From assembly GCF_001422405.1 (NCBI RefSeq), contig NZ_LMMV01000026.1, positions 4,166 to 68,165 on the forward strand: DNA of 64,000 bases, read 5' to 3'. Under the pieces are notes generated by a model, which saw nothing but the letters and a program-made list of their open reading frames with translations, searched no databases and had not been told where the DNA came from. Origin of the DNA: Pseudorhodoferax sp. Leaf267. Lineage in GTDB: Bacteria > Pseudomonadota > Gammaproteobacteria > Burkholderiales > Burkholderiaceae_C. A program made the position numbers and the translations under genes. The stretch's first letter is position 1. Each line of letters begins with the position of its first letter. Positions 1-64,000 of the stretch are shown here, in pieces.

Positions 1-432
1 ATGGGGCTGAGCGCCGACGGAAGCTACAAATTGCCGCCCATGGACGCCGTGGGCAGCGGCAGCGTGCAGGAGAAGCAGGCGGCGTACCTGGTCGAGATCA
101 TCGAGAAGGTGAATGGCCTGTTCGAAGGCGAGCTGACGGACGACGACCAGTTGGTCTACGTGAACGGCGTGCTCAAGGGCAAGCTCCTGGAGAACGAGAC
201 CCTGGTGCAGCAGGCCGCCAGCAACAGCAAGGAGCAGTTCGCGAACTCGCCCGACCTGAGCAACGCATTGATGCACGCGATCATGGATGCGTTCGACGCG
301 CACCAGAGCATGAGCACGCAGGCCCTGGGGTCCGAGCGTGTGCGTGCCGGCCTGAAGGAGGTCTTGCTCGGCCCGGCGCAGCTCTATGAATCGCTGCGCG
401 CGAAGTCCGGGCCGGCGGCGGGCGCGCGGTAG
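1..432 (+). CDS. hsdR: Type I restriction endonuclease subunit R (HsdR), C-terminal fragment cut by window edge
   Basis: Only the last 143 residues are visible; the frame is open to base 1, so the Met there is probably internal. The sequence matches, from memory, the helical C-terminus of HsdR motor/nuclease subunits: a segment like LFEGELTDDDQLVYVNGV, then KGKLLENETLVQQAASNSKE and QFANSPDLSNALMHAIMDAF, ending in a short helix before the stop. In the family this end binds the methyltransferase core, while the nuclease and translocase domains lie upstream, outside this window. No hsdM or hsdS is present on this side, so the rest of the system should lie to the left. The gene converges on gshB with only 12 bp between the stops. 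Family assignment is by recognition of the pattern, not by a search. Confidence 0.8.
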   Translation: MGLSADGSYKLPPMDAVGSGSVQEKQAAYLVEIIEKVNGLFEGELTDDDQLVYVNGVLKGKLLENETLVQQAASNSKEQFANSPDLSNALMHAIMDAFDAHQSMSTQALGSERVRAGLKEVLLGPAQLYESLRAKSGPAAGAR

Positions 433-444
433 CGTCGCTCTGCT

Positions 445-1392
445 TCAGCCCGCCAGCGCCGCCTCCAGCGCATCCACGAACATCGCCGGCACGTCGAACC
501 CGGCCTGCTCGGTGATCTCCTGAAAGCAGGTCGGGCTCGTCACGTTGACCTCGGTCAGGCAGTCGCCGATCGCGTCCAGCCCCACCAGGAGCAGGCCGCG
601 CGCCGCCAGCACCGGGCCCAGCGCCTCGGCGATCTCGCGGTCGCGTGCGGTGAGCGGCTGGGCCACGCCCTTGCCGCCGGCCGCCAGGTTGCCGCGGACC
701 TCGCTGCCCTGCGGGATGCGCGCCAGCGAGAACGGCACCGGCTTGCCGCCGATCACCAGGATGCGCTTGTCGCCCTGCACGATCTCGGGCACGAAGCGTT
801 GCACCATGATGGTCTCGGCACCGTCCTTGTTCAGCGTCTCGACGATGGAGCCCAGGTTCAGCCCGTCGGCCTTGACGCGGAAGATGCCCATGCCGCCCAT
901 GCCGTCCAGCGGCTTCAGGATGATGTCCTGGTGCTCGGCGTGAAAGGCACGCACCTCGGCGGCGCTGCGCGTGACCAGCGTGGGGCTGGTGTACTGCGCG
1001 AACTCCATGATGGCCAGCTTTTCGGGGTGGTCGCGCAGCGCGGCCGGCTTGTTAAAGACCTTGGCGCCTTCGCGCTCGGCCTGCTCCAGCAGATGCGTGG
1101 CGTAGAAGAATTCGCTGTCGAACGGCGGGTCCTTGCGCATCAGCACGGCGTCGAACTCGGCCAGAGCGCGCAGCGGCGTCTCGTCGATGCGGTACCAGGC
1201 GTCGGCGTCGCCGGTCAGCGTGATGGCCAGGACCTGGGCCTGCACCTGGCCGCCCGTGCGCCAGCTGATGTGGCGCGGCTCGCAGGACCAGATGCGGTGG
1301 CCGCGGCGCTGCGCCTCGCGCATCATCGAGAAGGTGGTGTCCTTGTAGATCTTGAAGCTGTCCAGCGGATCGACGACGAAGAGGATGTTCAT
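445..1392 (-). CDS. gshB: Glutathione synthetase
   Basis: Joins gamma-glutamylcysteine and glycine with ATP, the second step of glutathione synthesis in the cytosol. The 315-residue product matches the usual length of about 316. It has the GshB N-terminus MNILFVVDPLDSFKIYKDTT and an ATP-grasp core with ILKPLDGMGGMGIFRV, VQRFVPEI and GDKRILVIGG. The end carries VNVTSPTCFQEI. The frame is open 23 codons further upstream, but the Met at 1392 is the conserved family start. Its ATG overlaps the stop of the upstream BenE-like gene by four bases (ATGA), so the two are probably translationally coupled. gshA lies 10 kb away on the same strand. Confidence 0.97.
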   Translation of the reverse strand: MNILFVVDPLDSFKIYKDTTFSMMREAQRRGHRIWSCEPRHISWRTGGQVQAQVLAITLTGDADAWYRIDETPLRALAEFDAVLMRKDPPFDSEFFYATHLLEQAEREGAKVFNKPAALRDHPEKLAIMEFAQYTSPTLVTRSAAEVRAFHAEHQDIILKPLDGMGGMGIFRVKADGLNLGSIVETLNKDGAETIMVQRFVPEIVQGDKRILVIGGKPVPFSLARIPQGSEVRGNLAAGGKGVAQPLTARDREIAEALGPVLAARGLLLVGLDAIGDCLTEVNVTSPTCFQEITEQAGFDVPAMFVDALEAALAG

Positions 1393-2573
1393 GCGTTTGG
1401 CTTTCGGGAAGCCCCGTACTGTTGCACAACCAGCGCCGCGGCACCGGCCACCACGCCCCAAAACGCCGAGCCGATGCCGGCTATTGCCACGCCGCTCAGC
1501 GTGACGAGAAAGGTGATCAGCGCCGCCTCGCGGTGCTGCACGTCCTGCATCGCCATGGCCAGGCCGTTGCCGATCGTACCCAGCAGCGCCAGCCCGGCGA
1601 TGGCCGCCACCAGCTCGCGCGGGAAGGCCGTCAGCAGCCCCGTCACCGTGGCGCCGAAGCTGCCGATCAGCACGTACAGCAGGCCGCAGCTCACGGCAGC
1701 CGTGTAGCGCTTGTCCGGGTCTTCATGCGCCTCGCGGCCCATGCAGATCGCCGCCGTGATGGCCGACAGGTTCAGCGCGAACGCACCGAAGGGGGCCAGC
1801 ACCAGCGTGGCCAGCCCGCTCATGGTGATCAGCGGCGAGATCGGCATGCGCGTGTAGCCCGACGCACGGATCGCCGCCACGCCCGGCAGGTTCTGCGAGG
1901 CCATGGTCACCACGAACAGCGGCACGGCCAGGCTCACGGCGGCCTGCCAGCTGAAGCTGGGCATCGTGAACACCGGCATGGCGATGGCGAAGTGCACGCC
2001 GGACCAGGCCAGCTCGCCGCGCAGGGCGCAGTAGACGATGGCCGCCAGCAGCGTCAGCGGCACGGCATAGCGCGGCAGCAGCCGGCGGCCCAGCAGGTAC
2101 ACGCCCAACATCAGCAGCACCAGGCCCAGCGCGGTCTTGGCGGCCAAAAATGCCTCCAGCCCGAAGCGCGCCAGCACGCCGGCCAGCAGCGCCGAGGCGA
2201 TGGCCATGGGGATGCGGTTCATCACGCGCTCGAACCAGCCCGTCATGCCGGCCAGCGCGATGGCGGCGGCGCTGAGCATGAAGGCGCCCACGGCCTCGCC
2301 CATGCCGTAGCCCGCGCCGGCCGTCGCCAGCACGGCCGCGCCTGGCGTGCTCCAGGCAATCATCACCGGCATGCGCAGGATCAGCGACGGGACGGCGGTG
2401 CACAGCCCCATGCCCAGGCCCAGCGCCCACATCCACGAACTGATGAGCTCGGGCGTGGCGCCGAAGGCCAGCGCAGCCTGGAACACGATGGCCACCGAGC
2501 TCGTGAAGCCGACCAGCACGGCGACGAAGCCGGCCGTGAAGGCGGGCAGGCTCAGGTCTTTGAGGAAACGCAT
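1389..2573 (-). CDS. benE: BenE-family benzoate/H+ symporter-like transporter
   Basis: A 394-residue, strongly hydrophobic protein with about 11-12 predicted membrane segments. It resembles BenE, an inner-membrane symporter of benzoate or related aromatic acids. The N-terminus FTAGFVAVLVGFTSSVAIVF, the central MPVMIAWSTPGAAVLAT and the later ASQNLPGVAAIRASGY region fit the family. No aromatic-degradation genes are adjacent, so the substrate is open; BenE homologues are often found without ben catabolic genes. It is the first gene of a two-gene unit with gshB (4-bp overlap), an odd functional pairing. The ribosome site before the ATG is weak. Confidence 0.85.
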   Translation of the reverse strand: MRFLKDLSLPAFTAGFVAVLVGFTSSVAIVFQAALAFGATPELISSWMWALGLGMGLCTAVPSLILRMPVMIAWSTPGAAVLATAGAGYGMGEAVGAFMLSAAAIALAGMTGWFERVMNRIPMAIASALLAGVLARFGLEAFLAAKTALGLVLLMLGVYLLGRRLLPRYAVPLTLLAAIVYCALRGELAWSGVHFAIAMPVFTMPSFSWQAAVSLAVPLFVVTMASQNLPGVAAIRASGYTRMPISPLITMSGLATLVLAPFGAFALNLSAITAAICMGREAHEDPDKRYTAAVSCGLLYVLIGSFGATVTGLLTAFPRELVAAIAGLALLGTIGNGLAMAMQDVQHREAALITFLVTLSGVAIAGIGSAFWGVVAGAAALVVQQYGASRKPNA

Positions 2574-2674
2574 GGCCGGGGATTGTGCCGCTGGGCGTTG
2601 TGGCCAGAACGGGTGCCTCGGCCACGGATCGGTAAGGTCCCACCCTCGATCGCAACGACTTTCGAACCACCAGC

Positions 2675-2701
2675 TGTCACAAACCCGGCACCCGGCACGT
2701 C
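2675..2701 (+). promoter_or_regulatory. ECF41-type sigma promoter motif before the AhpD-like gene
   Basis: TGTCACA at 2675-2681 and CGTC at 2698-2701 are separated by exactly 16 bases. Promoters of the ECF41 sigma-factor group are described with this TGTCACA and CGTC pair, typically before carboxymuconolactone decarboxylase, oxidoreductase or epimerase genes. The gene downstream here is of the first type. A start site near 2708 would leave a leader of about 36 nt with a good Shine-Dalgarno (AAAGGA) before the GTG at 2744. No sigma gene is in the window. Confidence 0.6.
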
Positions 2702-2743
2702 TTGATGAGGAGAGCCCGCTTCATCCACCCGAAAGGAACCACC

Positions 2744-3223
2744 GTGACCCAACGTCTGAACGCCATGCAGCAATCCCCCGAGCTCTTCAAGAAGCTCGTC
2801 GAGTACAGCATGCTCGCCGCCAAGGGCGGCCTCGAAGGCCCGCTGCTGCACCTGCTGGAGATCCGCGCCTCGCAGCTCAACGGCTGCGCGTTCTGCCTGG
2901 ACATGCACATCAAGCAGGCCAAGATCCACGGCGAGGGCGAGCTGCGCCTGCACCATGTCGCGATCTGGCGCGAGTCGGCGCTGTTCAACGAACGCGAGCG
3001 CGCCGCCCTGGCCTGGACCGAGGTGCTCACGCAGCTGCCGGCGCACGGCGTGCCCGACGCGGCGTACGAGGCGGCACGTGCGCAGTTCTCCGAGGAGGAG
3101 CTCGTCGCGCTCACGCACAACATCATGGGCATCAACGCCTGGAACCGGCTCAACGTGGCCTTTAGCACCACGCCCGGCTCTGGCGACATGGCCTTCGGCC
3201 TGGACAAGGCGCAGTTCGCCTGA
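2744..3223 (+). CDS. Carboxymuconolactone decarboxylase/AhpD-like protein
   Basis: A 159-residue single-domain protein of the AhpD-like carboxymuconolactone decarboxylase superfamily. The key motif is NGCAFCLDMHIKQA: a CxxC pair followed by a histidine, the redox centre of alkylhydroperoxidase-type members. Members act as peroxidases or decarboxylases; the substrate cannot be told here. The GTG at 2744 was chosen because GAAAGGAACC precedes it at good spacing, and because the upstream TTG/ATG at 2702-2705 directly abut or overlap the promoter motif. The gene stands alone, divergent from the BenE-like gene, with an oxidoreductase 117 bp downstream. Confidence 0.88.
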   Translation: MTQRLNAMQQSPELFKKLVEYSMLAAKGGLEGPLLHLLEIRASQLNGCAFCLDMHIKQAKIHGEGELRLHHVAIWRESALFNERERAALAWTEVLTQLPAHGVPDAAYEAARAQFSEEELVALTHNIMGINAWNRLNVAFSTTPGSGDMAFGLDKAQFA

Positions 3224-3340
3224 GGCCGCCGATGGGCGTCGTTGCCATGGGGTTGTGACGAGGCGCTCAGCGCGATGGAGAGGCCGTTCCTATACTCGCC
3301 CGCGCCGACGATCCCATCACGACAACCGGAGACCTTGCCC

Positions 3341-4456
3341 ATGCCTTTGCAGCTGCGTTCCCTGATCCGCCCCGATGCCACGCTCGAGTTGTCCCTGGCC
3401 GAAGTGCCGATGCCCGAGCCCACGCACGACGATGACGTCGTCGTGCGCATGGAGGCCGCGCCGCTGAACCCGTCCGACCTGGGCCTGCTGTTCGGCGGCG
3501 CCGACATGCGCACGGCCAAGGTGTCGGGCACGGCCGAGCGTCCCGTCGTCACGGCCAGCGTGCCGGCCGCGGCCATGGCCGCGCTGGCGCCGCGCATGGG
3601 CCAGTCGCTGCCCGTGGGCAACGAGGGCGCCGGCACCGTGGTGGCCGCTGGCCCCGCTGCCGCAGCCCAGGCGCTGCTGGGCAAGAAGGTCGCCATCCTG
3701 GGCGGCGCCATGTATGCCGAATACCGCGCGCTGCCCGCCGCCCAGTGCCTGCCGCTGCCCGAGGGCGCCACGGCGGCAGATGGCGCGTCGTGCTTCGTCA
3801 ACCCGCTCACCGCGCTGGGCATGGTCGAGACCATGCAACGCGAGGGTCATACGGCGCTCGTGCACACGGCCGCTGCGTCCAACCTGGGCCAGATGCTGAA
3901 CCGCATCTGCCTGAAGGACGGCGTGCCGCTCGTCAACATCGTGCGCAAGCCCGAGCAGGTGGCGCTGCTGCGCAGCCAGGGCGCGCAGTACGTGGTCGAC
4001 AGCCAGTCGCCCGACTTCATGGCGGAACTGACCGAGGCGGTGGCGGCCACCGGTGCCACGCTGGGCTTCGACGCCGTGGGCGGCGGCCCGCTGGCCGGCC
4101 AGATCCTGGTTGCCATCGAGACGGCATCTTCGCGCAAGGCCAAGGAATACAGCCGGTACGGATCGACCACGCACAAGCAGGTCTACGTCTACGGCAGCCT
4201 GGACCGTGGCCCCATCGAGCTGGCACGCGGCTTCGGCATGGCCTGGGGCGTGGGCGGTTGGCTGCTGTTCCCGTTCATGCAGAAGGTCGGCCCGCACCGC
4301 GTGCAGGAGCTCAAGGCCCGCGTGGCCAGCGAGCTCAAGACCACCTTCGCCAGCCGCTACACGCGCGAGGTCACGCTGGCCGAGGCGCTGACGCTGGAGG
4401 CCATCGGCGTGTACGGCAAGCAGGCGACGGGCGAGAAGGTGTTGTTGCGGCTGTGA
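3341..4456 (+). CDS. Zinc-type alcohol dehydrogenase/quinone oxidoreductase-like protein (MDR superfamily)
   Basis: A 371-residue medium-chain dehydrogenase/reductase. The N-terminal GroES-like half has EAAPLNPSDLGLLFGG and VGNEGAGTVVAAG; the Rossmann half has LVHTAAASNLGQMLNRICL and LGFDAVGGGPLAG. The NP-SDxG and GNEGAG patterns and the lack of a clear structural-zinc cysteine cluster suggest a zinc-independent NAD(P)H reductase of the quinone/enoyl type rather than a classical alcohol dehydrogenase. The ATG at 3341 is preceded by CCGGAGACC; a plausible -10 (CTATACTC, 3285-3292) lies about 50 bp upstream. The true substrate is unknown. Confidence 0.85.
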   Translation: MPLQLRSLIRPDATLELSLAEVPMPEPTHDDDVVVRMEAAPLNPSDLGLLFGGADMRTAKVSGTAERPVVTASVPAAAMAALAPRMGQSLPVGNEGAGTVVAAGPAAAAQALLGKKVAILGGAMYAEYRALPAAQCLPLPEGATAADGASCFVNPLTALGMVETMQREGHTALVHTAAASNLGQMLNRICLKDGVPLVNIVRKPEQVALLRSQGAQYVVDSQSPDFMAELTEAVAATGATLGFDAVGGGPLAGQILVAIETASSRKAKEYSRYGSTTHKQVYVYGSLDRGPIELARGFGMAWGVGGWLLFPFMQKVGPHRVQELKARVASELKTTFASRYTREVTLAEALTLEAIGVYGKQATGEKVLLRL

Positions 4457-4464
4457 GCAAAAAC

Positions 4465-4510
4465 GTTTCTCATTGTTGACAAATCTCCAAAAATGTCAAA
4501 AATGAGAAAC
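4465..4510. promoter_or_regulatory. 17-bp inverted repeat, probable operator of the TA pair
   Basis: GTTTCTCATTGTTGACA (4465-4481) and TGTCAAAAATGAGAAAC (4494-4510) are inverted copies with one mismatch in 17, separated by 12 A-rich bases. The right arm ends four bases before the ATG of the XRE-family gene. The left arm contains a perfect -35 hexamer, TTGACA (4476-4481). A repressor bound here would cover promoter and start codon, the usual layout of antitoxin autorepression. Confidence 0.8.
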
Positions 4511-4514
4511 TTAA

Positions 4515-5012
4515 ATGCCTGCTGCTGCCCCGCAGATCACACCGCAGTCCGCCGAGGCGCTGTCCGCCCTTGGCGGTGCGGTGCGCCAGCGGCGCAAGGC
4601 GCTGGGCATCAGCGCCGTGGCCGCGGCCGAGGCCGCCGGCATCTCCCGCCCCACGCTGCACCGCATCGAAAAGGGTGAGCCCGCCGTCACCATGGGCGCC
4701 ACCATGCAGGTGCTGGTGGTGCTGGGGCTCGCTCTGGTGGTCGAGCCGGAGGACGAGCCCGGCACCGCGGCCACTGCGCCGCGCCCCGGTTGGTTGCCAG
4801 CCCGTGTGCGCATCGCGGACTATCCCTGGCTGCGGCAACTGGCCTGGCAAGTGCAGGGTGCTCAGGAGCTCACACCGCGCGAGGCACTTGGCATCTACGA
4901 GCGCAACTGGCGGCATGTCGACGCGCAGGCGCTGACGACGGCTGAGCAGGATCTGATCGATGCCCTGCGGCTTGCATTGGGCGATGCGCCCGGAGGCGCT
5001 GCCGTTGTTTGA
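4515..5012 (+). CDS. XRE-family DNA-binding protein, probable antitoxin
   Basis: A 165-residue protein with an N-terminal helix-turn-helix of the XRE/Cro type (about residues 18-60: LGGAVRQRRKALGISAVAAA, then GISRPTLHRIEKGEPAVTMG). The C-terminal part, after a Pro/Ala-rich linker, is unassigned and may contact the toxin. It is followed, with a 29-bp overlap, by an AbiEii-like nucleotidyltransferase, so the pair looks like a toxin-antitoxin or abortive-infection module with the regulator first. The start codon sits directly beside the inverted-repeat operator, leaving no room for a Shine-Dalgarno, so the mRNA may be leaderless or nearly so. The antitoxin role is inferred from context. Confidence 0.82.
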   Translation: MPAAAPQITPQSAEALSALGGAVRQRRKALGISAVAAAEAAGISRPTLHRIEKGEPAVTMGATMQVLVVLGLALVVEPEDEPGTAATAPRPGWLPARVRIADYPWLRQLAWQVQGAQELTPREALGIYERNWRHVDAQALTTAEQDLIDALRLALGDAPGGAAVV

Positions 5013-5709
5013 GCGCCCGCACCATCGCCGCGTCGCGCAGGTGCTGCAGGCGCTTGACGGCGACTTGCTGCGCGAACGCCATTGCCTGTTCGGTGGCGGC
5101 ACCGCGATGGCGCTGCGCTACGGCGAGTATCGCGAGTCGGTCGACATCGATTTCCTGGTGTCGGACCTTGCGGCGTACCGCCAACTGCGCCATGCGCTCA
5201 CGGGTGCGGACGGCATGGCCGCCGTGACGCGCGCCGGTGCGCCAGCCCTCGTGCAGGCGGGCGAACTGCGCGCCGACCAGTACGGCATCCGCACGCGCAT
5301 CGTCGCGGACGATCAGCCCATCAAGTTCGAGATCGTGTTCGAGGCGCGCATCGTGCTCGACGCTCCGGGCAGGAACGACGCGCAGTGCGGCGTGCCCACG
5401 CTCACGCCGCTGGACATGGCGACGGGCAAGCTGCTGGCCAATTCCGACCGCTGGCCCGACGACGGTGTGTTCAGTCGCGACCTGATCGACCTGGCCATGA
5501 TGAAGCCCACGCTGCCGCTGCTGCGCCAGGCCATCGCCAAGGCCGAGGGCGCATACGGCGAGACCATCCGACGCGACCTGCAGCGCGCCATCGACCGCAT
5601 GCAGGCGCGCACGGGATGGCTGGAGCGCTGCATGCGCATGATGGGCGTGGCAGGCACGCCGGCACAGGTGTGGCAGCGCATCCGGGCCTTGCGGCGCGTC
5701 TTGGTGTGA
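4984..5709 (+). CDS. AbiEii/AbiGii-type nucleotidyltransferase, probable toxin
   Basis: A 241-residue member of the AbiEii/MenT nucleotidyltransferase superfamily. The signature GGGTAMALRYGEYRESVDID (about residues 37-56) holds the glycine-rich loop and the DxD metal-binding pair; KFEIVFEARI and LTPLDMATGKLLANSDRW follow, as in AbiEii toxins. Known relatives transfer nucleotides to tRNA or other acceptors and arrest growth; the acceptor here is unknown. The ATG at 4984 is taken because it begins the homologous region; an in-frame ATG at 4960 is possible. The gene overlaps its XRE partner by 29 bp, indicating coupled expression. The partner is XRE-like, not the winged-helix AbiEi of classic AbiE systems. 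Confidence 0.85.
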   Translation: MRPEALPLFERPHHRRVAQVLQALDGDLLRERHCLFGGGTAMALRYGEYRESVDIDFLVSDLAAYRQLRHALTGADGMAAVTRAGAPALVQAGELRADQYGIRTRIVADDQPIKFEIVFEARIVLDAPGRNDAQCGVPTLTPLDMATGKLLANSDRWPDDGVFSRDLIDLAMMKPTLPLLRQAIAKAEGAYGETIRRDLQRAIDRMQARTGWLERCMRMMGVAGTPAQVWQRIRALRRVLV

Positions 5710-5720
5710 AACGAACGCGG

Positions 5721-5726
5721 TTTAAT
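5721..5726 (+). promoter_or_regulatory. -10-like box 8 nt before the DUF3297 start
   Basis: TTTAAT at 5721-5726 lies eight bases before the ATG at 5735, which has no Shine-Dalgarno. If used, transcription would start at or beside the start codon, giving a leaderless mRNA. No convincing -35 is seen at 17-bp spacing. Confidence 0.4.
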
Positions 5727-5734
5727 CACGCCCC

Positions 5735-6001
5735 ATGAGCCAAGAAACCCAACCCCGCCCCCCGCTCCCCGACCATCTGTCCGTCGACCCGCGCAGCCCG
5801 CACCATGTGGCGGCGGTGTTCCAGCACGACATCGGCATCCGCTTCAACGGCACCGAACGCCATGACGTGGAGGAGTACTGCCTGAGCGAGCGCTGGATCA
5901 AGGTCGCCGCCGGCAAGACGCTGGACCGCAAGGGCAAGCCGCTGTTGATCAAGCTCAAGGGCACGGTCGAGGCCTTCTACCGCGACGACGCACCGGCCTG
6001 A
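5735..6001 (+). CDS. DUF3297 family protein
   Basis: An 88-residue soluble protein of the small, conserved DUF3297 family, whose function is not established. Visible hallmarks are DHLSVDPRSPHHVAAVFQHD, then IGIRFNGTERHDVEEYC and WIKVAAGKTLDRKGKPLLIKLKGTVEAFY, covering nearly the whole length, so it is a complete single-domain member. It lies 25 bp downstream of the TA toxin on the same strand, but has its own -10-like sequence and is probably not part of that module. Confidence 0.85.
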   Translation: MSQETQPRPPLPDHLSVDPRSPHHVAAVFQHDIGIRFNGTERHDVEEYCLSERWIKVAAGKTLDRKGKPLLIKLKGTVEAFYRDDAPA

Positions 6002-6151
6002 TCGCCCGCCGCCCGGCCATCGCGGCAGGTGCCGGCGGCGCGCGAACACGCTGGCGCCGCTTGGCGGTGTCGTCCTGCATGGCGCGGCCAGGGCGAGGCG
6101 CAGGATGCCCCGGTGCGTGGCGCATTGCGCCGCGCCGCACTGGAGAGCGCC

Positions 6152-6604
6152 ATGAACCCTTTCGCCGCCTTGCGCCATGTGCTGTTGCACGGCACCGCCT
6201 GTCTGTGCTTGGCCATCGTGCCGCTGGCGGCTGCCGCCGCCGACAACCCGCTGGCCGCCGAACGCTGGAAGTCCCGGCCGGTGGTCGTCGTCGTGCCCCA
6301 GGCCGACGACGCCCTGTTGCGCCGCCTGCGCGCCGCGTTGAACGAGACCGTCACCCGTGAGGCCTTCCTGGACCGCGAGATGGTGCTCTACACCGTCGTG
6401 GCGGGCGCCGGCAGCCGCAACGACGAGGCCCTGAGCCCGGCGCAGACGCGCGCGCTGCTCGACGGTCTGAAGCTCGACCCCGCCGGGCCGCCCACGTTCA
6501 TCCTCGTGGGCAAGGACGGCGGCGTGAAGATGACCGAAGGCGCAGCGGTGGACCTCAAGGCCGTCTTCGCCGAGGTCGATCGCATGCCCATGCGCCAGCG
6601 CTGA
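6152..6604 (+). CDS. Exported DUF4174-domain protein
   Basis: A 150-residue protein with an N-terminal signal peptide (hydrophobic stretch TACLCLAIVPLAAAAA, cleavage likely near AAA-DNP). A DUF4174-like domain follows: RPVVVVVPQADDALLRRLRA, FLDREMVLYTVVAG and PPTFILVGKDGGVKM. The family has a thioredoxin-like fold pattern, but this copy shows no CxxC, so a redox role is not supported. The ATG at 6152 is preceded by GGAGAG; longer in-frame starts lack both ribosome site and signal sequence. It ends four bases before the convergent DeoR regulator. Confidence 0.75.
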   Translation: MNPFAALRHVLLHGTACLCLAIVPLAAAAADNPLAAERWKSRPVVVVVPQADDALLRRLRAALNETVTREAFLDREMVLYTVVAGAGSRNDEALSPAQTRALLDGLKLDPAGPPTFILVGKDGGVKMTEGAAVDLKAVFAEVDRMPMRQR

Positions 6605-6608
6605 GCCG

Positions 6609-7367
6609 TCAGCCGGCCTTTTGCACCACCACGCCAGCCGCGCGCAAGGCACGCAGCGTGCGGGCCGCCGTGTCGCGCGGCACGACCAGCGTGCCGAGCG
6701 CCTGCAGCGGCGCCACCACAAAGGGCGACGCGGCCATCAGCTTCTCGGCCGAAGCCAGCACCACGGTGTCGGCCGCTCGCTCGTGCAGCGCGCGCTTGAC
6801 CGCGGCCTCCTCGGCATCGCCGGTGCTGAGCCCGGCCTCGGGGTGCACGCCCGTCACGCCCATGAAGTACAGGTCGGCGCGCAGGCGTGCGGCGCCGTCG
6901 ATCACGGCTGCACCCACGTTGACCATGGAATGGCGGAACAGCCGGCCGCCCAGCATGATGATCTCCAGCCGCGGATGCGCGGCCAACTCGACGGCCACGT
7001 TGGGGCTGTGCGTGACGAAGGTGGCGCGCAGCGCCGGGTCGAGATGCCGCGCGACCTGGATGGCGGTCGTGCCGCCGTCCAGGATCACCACCTGCCCCGG
7101 CTGCACCAGGCCCGCGCCATGGCGGCCCAGCACGGCCTTGTCCTGCGGCGACACCTGCTCGCGCACGCGCAGGTCGCCCATGGCCGCGGACGCAGGCAGC
7201 GCGCCGCCGTGCACGCGCTGCAACTGGCCGGCCTGGGCCAGCTCGCGCAGGTCGCGGCGGATCGTGTCCTCCGAGGTGCCCAGTTCCTGCGCGAGATTCT
7301 TGGCGACGATCTGGCCTTGCGCGGCGAGGCGCGTGAGGATGAGCTTCTTGCGCTGGACGGTCAGCAT
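6609..7367 (-). CDS. DeoR/GlpR-family transcriptional regulator
   Basis: A 252-residue DeoR-family repressor. The N-terminal winged helix (IVAKNLAQELGTSEDTIRRD, then LRELAQAGQLQRVHGGALP) is typical. The C-terminal sugar-phosphate sensor domain has ILDGGTTAIQVARHLD and LGGRLFRHSMVNVGAAVI. Such proteins usually sense a phosphorylated sugar or nucleoside and repress neighbouring genes. It is divergent from a small nucleotide-enzyme-like gene, and the shared intergenic region holds tandem 10-bp repeats that are good candidates for its binding site. The inducer is unknown. Confidence 0.92.
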   Translation of the reverse strand: MLTVQRKKLILTRLAAQGQIVAKNLAQELGTSEDTIRRDLRELAQAGQLQRVHGGALPASAAMGDLRVREQVSPQDKAVLGRHGAGLVQPGQVVILDGGTTAIQVARHLDPALRATFVTHSPNVAVELAAHPRLEIIMLGGRLFRHSMVNVGAAVIDGAARLRADLYFMGVTGVHPEAGLSTGDAEEAAVKRALHERAADTVVLASAEKLMAASPFVVAPLQALGTLVVPRDTAARTLRALRAAGVVVQKAG

Positions 7368-7455
7368 GGTGTGTCAGGGCTTGACGGCAATGTGGAGTGC
7401 GGGATTCTCGCGTGCACCGGCCCGGGCTTGCATCGGCACGGCATGGCTTCTATGA

Positions 7456-7475
7456 TTGCACGAAGTTGCACGAAA
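7456..7475. promoter_or_regulatory. Tandem 10-bp direct repeats, probable DeoR operator
   Basis: TTGCACGAA occurs at 7456-7464 and again at 7466-7474, one helical turn apart, followed by a weaker ACTACACACAAA. The repeats lie 16 bp before the start of the gene at 7491 and about 90 bp from the divergent DeoR gene. One-turn-spaced direct repeats suit a DeoR-family tetramer. A -10-like TATGAT (7451-7456) touches the first copy. Confidence 0.55.
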
Positions 7476-7490
7476 CTACACACAAACGCC

Positions 7491-7901
7491 ATGACCCATC
7501 CCACCTTGGAAAGCGCCTCGAAATCCCTGCTCGTGCTGATCGCAGGCCCCTACATGTCCGGCACCGGTGGCGACCCCGACAAGATCGCTGCCAACCGCGC
7601 GCGGCTGGAGAGTTTTGCGCTGCCGATCTACGCGCGCGGCCACGTGCCGATGGTGGGCGAGTGGGTCGCGCTGCCCATCATCCATGCGGCCGGCGGGCGC
7701 GAGCATGGCGATGCGGTGTTCGATGCCTACCAGTACCCGGTCGCGCACCGCCTGCTCGCGCGCTGCGATGCCGTGCTGCGCATCGCAGGTGCTTCGCGCG
7801 GCGCGGACATGGACGTTGCGCGTGCACGCGCGCTGGGCCTGCCGGTGGTCTTCGAGGTCGATGCACTGCCCCTGCGCGCCGACGCGCCAGCACAGCCATG
7901 A
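7491..7901 (+). CDS. DUF4406/nucleoside 2-deoxyribosyltransferase-like protein
   Basis: A 136-residue protein with the pattern of the DUF4406 / nucleoside deoxyribosyltransferase-like fold: LLVLIAGPYMSGTGGDPDKI (substrate loop after the first strand), a helix with NRARLESFALPIYARGHVPM, and LARCDAVLRIAGASRGADMDV (the SxGA-like phosphate/nucleotide loop). Relatives cleave or transfer N-glycosidic bonds or bind nucleotides, but no activity can be assigned here. It is divergent from a DeoR regulator, which often control nucleoside or sugar pathways. The ATG at 7491 follows the promoter repeats; a much longer upstream in-frame ORF is an antisense shadow. Confidence 0.65.
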   Translation: MTHPTLESASKSLLVLIAGPYMSGTGGDPDKIAANRARLESFALPIYARGHVPMVGEWVALPIIHAAGGREHGDAVFDAYQYPVAHRLLARCDAVLRIAGASRGADMDVARARALGLPVVFEVDALPLRADAPAQP

Positions 7902-8124
7902 ACAGCGCCCGTGCGCCGTGCATGTCATCCTCAGACTGAGGGAAACACGGCCCCGCACTGTTGTCCGATCGGAAACGCAGCATTGCCCCCTTCACGGTTT
8001 TTATTGTGCGACCCGGCGCCTACAGTTCATCCCATCGATGAGCCACACGCAACGCGGTTCATCGAAGCGACCGCCGGGATGTCCCGGTGCTCGGATCGAT
8101 TGGCCCATTGCAAGGATGAACACC

Positions 8125-8442
8125 ATGAACACGAAGTTTTTCGCCACCGCCCTGGTCGCTGCCGCCGCCTTCGCCGCAGCCCCCGGCTTTGCCGCCGACA
8201 ACATCAGCGGTGAGGTCGGCTATGTGCCGCCCGCCCCCGTCGCATCGGCCAGCGGCCTGAGCCGCGCCACCGTGCAGGACGAGGCACGTCAGGCCGTGCG
8301 CAGCTTCACGCTGCCGGCCACGGGTGAGGGTTACGACGTGGGTGCCGTGACGCCGAGCAAGAGCACGCTGACGCGTGAGCAGGTGCGTGCTGAAGCGCGC
8401 TACGCCGTGAAGAACAGCCGCTTCCTCGGCGGCGAAGTCTGA
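8125..8442 (+). CDS. DUF4148 exported protein, copy 1
   Basis: A 105-residue exported protein with a clear signal peptide (MNTKFFATALVAAAAFAAAP, cleavage near GFA-ADN). After it comes a DUF4148-type region with two repeat units, each built around a TR/SR-E-V-xx-E-A-R helix (SRATVQDEARQAV and TREQVRAEARYAV). The family is abundant in Burkholderiales; its function is unknown. Two ATGs (8116, 8125) are possible; AAGGA at 8112-8116 is spaced correctly for 8125. A paralogue follows 11 bp downstream, so the two are one operon. Confidence 0.88.
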   Translation: MNTKFFATALVAAAAFAAAPGFAADNISGEVGYVPPAPVASASGLSRATVQDEARQAVRSFTLPATGEGYDVGAVTPSKSTLTREQVRAEARYAVKNSRFLGGEV

Positions 8443-8453
8443 AGGAGCGCGAC

Positions 8454-8867
8454 ATGAACACGAAGCTTCTCCTCTCGGCCCTGGTGGCTGCTGCCGGCTT
8501 TGCCGCCGCGCCCAGCTTTGCCGACAACATCAGCGGTGAAGTCGGCTACGTGCCGCCCGCACCGGTCGCATCGAAGAGCGGCGTGACGCGCGCCGACGTG
8601 CACAACGCGTACGTGCAGGCGCAGCGCAGCGGCCAGCTGGCGCAGCGCGGCGAGGGCGCAGACATCGGCTATGCAGCCGTGGCCAGCACGCGCAGCCGGC
8701 AGGACGTGCACAACGAAGTGGTGCAGGCCGCGCGCAACCAGCAACTGGCGCCGCGCGGCGAAGGCGCCGACATCGGCTATGTGGCTACGCCGGGCGTGCT
8801 GACACGCGAGGCCGTGCACGCCGAGGCCCTGCGCGCACAGCGCCCGGGCCGCAGCGGCGGCGTCTGA
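8454..8867 (+). CDS. DUF4148 exported protein, copy 2 with extra repeat
   Basis: A 137-residue paralogue of the preceding protein, with the same signal peptide and the same mature N-terminus (DNISGEVGYVPPAPVAS). It has three repeat units of about 35 residues, two ending in RGEGADIGY. The first unit starts RADVHNAYVQAQ, the second RQDVHNEVVQAA and the third REAVHAEALRAQ. A strong ribosome site (GAAGGAGC) precedes the ATG. About 50 bp around the mature N-terminus are almost identical to copy 1 at DNA level, indicating a recent tandem duplication. Probably periplasmic; function unknown. Confidence 0.88.
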   Translation: MNTKLLLSALVAAAGFAAAPSFADNISGEVGYVPPAPVASKSGVTRADVHNAYVQAQRSGQLAQRGEGADIGYAAVASTRSRQDVHNEVVQAARNQQLAPRGEGADIGYVATPGVLTREAVHAEALRAQRPGRSGGV

Positions 8868-8899
8868 TCCTCGTGGGCCGCGCAGTCGGCCCTGAACGC

Positions 8900-8931
8900 A
8901 CAAAGCCCGCGTCGAACGACGCGGGCTTTGT
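8900..8931. terminator. Perfect 15-bp stem-loop terminator between DUF4148 genes and kup
   Basis: ACAAAGCCCGCGTCG (8900-8914) pairs perfectly with 8917-8931 across a two-base loop. The A/T ends give a short U-tract in either direction, so it can serve both convergent transcripts. Confidence 0.85.
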
Positions 8932-8948
8932 CGTTGCAGGGTGCGCGC

Positions 8949-10817
8949 TCAGATCTCGATCTTCGAGCCCAGCTCCACCACCGCATTGCTCGGCAGCTTG
9001 AGGAAGTCGGCCGCGGCGCTGGCGTTCAGGTGCATCTGTGCGAACAGCTTTTCGCGCCAGGGCGCCATGCCGCTGCCGATGGTGGGGATCACGGTGTCGC
9101 GCGACAGGAAGTAGCTGGTCGTCATGCTCTCCATCTCGCAGCCGCGTGCGCGCATGGCCTGCAGTGCGCGCGGCACGTCGGGGTCGTTCTTGAAGCCGTA
9201 GTGGATGACCACCTGCCAGCAGTCGTGGCCGAGCGACTCGATCTGCAGGCGCTTGTCCATGCCGATCCACGGGACCTCGTGGCTGCGCACGGTGACGAAC
9301 AGGTTCTGCTCGTGCAGCACCTTGTTGTGCTTGAGGTTGTGCAGCAGCGCATTGGGGACGCTGCCGGGCGTGGCGGTCATGAAGATGGCCGTGCCGTCCA
9401 CGCGCGCCGGCGGGCTCACGAACACCGAATCCAGGAAGCTCGGCAGGTCGATCGCGTCGGCGCGCAGCGCCTGGTTCAGCAGGCGGCGGCCTTCGTGCCA
9501 GGTCACCATCAGCGTGAACATGGCGCCGCCGATCAAGAGCGGGAACCAGCCGCCCTCGAACAGCTTCATGAGGTTGGAGGCCCAGAAGGCGAAGTCGACG
9601 ACGAAGAAGAACCCGGTGGCCAGCACGCACAGCCACAGCGGGTATTTCCAGCCGTGGCGGATCACGAAGAAGGTCAGGATGGTGGTGATCAGCATGTCCG
9701 TGCACACCGCAATGCCGTAGGCTGCCGCCAGGTTGCTGGACGACTTGAACATGACCACGGCCATGGCGATGGCGATGAACAGGCCCCAGTTCACGAACGG
9801 CATGTAGATCTGCCCGGCCGCCTTCACGCTCGTGTGCTGCACCTGCAGCCGCGGCAGGTAGCCCAGCTGGATCACCTGCTTGGTGACCGAGAACGCGCCC
9901 GTGATCAGCGCCTGCGAGGCGATCACGGCGGCCAGCGTGGCCAGCACCACCATGGGCAGCAGCGCCCATTCGGGCGCCATCATGAAGAACGGGTTCTTCA
10001 CGGCCTCCGGGTCCTTGAGCAGCAGCGCGCCCTGGCCGAAGTAGTTCAGCGTCAGGCACGGCATCGCGATCGCGAACCAGGCCAGCCGGATCGGGCGCTT
10101 GCCGAAGTGGCCCAGGTCGGCGTAGAGCGCCTCGGCGCCGGTCACGGACAGCACGACCGCGCCCAGGATGATGAAGGTCGTGCCCGGGTTCAGCCAGATG
10201 AAGCGCAGCGCGTGGTGCGGGCTCAGGGCCCACAGGATCTCGGGATGCTCCACGATCTGGGCCACGCCCAGCAGCGCGATGGCGATGAACCAGACCAGCG
10301 TGATGGGCCCGAAGAACTTGCCGATGCCGCTGGTGCCGCGTTTCTGCACTGCAAACAGCGCGAACAGCACGACCAGCGTCAGCGGGATCACGGCCTTGCG
10401 GAAGGCCGGCGAGACCACTTCCAGCCCTTCGACGGCCGACAGCACGGAGATCGCCGGCGTGATCACGCCGTCGCCATAGAACAGGCAGGTGCCGAAAATG
10501 CCGACCAGCAGCAACACCTGGCGCAGCTGCGGCTTGTCCTTCACCGACTGCGAGGCCAGCGCCAGCATGGCCACCAGGCCGCCTTCGCCCGCGTTGTCGG
10601 CGCGCAGCACCAGCACCACGTACTTGAGCGAGACGATGACCGTCAGCGTCCAGAACAGGATGGACAGCACGCCGTACACGTTGTCGAACGTGAACGGCAC
10701 ATGCCCGGTGTGGAAGACTTCTTTGACCGCGTACAGGACGCTGGTGCCGATGTCGCCGTAGACGACGCCGATGGCGCCCAGGGTGAGGGCGGCGAGAGGG
10801 GTTTTGGAACTTTGCAC
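8949..10817 (-). CDS. kup: Low-affinity K+ uptake transporter Kup
   Basis: Inner-membrane H+/K+ symporter. From the GTG at 10817 the product is 622 residues, the same length as E. coli Kup. The frame is open 28 codons further, but that part is proline-rich and not conserved. N-terminal [20 protein letters not shown] is the family hallmark, followed by about 12 membrane segments (for example [20 protein letters not shown]). The cytoplasmic C-terminal domain ends [14 protein letters not shown]. kup lies downstream of gshA on the same strand with a 145-bp gap. Together with the Trk genes at 15-18 kb the window encodes two K+ uptake systems. Confidence 0.96.
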
Positions 10818-10962
10818 TGCCAGGCCCCGATACGCCCACGGGGGCGGCTGGGGCAGCTTTTGGTGGGACGGCCATTGTGCGCGCGGCCCCTGGCGGCGCA
10901 AGCCGGAAAGTTGCAGCGGCCGGGGGGGATGTTGCGACGCAGCAACTGGCTGCTCCGCTGGC

Positions 10963-12255
10963 TCAATAGACTTCGGCGTCCGGGTCGGTCGCTTCGAGCT
11001 CGTAGCTGGCGGCCACCATGGCCAGCCGGCCGATCACGCCATACATGTAGAAGCGGTTGGGCGCGCTGGCGCCCGGCTTGACGCCGGGCTGCGGTAAGTG
11101 CGTACTCTCGGCGAACGCCAGCGGCACGAAGCGTGAGCCCGGCGCGTTCAGGTTCTCGTCCACCCCACGGTCGGCATGCACGCGGTAGAAACCGCCGACC
11201 ACGTAACGGTCCATCATGTAGACCACCGGCTCGGCCACCGCGTCATGCATGCGCTCGGCGGTCAGCACGCCCTCCTGGATGATCACGTCGTGCACGGGCT
11301 GGCCGTCCTTGGCCACCGCCATCTTGTTGCGCGTCTTGCGGTTGAGTTCGTCCAGGTCAGACGCATCGCGCACGGTCATGATGCCCATGCCGTAGGTGCC
11401 GTTGTCGGCCTTCACGACGACGAAGGGCTTCTCGTTGATGCCGTATTCCTTGTACTTGCGCCGGATCTTGGAGAGCAGTGCGTCGGCATTGGTCTGCAGG
11501 CAGTCCAGGCCCTGGCCCTCGGCGAAGTTGACCTCGCCGCACTTGCTGAACATCGGGTTGATCAGCCAGGGGTCGATGCCCAGCAGCTTGCCGAAGCGCT
11601 TGGACACCTCCTCGTAGCTCTGGAAATGCCGGCTCTTGCGCCGCACCGACCAGCCCGCGTGCAGCGGCGGCAGCAGGTACTGCTCGTGCAGCTCCTCCAG
11701 GATGCCGGGCGCGCCTGCGGACAGGTCGTTGTTCATGAGGATGGTGCAGGGGTCGAAGTTCTTGAGCCCCAGGCGCCGCTTGTTGCGCACCACCGGCTCC
11801 AGCGTGATCTGCTCGCCGCCGGGCAGGTCGATGGTCTTGGGCTCCTTGATGTCCGGGTCGACCGAGCCGATGCGCACGTTCAGCCCGGCCATGTGGAAGA
11901 TGCGCTGCAGCTGCGCGACATTGGCCAGGTAGAAGGTGTTGCGCGTGTGGTTCTCGGGGATCAGCAGCAGGTTCTTGGCCTCAGGGCAGATCTTCTCGAT
12001 CGCGGCCATGGCCGACTGCACGGCCAGCGGCAGCATGGCGGGGGTCAGGTTGTTCCAGCCGCCGGGGTACAGGTTGGTGTCTACCGGCGCGAGCTTGAAA
12101 CCGGCGTTGCGGATGTCCACCGAGCAATAGAACGGCGGCGTGTGCTCCATCCACTCGAGGCGGAACCAGCGTTCGATCGCCGGCGTGGAGTCCAGGATGC
12201 GCTGTTCGAGTTCGTTGATGGGGCCATTCAGGGCCGTGACGAGATGCGGAACCAT
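10963..12255 (-). CDS. gshA: Glutamate-cysteine ligase, proteobacterial type
   Basis: First and rate-limiting enzyme of glutathione synthesis. The 430-residue product belongs to the class found in beta-proteobacteria and Acidithiobacillus, which differs from E. coli GshA. Recognised segments are [64 protein letters not shown] and [20 protein letters not shown]. The ATG at 12255 follows AAGGG at about 9 nt. Upstream is the promoter region shared with the divergent TetR gene. gshB is encoded separately 10 kb away. Confidence 0.95.
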
Positions 12256-12349
12256 GCAGGAGGCCCTTGACGATTAATTGAGTGAATTTTAGGGATATTG
12301 GGTGTTCCGCCCGGAAAAGCAAGCCAGCCAACGCCGCGATTTGCATCGC

Positions 12350-12367
12350 ATATGACGACCTTCATAT
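12350..12367. promoter_or_regulatory. Operator-like palindrome upstream of tetR
   Basis: ATATGA (12350-12355) and TCATAT (12362-12367) form a perfect 6-bp dyad with a 6-bp spacer, about 20 bp before the TetR start. The same core, ATATGACGA then C and TCAT, recurs at 13018-13033 before the SDR gene, with 14 of 16 positions identical. This pair suggests one TetR regulator controlling both genes. Confidence 0.6.
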
Positions 12368-12386
12368 TGTGTGCTACCGTTCGGCC

Positions 12387-12974
12387 ATGGAGTCCCCACC
12401 GAGTCGCAAGCAGATCACGCACGAGCGCATCGTGGAGAACGCCGCGCGCGTGATTCGCGAGGCCGGTTTCTGGGGCGTGGGCGTGGCGGACATCATGAAG
12501 CAGTCGGGCCTCACGCACGGCGGCTTCTACGCGCATTTCGCATCGCGTGACGCGCTGCTGTGCGAGGCCCTCGAGCGCGCCGGGCAGGACAGCGCGGCGC
12601 GCGTGGCCCAGGGCCTGGCGTTGCGCCAGGCACGCGGCGCCAGCCCGATCCGCGCGCTGGTGGAGCAGTACCTGTCGGACGCGCACCTGGCCGCGCCGGA
12701 GCGGGGCTGCCCGGTGGCCGCCCTCGCTTCCGAGATGCCGCGCCAGGCGCCCGAGGTGGCCGATGCTGCCGCCCATCGCGTGCGTTCGCTGATCAACGCC
12801 GTGCGCCAGGCGCTGCCGGCTTCGGCTGCGGCCGACGCGGGCGCCGTGGCCGGCCAGCTGGTCGGCACGCTGCAACTGGCGCGTGCGCTGGGCGACAACG
12901 CCGAGGGCCGCGCGTTGCTGGCCGACGCGCGCCGCCTGCTGCTCGCGCGGTACGACAGCGCCGCGCTGCACTGA
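12387..12974 (+). CDS. TetR/AcrR-family transcriptional regulator
   Basis: A 195-residue TetR repressor. The N-terminal helix-turn-helix (HERIVENAARVIREAGFWGV, then GVADIMKQSGLTHGGFYAHFAS) has the pattern THGGFYxHF of the NemR/YcdC-like group. The C-terminal ligand domain has RGCPVAALASEMPRQ, also typical of that group, whose members respond to electrophiles or quinones. The ATG at 12387 starts the homologous region; a longer frame from 12282 is not supported. The downstream SDR gene shares an operator-like motif. The ligand is unknown. Confidence 0.93.
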   Translation: MESPPSRKQITHERIVENAARVIREAGFWGVGVADIMKQSGLTHGGFYAHFASRDALLCEALERAGQDSAARVAQGLALRQARGASPIRALVEQYLSDAHLAAPERGCPVAALASEMPRQAPEVADAAAHRVRSLINAVRQALPASAAADAGAVAGQLVGTLQLARALGDNAEGRALLADARRLLLARYDSAALH

Positions 12975-13017
12975 ATCCCGCCGTCTCGAACACGCCTGCC
13001 CCTTCGCGCGTACCGAA

Positions 13018-13034
13018 ATATGACGAGCATCATT
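13018..13034. promoter_or_regulatory. Second copy of the TetR operator-like motif, before the SDR gene
   Basis: ATATGACGAGCATCATT matches 14 of 16 positions of the motif at 12350-12365 and is itself an imperfect dyad (ATGACG/CATCAT). It lies 18 bp before the SDR start codon, overlapping the region where the promoter or ribosome-loading site would be. Confidence 0.55.
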
Positions 13035-13051
13035 CCAACCAGGAGCACACC

Positions 13052-13756
13052 ATGCAACTCGACAACGCCACCGTCCTCATCACCGGCGCCAACCGCGGCA
13101 TCGGCCTGGCCTTCGCACGCGAGGCGCTGGCCCGTGGCGCGCGCAAGGTCTACGCCGGCGCGCGCGATCCGGCCAGCATCACGCTGCCGGGCGTGGAAGC
13201 GATCAAGCTCGACGTGACCAGCGCCGGCGACGTGGCCGCGGCCGCGCAGCGCTGTGGCGATGTGACGCTGCTGGTCAACAACGCGGGCGTGGCCCTCTTC
13301 GGCGGTGTGCTGGACAGCAGCCTGGACGACGTGCGCGCGCAGTTCGAGACCAACGTGATCGGCCCGATGCTCCTGAGCCGCGCCTTCGCGCCCGTGCTCA
13401 AGGCCAACGGCGGTGGCGCCGTGCTGAACGTGCTCTCGGTCGCCAGCTGGATCAGCACGCCGGGGCTGGCCATGTACGCCAGCAGCAAGTCGGCCGTCTG
13501 GTCGCTGACCAATGGCCTGCGCCACGAACTGCGCGGCCAGGGCACGCAGGTGCTGGGCCTGCACATGGGCTTCGTCGACACCGACCTCACGCGCGGCATC
13601 GACTTCCCGAAATCCACGCCCGAGTCCATCGTGCGCCAGGCCTACGACGCCCTGGAAAGCGGCGCCGAGGAGGTGCTGGGCGACGAGATCACGCGCCAGG
13701 TCAAGCAGGGCCTGTCTGCCCAGCCCGGCGTGTACCTGGCCGAAGTGAAGCGCTGA
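13052..13756 (+). CDS. Short-chain dehydrogenase/reductase (SDR)
   Basis: A 234-residue classical SDR. The NAD(P)-binding TGANRGIG loop is at residues 11-18, NNAG near 75, a catalytic serine in LSVASW, and the active-site YASSK near 145. These mark a complete Rossmann oxidoreductase; the arginines after the glycine loop hint at NADPH. AGGAG precedes the ATG. The TetR regulator just upstream probably controls it. The substrate is unknown; NemR/YcdC-type regulation would fit a reductase for reactive carbonyls, but that is inference. Confidence 0.92.
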   Translation: MQLDNATVLITGANRGIGLAFAREALARGARKVYAGARDPASITLPGVEAIKLDVTSAGDVAAAAQRCGDVTLLVNNAGVALFGGVLDSSLDDVRAQFETNVIGPMLLSRAFAPVLKANGGGAVLNVLSVASWISTPGLAMYASSKSAVWSLTNGLRHELRGQGTQVLGLHMGFVDTDLTRGIDFPKSTPESIVRQAYDALESGAEEVLGDEITRQVKQGLSAQPGVYLAEVKR

Positions 13757-13767
13757 GCGCGAGCGCC

Positions 13768-15204
13768 ATGAACGCCGCCGTCGCCCCCATGCCTGCAGGC
13801 CCCGCGCCCCAGGCCGCGCCGAACGCGCGCACGCTGCAGATGCTGCACGCGCCGCTGCTGCCAACGCTGCTGCGCCTGGCCACGCCCAACGTCATCGGCC
13901 TGTTCGCGATGACCATCATGATCGGCTACGACGGCTACATCCTGGGCCTGCTGGGGCCGGACGCGCTGGCCGGGGTGGCGCTGGTGCTGCCGCTGTCCAT
14001 GCTCATGATGCAGATGTCGGGTGGCGGCATCGGCGGCGCCACGACGGCTGCCGTGGCGCGGGCGCTGGGCGCGGGCCGCGGTGACGATGCGAGCCGGCTC
14101 GCCCAGCATGCGCTGCTGGTCGCGGCCGTGGCGGCGGCGCTGTTCACGCTCGTGCTGCTGGGTTTCGGCCCCACGGTTTACGGCGCCATGGGCGGGCGCG
14201 GTGCGGCGCTGGACGCGGCGCTGGCCTATTCCAACGTGATCTTCGGCGGCGCCATCGCCATCTGGGCCATCAACGTGCTGGCCGGCATCGTGCGTGGCAG
14301 CGGCAACATGCTGCTGCCTTCGCTGGGCCTGCTGGCGGCCACGCTGGTGCACCTCGCGCTGTGCCCGCTGCTGGTGTTCGGCTGGGGGCCGGTGCCCGCG
14401 CTCGGCATCGCCGGCGCCGCCTGGAGCACGCTGACCGTCAACGCGGGTACCGCGGCGGTGCTGGTGGCCTACCTGCTGCGCCGCCATGGCGCGGTGCGCC
14501 TGCAGGCCGTGCCCTGGCGCTTCAGGCAAAGCCTGCTGCAGGGCATCCTGCGCGTGGGCCTGCCGGCCTCGCTGAGCCCGGTCATCAGCAACACCTCGAT
14601 CGCGGTGGCCACGGCGGTCGTCGGCACCTACGGCACGGCGGCGCTGGCTGGCTACGGCGTGGCGGCGCGGCTCGAATACATCCTGGTGCCGATCGCGTTC
14701 GGCTTCGGCACGGCCTTGACCACGCTGGTCGCCACCAACATGGGCGCGGGCCAGGCCGCGCGCGCCCTGCGCGTGACCTGGATGGGCGGCGCGCTGGTGG
14801 CCGCCATCACGGGCGCCATCGGCCTCGCGGTGGCCATCGCGCCCGCCCTGTGGATGAACCTGTTCACCAGCGATGCCGAGATCCGCGCGCTGGGCGCCAC
14901 CTACCTGCGCATCGTGGGCGGCTGCTACGGCCTGTTCGGCCTGGGGCTGGCGCTGTTCTTCGCCTCGCAGGGCGCGGGCCGCATGCTGTGGCCGCTGTTG
15001 GGCAGCATGGCGCGGCTGGTCGTGGTGGCCATCGGCGGCTGGGTCTGCGTGGCATTGCTGCAGGCGCCGGCCAGTGGCTTCTATGCGGTGGTGGCGCTGA
15101 GCCTGGCGCTCTACGCGGCCATCATCGCGGGTGCGATCTGGTTCGGGCGCTGGCAGGCCGAGCCGATCAACGCCTCCAGAACGACGGCGTCAGCAAGGCC
15201 ATGA
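13768..15204 (+). CDS. MATE-family multidrug/Na+ efflux transporter
   Basis: A 478-residue inner-membrane protein with about 12 membrane segments and the two-fold repeat of MATE exporters. It has LLRLATPNVIGLFAMTIMIG near the N-terminus, GGIGGATTAAVARALGAGR in the first half and GFGTALTTLVATNMGAGQAA in the second. It probably exports cationic drugs in exchange for H+ or Na+; substrates cannot be read from sequence. It starts 11 bp after the SDR gene and may share its TetR control. Its 3' end overlaps the convergent trkH by 38 bp, so each gene's final codons lie on both strands. Confidence 0.92.
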   Translation: MNAAVAPMPAGPAPQAAPNARTLQMLHAPLLPTLLRLATPNVIGLFAMTIMIGYDGYILGLLGPDALAGVALVLPLSMLMMQMSGGGIGGATTAAVARALGAGRGDDASRLAQHALLVAAVAAALFTLVLLGFGPTVYGAMGGRGAALDAALAYSNVIFGGAIAIWAINVLAGIVRGSGNMLLPSLGLLAATLVHLALCPLLVFGWGPVPALGIAGAAWSTLTVNAGTAAVLVAYLLRRHGAVRLQAVPWRFRQSLLQGILRVGLPASLSPVISNTSIAVATAVVGTYGTAALAGYGVAARLEYILVPIAFGFGTALTTLVATNMGAGQAARALRVTWMGGALVAAITGAIGLAVAIAPALWMNLFTSDAEIRALGATYLRIVGGCYGLFGLGLALFFASQGAGRMLWPLLGSMARLVVVAIGGWVCVALLQAPASGFYAVVALSLALYAAIIAGAIWFGRWQAEPINASRTTASARP

Positions 15205-16633
15205 AGCTCAGCATCTCCAGCCGGCCCATCAGCATGGCCACGGTGCAGACCCAGATCTGAAAATCCGTCAGCACCGCGAACGAGGACGCCGGCCCCACGG
15301 CGCCCAGGCCCGGCCCCATGCAGTTCACGCTGGCGATGATGGCGCTGAACGCGGTCACCGGGTCCAGGTCGGTCAGCATCAGCACCATCGAGAGCGTGAT
15401 GATGGTTGCGCCATAGACCAGCATGAAGGCCAGCACCGCGAAGATCACGGGCGTGTCGACCACGGCATGGCCCAGCTTCACGGGCTGGATGGCGCGCGGG
15501 TGGGCCAGCCGCCGCATCTCGCGCCGGGCCTGCTGCAGCAGGATCAGCACGCGCACCATCTTGATGCCGCCGCCCGTGGAGCCGGCGCTCGTCGCAATGC
15601 CCGACAGCAGCAGCATGAAGATCGGCAGGAACACCGGCCACAGCAGGTAGTCCTGCGTGATGAAGCCCGTGGTCGTGGCCACCGAGACCACGTGGAAGAT
15701 GCCGTGGCGCAGCGCGTCCAGCGGCGCGTAGACGTCCTTGAACCACAGGAACCAGGCCGCGAACAGCCCGCCGCCGATCAGCACGCCGAGCGTGGCGCGC
15801 AGTTCCGGATCGCGCCAGGCCACGCCCCAATGGCCCTTGCGCACGGCCGAGAAATACAGCGCGAAGTTGCAGCTGGCGAACAGCATGAACAGCACGGCCG
15901 TCATCTCCAGCAGGGGCGACTGGAAGTAGCCGAAGCTCGCGTCGTGCGAGGACAGCCCGCCCAGGCTCACGGTGGCGAACATGTGCATCAACGCCTCCAT
16001 CGGCGGCATGCCCAGCGCCCAGAAGGCCAGGCCGCAGGCGGTGGACAGCGTGGCGTAGACGCCCCACAACCCCTTGGCCGTCTGCGCCATGCGCGGCGTG
16101 AGCTTGTTGTCCTTGAGCGGGCCGGCGGCCTCGGCCTTGAACAGCTGGCTGCCGCCCACGCCCAGCAGCGGCAGCACCGCCACGGCCAGCACCAGGATGC
16201 CCATTCCGCCCACCCACTGCAGGAAGGTGCGCCACAGGTTGATGGACAGTGGCAGCGTGTCCAGCTTGGTCAGCACCGTGCCGCCCGTGGTGGTGAGGCC
16301 CGAGACCGCCTCGAAGTAGGCATGCGTGAAGCTGAGCGGCTGGTCCATCAGCATGAAGCCGAACTTCAGTGGAATGGCCGCGAACAGCGGCAGCACCACC
16401 CAGGTCAGCGAGACCAGCATCACGCCGTGGCGTGGCTGCAGCTCACGTCGCCAACGCTGCATGCTGGCCCACAGCAGGCCCCCGACCGCAGCGGTCAGGG
16501 CCATGGACCGGATGTAGGCGTCGGTGATGCCGTCCTGCCAATGCCAGGAGACCAGCAGCGGCAGCGCCATGGACAGTGCCAGGAACATCAGCATGGCGCC
16601 CAGCACGCGCAGGACGGGAAAGATGTCTCGCAT
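15167..16633 (-). CDS. trkH: Trk potassium uptake channel subunit TrkH
   Basis: The 488-residue membrane-spanning subunit of the Trk K+ system. The selectivity-loop repeats are seen as SGLTTTGGTV, SLGGLSSHDASFG, VVSVATTTGFIT and ANCMGPGLGAVG-like ASVNCMGPGLGAVG. The C-terminus MALLTPSFWRR is typical. It is the last gene of the leftward operon and follows trkA by 8 bp. It ends inside the last codons of the convergent MATE gene (38-bp overlap), and no terminator was seen there. Confidence 0.96.
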   Translation of the reverse strand: MRDIFPVLRVLGAMLMFLALSMALPLLVSWHWQDGITDAYIRSMALTAAVGGLLWASMQRWRRELQPRHGVMLVSLTWVVLPLFAAIPLKFGFMLMDQPLSFTHAYFEAVSGLTTTGGTVLTKLDTLPLSINLWRTFLQWVGGMGILVLAVAVLPLLGVGGSQLFKAEAAGPLKDNKLTPRMAQTAKGLWGVYATLSTACGLAFWALGMPPMEALMHMFATVSLGGLSSHDASFGYFQSPLLEMTAVLFMLFASCNFALYFSAVRKGHWGVAWRDPELRATLGVLIGGGLFAAWFLWFKDVYAPLDALRHGIFHVVSVATTTGFITQDYLLWPVFLPIFMLLLSGIATSAGSTGGGIKMVRVLILLQQARREMRRLAHPRAIQPVKLGHAVVDTPVIFAVLAFMLVYGATIITLSMVLMLTDLDPVTAFSAIIASVNCMGPGLGAVGPASSFAVLTDFQIWVCTVAMLMGRLEMLSFMALLTPSFWRR

Positions 16634-16641
16634 CGCGCCGG

Positions 16642-18126
16642 CTAGAAGAAGGCGGCGCTGACGCGGAACGCCTTTTCCACGTCGCGGATCAGCCGCTTGT
16701 GCGGCACGAAGATGATGACGTGGTCGTTGCTCTCGATCACCGTGTCGCCGCGCGGGATGATGACGTGCGGCACCTCGGGCAGCGGCGCCTCGCCATCGCC
16801 GGCTTCTGCGATCGCCAGCGCGTCCGGCAAGCCGCGCACGATCAAGCCGAAGTGCGCCTGCGCCGGCAGCTTGAGATCGCGCACCGCGCGGCCGACCACG
16901 CGCGAGGTCTTGCGGTCGCCGCGCGCCACGATCTCGAGCCCCTCGGCCACGCCGCGGCGCAGGCTGTGCACGGCCTGCACGTCGCCCTGGCGCACATGGG
17001 CCAGCAGCTCGCCGATCATGGCCTGCGCCGGCGACAGCGCGATGTCGATCTGCGTGCCGTGCATCAGCTCGGCATAGCTGCGCCGGTTGATCAGCGCCAG
17101 CACGCGCTTGGCGCCCAGCCGCTTGGCCAGCAGGCTGGACATGATGTTGTTCTCGTCGTCGTTGGTCAGCGCCAGGAACAGGTCGATCGTCTCGATGCCT
17201 TCCTCTTCAAGCAGGTTCTCGTCGGTGGCGTCGCCATGCAGCACCAGCACCGCGTGCGGCAGCTTGCCGGCCAGCTGCACGCAGCGCTCGGCGCCGTGCT
17301 CGATGATCTTGACGTGAAAGCCGGCCTGCGCCTCGGCCAGCTCCTGCGCCAGCCGCGCGCCCACGCGGCCGCCGCCGGCGATCATGATGCGCTCGACCTT
17401 GCGCGTGGGCCGGCCCTGGCCCTTGTGCTCGTCGCGGTGCAGCGCGGTGAGCACCTTGGGGATGTCCTCGCGTGCGGCCAGCACGAAGACCTCGTCGCCG
17501 GGCTCCACGCGCGTGGGGCCGTCGCAGGCGATGAAGCGGTCGGGCTCGTCCTCGAAACGGCGGTAGATCGCCACCACGCGCATGGCCACGTCGGGCACGC
17601 ACTCGCGCAGCTCGCCGATGCTGTGCGCCACCAGCGGCGCGCCGGCCACGGCCCGCACCGAGACCAGGCAGGCCAGGCCGCCGGCGAACTCGCGCACCTG
17701 CAGCGCCTCGGGATACTCGATGAGCTTGAAGATGTAGCGCGTGAGCGATTCCTCTGGGCAGATCACGCGGTCGACGGCGAAGCCGTCCTTGTCCATGAGC
17801 TCGCTGCCATGGCGAAAGGCCTGCGAGCGCACGCGGGCGATGCGCGTGGGCACGTTGAACAGCCGGTGCGCCACCTTGCAGCAGACCAGGTTGGTCTCGT
17901 CCAGCGCCGAGCAGGCGATCAGCATGTCGGCATCGCGCGCGCCGGCCTCTTCCAGCACGGCCGGCTCCACGCCGCTGCCGACCACGCCGCGCAGGTCGTA
18001 GCGCTCGCCCAGCGCGCGCAGGCGCACCGCATCGGTGTCGATGACGGTGATGTCGTTCTTCTCGGACACCAGGCTGTCGACCACGCTCTCGCCGACACGG
18101 CCGGCGCCCAGGATGATGACTCTCAT
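16642..18126 (-). CDS. trkA: Trk potassium uptake regulatory subunit TrkA
   Basis: Cytoplasmic NAD(H)-binding gating subunit of Trk. Two RCK halves are visible in 494 residues: the first Rossmann motif IILGAGRVGESVVDSLVSEK at the N-terminus, and the second IMIAGGGRVGARLAQELAEAQ near residue 240. Each is followed by a TrkA-C domain. TrkA couples nucleotide binding to opening of TrkH, encoded 8 bp downstream. It is preceded by proA with a 19-bp gap, so K+ uptake and proline synthesis may be co-expressed. It is slightly longer than E. coli TrkA (458). Confidence 0.96.
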   Translation of the reverse strand: MRVIILGAGRVGESVVDSLVSEKNDITVIDTDAVRLRALGERYDLRGVVGSGVEPAVLEEAGARDADMLIACSALDETNLVCCKVAHRLFNVPTRIARVRSQAFRHGSELMDKDGFAVDRVICPEESLTRYIFKLIEYPEALQVREFAGGLACLVSVRAVAGAPLVAHSIGELRECVPDVAMRVVAIYRRFEDEPDRFIACDGPTRVEPGDEVFVLAAREDIPKVLTALHRDEHKGQGRPTRKVERIMIAGGGRVGARLAQELAEAQAGFHVKIIEHGAERCVQLAGKLPHAVLVLHGDATDENLLEEEGIETIDLFLALTNDDENNIMSSLLAKRLGAKRVLALINRRSYAELMHGTQIDIALSPAQAMIGELLAHVRQGDVQAVHSLRRGVAEGLEIVARGDRKTSRVVGRAVRDLKLPAQAHFGLIVRGLPDALAIAEAGDGEAPLPEVPHVIIPRGDTVIESNDHVIIFVPHKRLIRDVEKAFRVSAAFF

Positions 18127-18145
18127 GGTGTGCCGACCGAGCCGG

Positions 18146-19426
18146 TCAGTTCCGCACTTCCCCGTTGCCGAGCACCACGTACTTGAGCGAGGTCAGCCCC
18201 AGCAGCCCGACCGGGCCGCGCGCATGGAACTTGTCGGTGCTGATGCCGATCTCGGCGCCCAGGCCGTATTCGAAGCCGTCGGCGAAGCGCGTGCTGGCGT
18301 TGACCATCACGCTGGCCGAGTCCACCTCGCGCAGGAAGCGCTGGGCGTGCACGTGGTCGCGCGTGAGGATGGCGTCGGTGTGGTGGCTGCTGTAGTGGTT
18401 GATGTGGGCGATGGCCGCGTCCAGCCCGTCGACCACCTTGACGCTGACGATGGGCGCAAGGTATTCCTCGAACCAGTCCTGCTCGGTGGCCGCCACGACC
18501 TTGGCGCCCGTGACGGCCGAGAGGATGGCCGCGGCCTCGGCATCGCAGCGCATCTCCACGCCCTTGGCCGCGTAGACGGCGCCGATCTTCGGCAGGAAGT
18601 CGGCTGCCACGCCGCGTGCCACCAGCAGGCCCTCGGCCGCGTTGCAGGGGCTGTACTTGTTGGTCTTGGCGTTGTCGGCCACGGTCACGGCCATGGCGAT
18701 GTCGCAGGGGTCGTCCACATAGACATGGCAGTTGCCGTCCAGGTGCTTGATGACGGGCACCTTGGCCTCGCGGCTGATGCGCTCGATCAGGCCCTTGCCG
18801 CCGCGCGGGATCACCACGTCCACATGCTCGGGCATGGCGATGAGCTGGCCCACGGCCTCGCGGTCGGTGGTCTGCACGAGCTGCACCGCCTCGGCCGGCA
18901 GGCCGGCCTCTTCGAGCGCCTGCTGCACGAGCTTGGCCAGCGCCTTGTTCGACTCGATGGCCTCGGAGCCGCCGCGCAGGATGCAGGCGTTGCCGCTCTT
19001 GATCGACAGGCTGGCGGCCTCGATGGTCACGTTGGGCCGGCTCTCGAAGATCATCGCGAACACGCCGAGCGGCACGCGCATCTGGCCCACGCGGATGCCG
19101 CTGGGCTGCTGCTGCATGCCGCTGATCTCGCCGATCAGGTCGGGCATGGCGGCCAGCTGCTCGCAGCCTTCGGCCACCGTCTGCAGCACCTTGGGGCTGA
19201 GCTTGAGCCGGTCGACCATCGGGGCGGCGAGGCCGGCAGCCGTGGCGCGCTCGATGTCCTGGGCGTTGTCCACCTGCAGCGCCGCGGTGTTCTCGCGCAG
19301 CAGCCGCGCCAGCGTGCGCAGCGCGCGGTTCTTGGTGGCGGCATCGGCCCGGGCCATGGCGGCGGACGCCTGCCGGGCTTGCAGGCCCAGCGTTTGCGTG
19401 TATTCGGCAACATTCAGCGCGTTCAT
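18146..19426 (-). CDS. proA: Gamma-glutamyl phosphate reductase
   Basis: Reduces glutamyl-5-phosphate to the semialdehyde, the second step of proline synthesis. The 426-residue product has the [14 protein letters not shown]-like motif [31 protein letters not shown]-like [14 protein letters not shown], and the catalytic cysteine in [14 protein letters not shown]. The ATG at 19426 overlaps the stop of the histidine-kinase gene by four bases (ATGA). The frame is open upstream but that region is read in another frame as the kinase. Usual neighbours in beta-proteobacteria (holA, lptE, leuS) lie 5.6 kb away, separated by inserted genes. Confidence 0.97.
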
Positions 19427-20874
19427 GGGGGCGATTCTGACGCAGTTGAATGGCCCGTGTCCGCCGGCAGTAACAGGGTGGCCTGCAGCCCGCGCACCTG
19501 GCCGTCCACGACCTGGTTGCGCACCCGCAGGTGGCCCTGGCAGGCGGCCGCCAGGTCGCGGCAGATGGCCAGTCCCAGACCGGCGCCGCGCCCGGCGGTG
19601 TCGCTGGTGACGAAGGGCACGAACAGGTCGCGCTCCATCTGGGCCGACAGCCCGGGGCCGTCGTCCTGCACGCGGATCTCGACCCGGCCTTCGCCCTGCA
19701 CCAGCGCCAGGCTCAGGGCGCCACCATCGGACGTGTAGCGCATGGCGTTGTGCAGCAGGTTGGCCACGATCTCCTGCACCATCCAGACCGGGCCGTGCCA
19801 GGGGCAGGGCGCGGCGTCGAGCTGGAACGACTGGTGGCGCGCGGCGATCAGCGGTGACAGCTCCACCGCCACCTCCTCCAGCACGTCGCGCAGATCCACG
19901 TCGGCCAGCTGGTCCCGTGGCAGGCTGGCGCGCGCCCGGTTCCAGGTCAGCAGCTGCTGCACCACGCGGCCGGTGCGCTGCGTGGTGCTGGCGATCTGCT
20001 CCAGCGCCTCGCGCGCGGGCATGTCGCCGCGCAGGCCGGCATGCGCATGCAGCTGCAGCACCGACAGCGGCGTGCGCAGCTGGTGCGAGGCGTCGGCCAC
20101 GAAGCGCTGCTGCAGCGCCTGCGCCTCGCCCACACGCTGCAGCAGGCCGTTGAAGGCGCCCACGACGGGCCGCAGCTCCTGCGGCGCCTGCGGCAGGGCC
20201 AGCGGCGCCAGGTCGGCAGCAATGCGCCGTTCCAGGCGGCGCGCCAGTTCGCGCAGCGGCCGCAGCGCCACGGTGGACACGGTCCACACCAGGCCCAGCA
20301 GCAGCACCAGCAGCAGCGCCTGGCGGCCCAGCGTCTGCCACAGGATGCTTTGCGCCAGCTGCGCGCGGTAGGCCGAGGGCTCGCCGACCTGGATCACCAC
20401 GTAGCGCAGGCCCTCGTGCGACTCCACGGGTTGCCACAGCGCGGCCATGCGCAGTGCCTGCTGCGAGAGCTGCGTGTCGTACAGCGCCAGCCGCACGCCG
20501 TAGCGCGGGTGCACGGGCGCGATGCCGGCGTAAGGCGTGACGCTGGGCTCGCCGGCCAGGTACTCGCCATTCAGAAAGCCCACGCGGTAGACCATGCGGC
20601 TGCGCGTGCCCTCGCCGCGGCCGGTGATGTCGGCCTCGCCGTCGTACAGCTCCAGCGCCGCATGCGGCAGCGTGATCTGCAGCTCGCCGCCTTCCAGCCG
20701 GATCAGGTCGCCCAGCGCATGGGCGGAGGTGACGAGCAGCCGGTCGAAGGCCAGCTGCGCCGTCGCCAGCGCTGCGCGGTAGGAGGCATACGCGTCGATG
20801 GCGATGAAGGCCACCACCGGCAGCGACAGCCACAGCAGCAGGCGCCGCCGCAGCGAGCCGGCCTCAGGGCGCAC
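19423..20874 (-). CDS. Sensor histidine kinase, TctE-like
   Basis: A 483-residue membrane kinase. Two membrane segments (about residues 11-27 and 185-205) flank a periplasmic 2CSK_N-type sensor domain. After a HAMP-like linker come the phosphoacceptor motif [14 protein letters not shown] (His264), the N-box [10 protein letters not shown], the G1 box QDDGPGLS and the G2 box [10 protein letters not shown]. The GTG at 20874 lies within the end of the response-regulator gene (11-bp overlap) and begins the homologous region. The ATGA overlap with proA downstream suggests coupling. The signal is unknown; tricarboxylates are sensed by TctE, but no tct transporter is nearby. Confidence 0.9.
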
Positions 20875-21532
20875 GGACTTCCTGCACCAGGTAGCCCAGG
20901 CCGCGCAAGGTGGTGATCTGCACGCCGGTTTCGACCAGCTTCTTGCGCAGCCGGTGCACGACCACTTCCACGGCATCGGGCTGGCTGGGCGGGTCGGCGC
21001 CGAAGGCCAGGCCCGTCAGGCGGGCACGCGTCACGGCCCGGCCGGGGCGCTCCATCAGCGCGGCCAGCAGCGCGCTCTCGCGCGGCGTGAGCTCCAGCGC
21101 CGCGCTGCGCCAGTAGAAGGCGCCGGTGGCGCGGTCCAGCCGCAGCTCGCCGCAGCGCGGCTCGTCCGCCACGCCGGCGCGGCGGGCCAGCGCGCGCAGG
21201 CGGGCTTCCAGCTCGTCCGGATCGAAGGGCTTGGCCAGGTAGTCGTCGGCACCGGCGTTCAGGCCGGCCACGCGGTCGCCCACGCCGCCGCGCGCGGTGA
21301 GCAGCAGCACCGGCAGCGTGTGGCCGCGGTCGCGCAGGCGCTGCAGCAGCTGCAGGCCGTCCATGCCGGGCAGGCCGATGTCCAGCACCGCGACGTCGAA
21401 GCGTTCGTGCTCCAACGCTTGCAGTGCTTCTGCGCCCGCCATGCGGTGCTGCACCTGCAGGCCACGGCGCTCCAGCACGCGGGCCAGGCTGGTGCCGAGT
21501 TCGGCCTCGTCCTCGACGAGCAGCACCCTCAT
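20864..21532 (-). CDS. OmpR/TctD-family response regulator
   Basis: A 222-residue response regulator: receiver domain (acidic pocket EDE at residues 7-9, phosphoacceptor Asp51 in VLDIGLPGMDGL, Lys in the DDYLAKPFD motif), then a winged-helix output domain (ALELTPRESALLAALMERPG, VVVHRLRKKLVETGVQITTLRGLGYL). It is the first gene of the leftward operon with its kinase, proA, trkA and trkH. Four 11-bp direct repeats lie 42-85 bp upstream of its start, between it and the divergent phnD; they fit this family's mode of binding and suggest autoregulation and control of the phn genes. Confidence 0.93.
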   Translation of the reverse strand: MRVLLVEDEAELGTSLARVLERRGLQVQHRMAGAEALQALEHERFDVAVLDIGLPGMDGLQLLQRLRDRGHTLPVLLLTARGGVGDRVAGLNAGADDYLAKPFDPDELEARLRALARRAGVADEPRCGELRLDRATGAFYWRSAALELTPRESALLAALMERPGRAVTRARLTGLAFGADPPSQPDAVEVVVHRLRKKLVETGVQITTLRGLGYLVQEVRAP

Positions 21533-21573
21533 CGGCAGCGCGCCGCGCGGGGGCCAGGGTAAGTCCGGGGCGG

Positions 21574-21617
21574 TCTGAAAGGCATCTGAAAGCTTCCTGA
21601 AGGCAGCCCGAAAGGAT
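21574..21617. promoter_or_regulatory. Four 11-bp-period direct repeats, probable response-regulator sites
   Basis: Related octamers begin at 21574 (TCTGAAAG), 21585 (TCTGAAAG), 21596 (CCTGAAGG) and 21607 (CCCGAAAG), each exactly 11 bp after the last. OmpR/PhoB-type regulators bind tandem sites with this spacing. Seen from the leftward operon, two copies overlap the -35 region of a -10-like TACCCT (complement of 21556-21561). Seen from phnD, they lie upstream of a -10 (TATAGT, 21645-21650) that lacks a good -35. Confidence 0.7.
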
Positions 21618-21644
21618 ACAGGCCAGGCGCCGTGGGCGGCTTTC

Positions 21645-21650
21645 TATAGT
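21645..21650 (+). promoter_or_regulatory. -10 box of the phnDCEE operon
   Basis: TATAGT within CTTTCTATAGTCGCC lies 40 bp before the phnD start. No -35 consensus is found 17 bp upstream, which fits an activator-dependent promoter next to the 11-bp repeats. Confidence 0.5.
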
Positions 21651-21690
21651 CGCCGCACCCTCTTTCGGGAACGCCTTCAGGAGACACCCC

Positions 21691-22680
21691 ATGCGCCCAT
21701 CCACCCTTCTGCGCAGCGCCTTCGCCGGTGCCGCCCTGCTCGCCGCCAGCGGCGCCTTCGCTCAGGAGGCCTGCGCGCACCGCGGCGACCTGGACGCCCA
21801 GTTCTGCGACGCCGACCGCGACCTCGTGGCCGACACGCCCACCGACCCCAAGCGCCTGCGCAACCCCAGCACGCTGGTGTTCGCCTTCACACCGGTGGAA
21901 GACCCCGCCATCTACGAGAAGCTGTTCCGCCCCTTCATGGCGCACCTGGGCAGCTGCGTGGACCGCAAGGTGGTGTTCTTCCCTGTGCAGTCCAACGCGG
22001 CGCAGATCGAGGCCATGCGCTCGGGCCGGCTGCACATCGCGGCGTTCTCGCCCGGGCCGGTGAACTTTGCGGTGAACCTGTCGGGCGCCGTGCCGTTCGC
22101 GATCCGTGGCAACGACCAGGGCTCGGTCGGCATGAACCTCCAGATGATCGTGCGCAAGGAAAGCGGCTACCAGAAGCTGGACGACCTCAAGGGCAAGCGC
22201 ATCGCCCACACCTCGCCGTCGTCCAACTCCGGCAACCTGGCGCCGCGCGCGCTGTTCCCCGAGCTGGGCCTCACGCCCGACAAGGACTACAAGGTGGTCT
22301 ATTCGGGCAAGCACGACCAGTCCATCCTGGGTGTGAAGACCGGTGACTACGACGCCGCGCCCGTGGCCAGCGACGTGCTGCAGCACATGACCGACCGTGG
22401 CGTGGTGAAAGCCGACGACTTCCGCGTGCTCTACACCAGCGGCAAGTTCCCGACCGACGCCTACGCCTACGCCCACAACCTGGAGCCGGCGCTGCAGGCC
22501 AAGATCAAGCAGTGCTTCTACGACTACAAGATCCCGGCCGAGATGGCCAAGGGCCTGGGCGGCGACCGCTTCCTGCCCATCACCTACAAGAAAGACTGGG
22601 AGCTGGTGCGCACCGTGGCCGCCTCGGCCGGCGAGTCGTTCACGCGCGAGGCCTTCGACAAGGCCGCCGCCAAGAAGTAA
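21691..22680 (+). CDS. phnD: Phosphonate/phosphite ABC transporter substrate-binding protein
   Basis: A 329-residue periplasmic binding protein with a signal peptide ([18 protein letters not shown]). It matches the PhnD family: [20 protein letters not shown], then [40 protein letters not shown] and [12 protein letters not shown]. The family binds phosphonates, phosphite or sometimes phosphate. It heads an operon with ATPase and two permease genes and no C-P lyase or phosphonatase genes, so the substrate and its fate are open. GGAGAC precedes the ATG. Confidence 0.93.
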
Positions 22681-22687
22681 GCCACCC

Positions 22688-23473
22688 ATGCACGCTCTCG
22701 CGACACCCGGCGCCATGCAGATCCAGGGCCTGGTCAAGGAATACCGGGCGGGCCAGCCGGTGCTCAAGTCCATTGACCTGGTGATCGCGGGCACGGGGCT
22801 GACCAGCATCATCGGCCCGTCGGGCACCGGCAAGTCCACGCTGATCCGCTGCATCAACCGGCTGGTGGACCCCACGGCCGGCCGCATACTGCTGGAGTTC
22901 GACGGCGCGCAGGTGGACATGGCGCAGCTGCGCGGGGCCGAGCTGCGCCGCGCGCGCCGCCACATCGGCATGGTTTTCCAGGAATACAACCTGGTGGAGC
23001 GCCTGACGGTGATGGAAAACCTGCTGACCGGCCGGCTCGGCTACCTGTCGGCCTGGCGCGCCTGGCGCCGCCGCTTCGACGCCGAAGACCTGGCCTACGG
23101 CATGGAGCTGCTGGCCACCGTGGGCCTGGCGGATTTCGCCAACCGGCGCGTGGACGCGCTGAGCGGCGGCCAGCGCCAGCGCGTGGGCATTGCACGCGCG
23201 CTGATGCAGCGGCCCTCGGTGCTGCTGGCCGACGAGCCCACCTCGTCGCTGGACCCCAAGACCTCGGTCGAAATCATCCAGCTGCTGCGCGAGCAGGGCC
23301 GCCAGCGCAACATCCCGGTCATGGTCAACATCCACGACGTGGAGCTGGCGCGCCGCTACTCCGACCGCATCGTCGGCATGACGGGCGGCAAGGTGGTCTA
23401 CGACGGCCCGCCCGAGGGGCTGAACGACGGGCACCTGCATGCCATCTACGGCGGCAAGGACTGGCTGGAATGA
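22688..23473 (+). CDS. phnC: Phosphonate/phosphite ABC transporter ATP-binding protein
   Basis: A 261-residue ABC ATPase: Walker [11 protein letters not shown] near residue 40, Q-loop in [20 protein letters not shown], signature [15 protein letters not shown] and Walker [14 protein letters not shown]. The sequence around the Q-loop and NVLTGRLG-like [14 protein letters not shown] is typical of PhnC. It energises uptake with the two permeases that follow; its stop overlaps the first permease start by four bases. An internal Met (22715) is an alternative start. Confidence 0.95.
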
Positions 23474-24240
23474 ACGCGGCCTTCCGCTGGAGCGGCCTGG
23501 AGAAAGCGGTGCTGGCCGCCACGCTGGCCTACGTGGCCTGGTCGCTGGCCAGCCTGGACGTGTCGGCCGAGCGCCTGGCCGCCGGCTGGGAGCAGGGCGC
23601 GCGCTTCATCGGCCGCATGTTCCCGCCCGAACTCAACAAGATGGACGAGCTGTGGCAGGGCATCAAGGAGACCCTGCAGATCGCCGTGCTGGCGACTGTG
23701 GTCGGCCTGCTGCTGAGCCTTCCCGTGGGCCTGCTGGCCGCGTCCAACCTCTCGCCCAAGCCGTTGCGGCTGGCCGGCCGCACGCTGATCGCGGCCTGCC
23801 GCGCGCTGCACCCGGTGATCAGCGCCATCCTGTTCGTGAAGGCCGTGGGCTTCGGCCCGCTGGCTGGCATCCTGGCGCTGGTGGTGGCCACCGTGGGCTT
23901 CGTCGGCAAGCTGTTCGCCGACGCCATCGAGGAGATCTCGCCCAAGCCCATCGAGGCCATGCGCGCCACCGGCGCGTCCTTCATGGGCGTGGTGCTGTTC
24001 GGCGTGCTGCCCCAGGTGGCGCCGCGCTTCGTGGGCTTTGCCACCTACCAGCTCGATTCGAATTTGCGCAACTCCACCATGGTCGGCATCGTGGGCGCGG
24101 GCGGCATCGGCGGCGCGCTGTTCGCGGCCTTCCTGCGTTACGAATACAGCTTCGTCGCGACCATCCTGGCCACCGTGATCGCGATCATCGTGGTCGGCGA
24201 GGTGGTCGTGAACGCGGCGCGAAAGGCCATGGATGTCTGA
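23470..24240 (+). CDS. phnE: Phosphonate/phosphite ABC transporter permease, first copy
   Basis: A 256-residue permease with about six membrane segments and the PhnE pattern: [20 protein letters not shown], then [20 protein letters not shown] and the EAA-like cytoplasmic loop ([20 protein letters not shown]), with [20 protein letters not shown] near the end. It starts in a 4-bp overlap with phnC and overlaps the second permease by 8 bp. Two PhnE genes in tandem suggest a heterodimeric channel. Confidence 0.93.
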
Positions 24241-25036
24241 GCTCGCCGCAGGCCCTGAGTGGCAACGCTTCAGCCCCGGCCAGCGCCTGCTGCGCTACGC
24301 GCTGTGGTTCTGCATGGTGCTGGCCATCGTGCAGTCGGCCCGCCACATCGAGGTGATCCCCGAGTTCCTCTACGACGCGCCCGAGCAGATGGCCGACATG
24401 CTGGGCCGCATGTGGCCGGTGGACTGGGGCCACTACCGCACCGATGTGCACAGCGCGCTCATGGAGACGTTGCACATGGCCACGCTGGGCACGCTGCTGT
24501 CGCTGGTGCTGGCGCTGCCGCTGGGCGTGATGGTGGCGCCCAACGTGGTGCGCAGCCGCACGCTGAACCTCATCGCGCGGGTGCTGCTGGTGGCCAGCCG
24601 CTCGGTCAATTCGCTGGTCTGGGCGCTGCTGTTCGTGGCCATCTTCGGGCCGGGGCCGCTGGCCGGCATGCTGGCGATTGCGCTGCGCTCGGTCGGCTTC
24701 GTCGGCAAGCTCGTGGGCGAGGCGCTGGAGCAGATGCCGCGCGGCCCCATCGAGGCGCTGCAGGCGGCGGGCGCGTCGCGGCTGGCGCAGCTGCTGTACG
24801 GCTACTGGCCGCAGATCAAGCCGGCGTTCTGGTCGGTGGCGCTGCTGCGCTGGGACATCAACGTGCGCGAATCCGGCGTGCTGGGCCTGGTGGGCGCAGG
24901 CGGCATCGGCGTGGTGCTGAACACCGCCATCGACCTGTTCCACTGGAACCGCGTGGCCCTGGTGCTGCTGGTCACCTTCGCGGTGGTGGTGCTGGCGGAG
25001 CTGGTGGTGCTGCAGGTGCGCAAGCGCCTGCTCTGA
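24233..25036 (+). CDS. phnE: Phosphonate/phosphite ABC transporter permease, second copy
   Basis: A 267-residue permease, paralogous to the previous one: ETLHMATLGTLLSLVLALPL, VASRSVNSLVWALLFVAIFG and the loop EQMPRGPIEALQAAGASRLA, then RESGVLGLVGAGGIGVVLNT. The ATG lies 8 bp inside the first permease gene. The operon ends here, three bases before the convergent holA stop, and no terminator hairpin is evident. Confidence 0.93.
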   Translation: MSELAAGPEWQRFSPGQRLLRYALWFCMVLAIVQSARHIEVIPEFLYDAPEQMADMLGRMWPVDWGHYRTDVHSALMETLHMATLGTLLSLVLALPLGVMVAPNVVRSRTLNLIARVLLVASRSVNSLVWALLFVAIFGPGPLAGMLAIALRSVGFVGKLVGEALEQMPRGPIEALQAAGASRLAQLLYGYWPQIKPAFWSVALLRWDINVRESGVLGLVGAGGIGVVLNTAIDLFHWNRVALVLLVTFAVVVLAELVVLQVRKRLL

Positions 25037-25039
25037 GCT

Positions 25040-26116
25040 TCAGCCCCGCGCCGCGCGTGCGGGCGGCGCCGCGTTGCAGGCCCGGCCCAGCATGGCCGCC
25101 AGCTGCTGCAGCGCCTGCCAGCCGTCGGCCGGCCAGTCGGGTTGTTTCAAGCCCTTGACGATGCCGTCCACCTGGTGCGCGGCGTACAGCAGCCGCGCCA
25201 GGCGCGGCGCCGTGAGCCGCGGCAGCACGCGCTCGAACAGCTTTTCGCGCGGGCCCCAGACGCGCTGCTCGCGCAGCGCCATCGGCAGCGGCCGGCCGGC
25301 GTCCATCGCGTCGCGCACGCGCTTGAGCGCGCGGATGTCTTCGGCCAGCGTGTAGTGCACCAGCACGGCGGCCTCGCCCTCGGCCTGCAGGCCGGCCAGC
25401 ATGCGCTGGGTGCGCAGGGCCTGGCCGCCGAGCACGGCTTCGGACAGCTTGAAGACGTCGTAACGCGCCACGTTGAGCACGGCGCTGTCGATCTGATCGG
25501 CTGACAGCTCGCCAGGCGGGTGCAGCAGCGCCAGCTTGCTGATCTCCTGGTGCGCGGCCAGCAGGTTGCCCTCGACGCGGTCGGTGAACATCTGAAGCGC
25601 GCGCTGCCCGTCTTCGCCAGGCGCGACCTGCTGGCCCTGGGCCTTCAGGCGCTGCGCGATCCAGGCCGGCAGTGCGGCACGTTCAACAGGGTCGATCTGG
25701 ACCGACGCACCAGCGTTCTCCAGCGCGGCGAACCAGGCGCCGGTCCTGGTCGCGCGGTCCAGCCGCGGCAGGCTGACGAGCACCAGCGTGCTGTCGTTGC
25801 CCTGGGCCTCTTCGGCCAGGCGCTGCAGCGCGGCGCTGCCGTCCTTGCCGGGTTTGCCGGACGGGATGCGGATGTCCAGGATCTGCTTGTCGGCGAACAG
25901 GCTCAGCGCGCCGCCGGCAGCCACCACGCCGCTCCAGTCGAAGTGCGCACCGGCGACCGTGAACACGCTGCGCTCGGTGTAGCCCTGGGCCCGCGCGGCG
26001 GCGCGGATCGCGTCGGCGGCCTCCTGCAGCAGCAACGGCTCGTCGCCGTGCAGGGTGTAGAGCGGGCGCAGGCCGCGCTGCAGGTGTTGCGTCAGGGAGG
26101 CCGGCGCCAGTTGCAT
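25040..26116 (-). CDS. holA: DNA polymerase III delta subunit
   Basis: The 358-residue clamp-loader subunit that opens the beta clamp. The start MQLAPASLTQHLQRGLRPLY and GDEPLLLQEAADAIRAAARA match HolA; later LFADKQILDIRIPSGKPGKD, LLAAHQEISKLALL and the C-terminal clamp-loader domain agree. The open frame runs on into the aminotransferase gene in another frame; the Met at 26116 is the family start. rocD lies 23 bp upstream on the same strand. In related genomes holA usually sits between lptE and proA; here it is separated from both. Confidence 0.95.
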   Translation of the reverse strand: MQLAPASLTQHLQRGLRPLYTLHGDEPLLLQEAADAIRAAARAQGYTERSVFTVAGAHFDWSGVVAAGGALSLFADKQILDIRIPSGKPGKDGSAALQRLAEEAQGNDSTLVLVSLPRLDRATRTGAWFAALENAGASVQIDPVERAALPAWIAQRLKAQGQQVAPGEDGQRALQMFTDRVEGNLLAAHQEISKLALLHPPGELSADQIDSAVLNVARYDVFKLSEAVLGGQALRTQRMLAGLQAEGEAAVLVHYTLAEDIRALKRVRDAMDAGRPLPMALREQRVWGPREKLFERVLPRLTAPRLARLLYAAHQVDGIVKGLKQPDWPADGWQALQQLAAMLGRACNAAPPARAARG

Positions 26117-26139
26117 GGCGGCGAGTGTACGGGTGCGCG

Positions 26140-27387
26140 TCAGCCGGCCCGGGGGGCGGGCAATGCCGCCAGGACCTGCGCGAACAGGTCCACACCTTCG
26201 TCGATGAGTTCGCGCGTGATGGTCAGCGGCGGCGCGAAGCGGATCACGGTCTCGTGGGTCTCCTTGGACAGCACGCCCGCGTGCGCCATGCGCTCGACCA
26301 CGTCGCGCGCGCTGGCGCGTGCCGGGTCCAGGTCGACGCCCACCCACAGGCCGCGGCCGCGCACGGCGCGGACCAGGCCCTGCGACTGCGCTTGCACGCC
26401 CCGCAGCCGGGCCAGCAGATGCGCGCCCAGGGTGGCCGAGCGCGCGACCAGCTGCTCGTCCTCCATGACCTGCAGCGCCTCCAGGCCGACGGCCGCCGCC
26501 AGCGCATTGCCGCCGAAGGTGGAGCCATGGCTGCCCGGGTTGAACACCTGCATCACGGCGCGGTCGGCCAGGAAGGCGCTGACCGGCAGCAGGCCACCGC
26601 CGAGCGCCTTGCCCAGCACCAGGCCGTCGGGCCGGATGCCTTCGTGTTCGAACGCGAACCAGCGCCCGGTGCGGCCCAGGCCGGACTGCACCTCGTCGGC
26701 GATCAGCAGCACCTGGTGTGCATCGCACCAGGCGCGCAGCGCGGCGAAGAACCCAGGTGGCGGCAGCACGACGCCGGCCTCGCCCTGGACGGGTTCGACC
26801 AGGACGGCACAGGTGTTGGCGGTCGTGGCGGCGCGCACGCTGGCGATGTCGCCGAAGTCGAACCAGCGAAAGCCCGGCGTGAACGGGCCGAAGCCGGCGC
26901 GGTAGGACGGTTCGCTGGACGCGCTGATCACGGTGGTCGTGCGGCCATGGAAGTTCTGCCGTGCCACCAGGATCTCGGCCTGCCCGTCGGCGATGCCCTT
27001 GATCTGGTGGCCCCAGCGGCGCGCCGCCTTGATGGCGGTCTCGACCGCCTCGGCGCCCGTGTTCATCGGCAGTGCCTGCTCGAAGCCGGCCAGTGCGCAC
27101 AGCTTGGCCAGGAACGGCGCCAGCGTGTCGCCGTGGTAGGCGCGCGAGGTGACGGCCACGCGCTGCAACTGGCGCGTGGCGGCAGCGACGATGCGCGGGT
27201 GCAGGTGGCCGTGGCTGACGGCCGAGTAAGCGCCCATCATGTCCAGGTAGCGCTTGCCGTCCACGTCCCAGACATGGCAGTTGAGCGCGCGCTCGACGAC
27301 GACCGGCAGCGGCTGGTAATTGGGTGCGCAGACGCGGCCCTCGGCCTCGATCAACGCGTGCGACAGGGTGTTGGGATGGCGGTCCAT
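26140..27387 (-). CDS. rocD: Ornithine-oxo-acid aminotransferase
   Basis: A 415-residue class III, PLP-dependent aminotransferase. Features: NYQPLPVVVERALNCHVWDV, YSAVSHGHLHPRI, PMNTGAEAVETAIKAARRWG, the metal/PLP-site ADEVQSGLGRTGRW and the catalytic lysine in LVLGKALGGGLLPVSAF. The pattern is that of ornithine aminotransferase, which converts ornithine to glutamate semialdehyde, linking arginine catabolism to proline and glutamate. An Lrp-family gene lies just upstream and probably controls it. AAGGAG precedes the ATG. N-acetylornithine aminotransferase is less likely given the N-terminus. Confidence 0.9.
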   Translation of the reverse strand: MDRHPNTLSHALIEAEGRVCAPNYQPLPVVVERALNCHVWDVDGKRYLDMMGAYSAVSHGHLHPRIVAAATRQLQRVAVTSRAYHGDTLAPFLAKLCALAGFEQALPMNTGAEAVETAIKAARRWGHQIKGIADGQAEILVARQNFHGRTTTVISASSEPSYRAGFGPFTPGFRWFDFGDIASVRAATTANTCAVLVEPVQGEAGVVLPPPGFFAALRAWCDAHQVLLIADEVQSGLGRTGRWFAFEHEGIRPDGLVLGKALGGGLLPVSAFLADRAVMQVFNPGSHGSTFGGNALAAAVGLEALQVMEDEQLVARSATLGAHLLARLRGVQAQSQGLVRAVRGRGLWVGVDLDPARASARDVVERMAHAGVLSKETHETVIRFAPPLTITRELIDEGVDLFAQVLAALPAPRAG

Positions 27388-27485
27388 GGCAGGCTCCTTT
27401 GTGGTTCCAGTCTAGGAAAGGAGGGCGGCGCGCGTGGTGAAAAACGCAGGTGGCGGCTGCCGCGGGCGGCCGTGGTGCGGGCCTG

Positions 27486-27506
27486 GCACTTCCGAATCGG
27501 AAGTGC
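27486..27506. promoter_or_regulatory. Perfect 10-bp inverted repeat between lrp and rocD
   Basis: GCACTTCCGA (27486-27495) and TCGGAAGTGC (27497-27506) are perfect inverted copies around a single base. The dyad lies 3 bp after the Lrp stop and 99 bp upstream of rocD. No T-run follows on the minus strand, and the single-base centre is poor for a hairpin loop, so an operator (perhaps for the Lrp protein) is more likely than a terminator. Confidence 0.55.
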
Positions 27507-27508
27507 GC

Positions 27509-27973
27509 TCAGGCCAGTGGAAAGCCGCCGAATTCCTTGACCGTCTGCAGCTCGGTGTTGGTCACGATCTTCTCGATGCCCAGGCCCGCGTCTTCCAGCC
27601 ACCCTTCGATCAGGCGCTGGTACTGCGCCAGGTCCTGGCAGGCGATGCGCACCAGGTAGTCGTAGCGCCCGCTCAGGAGATAGCAGGCCACGACTTCGGG
27701 CGTGTTCAGCATGCGGGTCTCGAAGCGGCGTGACGCGGCCTGGCGCTGGTCTTTGAGCGCGATCTCGGCGAAGAAGGCGATGGCCGGGCCCACGGCGCCG
27801 CGGTTCAGCACGGCGCGGTAGCCACTGATCAGCCCTTGGGATTCGAGCTTGCGCACGCGGTTCAGCGTGGCGCGGGCCGACAGGTGCACGGCTTCCGACA
27901 AGGCCTGCACCGTGGCACGGCCGTCGTGCTGCAGCAGCTCCAGCAGGCGCAGGTCGGTGCGGTCGAGCTCCAT
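27509..27973 (-). CDS. Lrp/AsnC-family transcriptional regulator
   Basis: A 154-residue Lrp-type regulator: N-terminal helix-turn-helix (LDRTDLRLLELLQHDGRATV, then LSARATLNRVRKLESQGLIS) and a C-terminal RAM amino-acid-sensing domain (VVACYLLSGRYDYLVRIACQ, LGIEKIVTNTELQTVKEF). The Met at 27973 has AGGA at 8 bp; a Met three codons earlier is possible. It lies 15 bp after lptE and just before the ornithine aminotransferase gene, so local control of ornithine/arginine catabolism is likely (inference). Confidence 0.93.
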   Translation of the reverse strand: MELDRTDLRLLELLQHDGRATVQALSEAVHLSARATLNRVRKLESQGLISGYRAVLNRGAVGPAIAFFAEIALKDQRQAASRRFETRMLNTPEVVACYLLSGRYDYLVRIACQDLAQYQRLIEGWLEDAGLGIEKIVTNTELQTVKEFGGFPLA

Positions 27974-27988
27974 GGCCCGCATCCTGCG

Positions 27989-28489
27989 CTAGAGCGTCTT
28001 GACCGCCGCCAGGCGCCGCATGATCTGCTGCACGATGTCCGATTGCATGTTGCGGTAGAGCAAGGCTTCTTCGGCGTCCTTGGACAGCACAACGGATTCG
28101 TTGAAGCTCATGTCGCGCTGCTGCAGGATCTCCACCTCGGGGATGGGCTCCGTGCCCTGCGGCGTGCGCAGGCGGAACCGGAAGCGCAGCCGCAGTTGCA
28201 GCTCACGCACCTGGCCTGACGAGTTCAGGCCAGCCACCACGCGCTCGCGCTGGTCCAGCGTAGGCTCCAGCCGCACCTGGGCCTGCAGCGCGCGCGCCGG
28301 GTCGGTGATGACCTCCACGCGGCCCGTGCCGTTCAGGTTGCGGCGCAGCTCGTTGCCCAGCGGCGAAGCCTCGGGCATGGCGATGTAGATCGAGGTGAAC
28401 GCGAAATCCGGTGGCGCACGCAGCTTGAAGCCGCAGGCGGCCAGCGGCAAGGCCAGGGCGCCGGTGAGCAGGGTACGGCGGTGGGCCAT
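27989..28489 (-). CDS. lptE: LPS-assembly lipoprotein LptE
   Basis: A 166-residue outer-membrane lipoprotein that plugs the LptD barrel. The N-terminus is a lipoprotein signal with lipobox LAAC (about residues 16-19), followed by GFKLRAPPDFAFTSIYIAMP, which is characteristic of LptE. The C-terminal part (DAEEALLYRNMQSDIVQQIM, RRL) also fits. The ATG at 28489 overlaps the leuS stop by one base (TGATG), a coupling conserved in many proteobacteria. Confidence 0.93.
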   Translation of the reverse strand: MAHRRTLLTGALALPLAACGFKLRAPPDFAFTSIYIAMPEASPLGNELRRNLNGTGRVEVITDPARALQAQVRLEPTLDQRERVVAGLNSSGQVRELQLRLRFRFRLRTPQGTEPIPEVEILQQRDMSFNESVVLSKDAEEALLYRNMQSDIVQQIMRRLAAVKTL

Positions 28490-31179
28490 CACAGCACCAG
28501 GTTGACCAGGCGACCCGGCACCACGATCACCTTCTTGGGCTTGGCGCCCTCGGCAAACTTGGTGAACATCTCATGGGCCAGGGCCGCGGCCTCGATGGTG
28601 GCCTTGTCGGCACCGGCCGGCACGCGGATGGAGCCGCGCAGCTTGCCGTTGATCTGCAGCATGAGCTCGACCTCGTCCTGCTCCAGCGCGCTGGCATCGA
28701 CCTGCGGCCAGGGCGCATCGGTCAGCTCGCCGAAGCGCGCATCGAAGCCCAGCGCGGCCCACAGCGCATGCGCGATGTGCGGCGTGGCCGGGTACAGGCA
28801 GCGCAGCAGGATGCCGAAGCCCTCAGCCAGCGCGATCTGGGCGCCATCGGCCTGTTGCGCCTTGAAGTTCTCCAGCGCGTTCAGCAGCTTCATGGCGCCT
28901 GAGACCACGGTGTTGTACTGCATGCGCTGGTAGTCGTAGTCGACCTGCTTGAGCACGCTGTGCACTTCGAGCCGCAGCGCCTTCACTTCCTTGGCAAACG
29001 TCACGTCGGCCAGGCTGCGCGCGCCGGCCACGCTGGCCAGGGCGGCCGTGAAGTCGCTGCCGGCCAGCTTCACGCCGAAGTTCCAGACGCGCTTGAGGAA
29101 GCGGTAGCTGCCTTCGACGGCGGCGTCGTTCCACTCCAGCGTGGCCTCGGGCGGGGCCGTGAACATGGTGTAGAGCCGGGCCGTGTCCGCGCCGTATTTC
29201 TCGATGAGCACCTGCGGATCGACGCCGTTGTTCTTGCTCTTGCTCATGGTGCCCACGCCTTCGTAGGTCACGGGCAGGCCGTCCTTCCTGAGCATGGCGC
29301 CGACGATCTTGCCGCCTTCGTCGTACTGGTTCTCGACGTCGGCCGGCCAGAAATATTCGATGCCGCCCTTGTCCGTCTTGCGGGTGTAGATGTGGTTGAG
29401 CACCATGCCCTGCGTCAGCAGCCTGGTGAAGGGCTCATCGATGCTGACCAGGCCCAGGTCGCGCATGACCTTGGTCCAGAAGCGTGCGTACAGCAGATGC
29501 AGGATGGCGTGCTCGATGCCGCCGATGTACTGGTCCATGCCGCTGCCGCCGGTGGGCAGCGCCTGGTCCCGCATCCAGTAGGCCGTGCCCTCGCCGACCA
29601 TGGCCTGGTCGAGCTGGGGGTCGCAGTAGCGCATGAAGTACCAGGACGAGTCCACGAAGGTGTCCATGGTGTCGGTCTCGCGCCGCGCGGCCTTGCCACA
29701 GACCGGGCAGACCACGCCGGCATGGAAGCCAGCGTGCTTGACCAGCGGGTTGCCGCTGCCGTCCGGCACGCAGTCCTGCGGCAGCACCACGGGAAGGTCC
29801 TTCTCGGGCACCGGAACGGCGCCGTGTTCGTCGCAGTGGATGATGGGGATGGGCGTGCCCCAGTAGCGCTGACGGCTCACGCCCCAGTCGCGCAGGCGCC
29901 AGGTCACCTTCTTCTCGCCCAGGCCCTTTTCGGCCAGCGTGCGCGCCACGGCGTCCACGGCGTCGCGGTACTCCAGGCCGCTGAAGATGTCGGAGTTGAT
30001 GGTCACGCCGCGATGCTTGTCGCCGTACCAGTCGTGCCAGTGGTGGTAGTCGTAGTGCTCGCCGTCCACGTGCACGACCTGGGTGATCTCCAGGTCGTAC
30101 TTGAGCGCGAACGCGAAGTCGCGCTCGTCGTGCGCGGGCACGCCCATCACGGCGCCGTCGCCATAGCCCATCAGCACGTAGTTGCCCACCCACAGCGGGA
30201 TGTCCATGCCGTTGATGGGGTGCGTGACCGTCAGGCCGGTCGGCATGCCTTCCTTCTCGCGCAGCGCCAGTTCGGCCTCGGTCGTGCCGCCTTTCTTGCA
30301 TTGCTCGATGAAGGCGGCCAGCGCCGGGTTGGAGGCGGCCGCGTGCGTGGCCAGCGGATGCTCGGGCGCCACGGCGCAGAAGGTCACGCCCATGATGGTG
30401 TCGGCGCGCGTGGTGAACACGTACATGCGGCCGTCGCCGATCAGCTCGCCCTGCGCATCGCGGATGTCATGCGTGAACGCAAAGCGCACGCCTTCGCTCT
30501 TGCCGATCCAGTTCTCCTGCATCAGCTTCACGCGCTCGGGCCAGCCGGGCAGCTTGTTCTGCACGCTGTCCAGCAGCTCCTCGGCGTAGTCGGTGATCTT
30601 CAGGTAGTAGCCCGGGATCTCGCGCTTCTCCACCACGGCGCCGGTGCGCCAGCCCTTGCCGTCGATCACCTGCTCGTTGGCGAGCACGGTCTGGTCCACC
30701 GGGTCCCAGTTCACGACCTGGGTCTTGCGGTAGGCGATGCCCTTCTCGAGCATCTTGAGGAACAGCCACTGGTTCCACTTGTAGTAGCTGGGGTCGCAGG
30801 TGGCGACTTCGCGCGACCAGTCGATGGCCAGCCCCATCGCCTGCATCTGCTTCTTCATGTAGGCGATGTTGTCGTAGGTCCACTGCGCGGGCGGCACGCC
30901 GTTCTTCAGCGCGGCGTTCTCGGCCGGCAGGCCGAAGGCATCCCATCCCATGGGCATCAGCACGTTGTGGCCGTTCATGCGCAGGTAGCGCGTGAGCATG
31001 TCGTTGATCGTGTAGTTGCGCACGTGGCCCATGTGCAGCTTGCCGCTGGGGTAGGGCAGCATGGAGCAGGCGTAGAACTTCTTCTTGTCCTGGTCTTCGC
31101 TCACGCGGTAGGCGTCGCGCGCCGTCCAGTGCTGCTGGGCGGCCGGTTCGACTTCGAGGTGGTTGTACTTGTCTTGCAT
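28489..31179 (-). CDS. leuS: Leucyl-tRNA synthetase
   Basis: An 896-residue class I synthetase that charges tRNA-Leu. The HIGH-type motif is [15 protein letters not shown], and the KMSKS-type loop is [13 protein letters not shown]. The CP1 editing domain shows [19 protein letters not shown]. Length and ends are complete. A -10-like TAAAAT (minus strand, 31241-31236) lies 56 bp upstream, so it can be transcribed separately from exbB/exbD. It heads the leuS-lptE-lrp-rocD-holA series. Confidence 0.98.
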
Positions 31180-31235
31180 GGGGGCGTTGGGCGAGCGGCG
31201 GAACGAGGGATGCGGCGACGGGGCCGGATGCCGGG

Positions 31236-31241
31236 ATTTTA
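31236..31241 (-). promoter_or_regulatory. -10 box of leuS
   Basis: Reading leftward, CCTAAAATCCCGGC contains TAAAAT, 56 bp before the leuS ATG and in the gap after exbD. The -35 is not clear. Confidence 0.45.
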
Positions 31242-31288
31242 GGCGGACCCCCGCGGCGCGCGGGCGTGGCGCGCGCGTACCCAGGCGC

Positions 31289-31711
31289 TCAGCGCGGTGT
31301 GGCGGGCTCGGCCACGAAGCCGATGCGGTTCAGGCCGGCCTGCTGCGCCAGGCCCATGACTTCGACCACGCGGCCATAGGGCACGGTGGCGTCGGCGCGC
31401 AGCTGCACTTCGGTGTCCGGGTCCTGTTCGGCGCGTTGGGCCAGTTCCTGGCTCAGCTCCTGCGGCGTGACCGCGCGGTCGTCCAGGTGGATCTGGCCGG
31501 ACGGCGTGACGACGACGCTGACGAAGCGCGGCGGTGTGCCGGCCTGGGCCGCGTCGCTGCGCGGCAGGTCGAGCCGGATGGAGCTGGCCAGCAGCGGCGC
31601 CGTGATGATGAAGATCACCAGCAGCACCAGCATCACGTCCACCAGCGGCGTCACGTTGATGTCGCTCATGGGCTTGGCGCCCTTGCCGCGTTCGAGTTGG
31701 CCGAATGCCAT
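31289..31711 (-). CDS. exbD: ExbD/TolR-family biopolymer transport protein
   Basis: A 140-residue inner-membrane protein with one N-terminal membrane helix ([20 protein letters not shown]), including the conserved aspartate that carries protons in ExbD/TolR, and a periplasmic domain. [20 protein letters not shown] is the family signature. It works with the ExbB/TolQ-like gene 10 bp upstream. The Met at 31711 is the family start; 22 upstream codons are non-conserved. No TonB or Tol-Pal genes are adjacent, so the energised partner is undetermined. Confidence 0.93.
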
Positions 31712-31721
31712 GGCGCGGGCT

Positions 31722-32372
31722 TCAGTCTGCCGTGGCCTGGGGCGCCAGCAGCTCACGCAGATCGCGCGCGAAGCCATCGAGCTCGGCCTCGATGCGCGCG
31801 ATGCTGCGGCCGAACCAGTTGTAGGCCAGCACGGCCGGGATGGCCACGGCCAGGCCGGCGGCGGTCATGATCAGCGCCTCGCCGACGGGGCCTGCGACCT
31901 GCGTGATCGTGATCTGGCCTGCCGCCGCGATGGTGGTCAACGCGTGGTAGATGCCCCAGACCGTGCCCAGCAGGCCGACGAAGGGGGCGGTCGAGCCCAC
32001 GGTGGCCAGCAGCACCTGGCCGAACTGCAGGCGCAGCGTGCCGTGGTGCAGCGCGTCGCGCAGCAGCCGCGTCAGCTGCTGGTGGCGCTCGCCAGCACCG
32101 GCCAGGGTGCCGGGCGGCTGATCCTGCGTGGCCTGGATCAGCGGCAGCAGCAGGGCGGAGCGGTCGAAGGCCGCCACGCGCTGGCTGGCCGTGTCGAGCG
32201 AGGCCGACTGCCAGAACGCGGCCGTGCCGCGTGCCACGTCGGCCCCTGCGCGGCGCAGCAGCCAGGTCTTGTACAGGATCACGACCCAGCTTGCGATCGA
32301 CATCGCCAACAGCAGCCAGGCCACCAGCCGGCTGACCGCGTCGCCCGCGGTGAGCAGATCCACGGCGTTCAT
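31722..32372 (-). CDS. exbB: MotA/TolQ/ExbB-family proton channel
   Basis: A 216-residue inner-membrane protein with three membrane helices: one near residues 14-34 and two in VLLATVGSTAPFVGLLGTVW and VGEALIMTAAGLAVAIPAVL. These hold the family-conserved small/threonine residues of the proton path. It pairs with the ExbD-like protein encoded 10 bp downstream and follows dapB by 10 bp, so bamE-dapB-exbB-exbD may be one transcription unit. The TolQ/ExbB distinction cannot be made. Confidence 0.93.
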   Translation of the reverse strand: MNAVDLLTAGDAVSRLVAWLLLAMSIASWVVILYKTWLLRRAGADVARGTAAFWQSASLDTASQRVAAFDRSALLLPLIQATQDQPPGTLAGAGERHQQLTRLLRDALHHGTLRLQFGQVLLATVGSTAPFVGLLGTVWGIYHALTTIAAAGQITITQVAGPVGEALIMTAAGLAVAIPAVLAYNWFGRSIARIEAELDGFARDLRELLAPQATAD

Positions 32373-32382
32373 GCCGGCTGGC

Positions 32383-33216
32383 TCAGGCGTTCAGGCCCAG
32401 CACGTCGAACATGCTGAACAGCCCCTTGCGCTGGCCGGCCAGGAAGCGCACGGCGCGCAGGCTGCCGATCGCGTAGTTCATGCGGCTGGTGGCCTTGTGC
32501 GTGATCTCGATGCGTTCGCCGGTGCCGGCGAACAGCACGGTGTGGTCGCCGACCACGTCGCCTCCGCGCAGGGACTGGAAGCCGATGGTCGAGGGATCGC
32601 GCTCGCCCGTCACGCCCTCGCGCGCATAGACGGCGCACTGCTTCAGGTCACGCCCCATGGCTTCGGCGATGACTTCGCCCATCTTGAGCGCCGTGCCCGA
32701 GGGCGCGTCGATCTTGTGGCGGTGGTGCGTCTCGACGATCTCGATGTCGTAGCCCGTGGGCATGGCTTTGGCCGCCAGCTCCAGCAACTTGAGCGTGACG
32801 TTGACGCCCACGCTCATGTTGGGCGCCATCACGATCGCGATCTCGGCCGCGGCGGCGGCGATCTCGGCTCTCTGCGCGTCGCTGAAGCCCGTGGTGCCGA
32901 TGACCAGCGCCACGCCGCGTGCACGGCAGGCCCGCAGATGTTCCATCGTGCCTTCGGGCCGCGTGAAGTCGATCAGCACGCTGGCGTCGCGCACACCCTG
33001 GTCCACGTCGGCGGTGATGGCCACCTGGCTGGGCCGACCCAGAAAGGCGGCGGCGTCGCTACCCACGCCCGGGCTGCCGGCCAGGTCCAGCGCGCCGGCC
33101 AGCGTGCAATCACCCGAAGCCAGCACAGCCTCGATCAGGGTGCGGCCCATGCGGCCGGACGCGCCGGCGATGGCCACGGCATGCGAACGCGGGCTGGGAG
33201 AAGAGGAAGTGGTCAT
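32383..33216 (-). CDS. dapB: 4-hydroxy-tetrahydrodipicolinate reductase
   Basis: A 277-residue NAD(P)H-dependent enzyme of lysine and diaminopimelate synthesis. N-terminal [19 protein letters not shown] binds cofactor; [23 protein letters not shown] and the catalytic [19 protein letters not shown] follow, and it ends [15 protein letters not shown]. Two close Mets (33216, 33237) are possible and neither has a strong ribosome site; the first was used because length then fits the family. It lies between bamE and the exbB-like gene. Confidence 0.96.
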
Positions 33217-33266
33217 GGCGATGGCAGTAGGAATCATGCAGGTGCGGCCGCCACCGCAGTGCACGC

Positions 33267-33824
33267 TCAGCGGAGCGGGATTTCGAGCGGCGGGTAGCTC
33301 GTGGGCAGCGGCGCGGTGGCGGCCGGCGAAGCCGGTGTCGCTGCCGTGGCCGCTGGCGGCGGCGCGAAAGGTTTCAGGCTGTCTTCGCTGGCCTCGAGCA
33401 CGGGCACGGACTTGGATTGCTTGGCGCTGCCCAGCAGGGCCACGAACTCCGACTCGCTGGGCATGGGGTCGCCCTCGGCGCGCTCCATCACGTCCGCCTT
33501 GAAGTAGACGGTCAGCTGGCGGGCCTGCACGTCCAGGCCCTGGCGCTTCATCGTGAACACGTAATCCCAGCGGTCGGCGTGGAACACGCTTTGCAGCAGG
33601 GGCGTACCCAGCACTTCGCGCACCTGCTGGCGCGTCATGCCGGGCTTCAGGGCCTCGACCTGTTCCTTGGACACGAAGTTGCCCTGCACGATCTCGATCT
33701 TGTAGGGAACGATGCTGCTGGCCGCCTTGCGCGTGGCCTCGGTCACCGTGCTGCACCCCGTCAGAGCCGCGCTGACGACCAGGAGCAGGCCCAATGGCAG
33801 AGGAATGGAGCGGGAAACGGGCAT
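33267..33824 (-). CDS. bamE: Outer-membrane protein assembly factor BamE (OmlA/SmpA)
   Basis: A 185-residue lipoprotein of the BAM complex. The signal ends in lipobox LTGC (about residues 21-24). The SmpA/OmlA core is [35 protein letters not shown] and [13 protein letters not shown]. The tail after about residue 120 is Pro/Ala-rich and longer than in E. coli. It is divergent from fur across an 87-bp region with overlapping -10 boxes, as described for omlA-fur in Pseudomonas. Confidence 0.94.
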
Positions 33825-33837
33825 GTGTTCAGGGCGG

Positions 33838-33861
33838 CGCTATGATCGCGCGATTGTAGCG
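33838..33861. promoter_or_regulatory. Overlapping divergent -10 boxes of bamE and fur in a palindrome
   Basis: TATGAT (33841-33846, plus strand, for fur) and TACAAT (minus strand, complement of 33853-33858, for bamE) lie back to back. They sit inside an imperfect 24-bp palindrome centred on ATCGCGCGAT. One polymerase would block the other, tying fur and bamE expression inversely. A bound regulator would affect both. Confidence 0.6.
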
Positions 33862-33911
33862 GCGCCCTCCTTGTCGGGCGGGATGGCCGCCACCACGACA
33901 CGCGAGCGCGC

Positions 33912-34340
33912 ATGGGCAATATCGACGAACTCAAGAGCACCGGCCTGAAGGCGACCCTGCCGCGGCTGAAGATCATGGAGATCTTCCAGAAGGGTGAGTT
34001 GCGCCACATGACGGCCGAAGACGTGTTCCGCGTGCTGCTGCTGGAGCGCTCGGACATCGGCCTGGCCACCGTGTACCGCGTGCTGACGCAGTTCGAGCAG
34101 GCCGGCATCCTGTCGCGCAGCCATTTCGAGTCCGGCAAGGCCGTCTACGAGCTCAACGAAGGCCGCCACCACGACCATTTCGTGTGCACGTCCTGCGGCA
34201 AGGTGGACGAATTCTTCGACGCCGAGATCGAGAAGCGCCAACAGATCGTGGCCAAAGCCAAGGGCTGGACAGTGCAGGACCACGCCATGTCGCTGTACGG
34301 CCTGTGCGCCGATTGCAGCAAGCAGGCCGGCAAGGCCTGA
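33912..34340 (+). CDS. fur: Ferric uptake regulator Fur
   Basis: A 142-residue metalloregulator. The winged-helix region is [13 protein letters not shown], then [16 protein letters not shown]; the metal-site segments are [20 protein letters not shown] and GLCADCSKQ, giving two CxxC pairs and the HHDHF iron site. It represses iron-uptake genes when Fe2+ is bound. It is a complete copy divergent from bamE and convergent with hprK (16-bp gap). Confidence 0.97.
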
Positions 34341-34356
34341 GCAGCGCCCGCGCGCG

Positions 34357-35304
34357 TCAGTCCTGTTCCATCGCCTTGCGGTGGCGCTCGACGAATTCCT
34401 GGTAGGTGTCGACACCGCGCAATTGCAAGATGGCGTTGCGCACGGCCGCTTCCACGAGCACGGCAATGTTGCGCCCGGCCACCACCTGGATGATGACCTT
34501 GCGCACGGCCACGCCCAGCACATCCTGCGTCAGCGGCTCATAGGGCAGCCGCTCGTACTCGCGCTCCAGTGTCTCGCGCCGCACCAGGTGAACGATCATG
34601 CGCAGCCGCATCTTGCGGCGCACGGCGGTCTCGCCAAAGATGCCGCGAATGTCCAGCAGGCCGATGCCGCGCACCTCCAGGAGGTTCTGCAGCAGCTCGG
34701 GGCAGCGGCCTTCGATCGTGGTCTGGTTGATGCGGTACAGGTCGACCGCGTCGTCCGCGACCAGGCCGTTGCCGCGTGAGATCAGCTCCAGTCCCAGCTC
34801 GCTCTTGCCCAGGCCCGACTCGCCCGTGATCATCACGCCCAGGCCCAGGATGTCCATGAACACCCCGTGCATGGACGTGCGCTCGGCGAAATGCTTGGAC
34901 AGGTAAGCGCGCAGCACGTCGATCACGAAGGCCGACGACTCAGCCGTCGCGAACATCGGGATCTGCGCGCGCTCGCACATGGACAGCAGCGCCTCGGGCG
35001 CGGTCTGTCCGTCGGCAAGGATCAGCACCGGCGGCTCCAGCGTGACGATGCGCGCGATGCGGCGCGCGCAGTCTTCCGGCGTCTCCTTGGTCAGGTAGGC
35101 GATCTCGCGCTCACCCAGGATCTGCACGCGGTAGGGGTGGATGTAGTTCAGATAGCCGACGAGGTCGGCGCCCGAGCGCGCCGCGCGCACGGCGATCTCG
35201 TCGAAGCGGCGCTCGGACGCGCCGAGCCCGGCCACCCATTCCCAGCGCAGCAGCGTGCGGAATTCTTCGAACAGGACGTCGGCACTGACGACGTTGTGCT
35301 TCAT
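34357..35304 (-). CDS. hprK: HPr kinase/phosphorylase
   Basis: A 315-residue bifunctional enzyme that phosphorylates and dephosphorylates the Ser of HPr-like proteins. The Walker A loop is GESGLGKS (161-168), and the K/P signature is in [20 protein letters not shown]. In proteobacteria it belongs to the nitrogen-type PTS. ptsN is 58 bp upstream on the same strand, a conserved pair. Confidence 0.96.
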
Positions 35305-35362
35305 CGGGAACGCAGCACAGGTGGGGCGACGCTACGGCAAGCGACCACCGGCCGGTGCATGC

Positions 35363-35830
35363 TCAGGCGGGCTGCGCAGATTGCCAGGTGGCAATCAGTT
35401 GGTGGAGCTCTGCAGCGTCGGCCGTGCTCTTCATCTTCTCGCGCAAGGGCGCATCGCTGAGCAGTTCGGCAATCTCGGACAGGATTTCCAGATGCTTCTG
35501 CGTCGCCGCTTCGGGTACCAGGAGGAAGATCAAAAGCTTGACGGGTTGCTCGTCCGGCGCATCGAAGCCGATGGGCTGCAGCAGTTGCACCACGGCTGCC
35601 ATGGGCGACTTCAAACCCTTGATGCGGCCATGCGGAATCGCAACGCCATGACCCAGTCCCGTCGAGCCCAGGCGTTCGCGGGCGAACAGGCTGTCGGTCA
35701 CCAGCGCGCGCGACAGGCCGTGCAGGTTCTCGAACAGCAAGCCGGCTTCCTCGAAAGCACGTTTCTTGCTCGTGGCATCGACGCTCACGAGGACCTGAGC
35801 AGCAGGCAGGATGGACGCGAGGCGGTTCAT
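35363..35830 (-). CDS. ptsN: PTS IIA-like nitrogen-regulatory protein PtsN (EIIA-Ntr)
   Basis: A 155-residue EIIA of the fructose/nitrogen type. The phosphorylated histidine is His67 in GLGHGVAIPHGR, and VQLLQPIGFDAPDEQPVKLL also fits. The protein relays phosphate from PEP via EI-Ntr and NPr and regulates K+ transport and other processes; the window's kup and trk systems are possible targets, by analogy with E. coli TrkA. It is separated from hpf by a strong terminator. rpoN, a frequent neighbour, is absent. Confidence 0.95.
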   Translation of the reverse strand: MNRLASILPAAQVLVSVDATSKKRAFEEAGLLFENLHGLSRALVTDSLFARERLGSTGLGHGVAIPHGRIKGLKSPMAAVVQLLQPIGFDAPDEQPVKLLIFLLVPEAATQKHLEILSEIAELLSDAPLREKMKSTADAAELHQLIATWQSAQPA

Positions 35831-35875
35831 AGGGAAGGCGGATTATGCACGTCGGCACATTGCACCGCAGCAAAC

Positions 35876-35907
35876 AAAAAGCCGCCTAGGCAGGCGGCCG
35901 GTTTTTT
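35876..35907 (-). terminator. Intrinsic terminator after hpf
   Basis: GCCGCCT (35881-35887) pairs with AGGCGGC (35892-35898) around AGGC. Reading leftward the stem is followed by TTTTTGTTTG; reading rightward by TTTTTTG after three bases. It should stop hpf transcripts before ptsN. Confidence 0.9.
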
Positions 35908-35948
35908 GTCGGACGCACGCGACACGCCGTCGCGTTCGCGCACAGACC

Positions 35949-36278
35949 TTACATCAGGCGCTTGGGCGCCTCGTGGTGATGGTTCTGGATGCGGTCCTTG
36001 TGGCGGACCACCTGGCGGTCCAGCTTGTCGACCAGCTCGTCGACGGCCGCGTACAGATCAGCGTGTGCACTCTCCGCAAACATGTCGTTGCCCTTGACGT
36101 GGATGTTGCACTCAGCGCGTTGGCGGTTCTGCTTTTCCTTCTGCTTTTCCACTGTCAGCAGGACCTTGACATCGACCACCTGATCGAAATGCCGCGTGAT
36201 GCGATCCAGCTTGTTGATGACATAACTCCGCAGTGCTGGTGTTACTTCCAGGTGGTGACCGCTGATCGTCAAATTCAT
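35949..36278 (-). CDS. hpf: Ribosome hibernation-promoting factor (HPF/YfiA family)
   Basis: A 109-residue short-form hibernation factor: [20 protein letters not shown], then [20 protein letters not shown] and [20 protein letters not shown]. It binds the 30S subunit and helps form inactive ribosomes in stationary phase. GAAGGAGGCTCC gives an excellent ribosome site for the Met at 36278; the longer frame to 36365 is not needed. A good sigma-70 promoter lies 40 bp upstream, and a strong terminator follows. Confidence 0.95.
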
Positions 36279-36317
36279 GGAGCCTCCTTCTTGCAGTTTC
36301 ACGTTGATGGCCGATTC

Positions 36318-36346
36318 ACTATGCGCGCGATGCCCCTGAATTGCAA
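36318..36346 (-). promoter_or_regulatory. Sigma-70 promoter of hpf
   Basis: Reading leftward, TTGCAA (36346-36341) and CATAGT (36323-36318) are spaced by 17 bp. The -10 ends 39 bp before the hpf ATG. Confidence 0.7.
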
Positions 36347-36415
36347 GCTGGCGGCGCAAGCCCACAGCCCAGGGCGACCAACGGTCGTGGCAGGCGTCGG
36401 GGCGGGGCGCGGTGC

Positions 36416-36421
36416 CATAAT
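36416..36421 (+). promoter_or_regulatory. Extended -10 of corA
   Basis: TGCCATAAT (36413-36421) has the TGn extension and a CATAAT hexamer. Transcription from about 36428 would give a leader of about 126 nt before corA, containing the small ORF and hairpins described next. Confidence 0.6.
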
Positions 36422-36451
36422 TTGCGGCTTTTCGTCACCGAGAAACCCCCC

Positions 36452-36475
36452 ATGGATCCCTACCCTAGTCGGTAG
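36452..36475 (+). CDS. Seven-codon leader ORF (MDPYPSR) upstream of corA
   Basis: An ATG at 36452 opens a frame encoding MDPYPSR and stopping at TAG 36473-36475, about 24 nt into the predicted corA transcript. It has an acidic second residue and prolines at positions 3 and 5, like the start of MgtL, the Pro-rich Mg2+-sensing leader peptide of enterobacterial mgtA. Its ribosome site is weak (GAGAAA). CTACC (36460-36464) and GGTAG (36471-36475) form a small stem spanning its end. The role is inferred from position and composition. Confidence 0.5.
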   Translation: MDPYPSR

Positions 36476-36550
36476 CTTTCGACGCCCTGTGCCGGGGTCG
36501 AAAGCGCCCCACCCGCTTCGCCTCCAGACCTAGAACACCACACAGGGGTC
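36475..36550 (+). promoter_or_regulatory. Alternative RNA structures in the corA leader
   Basis: GCTTTCGAC (36475-36483) pairs perfectly with GTCGAAAGC (36497-36505), extended by CCC (36485-36487) with GGG (36494-36496). The same left segment, GAC plus CCCTGTG (36481-36491), can instead pair with CACAGGG and GTC (36541-36550), covering the corA ribosome site AGGGG (36544-36548). The two structures exclude each other. The first stem begins on the last base of the leader ORF stop, so a terminating ribosome would disturb it. Confidence 0.6.
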
Positions 36551-36553
36551 CTC

Positions 36554-37540
36554 ATGTTGAATATCTTTTCCCTGGCCAACGGACGCTTGGTCCAGGAAGA
36601 AATCGAGTCGCTCGAGGAGCTGTCGCAGTTCCAGCCGATCTGGGTCGACCTGGAGTCGCCCACGCTCGAAGAGAAGCGCTGGATCAAGCAGTACTACGGC
36701 CTGTCCATTCCCGAAGACGCGATGGACGAGGACATCGAGGAGTCGGCGCGCTTTTACGAAGAGGACAACGGCGAGCTGCACATCCGCAGCGACTTTTTGA
36801 TCGCCGACGAGGACGACCCGCGTTCGGTGCGCGTGGCCTTCATCCTGAACCAGCACAACACCGAGCTCAAGAGCCGCGGCGTGCTGTTCTCCATCCACGA
36901 CGAGGACGTACCCGTGTTCCGCCTGCTGCGCATGCGCGCGCGCCGGGCGCCGGGCTTGCTCGAAGACGCCAAGGAAGTGCTGCTCAAGCTGTTCGACGCC
37001 GACGCCGAGTACTCGGCCGACACGCTCGAAGGCATCTACGTCGAACTGGAGAAGGTCAGCACCCAGGTACTGGCTGGCGACGTGACCGACAACCTGGCCG
37101 GCGAAGTGCTGGGCGCGATCGCGCGGCATGAGGACTTGAACGGCCGCATCCGCCGCAACGTGATGGACACGCGCCGCGCGGTCAGCTTCATGATGCGCAG
37201 CCGCATGCTCAACGCCGAGCAGTTCGAGGAGGCGCGGCAGATCCTGCGCGACATCGAATCGCTGGACAACCACACGGCCTTCCTGTTCGACAAAATCAAC
37301 TTCCTGATGGACGCCACGGTCGGCTTCATCAACATCAACCAGAACAAGATCATCAAGATCTTCTCGGTGGCCAGCGTCGCGCTGCTGCCGCCGACCTTGA
37401 TCGCCAGCATCTACGGCATGAACTTCAAGTTCATGCCCGAGCTGGACTGGCAGCTGGGCTACCCCTATGCCATCGGCCTGATGCTGGCCAGCGCACTCGT
37501 GCCCATGTGGTACTTCCGCAAGCGCGGCTGGCTCAAGTAG
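36554..37540 (+). CDS. corA: Magnesium transporter CorA
   Basis: A 328-residue CorA-family channel for Mg2+ (also Co2+, Ni2+). A large acidic cytoplasmic N-terminal domain is followed by two C-terminal membrane helices with the signature YGMNF (287-291) between them, and ends KRGWLK. It is complete and of usual length. The start has AGGGG at short spacing, which the leader RNA can sequester. It overlaps the convergent mtnN by 8 bp. Confidence 0.96.
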   Translation: MLNIFSLANGRLVQEEIESLEELSQFQPIWVDLESPTLEEKRWIKQYYGLSIPEDAMDEDIEESARFYEEDNGELHIRSDFLIADEDDPRSVRVAFILNQHNTELKSRGVLFSIHDEDVPVFRLLRMRARRAPGLLEDAKEVLLKLFDADAEYSADTLEGIYVELEKVSTQVLAGDVTDNLAGEVLGAIARHEDLNGRIRRNVMDTRRAVSFMMRSRMLNAEQFEEARQILRDIESLDNHTAFLFDKINFLMDATVGFININQNKIIKIFSVASVALLPPTLIASIYGMNFKFMPELDWQLGYPYAIGLMLASALVPMWYFRKRGWLK

Positions 37541-38231
37541 CGCGCAGCAGCGCCTCGACGATGGCCGCCGAGTGCGGGCTGGCCACGGTGCGCACGAACT
37601 GCAGGAAGTCGCCATGCGCGGCGTCGTCGGCGCGGTCGGAGATGGTGCGCACGGCTGCGAACGGCACGCCGAAATCGTGGCAGACCTGCGCGAAGGCCGC
37701 GCCCTCCATCTCCACGGCCATCGCATCGGGCAAGGCGACCTGCAGCGCGCGCGACTCGGCAGCGCTGCTGACGAAGCGGTCGCCGCTGACCACCAGGCCC
37801 TCATGCACGGCGGCCTGCGGCAAGGCCTGGCGCGCCGCACGCACGAGTGCCGCACGCAGGTCGGCATCGGCCGCAAAACGGCTCTGGCCATACAGCGGCA
37901 CCTCGTGGAGCGGGAACAGCGGCGATGCGTCCATGTCGTGCTGCAGGAACGCGCTGGCGACCACGACATCGCCCACGCGCACCTGCGGCCCCAGCCCGCC
38001 GGCAACGCCCGTGAACACGATACGGTCCACCGCGAAGCGCTCGACCAGCAGCGTCGCCGTCGTGGCGGCCGCTACCTTGCCGATGCGGGCCAGCACGGCC
38101 ACAACGTCCTGGCCATGCAGATGGCCGGTCCAGAACGCGCGCCCGCCAACCATGGTGCGCTGCTCGTCGGCCATCAGGGCCAGCACGGCGGCCAGCTCTT
38201 CCTGCATCGCACCGACGATGGCGGTGCGCAT
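37533..38231 (-). CDS. mtnN: 5'-methylthioadenosine/S-adenosylhomocysteine nucleosidase
   Basis: A 232-residue purine-nucleoside hydrolase that removes adenine from MTA and SAH, recycling SAM by-products. Recognised segments are MRTAIVGAMQEELAAVLALM, VFTGVAGGL, DVVVASAFLQHDMDASPL, the catalytic-glutamate region VEMEGAAFAQVC and VRTISDRADD, whose Asp is the second active-site residue. Its ATG overlaps the fadD-like stop by one base (TGATG). It is convergent with corA. Confidence 0.95.
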   Translation of the reverse strand: MRTAIVGAMQEELAAVLALMADEQRTMVGGRAFWTGHLHGQDVVAVLARIGKVAAATTATLLVERFAVDRIVFTGVAGGLGPQVRVGDVVVASAFLQHDMDASPLFPLHEVPLYGQSRFAADADLRAALVRAARQALPQAAVHEGLVVSGDRFVSSAAESRALQVALPDAMAVEMEGAAFAQVCHDFGVPFAAVRTISDRADDAAHGDFLQFVRTVASPHSAAIVEALLRAT

Positions 38232-39907
38232 CAGGTCTTGTCGCGCAGCTCGCGGCGCAGGATCTTGCCCACGGGCGTCTTGGGTAGGTCGTTGCGGAAT
38301 TCGACGAGCTTGGGCTGCTTGTAGCCCGTGAGGTGGGTCTTGCAGTAGGCGCGCACGGCGGCCTCGGTCAGGTCGGGCGACTTGCGCACCAGCACCAGCT
38401 TGACCGCCTCGCCGGTCTTGTCGTCGGCCACGCCCACGCAGGCGCACTCGAGCACACCGTCCAGTTGCGAGACCACGTCCTCGATCTCGTTCGGGTAGAC
38501 GTTGAAGCCGCTCACCAGGATCATGTCCTTCTTGCGGTCGATGATGCGGAAGAAGCCGCGCGCGTCCATGGTGCCGATGTCGCCGGTCTTGAAGTAGCCA
38601 TCCTCCGTCATGACCTTGGCCGTCTCGTCGGGGCGCTGCCAGTAGCCGGCCATCACCTGCGGGCCCTTGATCGCGATCTCGCCGGGCTGGCCGGGCGGCA
38701 CTTCGTTGCCGTCGTCGTCGACCAGCTTGAACCAGGTGTTGGGCAGCGGCACGCCGATGGAGCCCGTGTATTCCTTGCTGTCGGTCGGGTTGCAGCTGGC
38801 CGAGGGTGAGGTCTCCGACAGGCCGTAGCCCTCGCAGATCGAGCAGCCGGTCTTGTCCAGCCAAAGCTTGGCGACCGCACTCTGCACGGCCATGCCGCCG
38901 CCCACCGACAGGCGCAGGTGGCTCCAGTCCACGGTGCCGAAGTCCGGGTGGTTGGCCAGCCCGTTGAACAGGGTGTTGACCGCCGGGAAGTTGTGGATGC
39001 GCTGCGTGGACAGCTGCTTGAGCGTGGCCGGCAGGTCGCGCGGGTTGGGGATCAGGACCAGCTTGCCGCCCCCGCGCATGCCCAGCATCATGCTGACCGT
39101 GAACGCGAAGATGTGGTAGAGCGGCAACGCGCCGACGCTGGTGTAGGTCTCGCCCTGGGGCACGCCGCGGATCGCGGGCTGGTTCCAGGCCTCGGATTGC
39201 AGCACGTTGGCGATGATGTTCCGGTGCAGCAGCACGGCGCCCTTGGCCACCCCGGTCGTGCCGCCCGTGTACTGCAGCACGGCGATGTCGTCCGGGCCGA
39301 TCGCGGGCTTGGTGAAGCTGGCGTTCGCGCCCTTGGCGATGGCGTCGTTGAAGCGCACTGCGCCGGGCAGTTCGTACGGCGGCACGAGCTTCTTCACGTT
39401 GCGCACCACGTAGTTCACGAGCAGCCCCTTGAGCAGGCCCAGCTGGTCGCCCATCGCGCACAGCACCACATGCTTGACCGGTGTCGCCGCGATGCACTGC
39501 GCCAGCGTGGTCGCGAAGTTCTCGATGATGACGATGGCCTTGGAGCCCGAGTCGCGCAGCTGGCCTTCCAGCTCGCGCGGCGTGTACAGCGGGTTCACGT
39601 TCACGACCACATAGCCGGCGCGCAGGATCGCGGCAACGGCCACGGGGTACTGCGGCACGTTGGGCATCATGATCGCCACGCGGTCGCCGCGCGCCAGGCC
39701 CAGGCTTTGCAGATACGCGGCCAGCTTGCGGCTGAGCAGGTCGGTCTGCGCGTAGCTGACGTCGCGGCCCATGAAGTGGAAGGCCGGACGGTCGGCGAAC
39801 TTGGTGAAGCTCTCCTCGAGCAGGGCCACCAGCGAGGGATAGACCGAGGCATCGACATCGGCCGGTACGCCCTGCGGATAGCTGTTGAGCCAGATGCGTT
39901 CGGTCAT
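38231..39907 (-). CDS. fadD: Long-chain fatty-acid-CoA ligase (FadD-like)
   Basis: A 558-residue AMP-forming ligase activating fatty acids to acyl-CoA at the membrane. The P-loop is YTGGTTGVAKGA, with EGYGLSETSP and the C-terminal DRKKDMILVSGFNVYPNEIE and YKQPKLVEFRNDLPKTPVGK (catalytic lysine). A strong ribosome site (AAGGAGA) precedes the ATG at 39907. The frame extends far upstream across pntB in another frame, which is a GC-rich artefact. It is coupled to mtnN downstream. Confidence 0.94.
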   Translation of the reverse strand: MTERIWLNSYPQGVPADVDASVYPSLVALLEESFTKFADRPAFHFMGRDVSYAQTDLLSRKLAAYLQSLGLARGDRVAIMMPNVPQYPVAVAAILRAGYVVVNVNPLYTPRELEGQLRDSGSKAIVIIENFATTLAQCIAATPVKHVVLCAMGDQLGLLKGLLVNYVVRNVKKLVPPYELPGAVRFNDAIAKGANASFTKPAIGPDDIAVLQYTGGTTGVAKGAVLLHRNIIANVLQSEAWNQPAIRGVPQGETYTSVGALPLYHIFAFTVSMMLGMRGGGKLVLIPNPRDLPATLKQLSTQRIHNFPAVNTLFNGLANHPDFGTVDWSHLRLSVGGGMAVQSAVAKLWLDKTGCSICEGYGLSETSPSASCNPTDSKEYTGSIGVPLPNTWFKLVDDDGNEVPPGQPGEIAIKGPQVMAGYWQRPDETAKVMTEDGYFKTGDIGTMDARGFFRIIDRKKDMILVSGFNVYPNEIEDVVSQLDGVLECACVGVADDKTGEAVKLVLVRKSPDLTEAAVRAYCKTHLTGYKQPKLVEFRNDLPKTPVGKILRRELRDKT

Positions 39908-39972
39908 GGGGTCTCCTTCTAAGTCTGCGTCGAACGCGGGCATTGTGGCCGTGCGCACAGGGCGCACCGAGA

Positions 39973-40003
39973 GCGTTGTCCCTAGGTCGGCAGGGGGCAA
40001 CGC
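39973..40003 (-). terminator. Stem-loop downstream of pntB
   Basis: GCGTTGTCCCT (39973-39983) pairs with AGGGGGCAACGC (39992-40003), with a G-T wobble and an eight-base loop. It lies 57 bp after the pntB stop. No U-run follows, so it may act as a processing or rho-assisted end. Confidence 0.5.
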
Positions 40004-40059
40004 CGTGGCCGTTCCATGGCCGGGGCCCTCACGTCCTGCAGGGTGGGGCCGGCCGGCGA

Positions 40060-41475
<1,416 letters not shown>

Positions 41476-41496
41476 GGTGTTCTCTTCTCGCTCTTC

Positions 41497-43104
41497 TTAT
41501 TTCTGGAACATGGCGAGCATGCGGCGCGTGACGGCAAAGCCGCCGAACATGTTGACGGCCGTGAGCACCAGCGCGGCGAAGGCCAGCCAGCGGATCAGGT
41601 CGTCGGGCCGGCCTCCCGCCGCGCCGTCCGGTGGTGCGATCTGGACCAGCGCGCCGATGGCGATGATGCTGGAGATCGCATTCGTCACGCTCATCAGCGG
41701 CGTGTGCAGCGCGGGCGTCACGTTCCACACCACCATGTAGCCGATGAAGCAGGCCAGCACGAACACCGTCAGATGGCTCAGGAAGGCGGCCGGCGCCGCG
41801 GTGCCGATGAGCCAGAAGGCCACGGCGGCCACCGCGAAGATGATCGCCAGCGTCCTGGCCGGCAGCGGGCCGCTGCTGCCATGGCCGTGGCCGCCCTTCT
41901 TCTGGGCCACGGCGGGGGCAGCGGGCTTGGCGGGCGGCTTGGGGGCCTGGGCGATCGGCGGCGCGGGCCAGGTGATGGCACCGTCCTTGACCACGGTGAG
42001 GCCGCGGATGGCGTCGTCTTCCATATTCACCACGGCCACGCCATCCTTGGCCTTGCACAGCTCCTCGGTCAGGCGCAGCAAATTGGTGGCGTACAGCGTG
42101 GAGGCCTGCTTGGCCAGGCGCGAGGCCAGGTCGGTGTAGCCCACGATGGTCACGCCGTGGCGCACCACGGCTTCGCCGGGCACCGTCAGCTCGCAGTTGC
42201 CGCCCTGCTCGGCCGCCATGTCCACGATCACGCTGCCGGGCTTCATGCTCTGCACCATCTCGGCCGTGATGAGCTTGGGCGCAGGCTTGCCGGGGATCAG
42301 CGCGGTGGTGATGATGATGTCGGCATCCTGGGCCTGCTTGGCGTACATCGCACGCTGCGCGGCCTGGAAGCCCTCGCTCATCACCTTGGCATAGCCACCG
42401 CCGCCCGAGCCTTCTTCCTCGTAGTCCACCTTCACGAACTCACCGCCGAGCGAGGTGACCTGGTCGGCCACCTCGGCGCGCGTGTCGTTGGCGCGCACGA
42501 TGGCGCCCAGGTTGGCCGCCGTGCCGATGGCCGACAGGCCCGCCACGCCGGCGCCGGCGATGAACACCTTGGCAGGTGGCACCTTGCCCGCGGCCGTGAT
42601 CTGGCCGTTGAAGTAGCGGCCAAAGGCGTTGGCCGCCTCGATCACGGCGCGGTAGCCGGATACGCCAGCCATGGAGGTCAATGCGTCCATCTTCTGGGCG
42701 CGCGAGAGCGTGCGCGGCAGGCAGTCGATGGCCAGCGCCGTGGCCTTGCGGGCCGCCAGCTGCTGCATCAGATCGGGGTTCTGCGCGGGCCAGATGAAGT
42801 CGATCAGCGTGGCGCCCTCGCGCATCAGGGCCACTTCGTCGGGGCTGGGCGGGCGCACCTTGAACACGATGTCGGAGGCCGCCCAGAGCGCGGGCGCGCC
42901 CTCGATGATCTCGGCCCCGGCCGCCCGGTAAGCGTCGTCGCTGAAGTTGGCGGCTTCGCCGGCACCGGCTTGCACCGCCACCTGAAAGCCGAGCTTGATC
43001 AGCTTCTCGACGACGTCGGGCACCGTGGCCACGCGCTTTTCGCCGGGAAAGATCTCCCGCGGCACGCCGATGCGCTGCGCAGGCTGGGTGGAACTGGTTG
43101 TCAT
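41497..43104 (-). CDS. pntA: NAD(P) transhydrogenase subunit alpha (fused form)
   Basis: A 535-residue alpha subunit: soluble NAD-binding domain I (RIGVPREIFPGEKRVATVPD, VFIAGAGVAGLSAIGTAANL, VDMAAEQGGNCELTVPGEAV), a Pro/Ala/Lys/His-rich linker near residues 395-420, then a four-helix membrane segment. In several alpha- and beta-proteobacteria this is split into two genes; here it is one polypeptide, as in E. coli. CGAGGAGAC precedes the ATG. First gene of pntAB. Confidence 0.96.
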   Translation of the reverse strand: MTTSSTQPAQRIGVPREIFPGEKRVATVPDVVEKLIKLGFQVAVQAGAGEAANFSDDAYRAAGAEIIEGAPALWAASDIVFKVRPPSPDEVALMREGATLIDFIWPAQNPDLMQQLAARKATALAIDCLPRTLSRAQKMDALTSMAGVSGYRAVIEAANAFGRYFNGQITAAGKVPPAKVFIAGAGVAGLSAIGTAANLGAIVRANDTRAEVADQVTSLGGEFVKVDYEEEGSGGGGYAKVMSEGFQAAQRAMYAKQAQDADIIITTALIPGKPAPKLITAEMVQSMKPGSVIVDMAAEQGGNCELTVPGEAVVRHGVTIVGYTDLASRLAKQASTLYATNLLRLTEELCKAKDGVAVVNMEDDAIRGLTVVKDGAITWPAPPIAQAPKPPAKPAAPAVAQKKGGHGHGSSGPLPARTLAIIFAVAAVAFWLIGTAAPAAFLSHLTVFVLACFIGYMVVWNVTPALHTPLMSVTNAISSIIAIGALVQIAPPDGAAGGRPDDLIRWLAFAALVLTAVNMFGGFAVTRRMLAMFQK

Positions 43105-43409
43105 GAAAAGTCTCCTCGGAAGCTGGCCGTGTTGCGTGGGGCAAACGCAGGGGCTGCGCGCAGGTGCCGCGGGGCGCGCGCCGTGCCGGGCTGTGCGTCT
43201 GCGTTCTCAGATGGGTCTGTCGCGTGCGCCATCGGTTGTCGTGCTGGTGCGCCGGCCGGCACTGCACGGTGCCTTCGGCGGTCCTGCCATCGACATGGCG
43301 ATTTCCTTCCCTCGTTGTCTCCGATGGGCCGCGAGCTTACCTGACTTCCCTACGCAAACGGGCAGATTGCGGACAGATAAGATGGACCGCAAATGGTGTG
43401 AGGATCTGC
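43105..43409. other. 305-bp non-coding divergent region between pntA and the GGDEF gene
   Basis: No gene is supported here. It must hold the promoters of pntAB (leftward) and the diguanylate cyclase (rightward). A possible purine-rich -10 (GATAAG near 43376) precedes the cyclase start; nothing else is convincing. Long frames across it are extensions of the cyclase frame without conserved sequence. Confidence 0.6.
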
Positions 43410-44918
43410 ATGCCGAAGACGCCGATGGTGCCCCCCGATGCGACGCCTGTTCACTCGACGGCGTTCGCGCGGGCGATCTTCTGGCCGCGGGTCATCGGGC
43501 TGGCGCTGGGCTTTCTCGCCGTGGCCTCCGTGCTCCACGAACGCAGTGCGCCGTGGTGGTTCTGGGTTGGCCCGGTCGTGCATGGGTTTCTGTGGCCCCA
43601 TCTGGCCTGGCAGCTCGCGCGCCGTGCGCCCGACCCGCAGCAGCGCGAGCGCTCCAACCTGTTGATCGACCATTTCGCCGGCGGCCTGTGGGTCGCCGCG
43701 ATCGGTTTCAACGTGTTGCCCAGCGTGCTGATCGTGGCCTTGATGGCCATGGACAGCATGATCGTCGGCGGCTCGCGCCAGATGTTGCGCGGCTTGGCCA
43801 CGCAGGCCGTGGGCGTGCTCGCCGGCCTGCTGTTGTTCGGCGTCTACTGGCAGCCGGCCAGCGCGATGCAAACCGTGCTGGCCTGCCTGCCCTTGCTGGT
43901 GCTGCACCCGCTCAGCGTCAGCTACACGACCCACCGCACGCTGCGCAAGCTCAACCAGCAGCGCGAAGAGCTGGCCCACCTGAGCCAGCACGACGGCCTG
44001 TCGGGCCTGTACAACCGCCGTTATTGGGAGCAGCGCGTGAAAGACGAGTTCGCGCGCTTCGTGCGCACCGGGCAGGTGGCCACGCTGGTGCTGATCGACA
44101 TCGACCATTTCAAGCGCATCAACGACAGCTACGGCCACGCGGCGGGCGACCAGGTCATCCGGCGCCTGTCCGACCTGGTGCGTGCAAGCTTGCGTGACAT
44201 CGACGTGCCGGGCCGTTACGGCGGCGAGGAGTTCGGCATCGTGATGCCGCAGACCGATCCGCAGGCCGCGGCTGTGGCCATGGAGCGCCTGCGCCTGCGC
44301 CTGCACCAGCAGCCCCTGCTGGATGGCGAAGTGGTTACCGTGAGTTTCGGCGTGGCCGGCCTGAGCCGCGACCTGGCCAGCCACGAGGCCTGGATGCGCC
44401 TGGCCGACCAGATGCTGTACCGCGCCAAGCACGAGGGGCGCGACCGCGTCAGCACGGCTGGCGAGGCGCAGCCGCCCTCGCGCGTGGACGAGCCCGGCGC
44501 CCTGGGGCTGCTGACGCGCGACCCGCGTGCGCTTGCGGGCCTGCTGGCCAAGCTGGACAGCGGCGCGGCCGCCGTGGCCCTGTACGACCCGGCCGACCGG
44601 CTGGTGCTGGCCAACGCGACCTTCATTGCGCTGCATGCGTCGCCGCCCGTCGCACACAGCTTCGGCGACGTGATGCGCCACTGCCACGCCCGGCGCCGCG
44701 GGCCGCGCATCGACGCCGACGACATCGAGGCCTGGCTGCGCATGGCCGATGCCAAGCGGCGCAGCCGCCCGTACCGCAGCTTCGTGGTCGACATGTGGGA
44801 TGGCCGCCTGTTCAAGGTCGACGAGACCTCCTTCGACAACGGCTGGCTGCTGTACGTGTCGGTGCCGCAGGTCAACGCCGATGCGGCTCCCGCGCCTTCG
44901 CGCGAGGCCTCGGCCTAG
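43410..44918 (+). CDS. Membrane diguanylate cyclase (MASE2-GGDEF with C-terminal PAS-like region)
   Basis: A 502-residue c-di-GMP synthase. The N-terminal MASE2-type membrane domain (about residues 15-180, FWPRVIGLALGFLAVASVLH onward) resembles that of AdrA. The GGDEF domain (about 205-365) has the active GGEEF motif at 271-275 and an I-site RDID at 262-265, so it should be active and product-inhibited. Residues after about 385 (AVALYDPADRLVLANATFIA) look like a PAS domain placed after the catalytic domain, an uncommon order. TGAGGA precedes the ATG at 43410. Confidence 0.9.
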   Translation: MPKTPMVPPDATPVHSTAFARAIFWPRVIGLALGFLAVASVLHERSAPWWFWVGPVVHGFLWPHLAWQLARRAPDPQQRERSNLLIDHFAGGLWVAAIGFNVLPSVLIVALMAMDSMIVGGSRQMLRGLATQAVGVLAGLLLFGVYWQPASAMQTVLACLPLLVLHPLSVSYTTHRTLRKLNQQREELAHLSQHDGLSGLYNRRYWEQRVKDEFARFVRTGQVATLVLIDIDHFKRINDSYGHAAGDQVIRRLSDLVRASLRDIDVPGRYGGEEFGIVMPQTDPQAAAVAMERLRLRLHQQPLLDGEVVTVSFGVAGLSRDLASHEAWMRLADQMLYRAKHEGRDRVSTAGEAQPPSRVDEPGALGLLTRDPRALAGLLAKLDSGAAAVALYDPADRLVLANATFIALHASPPVAHSFGDVMRHCHARRRGPRIDADDIEAWLRMADAKRRSRPYRSFVVDMWDGRLFKVDETSFDNGWLLYVSVPQVNADAAPAPSREASA

Positions 44919-44947
44919 GCGCCGACGGCCGGCAACACACCGAACCC

Positions 44948-44953
44948 TATCAT
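44948..44953 (+). promoter_or_regulatory. -10 box 7 nt before the nudJ-like start
   Basis: TATCAT (44948-44953) ends seven bases before the ATG at 44961 and there is no Shine-Dalgarno. A leaderless transcript is likely if this box is used. Confidence 0.45.
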
Positions 44954-44960
44954 CCGTGCC

Positions 44961-45440
44961 ATGCCAACACGCTGGAAACCGAGTGTCACCGTCGCTGCCG
45001 TCATCGAGCGCGAAGGCCGCTTCCTGCTGGTCGAGGAGGAAACGCCCGAGGGCCTGCGGCTGAACAACCCGGCCGGCCACCTGGACCCGGGCGAGTCGCC
45101 GCTTGCAGGCTGCGTGCGCGAGACGCTGGAGGAGACGGCGCATCCGTTCCAGCCCACGGCGCTGGTCGGTGTCTACCTGGCGCGCTTCGTGCGCGAGGCG
45201 ACGGGAGAGGACGTGACCTACCTGCGCTTCGCGTTCTGCGGCGCCGTGGGCGCGCCCGAGGCCGACCGCGCGCTGGACCAGGGCATCGTGCGCACCCTGT
45301 GGCTGACGCCGGACGAAGTGCGCGCCAGTGCCGACCGCCACCGCAGCCCGCTGCTGCTGCGTTGCATGGAGGACTACCTGGCCGGCCGGCGCTACCCGTT
45401 GGACCTGGTGTTCACCGACCCGTCGGTACTGGCCGGCTGA
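44961..45440 (+). CDS. nudJ: NUDIX hydrolase (NudJ-like)
   Basis: A 159-residue NUDIX phosphatase. The NUDIX box runs GHLDPGESPLAGCVRETLEE then T; the RETLEE metal-binding core is intact, though the usual glycine after it is alanine. Similarity and position upstream of mnmA match NudJ of E. coli, which hydrolyses nucleoside tri- and diphosphates and thiamine pyrophosphate precursor. Followed by mnmA after 67 bp. Confidence 0.9.
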   Translation: MPTRWKPSVTVAAVIEREGRFLLVEEETPEGLRLNNPAGHLDPGESPLAGCVRETLEETAHPFQPTALVGVYLARFVREATGEDVTYLRFAFCGAVGAPEADRALDQGIVRTLWLTPDEVRASADRHRSPLLLRCMEDYLAGRRYPLDLVFTDPSVLAG

Positions 45441-45495
45441 CCGGCGCCTGCCAGGGCCTTTGGCGCGGCAGCGCCCGCCGCCGGCGGCCGCTTTC

Positions 45496-45501
45496 TAGAA
45501 T
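45496..45501 (+). promoter_or_regulatory. -10 box 6 nt before the mnmA start
   Basis: TAGAAT in CTTTCTAGAATCGCCGC ends six bases before the ATG at 45508. No Shine-Dalgarno is present, suggesting a leaderless mRNA. The surrounding TTTCTAnAnTCGCCGC resembles the phnD -10 region. Confidence 0.5.
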
Positions 45502-45507
45502 CGCCGC

Positions 45508-46614
45508 ATGGGCAAGCAGCGTGTCGTGGTCGGATTGAGTGGCGGGGTCGATTCCGCGGTGAGCGCGTACCTGCTCAAGCAGCAGGGCTACGACGTCGTG
45601 GGCATCTTCATGAAGAACTGGGAAGACGACGACGACAGCGAATACTGCTCGTCGAACATCGACTTCGTGGATGCCGCGGCCGTGGCCGACGTGCTAGGCA
45701 TCGAGATCGAGCATGTCAACTTCGCGGCCGACTACAAGGACCGCGTGTTCGCCGAATTCCTGCGCGAGTACCAGGCCGGCCGCACGCCCAACCCCGACGT
45801 GCTGTGCAATGCCGAGATCAAGTTCAAGGCCTTCCTGGACCACGCCATGCGGCTGGGCGCCGAGAAGATCGCTACCGGGCACTACGCCCGCGTGCGCGAG
45901 CGCGACGGCCGTTTCGAGTTGCTCAAGGGCCTGGACCCGTCCAAGGACCAGAGCTACTTCCTGCACCGGCTGACGCAGGCGCAGCTGTCCAGGACGCTGT
46001 TCCCCGTGGGCGAGCTGCACAAGACCGAGGTGCGCCGCGTCGCCGCCGAGATCGCGCTGCCCAACGCGAAGAAGAAGGACTCGACCGGTATCTGCTTCAT
46101 CGGCGAGCGCCCGTTCCGCGAGTTCCTGAACCGCTACATCGCCAAGGAGCCCGGCCCGATCAAGGACGAGCGTGGCCGCGTGCTGGGCGAGCACCAGGGC
46201 CTGAGCTTCTACACGCTGGGCCAGCGCCAGGGCCTGGGCATCGGCGGGATCAAGGAGAAAGGCGCGCCGCGCGGCGGTGGCGAGCATGCGCCCTGGTTCG
46301 TCGCGCGCAAGGACATCGCCGCCAACACCTTGTGGGTGGTGCAGGGCCATGAGCATCCCTGGCTGCTGTCGCATGCCCTGGATGCGGACAACGCGAGCTG
46401 GGTCGCCGGTGCAGCGCCGGAGCCGGCCGATTACGCCAGCAAGACCCGCTACCGCCAGGCCGACGCGCCATGCCGCCTGGCAGAAGGCGCGAACGGCGCG
46501 TTCGCGCTGTCGTTCGACGGCGCGCAGTGGGCCGTGACGCCGGGGCAGTCGGCCGTGCTGTACGACGGTGAGGTCTGCCTGGGCGGTGGCGTCATCGCGG
46601 CAGCCACGCCCTGA
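45508..46614 (+). CDS. mnmA: tRNA-specific 2-thiouridylase MnmA
   Basis: A 368-residue enzyme that thiolates U34 of tRNA-Lys, -Glu and -Gln. The PP-loop [10 protein letters not shown] is at residues 8-17; the catalytic cysteines are in NPDVLCN and [15 protein letters not shown]. The sequence is complete and typical. Downstream is a strong stem-loop shared with the convergent ssb. Confidence 0.97.
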
Positions 46615-46631
46615 GCCTGTACCCAGACGTG

Positions 46632-46669
46632 ACAAGGGGGTGCCAGCCTGGCGGCCAGTACCCCCTTGT
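46632..46669. terminator. Stem-loop between convergent mnmA and ssb
   Basis: ACAAGGGGGT (46632-46641) and ACCCCCTTGT (46660-46669) pair perfectly; the loop contains a second small stem (GCCAG/CTGGC, 46642-46652). It lies 18 bp after mnmA and 25 bp after ssb (reading leftward) and can serve both. The U-tract is short. Confidence 0.75.
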
Positions 46670-46693
46670 GGTGAGGTGGGTCGTACCTGACGA

Positions 46694-47203
46694 TCAGAAC
46701 GGAATGTCGTCGTCCATGTCGTCGAAACCGCTCGACGCCTTGGGCGCCGCAGCCGGTGCGCGCGGTGCGGCGGCTGCGGGGCGGCTGGCGGGTGCCGGGC
46801 GGCGGGGCGCCTCGTAGCCACCGTCATCATCGCCGCCACCACTGGATGGGCCGGGACCACCCATGCCCTGGCGGCTGCCCAGCATGGTCATCTCGTTGAC
46901 GTTGATTTCGGTGATCGACTTCTCAGCGCCTGACGCGTCGTTGTACTTGCGGCTGCGGATCGAGCCTTCGATGTAGACCTGAGAACCCTTGCGCAGGTAC
47001 TGCTCAACGATGTCGACCAGCCGGCCGCGAAACACAAGGCGGTGCCATTCAGTGGCTTCGCGGCGCTCGCCGGTCTGTTTGTCCTTCCAGGTCTCGGTGG
47101 TGGCGACCGTGACATTGGCCACCCGGTCCCCACTGGGGAAGCTGCGCACTTCGGGGTCACGGCCCAGGTTGCCGACGATGATGACTTTGTTGACGGATGC
47201 CAT
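46694..47203 (-). CDS. ssb: Single-stranded DNA-binding protein
   Basis: A 169-residue SSB: N-terminal OB fold ([55 protein letters not shown]), a Gly/Pro/Ala-rich linker, and the acidic protein-interaction tip DMDDDIPF. The Met at 47203 is the family start; the frame continues 29 codons upstream without similarity. It is divergent from uvrA, an arrangement shared with E. coli, but no LexA box was found between them. Confidence 0.97.
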
Positions 47204-47331
47204 GGTGTGCTGCCGATCGGAGAGAGGAAAAGGGCGCCAATTGTGCCGCATGCTCTGGCTGCGCCGCGAGCGGCTGCGCTGCGGATTCATGCGGTGCCCC
47301 GTATCATGTCGGGTTTTCCCGAGCGCGCATC

Positions 47332-50298
47332 TTGAACAATCCCACGGACGGCTCCTACCTCGCGACGGCGCTGCAGCAGCAGCGCATCAGCGTCCGCGGG
47401 GCGCGCACGCACAACCTCAAGAACATCGACCTGGACATCCCGCGCAACCAGCTCGTGGTGATCACCGGGCTGTCCGGCTCGGGCAAATCCTCGCTGGCCT
47501 TCGACACGCTGTACGCCGAGGGGCAGCGCCGCTATGTGGAGAGTCTGTCCACCTATGCGCGGCAGTTCCTGCAGCTCATGGACAAGCCCGATGTGGACAT
47601 GATCGAGGGCCTGTCGCCGGCCATCTCGATCGAGCAAAAGGCCACCAGCCACAACCCGCGCTCGACCGTGGGCACGGTGACCGAGATCCACGACTACCTG
47701 CGCCTGCTGTTCGCGCGCGCCGGCACGCCGTATTGCCCCGACCACGACCTGCCGCTGTCGGCGCAGACCGTCACGCAGATGGTCGACACGGTGCTGGCGC
47801 TGCCCGAGGACATGCGCCTCATGGTGCTGGCGCCCATCGCGCGCGAGCGCAAGGGCGAGTTCACCGAGGTTTTCGCCGACCTGCAGGCCCAGGGCTATGT
47901 GCGTTTTCGCGTGGATGGCCAGTCCTACGAATTCGACAACCTGCCCAAGCTCAAGAAGACCGAAAAGCACGACATCGACGTGGTGATCGACCGGCTCAAG
48001 GTGCGGCGCGAGGCCGAGGCCAGCGGCCTGCGCCAGCGGTTGGCCGAGAGCTTCGAGGCGGCCCTGCGTCTGGCCGAGGGCCGGGCCATCGCGCTGGAGA
48101 TGGACGCCGCCGCGAACGCCGACGGTACGCCGGGCACGCCACGCGAGCACCTGTTCAACGCCAAGTTCTCGTGCCCGGTCTGCAGCTACTCGATCAGCGA
48201 GCTGGAGCCGCGGCTGTTCTCGTTCAATTCGCCCGTGGGCGCCTGCCCGAGCTGCGACGGCCTGGGCGCGCAGGAGTTCTTCGATCCCATGCGCGTCGTG
48301 GGCTTCCCCACGCTGAGCCTGGCCAGTGGCGCGATCAAGGGCTGGGACCGGCGCAACGGCTACTACTTCGCGCTGCTCGAAAGCTTGGCCAAGCACTACA
48401 AGTTCAACGTCGAGACGCCGTTCGAGGCTCTTCCGGCCGAGGTGCAGCAGGCCGTGCTGCACGGCTCCGGCGAGGAAGAGATCAAGTTCAGCTACGTCAT
48501 GGAGTCCGGCAACTTCCAGGGCAAGAAGCTGAGCAAGAAACATCCGTTCGAAGGCGTGATCCCCAACATGCAGCGGCGCTACCGCGAGACCGATTCGGCC
48601 GTGGTGCGCGAGGATCTCGCGCGCTACCGCAGCACCCAGGCCTGCCCGGACTGTCATGGCTCGCGGCTGCGTCGCGAGGCCCGGCACGTGAAGATCGGCG
48701 AAGGCGCGCAGGCGCGCGCGATCTACCAGATCAGCAGCACCACGCTGCGCGAGAGCTTGGCCTACTTCGACGGGCTGCAGATGCATGGCGCCAAGGCCGA
48801 GATCGCCTCCAAGGTGGTGCGCGAGATCGGCCTGCGGCTCAAGTTCCTGAATGATGTGGGGCTGAACTATCTGAGCCTGGACCGCAGCGCGGAAACCCTG
48901 TCGGGCGGCGAGTCGCAGCGCATCCGCCTGGCCTCGCAGATCGGCTCGGGCCTGACGGGGGTGATGTACGTGCTGGACGAGCCCAGCATCGGCCTGCACC
49001 AGCGCGACAACGACCGGCTCATCGACACCCTGAAGCACTTGCGCGACATCGGCAACAGCGTGCTGGTCGTCGAACACGACGAAGACATGATGCGCGCGGC
49101 CGACCACATCATCGACATGGGGCCGGGCGCGGGCGTGCACGGCGGCCAGGTCGTGGCCCAGGGCGACTACGAAGCCGTGAAGGCCAACACGCGTTCGTTG
49201 ACCGGCCAGTACCTGTCGCAGACGCTGCAGATCGCCGTGCCACCGCGCCGCACGCCGTGGCTGCCGGTGACGGATGCGGACGCCAAGGCGCCGGCGCGGC
49301 TGCAGATGCTGAGCGTGCGCGGCGCGCGCGGGCACAACCTCAAGGGTGTGGACGTGGACGTGCCCGTGGGCCTGCTGACCTGCGTGACCGGGGTGTCCGG
49401 GTCGGGCAAGTCGACGCTGGTCAACGACACCCTGTACACCGCGGCCGCGCGCCACATCTACCGCGCGCACGACGAGCCCGCGCCGCATGACGAGATCCTG
49501 GGCCTGGAGTACTTCGACAAGGTCATCAACGTCGATCAGTCGCCGATCGGCCGCACGCCGCGCAGCAACCCGGCCACCTACACCGGATTGTTCACGCCGA
49601 TCCGTGAGCTGATGGCCGAGGTGCCGATGGCGCGCGAGCGCGGCTACGGGCCGGGCCGCTTCAGCTTCAACGTGGCGGGCGGGCGCTGCGAGGCCTGTCA
49701 GGGCGACGGCATGGTCAAGGTTGAGATGCACTTCCTGCCCGATGTCTACGTGCCCTGCGATGTCTGCCACGGCCAGCGCTACAACCGCGAGACGCTGGAG
49801 GTGCTCTACAAGGGCCGCAACATTGCGCAGATCTTGGAGCTGACGGTGGAGGCGGCGCACGACTTCCTGCAGGCCGTGCCGAACATCGCGCGCAAGCTCA
49901 AGACGCTGCTGGACGTCGGGCTCTCCTACGTCAAGCTCGGCCAGGCGGCGACGACCCTGTCCGGCGGCGAAGCGCAGCGCGTGAAGCTGGCGCTGGAGCT
50001 GTCCAAGCGCGATACCGGGCGCACGCTGTACATCCTGGACGAGCCGACGACAGGGCTGCATTTCGCCGACATCGATCTGCTGCTGCAGGTGTTGCACCAG
50101 CTGCGCGATGCAGGCAACACCATCGTCGTGATCGAGCACAACCTGGACGTCATCAAGACGGCCGACTGGCTCATCGACATGGGCCCGGAGGGTGGGGCCG
50201 GCGGCGGCACCGTGGTCGCCGCGGGTACGCCGGAGCAGATCGCGGCCGATGCGCGCAGCCACACCGGGCGCTATCTGCAGCGGTATCTGGAGACTTAG
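47332..50298 (+). CDS. uvrA: Excinuclease ABC subunit A
   Basis: The 988-residue damage-recognition ATPase of nucleotide excision repair. Two ABC modules have Walker A loops GLSGSGKSS and GVSGSGKST and signatures [16 protein letters not shown] and [16 protein letters not shown]. Zinc fingers appear as CPVC...CPSC and CEAC...CDVC. The TTG at 47332 is the best start: no ATG lies before the conserved [13 protein letters not shown], and the frame upstream is Cys-rich non-conserved sequence. Its stop overlaps the convergent yqjK-like gene by four bases. Confidence 0.95.
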
Positions 50299-50627
50299 CC
50301 CATCTGGTCCAGCTGACGCTGGACAGACGCGAATACGGTGCGCGCCGTGCGCCAGCTGCGCCACAGGAACAGGCCGCGGCGCGCCCAGCGCCCCAGCTTG
50401 CGGGGCCGGCGCAGGGCCAGCACCGCGGCAACCGAACCCATGGCCCAGGGGTGCTTCTGCACGAAGCTCTTGGCCGATTGCACGGTCTGCGCGATGCGCT
50501 CGCCAAACTGCAGCAGGTGCAGCACCGGCACGCACTGCACTGCCAGCGTTTCGCGCTGTCCGGCGATGCGTTCGAGCAGGCGGCCGCGCTCGCGCTGCAG
50601 TTCAGCGAGGCTCTTGCGGCGGGCCAT
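50295..50627 (-). CDS. yqjK: YqjK-like protein
   Basis: A 110-residue basic protein with an N-terminal coiled-coil-like helix ([20 protein letters not shown]) and a short hydrophobic stretch ([14 protein letters not shown]). Composition and position, third in a yqjD-yqjE-yqjK series, match the YqjK family of unknown function. It overlaps yqjE by 26 bp and the convergent uvrA by 4 bp. Confidence 0.75.
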
Positions 50628-51009
50628 CGCTGGAAGCGGCTTTCAGTTGGCGCAGGTCGGCCTGCAATTCGGCCAGGCTGGCCGCGAATGGGTGGTCTTC
50701 GGTGTCGGCGCCCTGCTTGACGGACCAGGCCAGCCAGGCGGCAAAGGCCACGAACACCAAGAACAGCACGGCCAGCACCGCGACGCGCTGGTCCCACATC
50801 AGCACCAACAGCAAGCCGATGCCGACCACCAGGGCCAGGGACGCGAACACGACAGCCAGCAGCGTGCGCAGCAGCTGCTGCAGCGCGCGGTGCTTTTCGA
50901 TCTGGATCTCGTTGCCCAGCAGCTGCAACCTGGTCTGGCCCATGGTGAGCAGCGTCTCGGCGACGCGTTTCAGGGCCGCGATCGGGCCCGTGCGGCCGGC
51001 ACTAGCCAT
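50602..51009 (-). CDS. yqjE: YqjE-like membrane protein (holin superfamily III type)
   Basis: A 135-residue inner-membrane protein with two adjacent membrane helices (LLRTLLAVVFASLALVVGIG and VAVLAVLFLVFVAFAAWLAW) between an amphipathic N-terminal region and a charged tail. This is the phage-holin-like YqjE architecture; there is no evidence of a lytic role. It lies 39 bp after yqjD in the same operon. Confidence 0.85.
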   Translation of the reverse strand: MASAGRTGPIAALKRVAETLLTMGQTRLQLLGNEIQIEKHRALQQLLRTLLAVVFASLALVVGIGLLLVLMWDQRVAVLAVLFLVFVAFAAWLAWSVKQGADTEDHPFAASLAELQADLRQLKAASSDGPPQEPR

Positions 51010-51048
51010 GTGGGGTCTTTGTCAGCGCCCTTGTGGGCGCATGCCGGA

Positions 51049-51378
51049 TCAACGCCGTGCGCCGCCGCCGAGGGCCAGGCCCAGCAGCACGCCGACAGCC
51101 GCGGCGACGCCGATGGCGGTCCAAGGCGATTCGTGCACGTAGTCGTCGGTGGCGCGGGCGGCGGCCTTGGTCTTGACCAGCAGGGCTTCTTCCGCGTCGA
51201 CCAGGCGCAGCTTGGCATCATGCAGACGGGCCTTGATGCGGGCGCGCAGGTTGGTGACCTTCTCGCCAGCCTGGTCGGCCGTCGCGCTGAGCATCTCCTC
51301 GGCGTCGGAGATCACGGATTTGATGTCGCTGACCAGTTGTTCTTGCGATTCGACGCTGGATGCGGTGGTTTTGGACAT
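51049..51378 (-). CDS. yqjD: YqjD/ElaB-family (DUF883) membrane-anchored protein
   Basis: A 109-residue protein: a charged, coiled-coil N-terminal region (QLVSDIKSVISDAEEMLSAT, RARIKARLHDAKLRL) and a C-terminal membrane anchor with glycines (WTAIGVAAAVGVLLGLALGG, then GARR). E. coli YqjD binds ribosomes and ties them to the membrane in stationary phase. The Met at 51378 follows AAGGGGG; a start nine codons earlier lacks a ribosome site. First gene of yqjD-E-K. Confidence 0.9.
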   Translation of the reverse strand: MSKTTASSVESQEQLVSDIKSVISDAEEMLSATADQAGEKVTNLRARIKARLHDAKLRLVDAEEALLVKTKAAARATDDYVHESPWTAIGVAAAVGVLLGLALGGGARR

Positions 51379-51530
51379 GGAATCCCCCTTGTTCGATAGT
51401 GGCAATGGAAAGTGCAGGTTAGCAGATAAAAGTCAGGCGTCACTTGCATACGCCAGCGCGCACAAGGTTTTTTGCGGGGGGCAGGGCTAAACTGGCCGGC
51501 ACCCTGTATCGACCTACACCGGAGGGCGCG

Positions 51531-51719
51531 ATGAAGGACAAGGAGTACTTCTGGAACGTCGACCTGCGCATCGTGCTGCGGCAGTGGTGGCAGGATGTGT
51601 CGGCGTTCGTGCTCGCCCTGGTGCTATTCCTGGCGATGTCGCTGCCTGTGGTGATCCCGACCCTGATCCTCTGGTATCTGTTTTCGATCGACTTCAAGGT
51701 AGCGCCACCGGCGCCCTGA
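51531..51719 (+). CDS. Small single-span membrane protein, unrecognised
   Basis: A 62-residue protein with a charged, Trp-rich N-terminus (MKDKEYFWNVDLRIVLRQWW) and one long hydrophobic segment (AFVLALVLFLAMSLPVVIPT, then LILWYLF). It has an excellent ribosome site (GGAGGGCG, 3 nt before the ATG). I do not recognise a family. It ends exactly where the convergent MBL gene ends, with no spacing. Reality is supported by the ribosome site and composition, not by homology. Confidence 0.65.
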   Translation: MKDKEYFWNVDLRIVLRQWWQDVSAFVLALVLFLAMSLPVVIPTLILWYLFSIDFKVAPPAP

Positions 51720-52511
51720 TCAGATCTCGAATTCCTGGCCCGCTTCCAGCCAGCGGATGTCGTGGCCCGGCTGGCCGGCCGCGCTGGCGTTGCGGTCGAA
51801 TTCTTCGATCTCGGCCATGATCAGCACCGTCTCGGACGGCTTGGTGTGCGTGATGTAGATCGGCAGCTTGCGCTGCGGTGCCAGGTGGCCGAGCTCGTCG
51901 GCCAGCGCCATCGGTGACAGGTGCAGGCTGCGCCGCGCCAAGTCCTGCTCCCGGTTGCTGAACGCGGTCTCGATGACCAGCATGGCGACGTCCATGGTTT
52001 CCAGCCGCTTCCAGAACGCCGGGTTGCGCTCGGTATCGCCCGTGAACACCCAGCATGGCCCGCCCGCGGACACCGCGTAGCCGCAGGCCGGCACCGTGTG
52101 GACGGCAGGCATGGCTTCGACCGACGTCCCGCCGACCTGTACGACCTGGCCGATGGCGATTTCGTGGAAGCTGATGAAAGGCGCGGCCTGCGACGGGATG
52201 CGGCTGAAATCCGGCCAGATCACGTTGTTGAACACATGGGCCTTGAGCGCTGCGATGGTGCCTGACAAGGCATGGATGCAGATCGGACTGCGGCGTTGGG
52301 AGGCGATGGCGTCGACCATCAGCGGCAGGGCCGCGATGTGGTCCAGATGCGAATGGGTTAGGAACACGTGGTCGATGCCGCGCATTTCTTCCAGCGTGAG
52401 GTCACCGACACCTGTCCCCGCGTCGATCAGCACCGCGGAATCGACCAGAAACGAAGTGGTGCGACAGTCCTTGGCGATCGCCCCGGAACAGCCCAGCACA
52501 CGCAGTTTCAT
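51720..52511 (-). CDS. MBL-fold hydrolase, class-II 3',5'-cyclic-nucleotide phosphodiesterase-like
   Basis: A 263-residue metallo-beta-lactamase-fold protein. The metal site begins HSHLDHIAAL (residues about 54-63), continues with the TGDTER aspartate and ends THTKPSE. The start KLRVLGCSGAI and the placement of HSHLDH fit the class-II cyclic-nucleotide phosphodiesterase group (cAMP/cGMP hydrolysis), but tRNase Z-like or other activities are possible. A single gene, convergent with the small membrane protein. Confidence 0.85.
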   Translation of the reverse strand: MKLRVLGCSGAIAKDCRTTSFLVDSAVLIDAGTGVGDLTLEEMRGIDHVFLTHSHLDHIAALPLMVDAIASQRRSPICIHALSGTIAALKAHVFNNVIWPDFSRIPSQAAPFISFHEIAIGQVVQVGGTSVEAMPAVHTVPACGYAVSAGGPCWVFTGDTERNPAFWKRLETMDVAMLVIETAFSNREQDLARRSLHLSPMALADELGHLAPQRKLPIYITHTKPSETVLIMAEIEEFDRNASAAGQPGHDIRWLEAGQEFEI

Positions 52512-52629
52512 CCGTTTCCTTGGTCGGTTGTGAAATCGGTGCCGCCCGGACGTGGATGGGAAGGGCAGCCGTTACATCAGGCTACACGTTCGGGGCAGGC
52601 CTGTCGCAACTATTTTGACGGATTCGAGC

Positions 52630-52675
52630 GCAGGCGGGCGAGTTTTGCGTGTCGCTTTGCGACCGGAGCGCCTGC
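52630..52675. other. Nested stem-loops downstream of the FHA gene
   Basis: GCAGGCG (52630-52636) pairs with CGCCTGC (52669-52675), enclosing a small perfect hairpin GTCGC-TTT-GCGAC (52651-52663). It lies just after the FHA gene stop and before the MBL gene on the same strand. No U-run follows; it may end FHA transcripts. Confidence 0.35.
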
Positions 52676-52685
52676 CCGAAGCGGC

Positions 52686-53366
52686 TCAGCCCGTGTAGAT
52701 GAATTGCATCTGCGTGCCGGCTAGCTGAAGAATGTCGCCATTTTTTAGGCCCATCGGCGTCGTGCTGACCGCCGCACCGTTGAGCAGCGGGAATTCCCCG
52801 CCCTCGACATGCACGACCACATAGCCTTGCGGCTTGCGCGTGATGGCGGCCACGGCCACGCCCGGCTTGCCCAGGGTCGTCACGACTTTCACGAGCGTGA
52901 CCTCCCGGCCAGCTGCCGCGCCGGAGATGACGCGGATCGATGCCGGGGCGGTGGCCTCCGGCTGCGCCACAGGCGCGACCGGGTCGAAGGCCCGCCTCTG
53001 GGGGACCGGCGCCTCGGCGGCACGCGGTGTCGTGACAGGCCCGCGCGCTGCCGTGGCGCGGTCCTGGGCCGTGTCCTGCAGTTCGTTCAGGAACTTGATC
53101 TTGTACTTGCCGATCTCGACCATGTCGTTGTGGCGCAGCGACTGCTTGCGGATGGCGCGGCTGTTGACATAGGTGCCATTCGTGCTGTTGAGGTCTTCCA
53201 GCTGCACCTCCGTGCCCGACAGCAGCACGGCTGCGTGTTCGCCGCTGACGGCCAGGTTGTCGATCACGACGTCGTTGTACGGGCGCCGGCCCAATGTCGT
53301 ACGGTCCTTGGTCAGCTGCACTTCCTTGATGACGACACCATCGATCGAAACGATCAGCTTCGGCAT
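52686..53366 (-). CDS. FHA-domain protein, with a second degenerate FHA-like region
   Basis: A 226-residue protein. An intact N-terminal FHA domain (about residues 18-95) has LGRRPYNDVVIDNLAVSGEH and LEDLNSTNGTYVNSR, i.e. the GR, SxxH and NG residues that bind phosphothreonine. After a Pro/Ala-rich linker, residues about 150-226 (REVTLVKVVTTLGKPGVAVA, FPLLNGAAV, LKNGDILQLAGTQMQFIY) look like a second FHA with the binding residues lost. The gene follows a PP2C phosphatase by 41 bp, so it probably reads Ser/Thr phosphorylation; no kinase is nearby. Confidence 0.88.
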   Translation of the reverse strand: MPKLIVSIDGVVIKEVQLTKDRTTLGRRPYNDVVIDNLAVSGEHAAVLLSGTEVQLEDLNSTNGTYVNSRAIRKQSLRHNDMVEIGKYKIKFLNELQDTAQDRATAARGPVTTPRAAEAPVPQRRAFDPVAPVAQPEATAPASIRVISGAAAGREVTLVKVVTTLGKPGVAVAAITRKPQGYVVVHVEGGEFPLLNGAAVSTTPMGLKNGDILQLAGTQMQFIYTG

Positions 53367-53407
53367 GGTCCGCTCCTGAATCTGGTCATGGATCTCTTTG
53401 TCAGTGC

Positions 53408-54190
53408 CTAGTTGCGCAACAGCCTGGCCATGAGGCTGGGCCTGCGGGTGTCGGATTGGGCTTGCACGAGTAGCACGGTGATGTTATCGCGGCCACCGCG
53501 GGCGTTGGCCACGTCCACCAGTTGGCGCGCCTTGTCGTCCAGCGAGCCGGCGGCCCGCACGATGCTGGCGATGCTGGCGTCGTCCACCATGTCGGACAGG
53601 CCATCCGAGCACAGCAGGTAGATGTCTTCGGACTCCACCGCAAATTCATTGAGCTCCAGCAGCACGCTGTCCTCGATGCCCAGGGCACGCGTGACCAGGT
53701 TGCGCTGCGTCGAGAACGCCGCCTGCGCCGGCGTGATCAGCCCCGCGTCCAGCTGTTCCTGCAGCAGCGAATGGTCCTTCGTGATCTGCACCAACTCCTG
53801 CCGCAGGCGGTAGCAGCGCGAGTCGCCGATGTGGCCCAGGAACAGCCGGGCGTCGCGGAACACGGCAACCACGAGCGTTGTGCCCATGCCCGCGTAGCTG
53901 GGGTTGTGGCGCGCGGCGTTGAAGACGGCCAAATTGGCGTGGCCGACACTGGCGTCGATCGCCTTGCGCACCTCTTTGGACGGGGCTTCCGCGCCCGAGG
54001 CCCTCAGCCAGCGCCCGAGTTCCGCGCGGATGATGCTGGCCGCCATGCTGCTGGCCACTTCGCCGGCGTTGTAGCCGCCCATGCCGTCGGCCAGCACGCT
54101 CAGGCCGACCGCCGCATCGACAGTGACAGCGTCCTCATTGTTTTTTCGCAGCAAACCGGCGTGGGTCTGCGCGCAGAACTCGTAATTCAT
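53408..54190 (-). CDS. PP2C-family serine/threonine phosphatase
   Basis: A 260-residue PPM phosphatase of the PstP/Stp1 type. Metal-binding motifs are KNNEDA, LADGMGGYNAGE (Asp35), GHIGDSRCYRLR, LCSDGLSDM and GGRDNITVLLV. It removes phosphate from Ser/Thr. The Met at 54190 fits the family; an ATG eight codons upstream (54214) is possible. It pairs with the FHA gene downstream. Confidence 0.93.
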   Translation of the reverse strand: MNYEFCAQTHAGLLRKNNEDAVTVDAAVGLSVLADGMGGYNAGEVASSMAASIIRAELGRWLRASGAEAPSKEVRKAIDASVGHANLAVFNAARHNPSYAGMGTTLVVAVFRDARLFLGHIGDSRCYRLRQELVQITKDHSLLQEQLDAGLITPAQAAFSTQRNLVTRALGIEDSVLLELNEFAVESEDIYLLCSDGLSDMVDDASIASIVRAAGSLDDKARQLVDVANARGGRDNITVLLVQAQSDTRRPSLMARLLRN

Positions 54191-54491
54191 CTCGTGGGCG
54201 CGCGGTGCCGGCATCAACCGCTGCGGCTACGCGCAGCCTGCGCCATGGCCGTGCGGCCCGACGCGCGTTGAAGATGCCCCTGTTTCCGCACTGCCGCCTT
54301 TCATTGTCGGAACTCGCATGCCAAGCACCGCGTCCACAGGCCCACGCGAATGGACAGCCGGAATGCGATGCGGAGCCGACATTCTGTTACGCGCAGCGAT
54401 CAAATAGGCGGCCAGCCTGAAAATATCTGCGGTTTCAAGCCTGGGCCGAGCGCCAGGTGCGCCATTCCTGCCACAGGCGTGCTGGCGCGCC
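54191..54491. other. 301-bp region without a gene between terC and the PP2C gene
   Basis: No coding sequence is supported. An imperfect stem (GGCC-AGCCTGAAA near 54409-54421 with TTTCAAGCCTGGGCC near 54433-54447) could end terC transcripts or shape the PP2C leader. No clear promoter was seen. Confidence 0.45.
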
Positions 54492-55181
54492 TCAGGATCG
54501 GCTGGCCCGCTTCTGTAGCCAGTTGCCGATCGCGACCACCAAAACGGCACCCGCAACGCCGGCCGCCTGCACCGTGGTCTCGCTGACGGCGCCCACGTAG
54601 TTGGCCACGGCCGGATCGGTCAGCAGCATCTCGCCGGCCAGGAAGCCGAGCAGTGCGGCTCCGATCGTGATGATGATGGGGAATCGCTCCATGACCTTGG
54701 TCAGCAAGCTGGCGCCGAACACGATCAACGGAATGCTGACCACCAGCCCGATCACCAGCAGCGGCATATTGCCTTTGGCGGCGGCGGCGACGGCCAGCAC
54801 GTTGTCCAGGCTCATGACCAGATCGGCGACGAGGATAGTGCGGATCGCCGCCATCATGCCGGTGACTTCCTGCCCGTCGCCGCCGCCCTCGTCTTCACCC
54901 ATCAGCAAGTCCACGCCGATATAGCCCAGCAGGCAGCCGCCGACGATCTTCAGGAAGGGCATGCCCAGCAACCGGATCGCGACCAGGGTCAGCAAAATCC
55001 GCATGACGATGGCTGCGGCGCTGCCGAAGAAGATCGCCTTGCCACGCTGCTCGGGCTTGAGCGTGCGCGCGGCCATGGCGATGACCACGGCGTTGTCGCC
55101 CGACAGGACGACGTTGGCCAGCAGGATGGAGCCGAGCGCGCTCCAGAACGTGGCAGAAGAAAGATCGAGACCAGCAAGCAT
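54492..55181 (-). CDS. TerC-family integral membrane protein (YjbE-type)
   Basis: A 229-residue protein with about seven membrane helices. The two family motifs are VVLSGDNAVVIAMAA (residues 24-38) and ADLVMSLDNVLAVAAAA; their intramembrane aspartates are thought to bind metal. TerC relatives include Mn2+ exporters and tellurite-resistance proteins. Downstream of sucD on the same strand, with a GC hairpin in the gap. No manganese riboswitch was recognised upstream. Confidence 0.9.
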   Translation of the reverse strand: MLAGLDLSSATFWSALGSILLANVVLSGDNAVVIAMAARTLKPEQRGKAIFFGSAAAIVMRILLTLVAIRLLGMPFLKIVGGCLLGYIGVDLLMGEDEGGGDGQEVTGMMAAIRTILVADLVMSLDNVLAVAAAAKGNMPLLVIGLVVSIPLIVFGASLLTKVMERFPIIITIGAALLGFLAGEMLLTDPAVANYVGAVSETTVQAAGVAGAVLVVAIGNWLQKRASRS

Positions 55182-55205
55182 GACGACTCCGACTGTTATG
55201 AATGC

Positions 55206-55230
55206 GAAAGCGCCCGGTCAGGGCGCTTTC
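55206..55230 (-). terminator. 10-bp stem-loop between sucD and terC
   Basis: GAAAGCGCCC (55206-55215) pairs perfectly with GGGCGCTTTC (55221-55230). It is downstream of sucD and only 24 bp before the terC start. Reading leftward there is no U-run, so it may terminate weakly or regulate read-through into terC. On the plus strand TTGTTT follows. Confidence 0.6.
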
Positions 55231-55296
55231 TTGTTTGTCAGTGCAGTCTAGCCGGCGATCTGCCGGCCTGCAGTGCGTGGAACTGCGTACCCGCTC

Positions 55297-56190
55297 TTAC
55301 AGCTTGGTCTTGAGCAGCTTGGCCAGCTCGGAGAAGTTGCGCGTCACGGTGAAGCCGGACTCTTCCATGATGGCCAGCTTGGCGTCCGCCGTGTCGGCGC
55401 CACCAGAGATCAGCGCGCCGGCATGGCCCATGCGCTTGCCGGGAGGCGCGGTGACGCCGGCGATGAAGCCGACCACCGGCTTCTTCATGTTGGCCTTGCA
55501 CCAGCGGGCGGCGTCCGCCTCGTCCGGGCCACCGATCTCGCCGATCATGATCACGGCGTCGGTGTCGGGATCGTCGTTGAAAGCCTGCATCACGTCGATG
55601 TGCTTCAGGCCGTTGATCGGGTCGCCACCGATGCCGACGGCGCTGGACTGGCCCAGGCCGATTTCGGTCAGCTGGGCCACGGCTTCATAGGTCAGCGTGC
55701 CGGAGCGCGAGACCACGCCGATGCGGCCCTTGCGGTGGATGTGGCCGGGCATGATGCCGATCTTGATCTCGTCGGGCGTGATCAAGCCGGGGCAGTTCGG
55801 GCCCAGCAGCAGCGTCTTCTTGCCGCCAGCGGCTTCCTTGGCCTTCATCTTGTTGCGCACTTCCAGCATGTCCCGGACCGGGATGCCCTCAGTGATGCAG
55901 ATCGCCATGTCCAGGTCGGCCTCGACGGCTTCCCAGATCGCGGCGGCGGCGCCCGGAGGCGGCACGTAGATCACCGACACGGTGGCGCCGGTCTGCGAAG
56001 CGGCTTCCTTGACGGAGGCGTAGATCGGGATGTTGAAGATCGACTCGCCGGCCTTCTTCGGGTTCACACCGGCTACGAAGGCGTTCTTGCCGTTCGCGTA
56101 TTCCTGGCACTTTTCCGTGTGGAACTGGCCGGTCTTGCCGGTGATGCCCTGGGTGATGACTTTGGTGTCTTTGTTGATGTAGATCGACAT
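55297..56190 (-). CDS. sucD: Succinyl-CoA synthetase alpha subunit
   Basis: A 297-residue TCA-cycle subunit that carries the phosphohistidine intermediate. It has the CoA-binding [49 protein letters not shown], and the active-site [17 protein letters not shown]. It follows sucC by 9 bp. Complete and typical. Confidence 0.98.
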
Positions 56191-56199
56191 GACGGTTCC

Positions 56200-57366
<1,167 letters not shown>

Positions 57367-57465
57367 GAGGGAATCTCTCGGAAGAAAGTTGGAGACGGGG
57401 AGGGGTGAGATCTGGGCTCTGCGGTGTTGTCTGCGGACGACGGCGGCTTGACAACCGGGTGGCAG

Positions 57466-57480
57466 ACAGTCGCGGACTGT
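57466..57480. promoter_or_regulatory. ACAGTC/GACTGT dyad between sucC and argC
   Basis: A perfect 6-bp inverted repeat with a GCG spacer lies in the divergent promoter region. It could be an operator for either gene. It does not fit the LexA pattern. Confidence 0.35.
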
Positions 57481-57541
57481 ATCATGGTGCGCTGCACCAA
57501 TTATGTGCGGGCACTACGTACCACCACGAGAGCGAAACACC

Positions 57542-58465
57542 ATGGCCAAGGTCTTCATCGATGGCGAAGCCGGCACCACCGGGCTGCAAATCCGCGAGCG
57601 TCTGCAGACCATGCCGCAGATCGAACTTGTGAGCATCGCGCCCGAGTTGCGCAAGGATGTCGGTGCGAAACGCGAGCTGATGGCCGGCGTGGATCTGGTC
57701 GTGCTGTGCCTGCATGACGACGCCGCGATCGAGTCGGTGGCGTTGATCGACCAGTTGGCGGGCAAGAAGCCCAAGATCATCGACGCCTCGACGGCGCACC
57801 GCGTGAACCCGGCCTGGGTGTTCGGCTTTCCTGAACTGGTGGCCGGCCATGCCGAGGCGGTTGCCAAGGCCGACCGGGTCGCCAATCCGGGCTGCTACGC
57901 CACCGGCGCCATCGCCATGGTCCGCCCGCTGGTCGACGCGGGCCTGCTGCCGGCCGACTTCCCGATCGCGCTGCCCTCGGTCAGCGGCTACTCCGGTGGC
58001 GGCCGCACCATGATCGAAGCCTACGAAAAGAACGAGGCGCCGCTGTTCGAGACCTACGCGCTAGGCCTCAAGCACAAGCACATCCCCGAGATCATGCGCT
58101 ACACGGGCCTCGCCAAGCGCCCCGTGTTCATCCCCTCGGTCGGCAATTTCCGCCAGGGCATGCTGGTGCAGTTGCCGCTGCATCTGGACGACCTGTCGGG
58201 CAAGCCGCGTGCTAGCGACCTGCACGACGCCCTGGCTGCGCACTATGCCAAGAGCAACACGCCCGATCAGTTCGTGAAAGTGCTGCCGCCCACCGACGAC
58301 GGCAAGCTGGAGCCCACTGCGCTGAACGACACGAACCAGCTCGAGATCCGCGTGTTCCCGAACGAAGACCACCGCCATGCGGTCGTCATCGCGCGGCTGG
58401 ACAACCTGGGCAAGGGCGCCAGCGGCGCCGCGGTGCAGAACCTCAAGCTGATGCTGGGGCTCTGA
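57542..58465 (+). CDS. argC: N-acetyl-gamma-glutamyl-phosphate reductase, type 2
   Basis: A 307-residue enzyme of arginine synthesis: [20 protein letters not shown] binds NADP, with the catalytic cysteine in [18 protein letters not shown] and histidine-region [13 protein letters not shown]. The short length and N-terminus [10 protein letters not shown] mark the type 2 ArgC class. The Met at 57542 is the family start. A single gene inserted between sucC and a convergent MFS gene. Confidence 0.95.
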
Positions 58466-58478
58466 GCCCCGTTGGCGC

Positions 58479-59696
58479 TCACTGCCGCAGCTGCGCAGAG
58501 CCCGGCGCCGGGCTGAACACATAGGCCAGCAGGCCGCCCAGCATCAGCACGCCTGCGCACACGAAGATGCCCGACCATGTCTGCTCCAGCGTCCAGCCGG
58601 CCTGGTGCCCGGCATCGGCGATCAGGCCGAAGGCCCAGGACGCCAGGGCGGCGCCCAGGAACACGAAGGTGTTCAGCACACCCAGGCCGCGGCCCCGCAG
58701 CGTCGCCGGCAGCAGTTCGCGCCCATGCGTCATGACCAGTGGGTGCACCATGCCGAAGGTCGCCAGCACGGCCAGCGGCAGCATGTGCAGCGCCAGTGCG
58801 CCGCCACCCGGCCACAGCGCCAGCAGGGCGGCGCCGGCCATGGAGACGAGGCCCCACCCCAGCACGGCGCGGCGCAACGAACTGCGGCGCACCAGCACCG
58901 GCAGCAGCAGCGCCGTGGCGAAGCCGGCCACGCTCAGCAAGGTCAGCACCAGGCCGCGCGTCTGCGTGTCCAGCCCGAACATGTCGGCCAGGTAGGGGCC
59001 GCCCCAGGCGTTGCGAAAGGCCGTGCCGGCCGCCATGGCGATGCACAGCGGGATCAGCGTCCACAGCACCGGCCGCACCAGCAGTCGCAGGCTGACCCGC
59101 AGCATGGCCGCGGGCGGTTCGCGGCTGGCGGCCGCCGGCCCGGCGTCACGCACATGGCGCCACACGCCCCAGCAGGCCATGGCCATGCAGACCACCGACA
59201 CCGAGAGCGCCAGGCGCCAGCCTACGCGCTGGGCCAGCCAGCCGAGCGGCGCGGTGGCGCACAGCGCGCCGACCATGCCGATGGCATTCGCGCGGCCGAC
59301 GAAGGGCACATAGCGTTCGGCCGGCAGATGCGCGCCTGCGTAGTGCATGAGCCCCATGAACACCGGCGCGCAGGCGGCGCCCAGCCCGGCCTGCGCCAGC
59401 ATGGCCGTGACGCCGTTCGGCGCCAGCACGAACAGCACCGCCGAGACCACGCCCAGCGCCAGCAGCCAACGCGTGGGCCGGCCCACGCCGTAGCGGTCGA
59501 ACGCAATGCCGACCGGGATCTGCGCCAGCGCGCAGGCCAGGAAGAAGCAGGACGACAGGCTGCCGAAGCCGGCGGCCGACAACCCGAGGTCGCGTTGCAG
59601 CTCGGGCGCGATCACGGCCAGGCAGCCGCGGAAGAACTGGCTCAGGCCGAAGGCGAAGACGAGGGCGCGCAGGGCGTGCGCGGGGGAAGAAGGCAT
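58479..59696 (-). CDS. MFS transporter
   Basis: A 405-residue major-facilitator protein with 12 membrane segments. The loop motif between helices 2 and 3 is GIAFDRYGVGRPTRW, and ALRALVFAFGLSQFFRGCLA forms helix 1. A mid-protein cytoplasmic loop (RDAGPAAASREPPAA) separates the two halves. The substrate is unknown. It converges on argC (13-bp gap) and lies 79 bp after recX on the same strand. The ATG at 59696 was preferred over a TTG at 59705. Confidence 0.88.
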   Translation of the reverse strand: MPSSPAHALRALVFAFGLSQFFRGCLAVIAPELQRDLGLSAAGFGSLSSCFFLACALAQIPVGIAFDRYGVGRPTRWLLALGVVSAVLFVLAPNGVTAMLAQAGLGAACAPVFMGLMHYAGAHLPAERYVPFVGRANAIGMVGALCATAPLGWLAQRVGWRLALSVSVVCMAMACWGVWRHVRDAGPAAASREPPAAMLRVSLRLLVRPVLWTLIPLCIAMAAGTAFRNAWGGPYLADMFGLDTQTRGLVLTLLSVAGFATALLLPVLVRRSSLRRAVLGWGLVSMAGAALLALWPGGGALALHMLPLAVLATFGMVHPLVMTHGRELLPATLRGRGLGVLNTFVFLGAALASWAFGLIADAGHQAGWTLEQTWSGIFVCAGVLMLGGLLAYVFSPAPGSAQLRQ

Positions 59697-59775
59697 GCGG
59701 GGCAACAGGGTCGGCGAGGGCGTGGTGATGGTGCCCGAATTTGGCCAGCGCGCCTGTCGCGCACTGGCCGGCCGT

Positions 59776-60227
59776 TCAATCGTCGGCCGTTCCCTTCAGC
59801 ACGCGTGCCACCACGGCCCCGCTGAATCCGCGCGCGAGCAGGAAGCGGGTCTGCCGCGCCCGCTCCCTGGCATCGGCCGGCGGCTCGAAGCGGCGGCGCC
59901 ACAGCGCCGTGGCGCGTTCGAGCTCGGTGTCCTTCAGGCTGGCGACGGCTTCGGCAATGGCCGCGGGCGCCACGCCCTTGTGCTGCAGCTCCTGGCGCAG
60001 CCGCAGCGCGCCGAACTGGGCGGCCCGCTGGTGCAGCACCGATTCGACGACCCGGGCTTCGCTGATGAAGCCCTTGGTCTGCAGCTCGTCGAGCGCACGG
60101 GCCAGTTCCTCGGGCTGGTCGGTGTGGCGCGCCAGCTTGCGTTCGAGTTCCTGGCGCGAGTGCTCGCGCTGGCTCAGGTAGCGCAGCGCACGGCCCTTGA
60201 GCGACAGCGTGGGGCGCGCGCCGGGGA

Positions 60228-60231
<4 letters not shown>
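59776..60231 (-). CDS. recX: Regulatory protein RecX
   Basis: A 151-residue helical modulator that limits RecA filament growth. [20 protein letters not shown] is the classic N-terminus, with [20 protein letters not shown] and [14 protein letters not shown] following. Its GTG start overlaps the recA stop (GTGA), so translation is coupled. Confidence 0.95.
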
Positions 60232-61280
<1,049 letters not shown>

Positions 61281-61340
61281 GAAAATCTCCTTGGAATCAA
61301 TGACTTGGGTGGTGGCCACCAGATGTCGTAGTGCCGATGT

Positions 61341-61356
61341 CTGGATGCTTGAACAG
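61341..61356 (-). promoter_or_regulatory. LexA (SOS) box upstream of recA
   Basis: Reading leftward: CTGT, eight bases, CCAG, preceded by TA; this is one base from the CTGT-N8-ACAG consensus. It is 61-76 bp before the recA ATG, in the region shared with the divergent marR-like gene. Confidence 0.65.
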
Positions 61357-61409
61357 TAGTTTAAGCCAGGTATTGATTCGCGAGCCCTCGATTTTTGGTC
61401 AGTTTGGCT

Positions 61410-61415
61410 TACTAT
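61410..61415 (+). promoter_or_regulatory. -10 box 8 nt before the MarR-family start
   Basis: TACTAT ends eight bases before the ATG at 61424, which lacks a Shine-Dalgarno. TTGGTC (61395-61400) upstream is too close (9 bp) to be its -35. Confidence 0.4.
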
Positions 61416-61423
61416 TTGCCGCC

Positions 61424-61897
61424 ATGGAATCCCAATCTGCCGATGCCTGGCGCACCACCCACCTGGGACGGCTGATGGGCGATGCCTTGCGCCGCTTCGA
61501 TGCGCGCGTGCTGGAGCTCATGGCGCATGACGTGCAGGTGCCGCTGGCCCTGTCCAACCTGGCGGCGCGGGCCCAGGTCAGCGCCGCCCACGTGCACATC
61601 ACGCGGCACCTGGACGCGACCGGCACACGGCCGACTGAGCTGGCGGCGCGCGCCGGCATGAGCAAGCAGGCCATGGGCGACCTGATCGCGCAGTGCGAGG
61701 CCTGGGGCCTGGTCACGCGTGAGGCCGACCCGTACGACGCGCGCGTGCGGCGCGTGCTGTTCACGGCCGATGGCCTGGCCTGGCAGCAGGCTTTCCGTGG
61801 CGCCATCGTGCAGGCCGAGGCCGAGTTCCGCGAGTCTGTCGGGGCGGACGTGGCGACCGTCGTGGCCCTGGGCCTAGAAGCCTATGCTGGCTCCTAG
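61424..61897 (+). CDS. MarR-family transcriptional regulator
   Basis: A 157-residue winged-helix regulator: [20 protein letters not shown], then [20 protein letters not shown] as recognition helix and [20 protein letters not shown] as the wing. The ligand and targets are unknown. It is divergent from recA, and the following two-component genes start 35 bp downstream. Its stop codon is part of a -10-like TAGAAT for those genes. Confidence 0.9.
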
Positions 61898-61900
61898 AAT
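61895..61900 (+). promoter_or_regulatory. -10 box of the second two-component system, overlapping the marR stop
   Basis: TAGAAT at 61895-61900 in TCCTAGAATCCCC contains the MarR gene's TAG. It is 32 bp before the response-regulator ATG, which has its own GGAG ribosome site. Confidence 0.4.
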
Positions 61901-61932
61901 CCCCCGCCCGCCAACCCCCTTGGAGACCTGAC

Positions 61933-62607
61933 ATGCGCATTCTGATTGCCGAAGACGATCAGGTCCTGGCCGACGGCCTGCTGCGCGCGCTGCGCAGCTC
62001 GGGCGCGGCGGTGGACCATGTGGCCAACGGCACCGAGGCCGACGCCGCGCTGCGCACCAGCAGCCAGTTCGACCTGCTGATCCTGGACCTGGGCCTGCCC
62101 AAGCTGCACGGCCTGGAGGTGCTCAAGGCCTTGCGTGGCCGCGGCTCTAGCCTGCCGGTGCTGATCCTCACGGCGGCCGACAGCATCGAGGAGCGCGTCA
62201 AGGGCCTGGACTACGGCGCCGACGATTACATGGCCAAGCCGTTCTCGTTGCAGGAGCTCGAAGCCCGCGTGCGCGCGCTGACGCGGCGCGGCATGGGCGG
62301 CACCAGCAGCGCCATCCGCCACGGCCCACTGGAATACGACCAGGCCGGCCGCGTGGCCACCATCGACGGCCGCATGGTCGAGCTGTCGGCGCGCGAACTG
62401 GGCCTGCTGGAGGTGCTGCTGCAGCGCGCCGGCCGCCTGGTCAGCAAGGACCAGCTCGTCGAACGCCTGTGCGAATGGGGCGAAGAGGTGTCCACCAACG
62501 CCATCGAGGTCTACATCCACCGGCTGCGCAAGAAAATCGAAAAGGGCCCGATCCGCATCGCCACCGTGCGTGGCCTGGGCTACTGCCTGGAAAAGATCAA
62601 CGCGTGA
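61933..62607 (+). CDS. OmpR-family response regulator (TctD/QseB-like)
   Basis: A 224-residue response regulator: acidic pocket EDD (7-9), phosphoacceptor Asp52 in LILDLGLPKLHG, signalling lysine in DDYMAKPFS, and a winged-helix output domain (VELSARELGLLEVLLQRAGR, VYIHRLRKKIEKGPIRIATV). TTGGAGACC precedes the ATG. Its stop overlaps the kinase GTG (GTGA). Confidence 0.94.
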   Translation: MRILIAEDDQVLADGLLRALRSSGAAVDHVANGTEADAALRTSSQFDLLILDLGLPKLHGLEVLKALRGRGSSLPVLILTAADSIEERVKGLDYGADDYMAKPFSLQELEARVRALTRRGMGGTSSAIRHGPLEYDQAGRVATIDGRMVELSARELGLLEVLLQRAGRLVSKDQLVERLCEWGEEVSTNAIEVYIHRLRKKIEKGPIRIATVRGLGYCLEKINA

Positions 62608-64000
62608 AGATTTTCCAGCGCGAGCAGCGGTCGCTGTTCGGCGAGATCCTGGACTGGATGCTCACGCCGCTGCTGCTGCTGTGGCCGGTGAGCCTGGCCC
62701 TGACCTGGCTGGTCGCGCAAGGCATCGCCGGCAACCCGTTCGACCGCGCGCTCGAGTACAACGTGCGCGCGCTGGCCGAGCTGGTGGCCGCGCCGCAGCC
62801 CGGGCTCGCGCAGTTCAGCCTGCCCCAGCCGGCGCGCGAGATCCTGCGCGCCGACGACGCCGATCAGGTCGTCTACCAGGTGCTGGATGGCCGCGGCGAA
62901 CTGATCGGCGGCGACCGCGACCTGCCCCGGCCGCAGGACGACGCGCGGCCCCCGCCCGGCGAGGTGCGCCTGCGCGACGCCGAGCTGCGCGGGCTGGACG
63001 TGCGCGTGGCCTACGTGTGGGTGGCGCTGGACGCGGCCGGCACGCAGCAGGCGCTGGTGCAGGTCGCCGAGACACGCGAGAAGCGCTCGGTGCTGGCCGC
63101 CGAGATCATCAAGGGCGTGATGCTGCCGCAGTTCGTGATCCTGCCGCTGGCCGTGCTGCTGGTCTGGCTGGCGCTGGTGCGCGGCATCAAGCCGCTGTCG
63201 CAACTGGAGCAGCGCATCCGCGCGCGCAAGCCTGACGACCTGTCGCCGCTGGACGAGCGCGCCGTGCCGCTGGAAGTGGCGCCGCTGGTGTCCTCGGTCA
63301 ACGACCTGCTGACGCGGCTGAAGGACTCCATCGCCACGCAAAAGCGCTTCCTGGCCGACGCCGCGCACCAGCTCAAGACGCCACTGGCCGGGCTGCGCAT
63401 GCAGGCCGACCTGGCGCAGCGCGAGGGCGCGGGCACGGACGAGCTCAAGCAGTCGCTGCAGCAGATCCGCCGCTCCAGCATGCGCGCCACGCACACCGTG
63501 AACCAGCTGCTGGCCCTGGCGCGCGCCGAGAACGGCGGCGTGCCGATCACGCGACAGCCCTGCGACCTGCCACGCCTGGTGATGGACGTGGTGCAGGAGG
63601 CCCTGCCGCGCGCCATGGAGCGCCACCTGGACCTGGGCTACGACGGCGCCATGCCCGGCGCGCCCGGCGTGCTGCTGGACGGCAACCCCACCTTGCTCAA
63701 GGAGCTGGTGCGCAACCTGGTCGACAACGCCATCAACTACACACCGTCGCAGCCCGGCAGGCCCGGCGTGGTCACGGCGCGCGTGCTGGCCGACCCGTAT
63801 GGTCAGGTCCTGCTGCTGCAGGTGGAGGACTCGGGCCCGGGCATTGCAGCGACCGAGCGCGAACTGGTGTTCCAGCCCTTCTACCGCGCGCTCGGCACCG
63901 ATGCCGACGGCTCGGGCCTGGGCCTGCCCATCGTGCTGGAGATCGCGGGCCAGCACCAGGCCGCCGTCACGCTGGAGGACACGCACCCGGGGCGGCTGCC
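62604..64000 (+). CDS. Sensor histidine kinase, TctE-like, cut by window end
   Basis: The GTG at 62604 opens a frame that runs off the window after 465 codons. It begins KIFQREQRSLFGEILDWMLT with a first membrane helix (LTPLLLLWPVSLALTWLVA), a periplasmic 2CSK_N-like domain (VVYQVLDGRGELIGGDRDLP), a second helix and a HAMP-like linker. The kinase core has DAAHQLKTPLAGLR (His255), the N-box LVRNLVDNAINYTP and DSGPGI plus GSGLGLPIV. Only the extreme C-terminus is missing. The 4-bp overlap with the regulator shows coupled expression. Confidence 0.92.
   Translation, partial: MKIFQREQRSLFGEILDWMLTPLLLLWPVSLALTWLVAQGIAGNPFDRALEYNVRALAELVAAPQPGLAQFSLPQPAREILRADDADQVVYQVLDGRGELIGGDRDLPRPQDDARPPPGEVRLRDAELRGLDVRVAYVWVALDAAGTQQALVQVAETREKRSVLAAEIIKGVMLPQFVILPLAVLLVWLALVRGIKPLSQLEQRIRARKPDDLSPLDERAVPLEVAPLVSSVNDLLTRLKDSIATQKRFLADAAHQLKTPLAGLRMQADLAQREGAGTDELKQSLQQIRRSSMRATHTVNQLLALARAENGGVPITRQPCDLPRLVMDVVQEALPRAMERHLDLGYDGAMPGAPGVLLDGNPTLLKELVRNLVDNAINYTPSQPGRPGVVTARVLADPYGQVLLLQVEDSGPGIAATERELVFQPFYRALGTDADGSGLGLPIVLEIAGQHQAAVTLEDTHPGRL

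Follow-up and report, generated by a model that had tools for sequence, protein, structure and literature searches.

The corA gene of Pseudorhodoferax sp. Leaf267 is preceded by what, on comparison with its relatives, is a real and conserved candidate for a leader-peptide switch. A seven-codon ORF runs directly into an RNA hairpin (2:3), and part of the left arm and loop of this hairpin (2') can pair instead with the corA ribosome site (4). We infer that the corA leader is a cis-acting leader-peptide attenuator of corA translation, with Mg2+ as the presumed signal and the direction likewise presumed, and we assign this reading a probability of roughly 0.57. According to excerpts of two published papers, CorA has traditionally counted as the constitutive Mg2+ importer (PMC11552253, PMC6335274). 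Should the reading be correct, a leader conserved in about two-thirds of the sampled family genomes would imply that translational tuning of corA is not confined to enteric bacteria. Short uORFs in front of Mg2+ transporter genes would then have arisen repeatedly or have a greater age than supposed. Because the leader exists in two natural versions, with many sequences and natural cases of loss, its sensing codons and its switch point are open to direct testing.

The corA leader of Pseudorhodoferax sp. Leaf267

The whole stretch of DNA analyzed, here called the window, is 64,000 nt long. The parts of the corA locus within it are as follows.

35949 to 36278, minus strand: gene for an HPF/YfiA family ribosome hibernation-promoting factor, divergent from corA (TIGR00741, 103.7 bits; context only)
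36413 to 36421, plus strand: extended -10 promoter element TGCCATAAT, read from the sequence (TG at 36413-36414, CATAAT at 36416-36421)
36440 to 36445, plus strand: probable ribosome site of the leader ORF, GAGAAA (mostly GGAG in relatives)
36452 to 36475, plus strand: leader ORF MDPYPSR-stop, ATGGATCCCTACCCTAGTCGGTAG, with codon-level conservation in relatives
36460 to 36464, plus strand: region 1, CTACC inside the leader ORF, whose pairing with GGTAG at 36471-36475 (1:2) is weakly supported
36475 to 36487, plus strand: region 2, left arm of the hairpin (GCTTTCGAC, a bulged G, then CCC), supported by covariation
36481 to 36491, plus strand: region 2', the left-arm and loop part GACgCCCTGTG, alternative partner of the corA ribosome site by co-evolution
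36494 to 36505, plus strand: region 3, right arm of the hairpin, GGGGTCGAAAGC, supported by the fold and, as for region 2, by covariation
36506 to 36540, plus strand: linker from the hairpin to the corA ribosome site, C-rich and G-poor (51% C, 14% G)
36541 to 36550, plus strand: region 4, corA ribosome site CACAGGGGTC, partner of region 2'
36554 to 37540, plus strand: corA, 328 aa (TIGR00383, 235.1 bits against a cut-off of 200.75; PF01544, 184.5 bits)

Transcription of the corA leader is predicted from the promoter sequence to start near 36428, and the leader is about 126 nt long. Its ribosome site reads GAG, weaker than the GGAG of relatives, and the hairpin begins at the last base of the leader stop codon TAG (36475). 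The 2':4 pairing of the window comprises 10 pairs, GAC at 36481-36483 with GTC at 36548-36550 and CCCTGTG at 36485-36491 with CACAGGG at 36541-36547, with G36484 bulged. An earlier note on this DNA had proposed the -10 element, the ORF MDPYPSR, the hairpin and the second pairing near corA, and direct reading of the sequence confirms their coordinates. It had also set the leader apart from the M-box riboswitch. An Rfam scan of 35500-38000 agrees: three matches fell below gathering scores (E up to 5) and none lay on the corA leader, which eliminates M-box identity.

Two versions of the leader across the family

To sample corA loci, we scanned named genomes with the CorA protein and kept 80 loci, among them representatives of Variovorax, Acidovorax, Polaromonas, Rhodoferax, Comamonas, Limnohabitans and Diaphorobacter. 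The leader ORF lies upstream of corA in 70 of the 80, one of which (L036) carries an insert before corA and was left out of all tests. Sorted by eye, the last ten comprise four variants (L039, L059, L063, L085), two degenerate leaders (L018, L050), two loci where the leader ORF is absent (L028, L082) and two contigs that end too early (L070, L088).

A covariance model built from 37 leaders of the window's type (version I, mostly MExxPS[R/W]-stop; model R1) has matches in 167 of the 399 genomes sampled from the window's family, covering 69 of 141 genera. Where R1 is silent, the corA upstream regions of family members contain a second version, MDxxHPR-stop. This version II is mostly TTG GAC xxx xxx CAC CCT CGG TGA, and its hairpin, which starts within the stop codon, differs in sequence from that of version I (ACCGTCCRCTCC / GGGGTGAGACGGT). 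The corresponding model, R2, matches 100 of 399 family genomes and 40 of 141 genera. Model searches over 40 genomes used stricter filters, and these match counts are lower bounds. The genome sets of R1 and R2 do not overlap, so that 267 of 399 genomes have one version or the other if the two draws of 399 are taken as identical, as their handles agree. The small ORF is thus conserved among relatives; the earlier note had named a lack of such conservation as counting against its reading. The note's leader ORF and alternative pairings stand, and the element is wider than the note had proposed, with a second peptide version in the same family.

The matches tested for context lie beside the same gene with both models. 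corA lies on the same strand at all 37 R1 loci and all 30 R2 loci tested for context, and its start falls within the best alignment at 37/37 and 29/30, respectively. Four genomes have a second R1 match, which is the same hairpin read on the opposite strand. Order-wide, R1 matches 10 of a sample of 399 genomes, nine of them in the family; the tenth, a weak partial match outside it (L128), is not beside corA. R2 matches none of 250 genomes in an order-wide sample that had no positive control.

None of five congeners of the window genome is matched by R1. By eye, their corA leaders (L130-L134) keep the -10 and the GGAG without the short ORF or the hairpin; a GTG start and CCACAGGG before corA are also retained in L130-L134 and in L018. 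Judging from these sequences, the hairpin and the short ORF appear to have been lost in the window's congeners L130-L134 and L018. The leader frame of L131 seems to extend to a stop overlapping the corA start, and congener G001 looks just like the Pseudorhodoferax locus L018.

The version II loci are L137-L139, L141, L142, L144, L159, L167, L180-L184, L187, L188, L202, L203 and L205-L220, where L159 and L220 are one place counted as two loci. The right arm of the version II hairpin, GGAGTGAG, resembles the version I corA ribosome site, GGGAGTGAGCC. Seventeen loci were left unparsed: L100 and L140, whose readable leaders the pattern missed; L189, a longer variant; L143, an ambiguous case; the congeners L130-L134; L135 and L136, with no leader by eye; and L190, L191, L193, L196, L197 and L200, from other families.

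Simpler searches were less productive. Searching by DNA similarity alone recovered 9 of 40 genomes, the window's own included, and gave way to the protein and RNA-model searches. A leader pattern search at 3 mismatches was rejected as returning mostly chance matches, with backwards-pattern control counts of the same size. corA was present at 9 of the 30 loci that pattern searching returned and at 18 of 19 further chosen matches with 0-2 mismatches; in one batch of 13 fetched regions, 6 had no corA match in a local search.

The leader ORF is conserved at the codon level

Codon usage in aligned leaders shows that the leader ORF is under coding selection, as far as comparative data can. We tabulated codons at fixed positions, unfiltered, in 37 version I leaders taken from the RNA model (the 30 best family matches and 7 order-wide), a model that was itself built from parsed leaders. 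Codon 1 is TTG in 22, GTG in 11 and ATG in 4, and codon 2 is GAA in 35, with GAG and GAC once each, so that residue 2 is acidic in all 37. The third base of the Pro codon at position 5 is free (CCC 19, CCT 14, CCG 4). Codon 6 is AGT in 35, TCT in 1 and ACG in 1; codon 7 is CGG in 19 and TGG in 18; and codon 8 is TAG in 36. In the corresponding version II table, 1 of 30 rows is out of frame at the fixed positions. Version II leaders likewise exchange synonymous codons, for Arg (CGG/AGG/CGA), Pro (CCT/CCA/CCG) and His (CAC/CAT).

The larger parsed set gives a codon table that is partly built in, as the parsing patterns required NTG (not CTG), CCN and listed codons. Residue 2 is acidic in 47 of the 49 distinct parsed leaders of version I and in all 21 of version II; here the pattern demanded GAN at codon 2 strictly for version II and almost strictly for version I. 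Among the 49 version I leaders, codon 5 is CCC or CCT in 28 and CCG in 21, codon 7 is CGG in 27, and at codon 6, 34 leaders have AGT and 11 have TCT, with Ser retained. The TCT codon accompanies Variovorax-like leaders with CAG at codon 8, and the AGT-to-TCT switch may be a single event. In these Variovorax-like leaders the reading frame stays open as far as a TGA within the loop of the hairpin (METAPSRQLSTPF and similar).

The same replacement of TAG by CAG, with the ORF running through the left arm to a later stop, is seen in L010, L011, L014-L016, L019, L020, L022, L024-L026, L029, L030, L033, L041, L043, L048, L080, L083 and L087. These run-on leaders mostly gain CTT and CCC codons.

The hairpin covaries and its loop varies in length

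The window hairpin has a predicted energy of -18.8 kcal/mol, a value as low in only 2 of 1,000 dinucleotide shuffles; the whole 173-nt window leader is not unusually stable against shuffles (z -0.61). In an alignment of 37 version I leaders, 97.3% of the cells in the outer 9 pairs are paired and 15 cells have changed on both sides, and the 2:3 covariation score exceeds that of all 500 shuffles. Three pairs show a two-sided change, a count reached in 120 of 500 shuffles. One column pair, 46:94, has gone from A-U to G-C in 8 of the 37 leaders. Version II behaves similarly, with 94.3% of cells paired, 9 two-sided changed cells and a score above 497 of 500 shuffles; its count of pairs with a two-sided change was reached in 85 of 500.

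Across 69 leaders the hairpin spans 31-74 nt, which indicates that arm pairing is kept and the loop is free. L084 was omitted from this count and from alignment A1, its right arm being misplaced. Given the variable span among species, we rejected a DNA operator as an explanation of the hairpin. By eye, an intrinsic terminator was rejected for the lack of a T-tract after the hairpin, and an amino-acid attenuator for the lack of both a codon run and a T-tract.

In version I, the corA ribosome site co-evolves with the left arm and loop of the hairpin

The two pairings 2:3 and 2':4 are mutually exclusive, and both are supported by sequence comparison in version I. We scored 2':4 as the best stem without interruptions that the 30 nt following codon 8 can form with the 22 nt preceding corA, and set true pairs against cross-species pairs in 56 version I representatives of less than 75% identity. 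An earlier 2:4 energy comparison, with the right arm included, had given a small difference (matched mean -14.8, unmatched -13.5), and the regions were redefined and the permutation test chosen after it. The matched stem score is 17.38 against 14.59 for permuted partners (z 8.3; 0 of 20,000 permutations). Against swaps with the nearest relative, the matched pair wins 34 times and loses 15 (p 0.0005), and among the 32 leaders sharing a GGGAG core the signal persists (p 0.0003). Three of four version I control region pairs give no significant excess; the fourth (-60 to -39) gives a smaller one (z 2.9, p 0.0016), possibly due to the right arm lying inside this stretch.

Ranked among all partners, a leader's own partner takes first place in 9 of the 56, reaches the top five in 24 and falls into the lower half in 6; in the window it ranks third. 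The stem is built from different sequences in different lineages: CCCTGTG/CACAGGG in the window, GCTCCCGGTT/AACCGGGAGT in Comamonas testosteroni, GTTCCCTCTT/AAGAGGGAGT in L084, CTCTCCCAG/TTGGGAGAG in Comamonas aquatica and GACTGATG/CGTCAGTC in Polaromonas. L035 and L037 pair through an GGGGTCAGA-like sequence, which we take to be a common repeat, and the excess holds without these two (z 7.3).

For 26 version II representatives, 2':4 exceeds permutations (p 0.004 by stem score, 0.0007 by energy), with no excess over nearest-relative swaps (p 0.41) and with one control at p 0.019. A clean single compensatory pair is seen between CTCCAGCCGG/CCGGTTGGAG and CTCCAGCCGA/TCGGTTGGAG. Comparative evidence thus establishes the leader ORF, hairpin 2:3 and, for version I, 2':4. 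Of the compensatory changes in the arms whose absence the earlier note had named as counting against it, those of 2:3 are found in both versions and those of 2':4 in version I, while version II 2':4 beats permutations only; the note's two mutually exclusive pairings are borne out by the covariation of 2:3 and the version I co-evolution of 2':4.

Two further pairings are of less weight. The 1:2 helix (9 pairs) is paired in 87.4% of the cells of alignment A1 and shows zero covariation in either version. The 1:2 helix is pairable in most leaders, and covariation lends no support to it as an OFF-state lock. In the minimum-energy fold of the window, the ORF segment GGATCCCT at 36454-36461 forms 8 bp with AGGGGTCC at 36544-36551, with the hairpin nested inside, so that region 4 also pairs partly with the leader ORF. 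From this pairing, corA expression in the window is predicted to require some translation of the leader; ORF pairing with the pre-start region is not seen as a class in relatives.

Some lineages without a clear corA ribosome site, e.g., Limnohabitans, still have the hairpin. The corA start regions of L035, L037, L056, L057 and L060 have no evident ribosome site, and several of these still pair with the hairpin loop (15 bp in L037). A 4-mer resembling a ribosome site before corA is absent in 8 of the 56 version I representatives.

Predicted effect of ribosome position on pairing

The dependence of pairing on ribosome position is computed only. We folded 55 version I representatives with the ribosome footprint forced unpaired and its edge at +12, +15 or +17. 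With the edge at +15 and the P site at codons 1-3, 2:3 has on average about 9-10 pairs and 2:4 about 2-3; at codons 4-6, 2:3 falls below 2 pairs and 2:4 rises above 6; at codon 7, both are low. More 2:4 pairs at codons 4-6 than at codons 1-3 are predicted in 48 of the 55 leaders with the edge at +15, in 46 at +12 and in 43 at +17. In the window, 2:4 is predicted to have 0.3, 0.0 and 0.8 pairs at codons 1-3 and 9.6, 10.1 and 5.5 at codons 4-6, an almost complete flip.

Folding with a ribosome on the leader thus predicts a switch near codons 3-5. Pro codon 5 of version I lies near this border, and the Pro of version II is one codon later. Setting the edge at +12 or +17 moves the flip by about one codon, and because the switch point moves with the footprint edge, its direction is not secure. 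With no ribosome the state is mixed (version I averages of 4.2 pairs for 2:4 and 6.4 for 2:3), and with the stop codon in the A site 2:4 has 5.9, 2.5 or 1.5 pairs, depending on the footprint. The predicted accessibility of the corA site changes little with ribosome position (0.18-0.27 for version I leaders with 7 codons), which counts against a switch.

A model for the leader and its alternatives

Control of translation rather than transcription, the direction of control and Mg2+ as the signal are what we infer from these features. The transcript would begin near 36428. A ribosome held at the first leader codons would leave the 2:3 hairpin free to form, burying the anti-ribosome-site strand 2' and leaving corA translatable. 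At about codons 4-6, the ribosome would instead cover the base of the hairpin and leave 2' exposed, and 2' would then pair with the corA ribosome site and shut corA. Poor leader translation would raise CorA and smooth translation would lower it. Poor translation at low Mg2+ might be expected because residue 2 is acidic and the ORF contains the Pro codon: Mg2+ shortage would hold the ribosome before the Pro codon, so that 2:3 forms and corA is open, and passage of the ribosome would close corA. This hold-or-pass logic fits the logic published for mgtQ (PMC8092293) and corL (PMC11552253), as far as excerpts of these sources give it.

A more ambitious version, which we offer tentatively and consider doubtful as a whole, is that the leader constitutes a Mg2+ feedback valve on corA, evolved independently and shared across the family, with the seven-codon leader as the whole sensor. 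The nearly fixed Pro codon, which is followed by CGG in many leaders, would sit where the front edge of the ribosome meets the hairpin, and passing or failing this codon would flip the corA ribosome site. MExxPSR and MDxxHPR would be sister versions that kept the logic and exchanged the peptide, the stop codon, the hairpin sequence and the ribosome-site partner.

The promoter and leader ribosome site are widely retained. Of the parsed leaders, 103 of 106 in version I and all 33 in version II have an [A/C/G]ATAAT hexamer upstream, mostly 31-37 nt before the leader start, and GGAG lies 10-14 nt before the start in 94 of the 106 version I leaders. In the stretch -60 to -23, C outnumbers G in 100 of the 106 version I leaders and in 29 of 32 of version II, compared with 64 of 106 and 12 of 32 in upstream control DNA. 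The linker at 36506-36540 is a possible Rho loading stretch, and the same leader and pairings could have Rho-dependent termination near the C-rich linker as their output, with leader translation deciding Rho loading. Rho is reported to act in corL/corA (excerpts of PMC11552253). With 35 nt in the window the linker is short, however, and what co-evolves with the left arm and loop is the corA start region, which a mechanism of termination only does not need. We regard a Rho output as unlikely.

The same attenuator could also respond to a signal other than Mg2+: the general state of translation, tRNA charging or modification, or the efficiency of termination at the stop codon. A single acidic codon and a single Pro codon are typical of the leader, which is less than the EPDP start of MgtL offers, and the divergent neighbor of corA encodes a ribosome hibernation factor. 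The matches tested for context precede corA, however, and CorA belongs to a family of Mg2+ transporters, so that we find a different signal no easier to credit than a Rho output, and improbable.

Direct sensing of Mg2+ or another metal by the RNA fold, with the ORF secondary, has a precedent in the gammaproteobacterial corA motif, proposed as a divalent-metal riboswitch candidate (excerpts of PMC6429828). Here, the conserved structure is a single hairpin of 31-74 nt with no evident conserved loop core in A1, the ORF is conserved at the codon level and the leader has no Rfam match, all of which make this very improbable. That the element does not regulate at all, being a constitutive stabilizing hairpin with a fortuitous mini-ORF, is hardly credible given the coding signature, the covariation and the model matches in 267 of 399 genomes, despite the five congeners without a detectable copy.

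Comparison with known Mg2+ transporter leaders

Returning to the leader as an attenuator of corA translation, we judge it nearest to mgtQ/mgtB of Salmonella in mechanism and to corL/corA in target. Excerpts of PMC8092293 describe mgtQ, in the Salmonella mgtC-mgtB intergenic region, as an ORF of 8 aa that acts on translation. Like the present leader, it has an acidic position 2 and a single conserved Pro, and it overlaps alternative stems, one of which sequesters the ribosome site of a gene for a Mg2+ transporter. The mgtQ ORF must be translated, and acidic codons that impede its translation raise mgtB translation (PMC8092293). The two differ in that the ribosome site is hidden in mgtQ by strand 3, which otherwise pairs with strand 2, and here by the left arm and loop of 2:3; in that mgtQ controls mgtB, a P-type ATPase, inside an operon rather than corA; and in that the 1:2 stem is important in mgtQ and without covariation here (PMC8092293).

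As excerpted from PMC11552253, the corL leader of Salmonella and E. coli likewise combines a short ORF before corA with two exclusive RNA conformations; translation of this uORF is inversely related to corA expression, and Mg2+-dependent corA expression is reported for E. coli. The corL leader is longer, with termination near position 211-220, and Rho dependent, whereas the leader here is about 126 nt long and pairs with the corA ribosome site (PMC11552253). The mgtL leader peptide before mgtA also has acidic and Pro residues at its start but is longer, with more Pro codons and, in Salmonella, a Rho output (excerpts of PMC11282234, PMC6335274). In the mgtA leader, decoding of Pro CC[C/U], Leu CU[C/U] and Arg CGG depends on TrmD, a tRNA methylase that requires Mg2+ (excerpts of PMC6335274), and by analogy we suggest that the CCC/CCT and CGG codons of the present leader could be TrmD-dependent codons. 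The gammaproteobacterial corA motif RNA is also conserved upstream of corA, but in excerpts of PMC6429828 it is reported from Gammaproteobacteria only, as a riboswitch candidate.

MgtL acts through Rho-dependent termination, and the layout here, with pairing to the ribosome site, is nearer that of mgtQ. The corL leader before corA is reportedly also the subject of a 2015 paper by Kriner and Groisman. In erm-type translational attenuators, translation of a leader peptide decides whether a downstream ribosome site is hidden; the present leader would resemble them in this respect, and the erm-type systems are drug induced. Among top-ranked titles and abstracts of the open-access literature, we found no description of a Comamonadaceae or betaproteobacterial corA leader peptide. 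The region upstream of both corA and hpf might link Mg2+ with ribosome hibernation.
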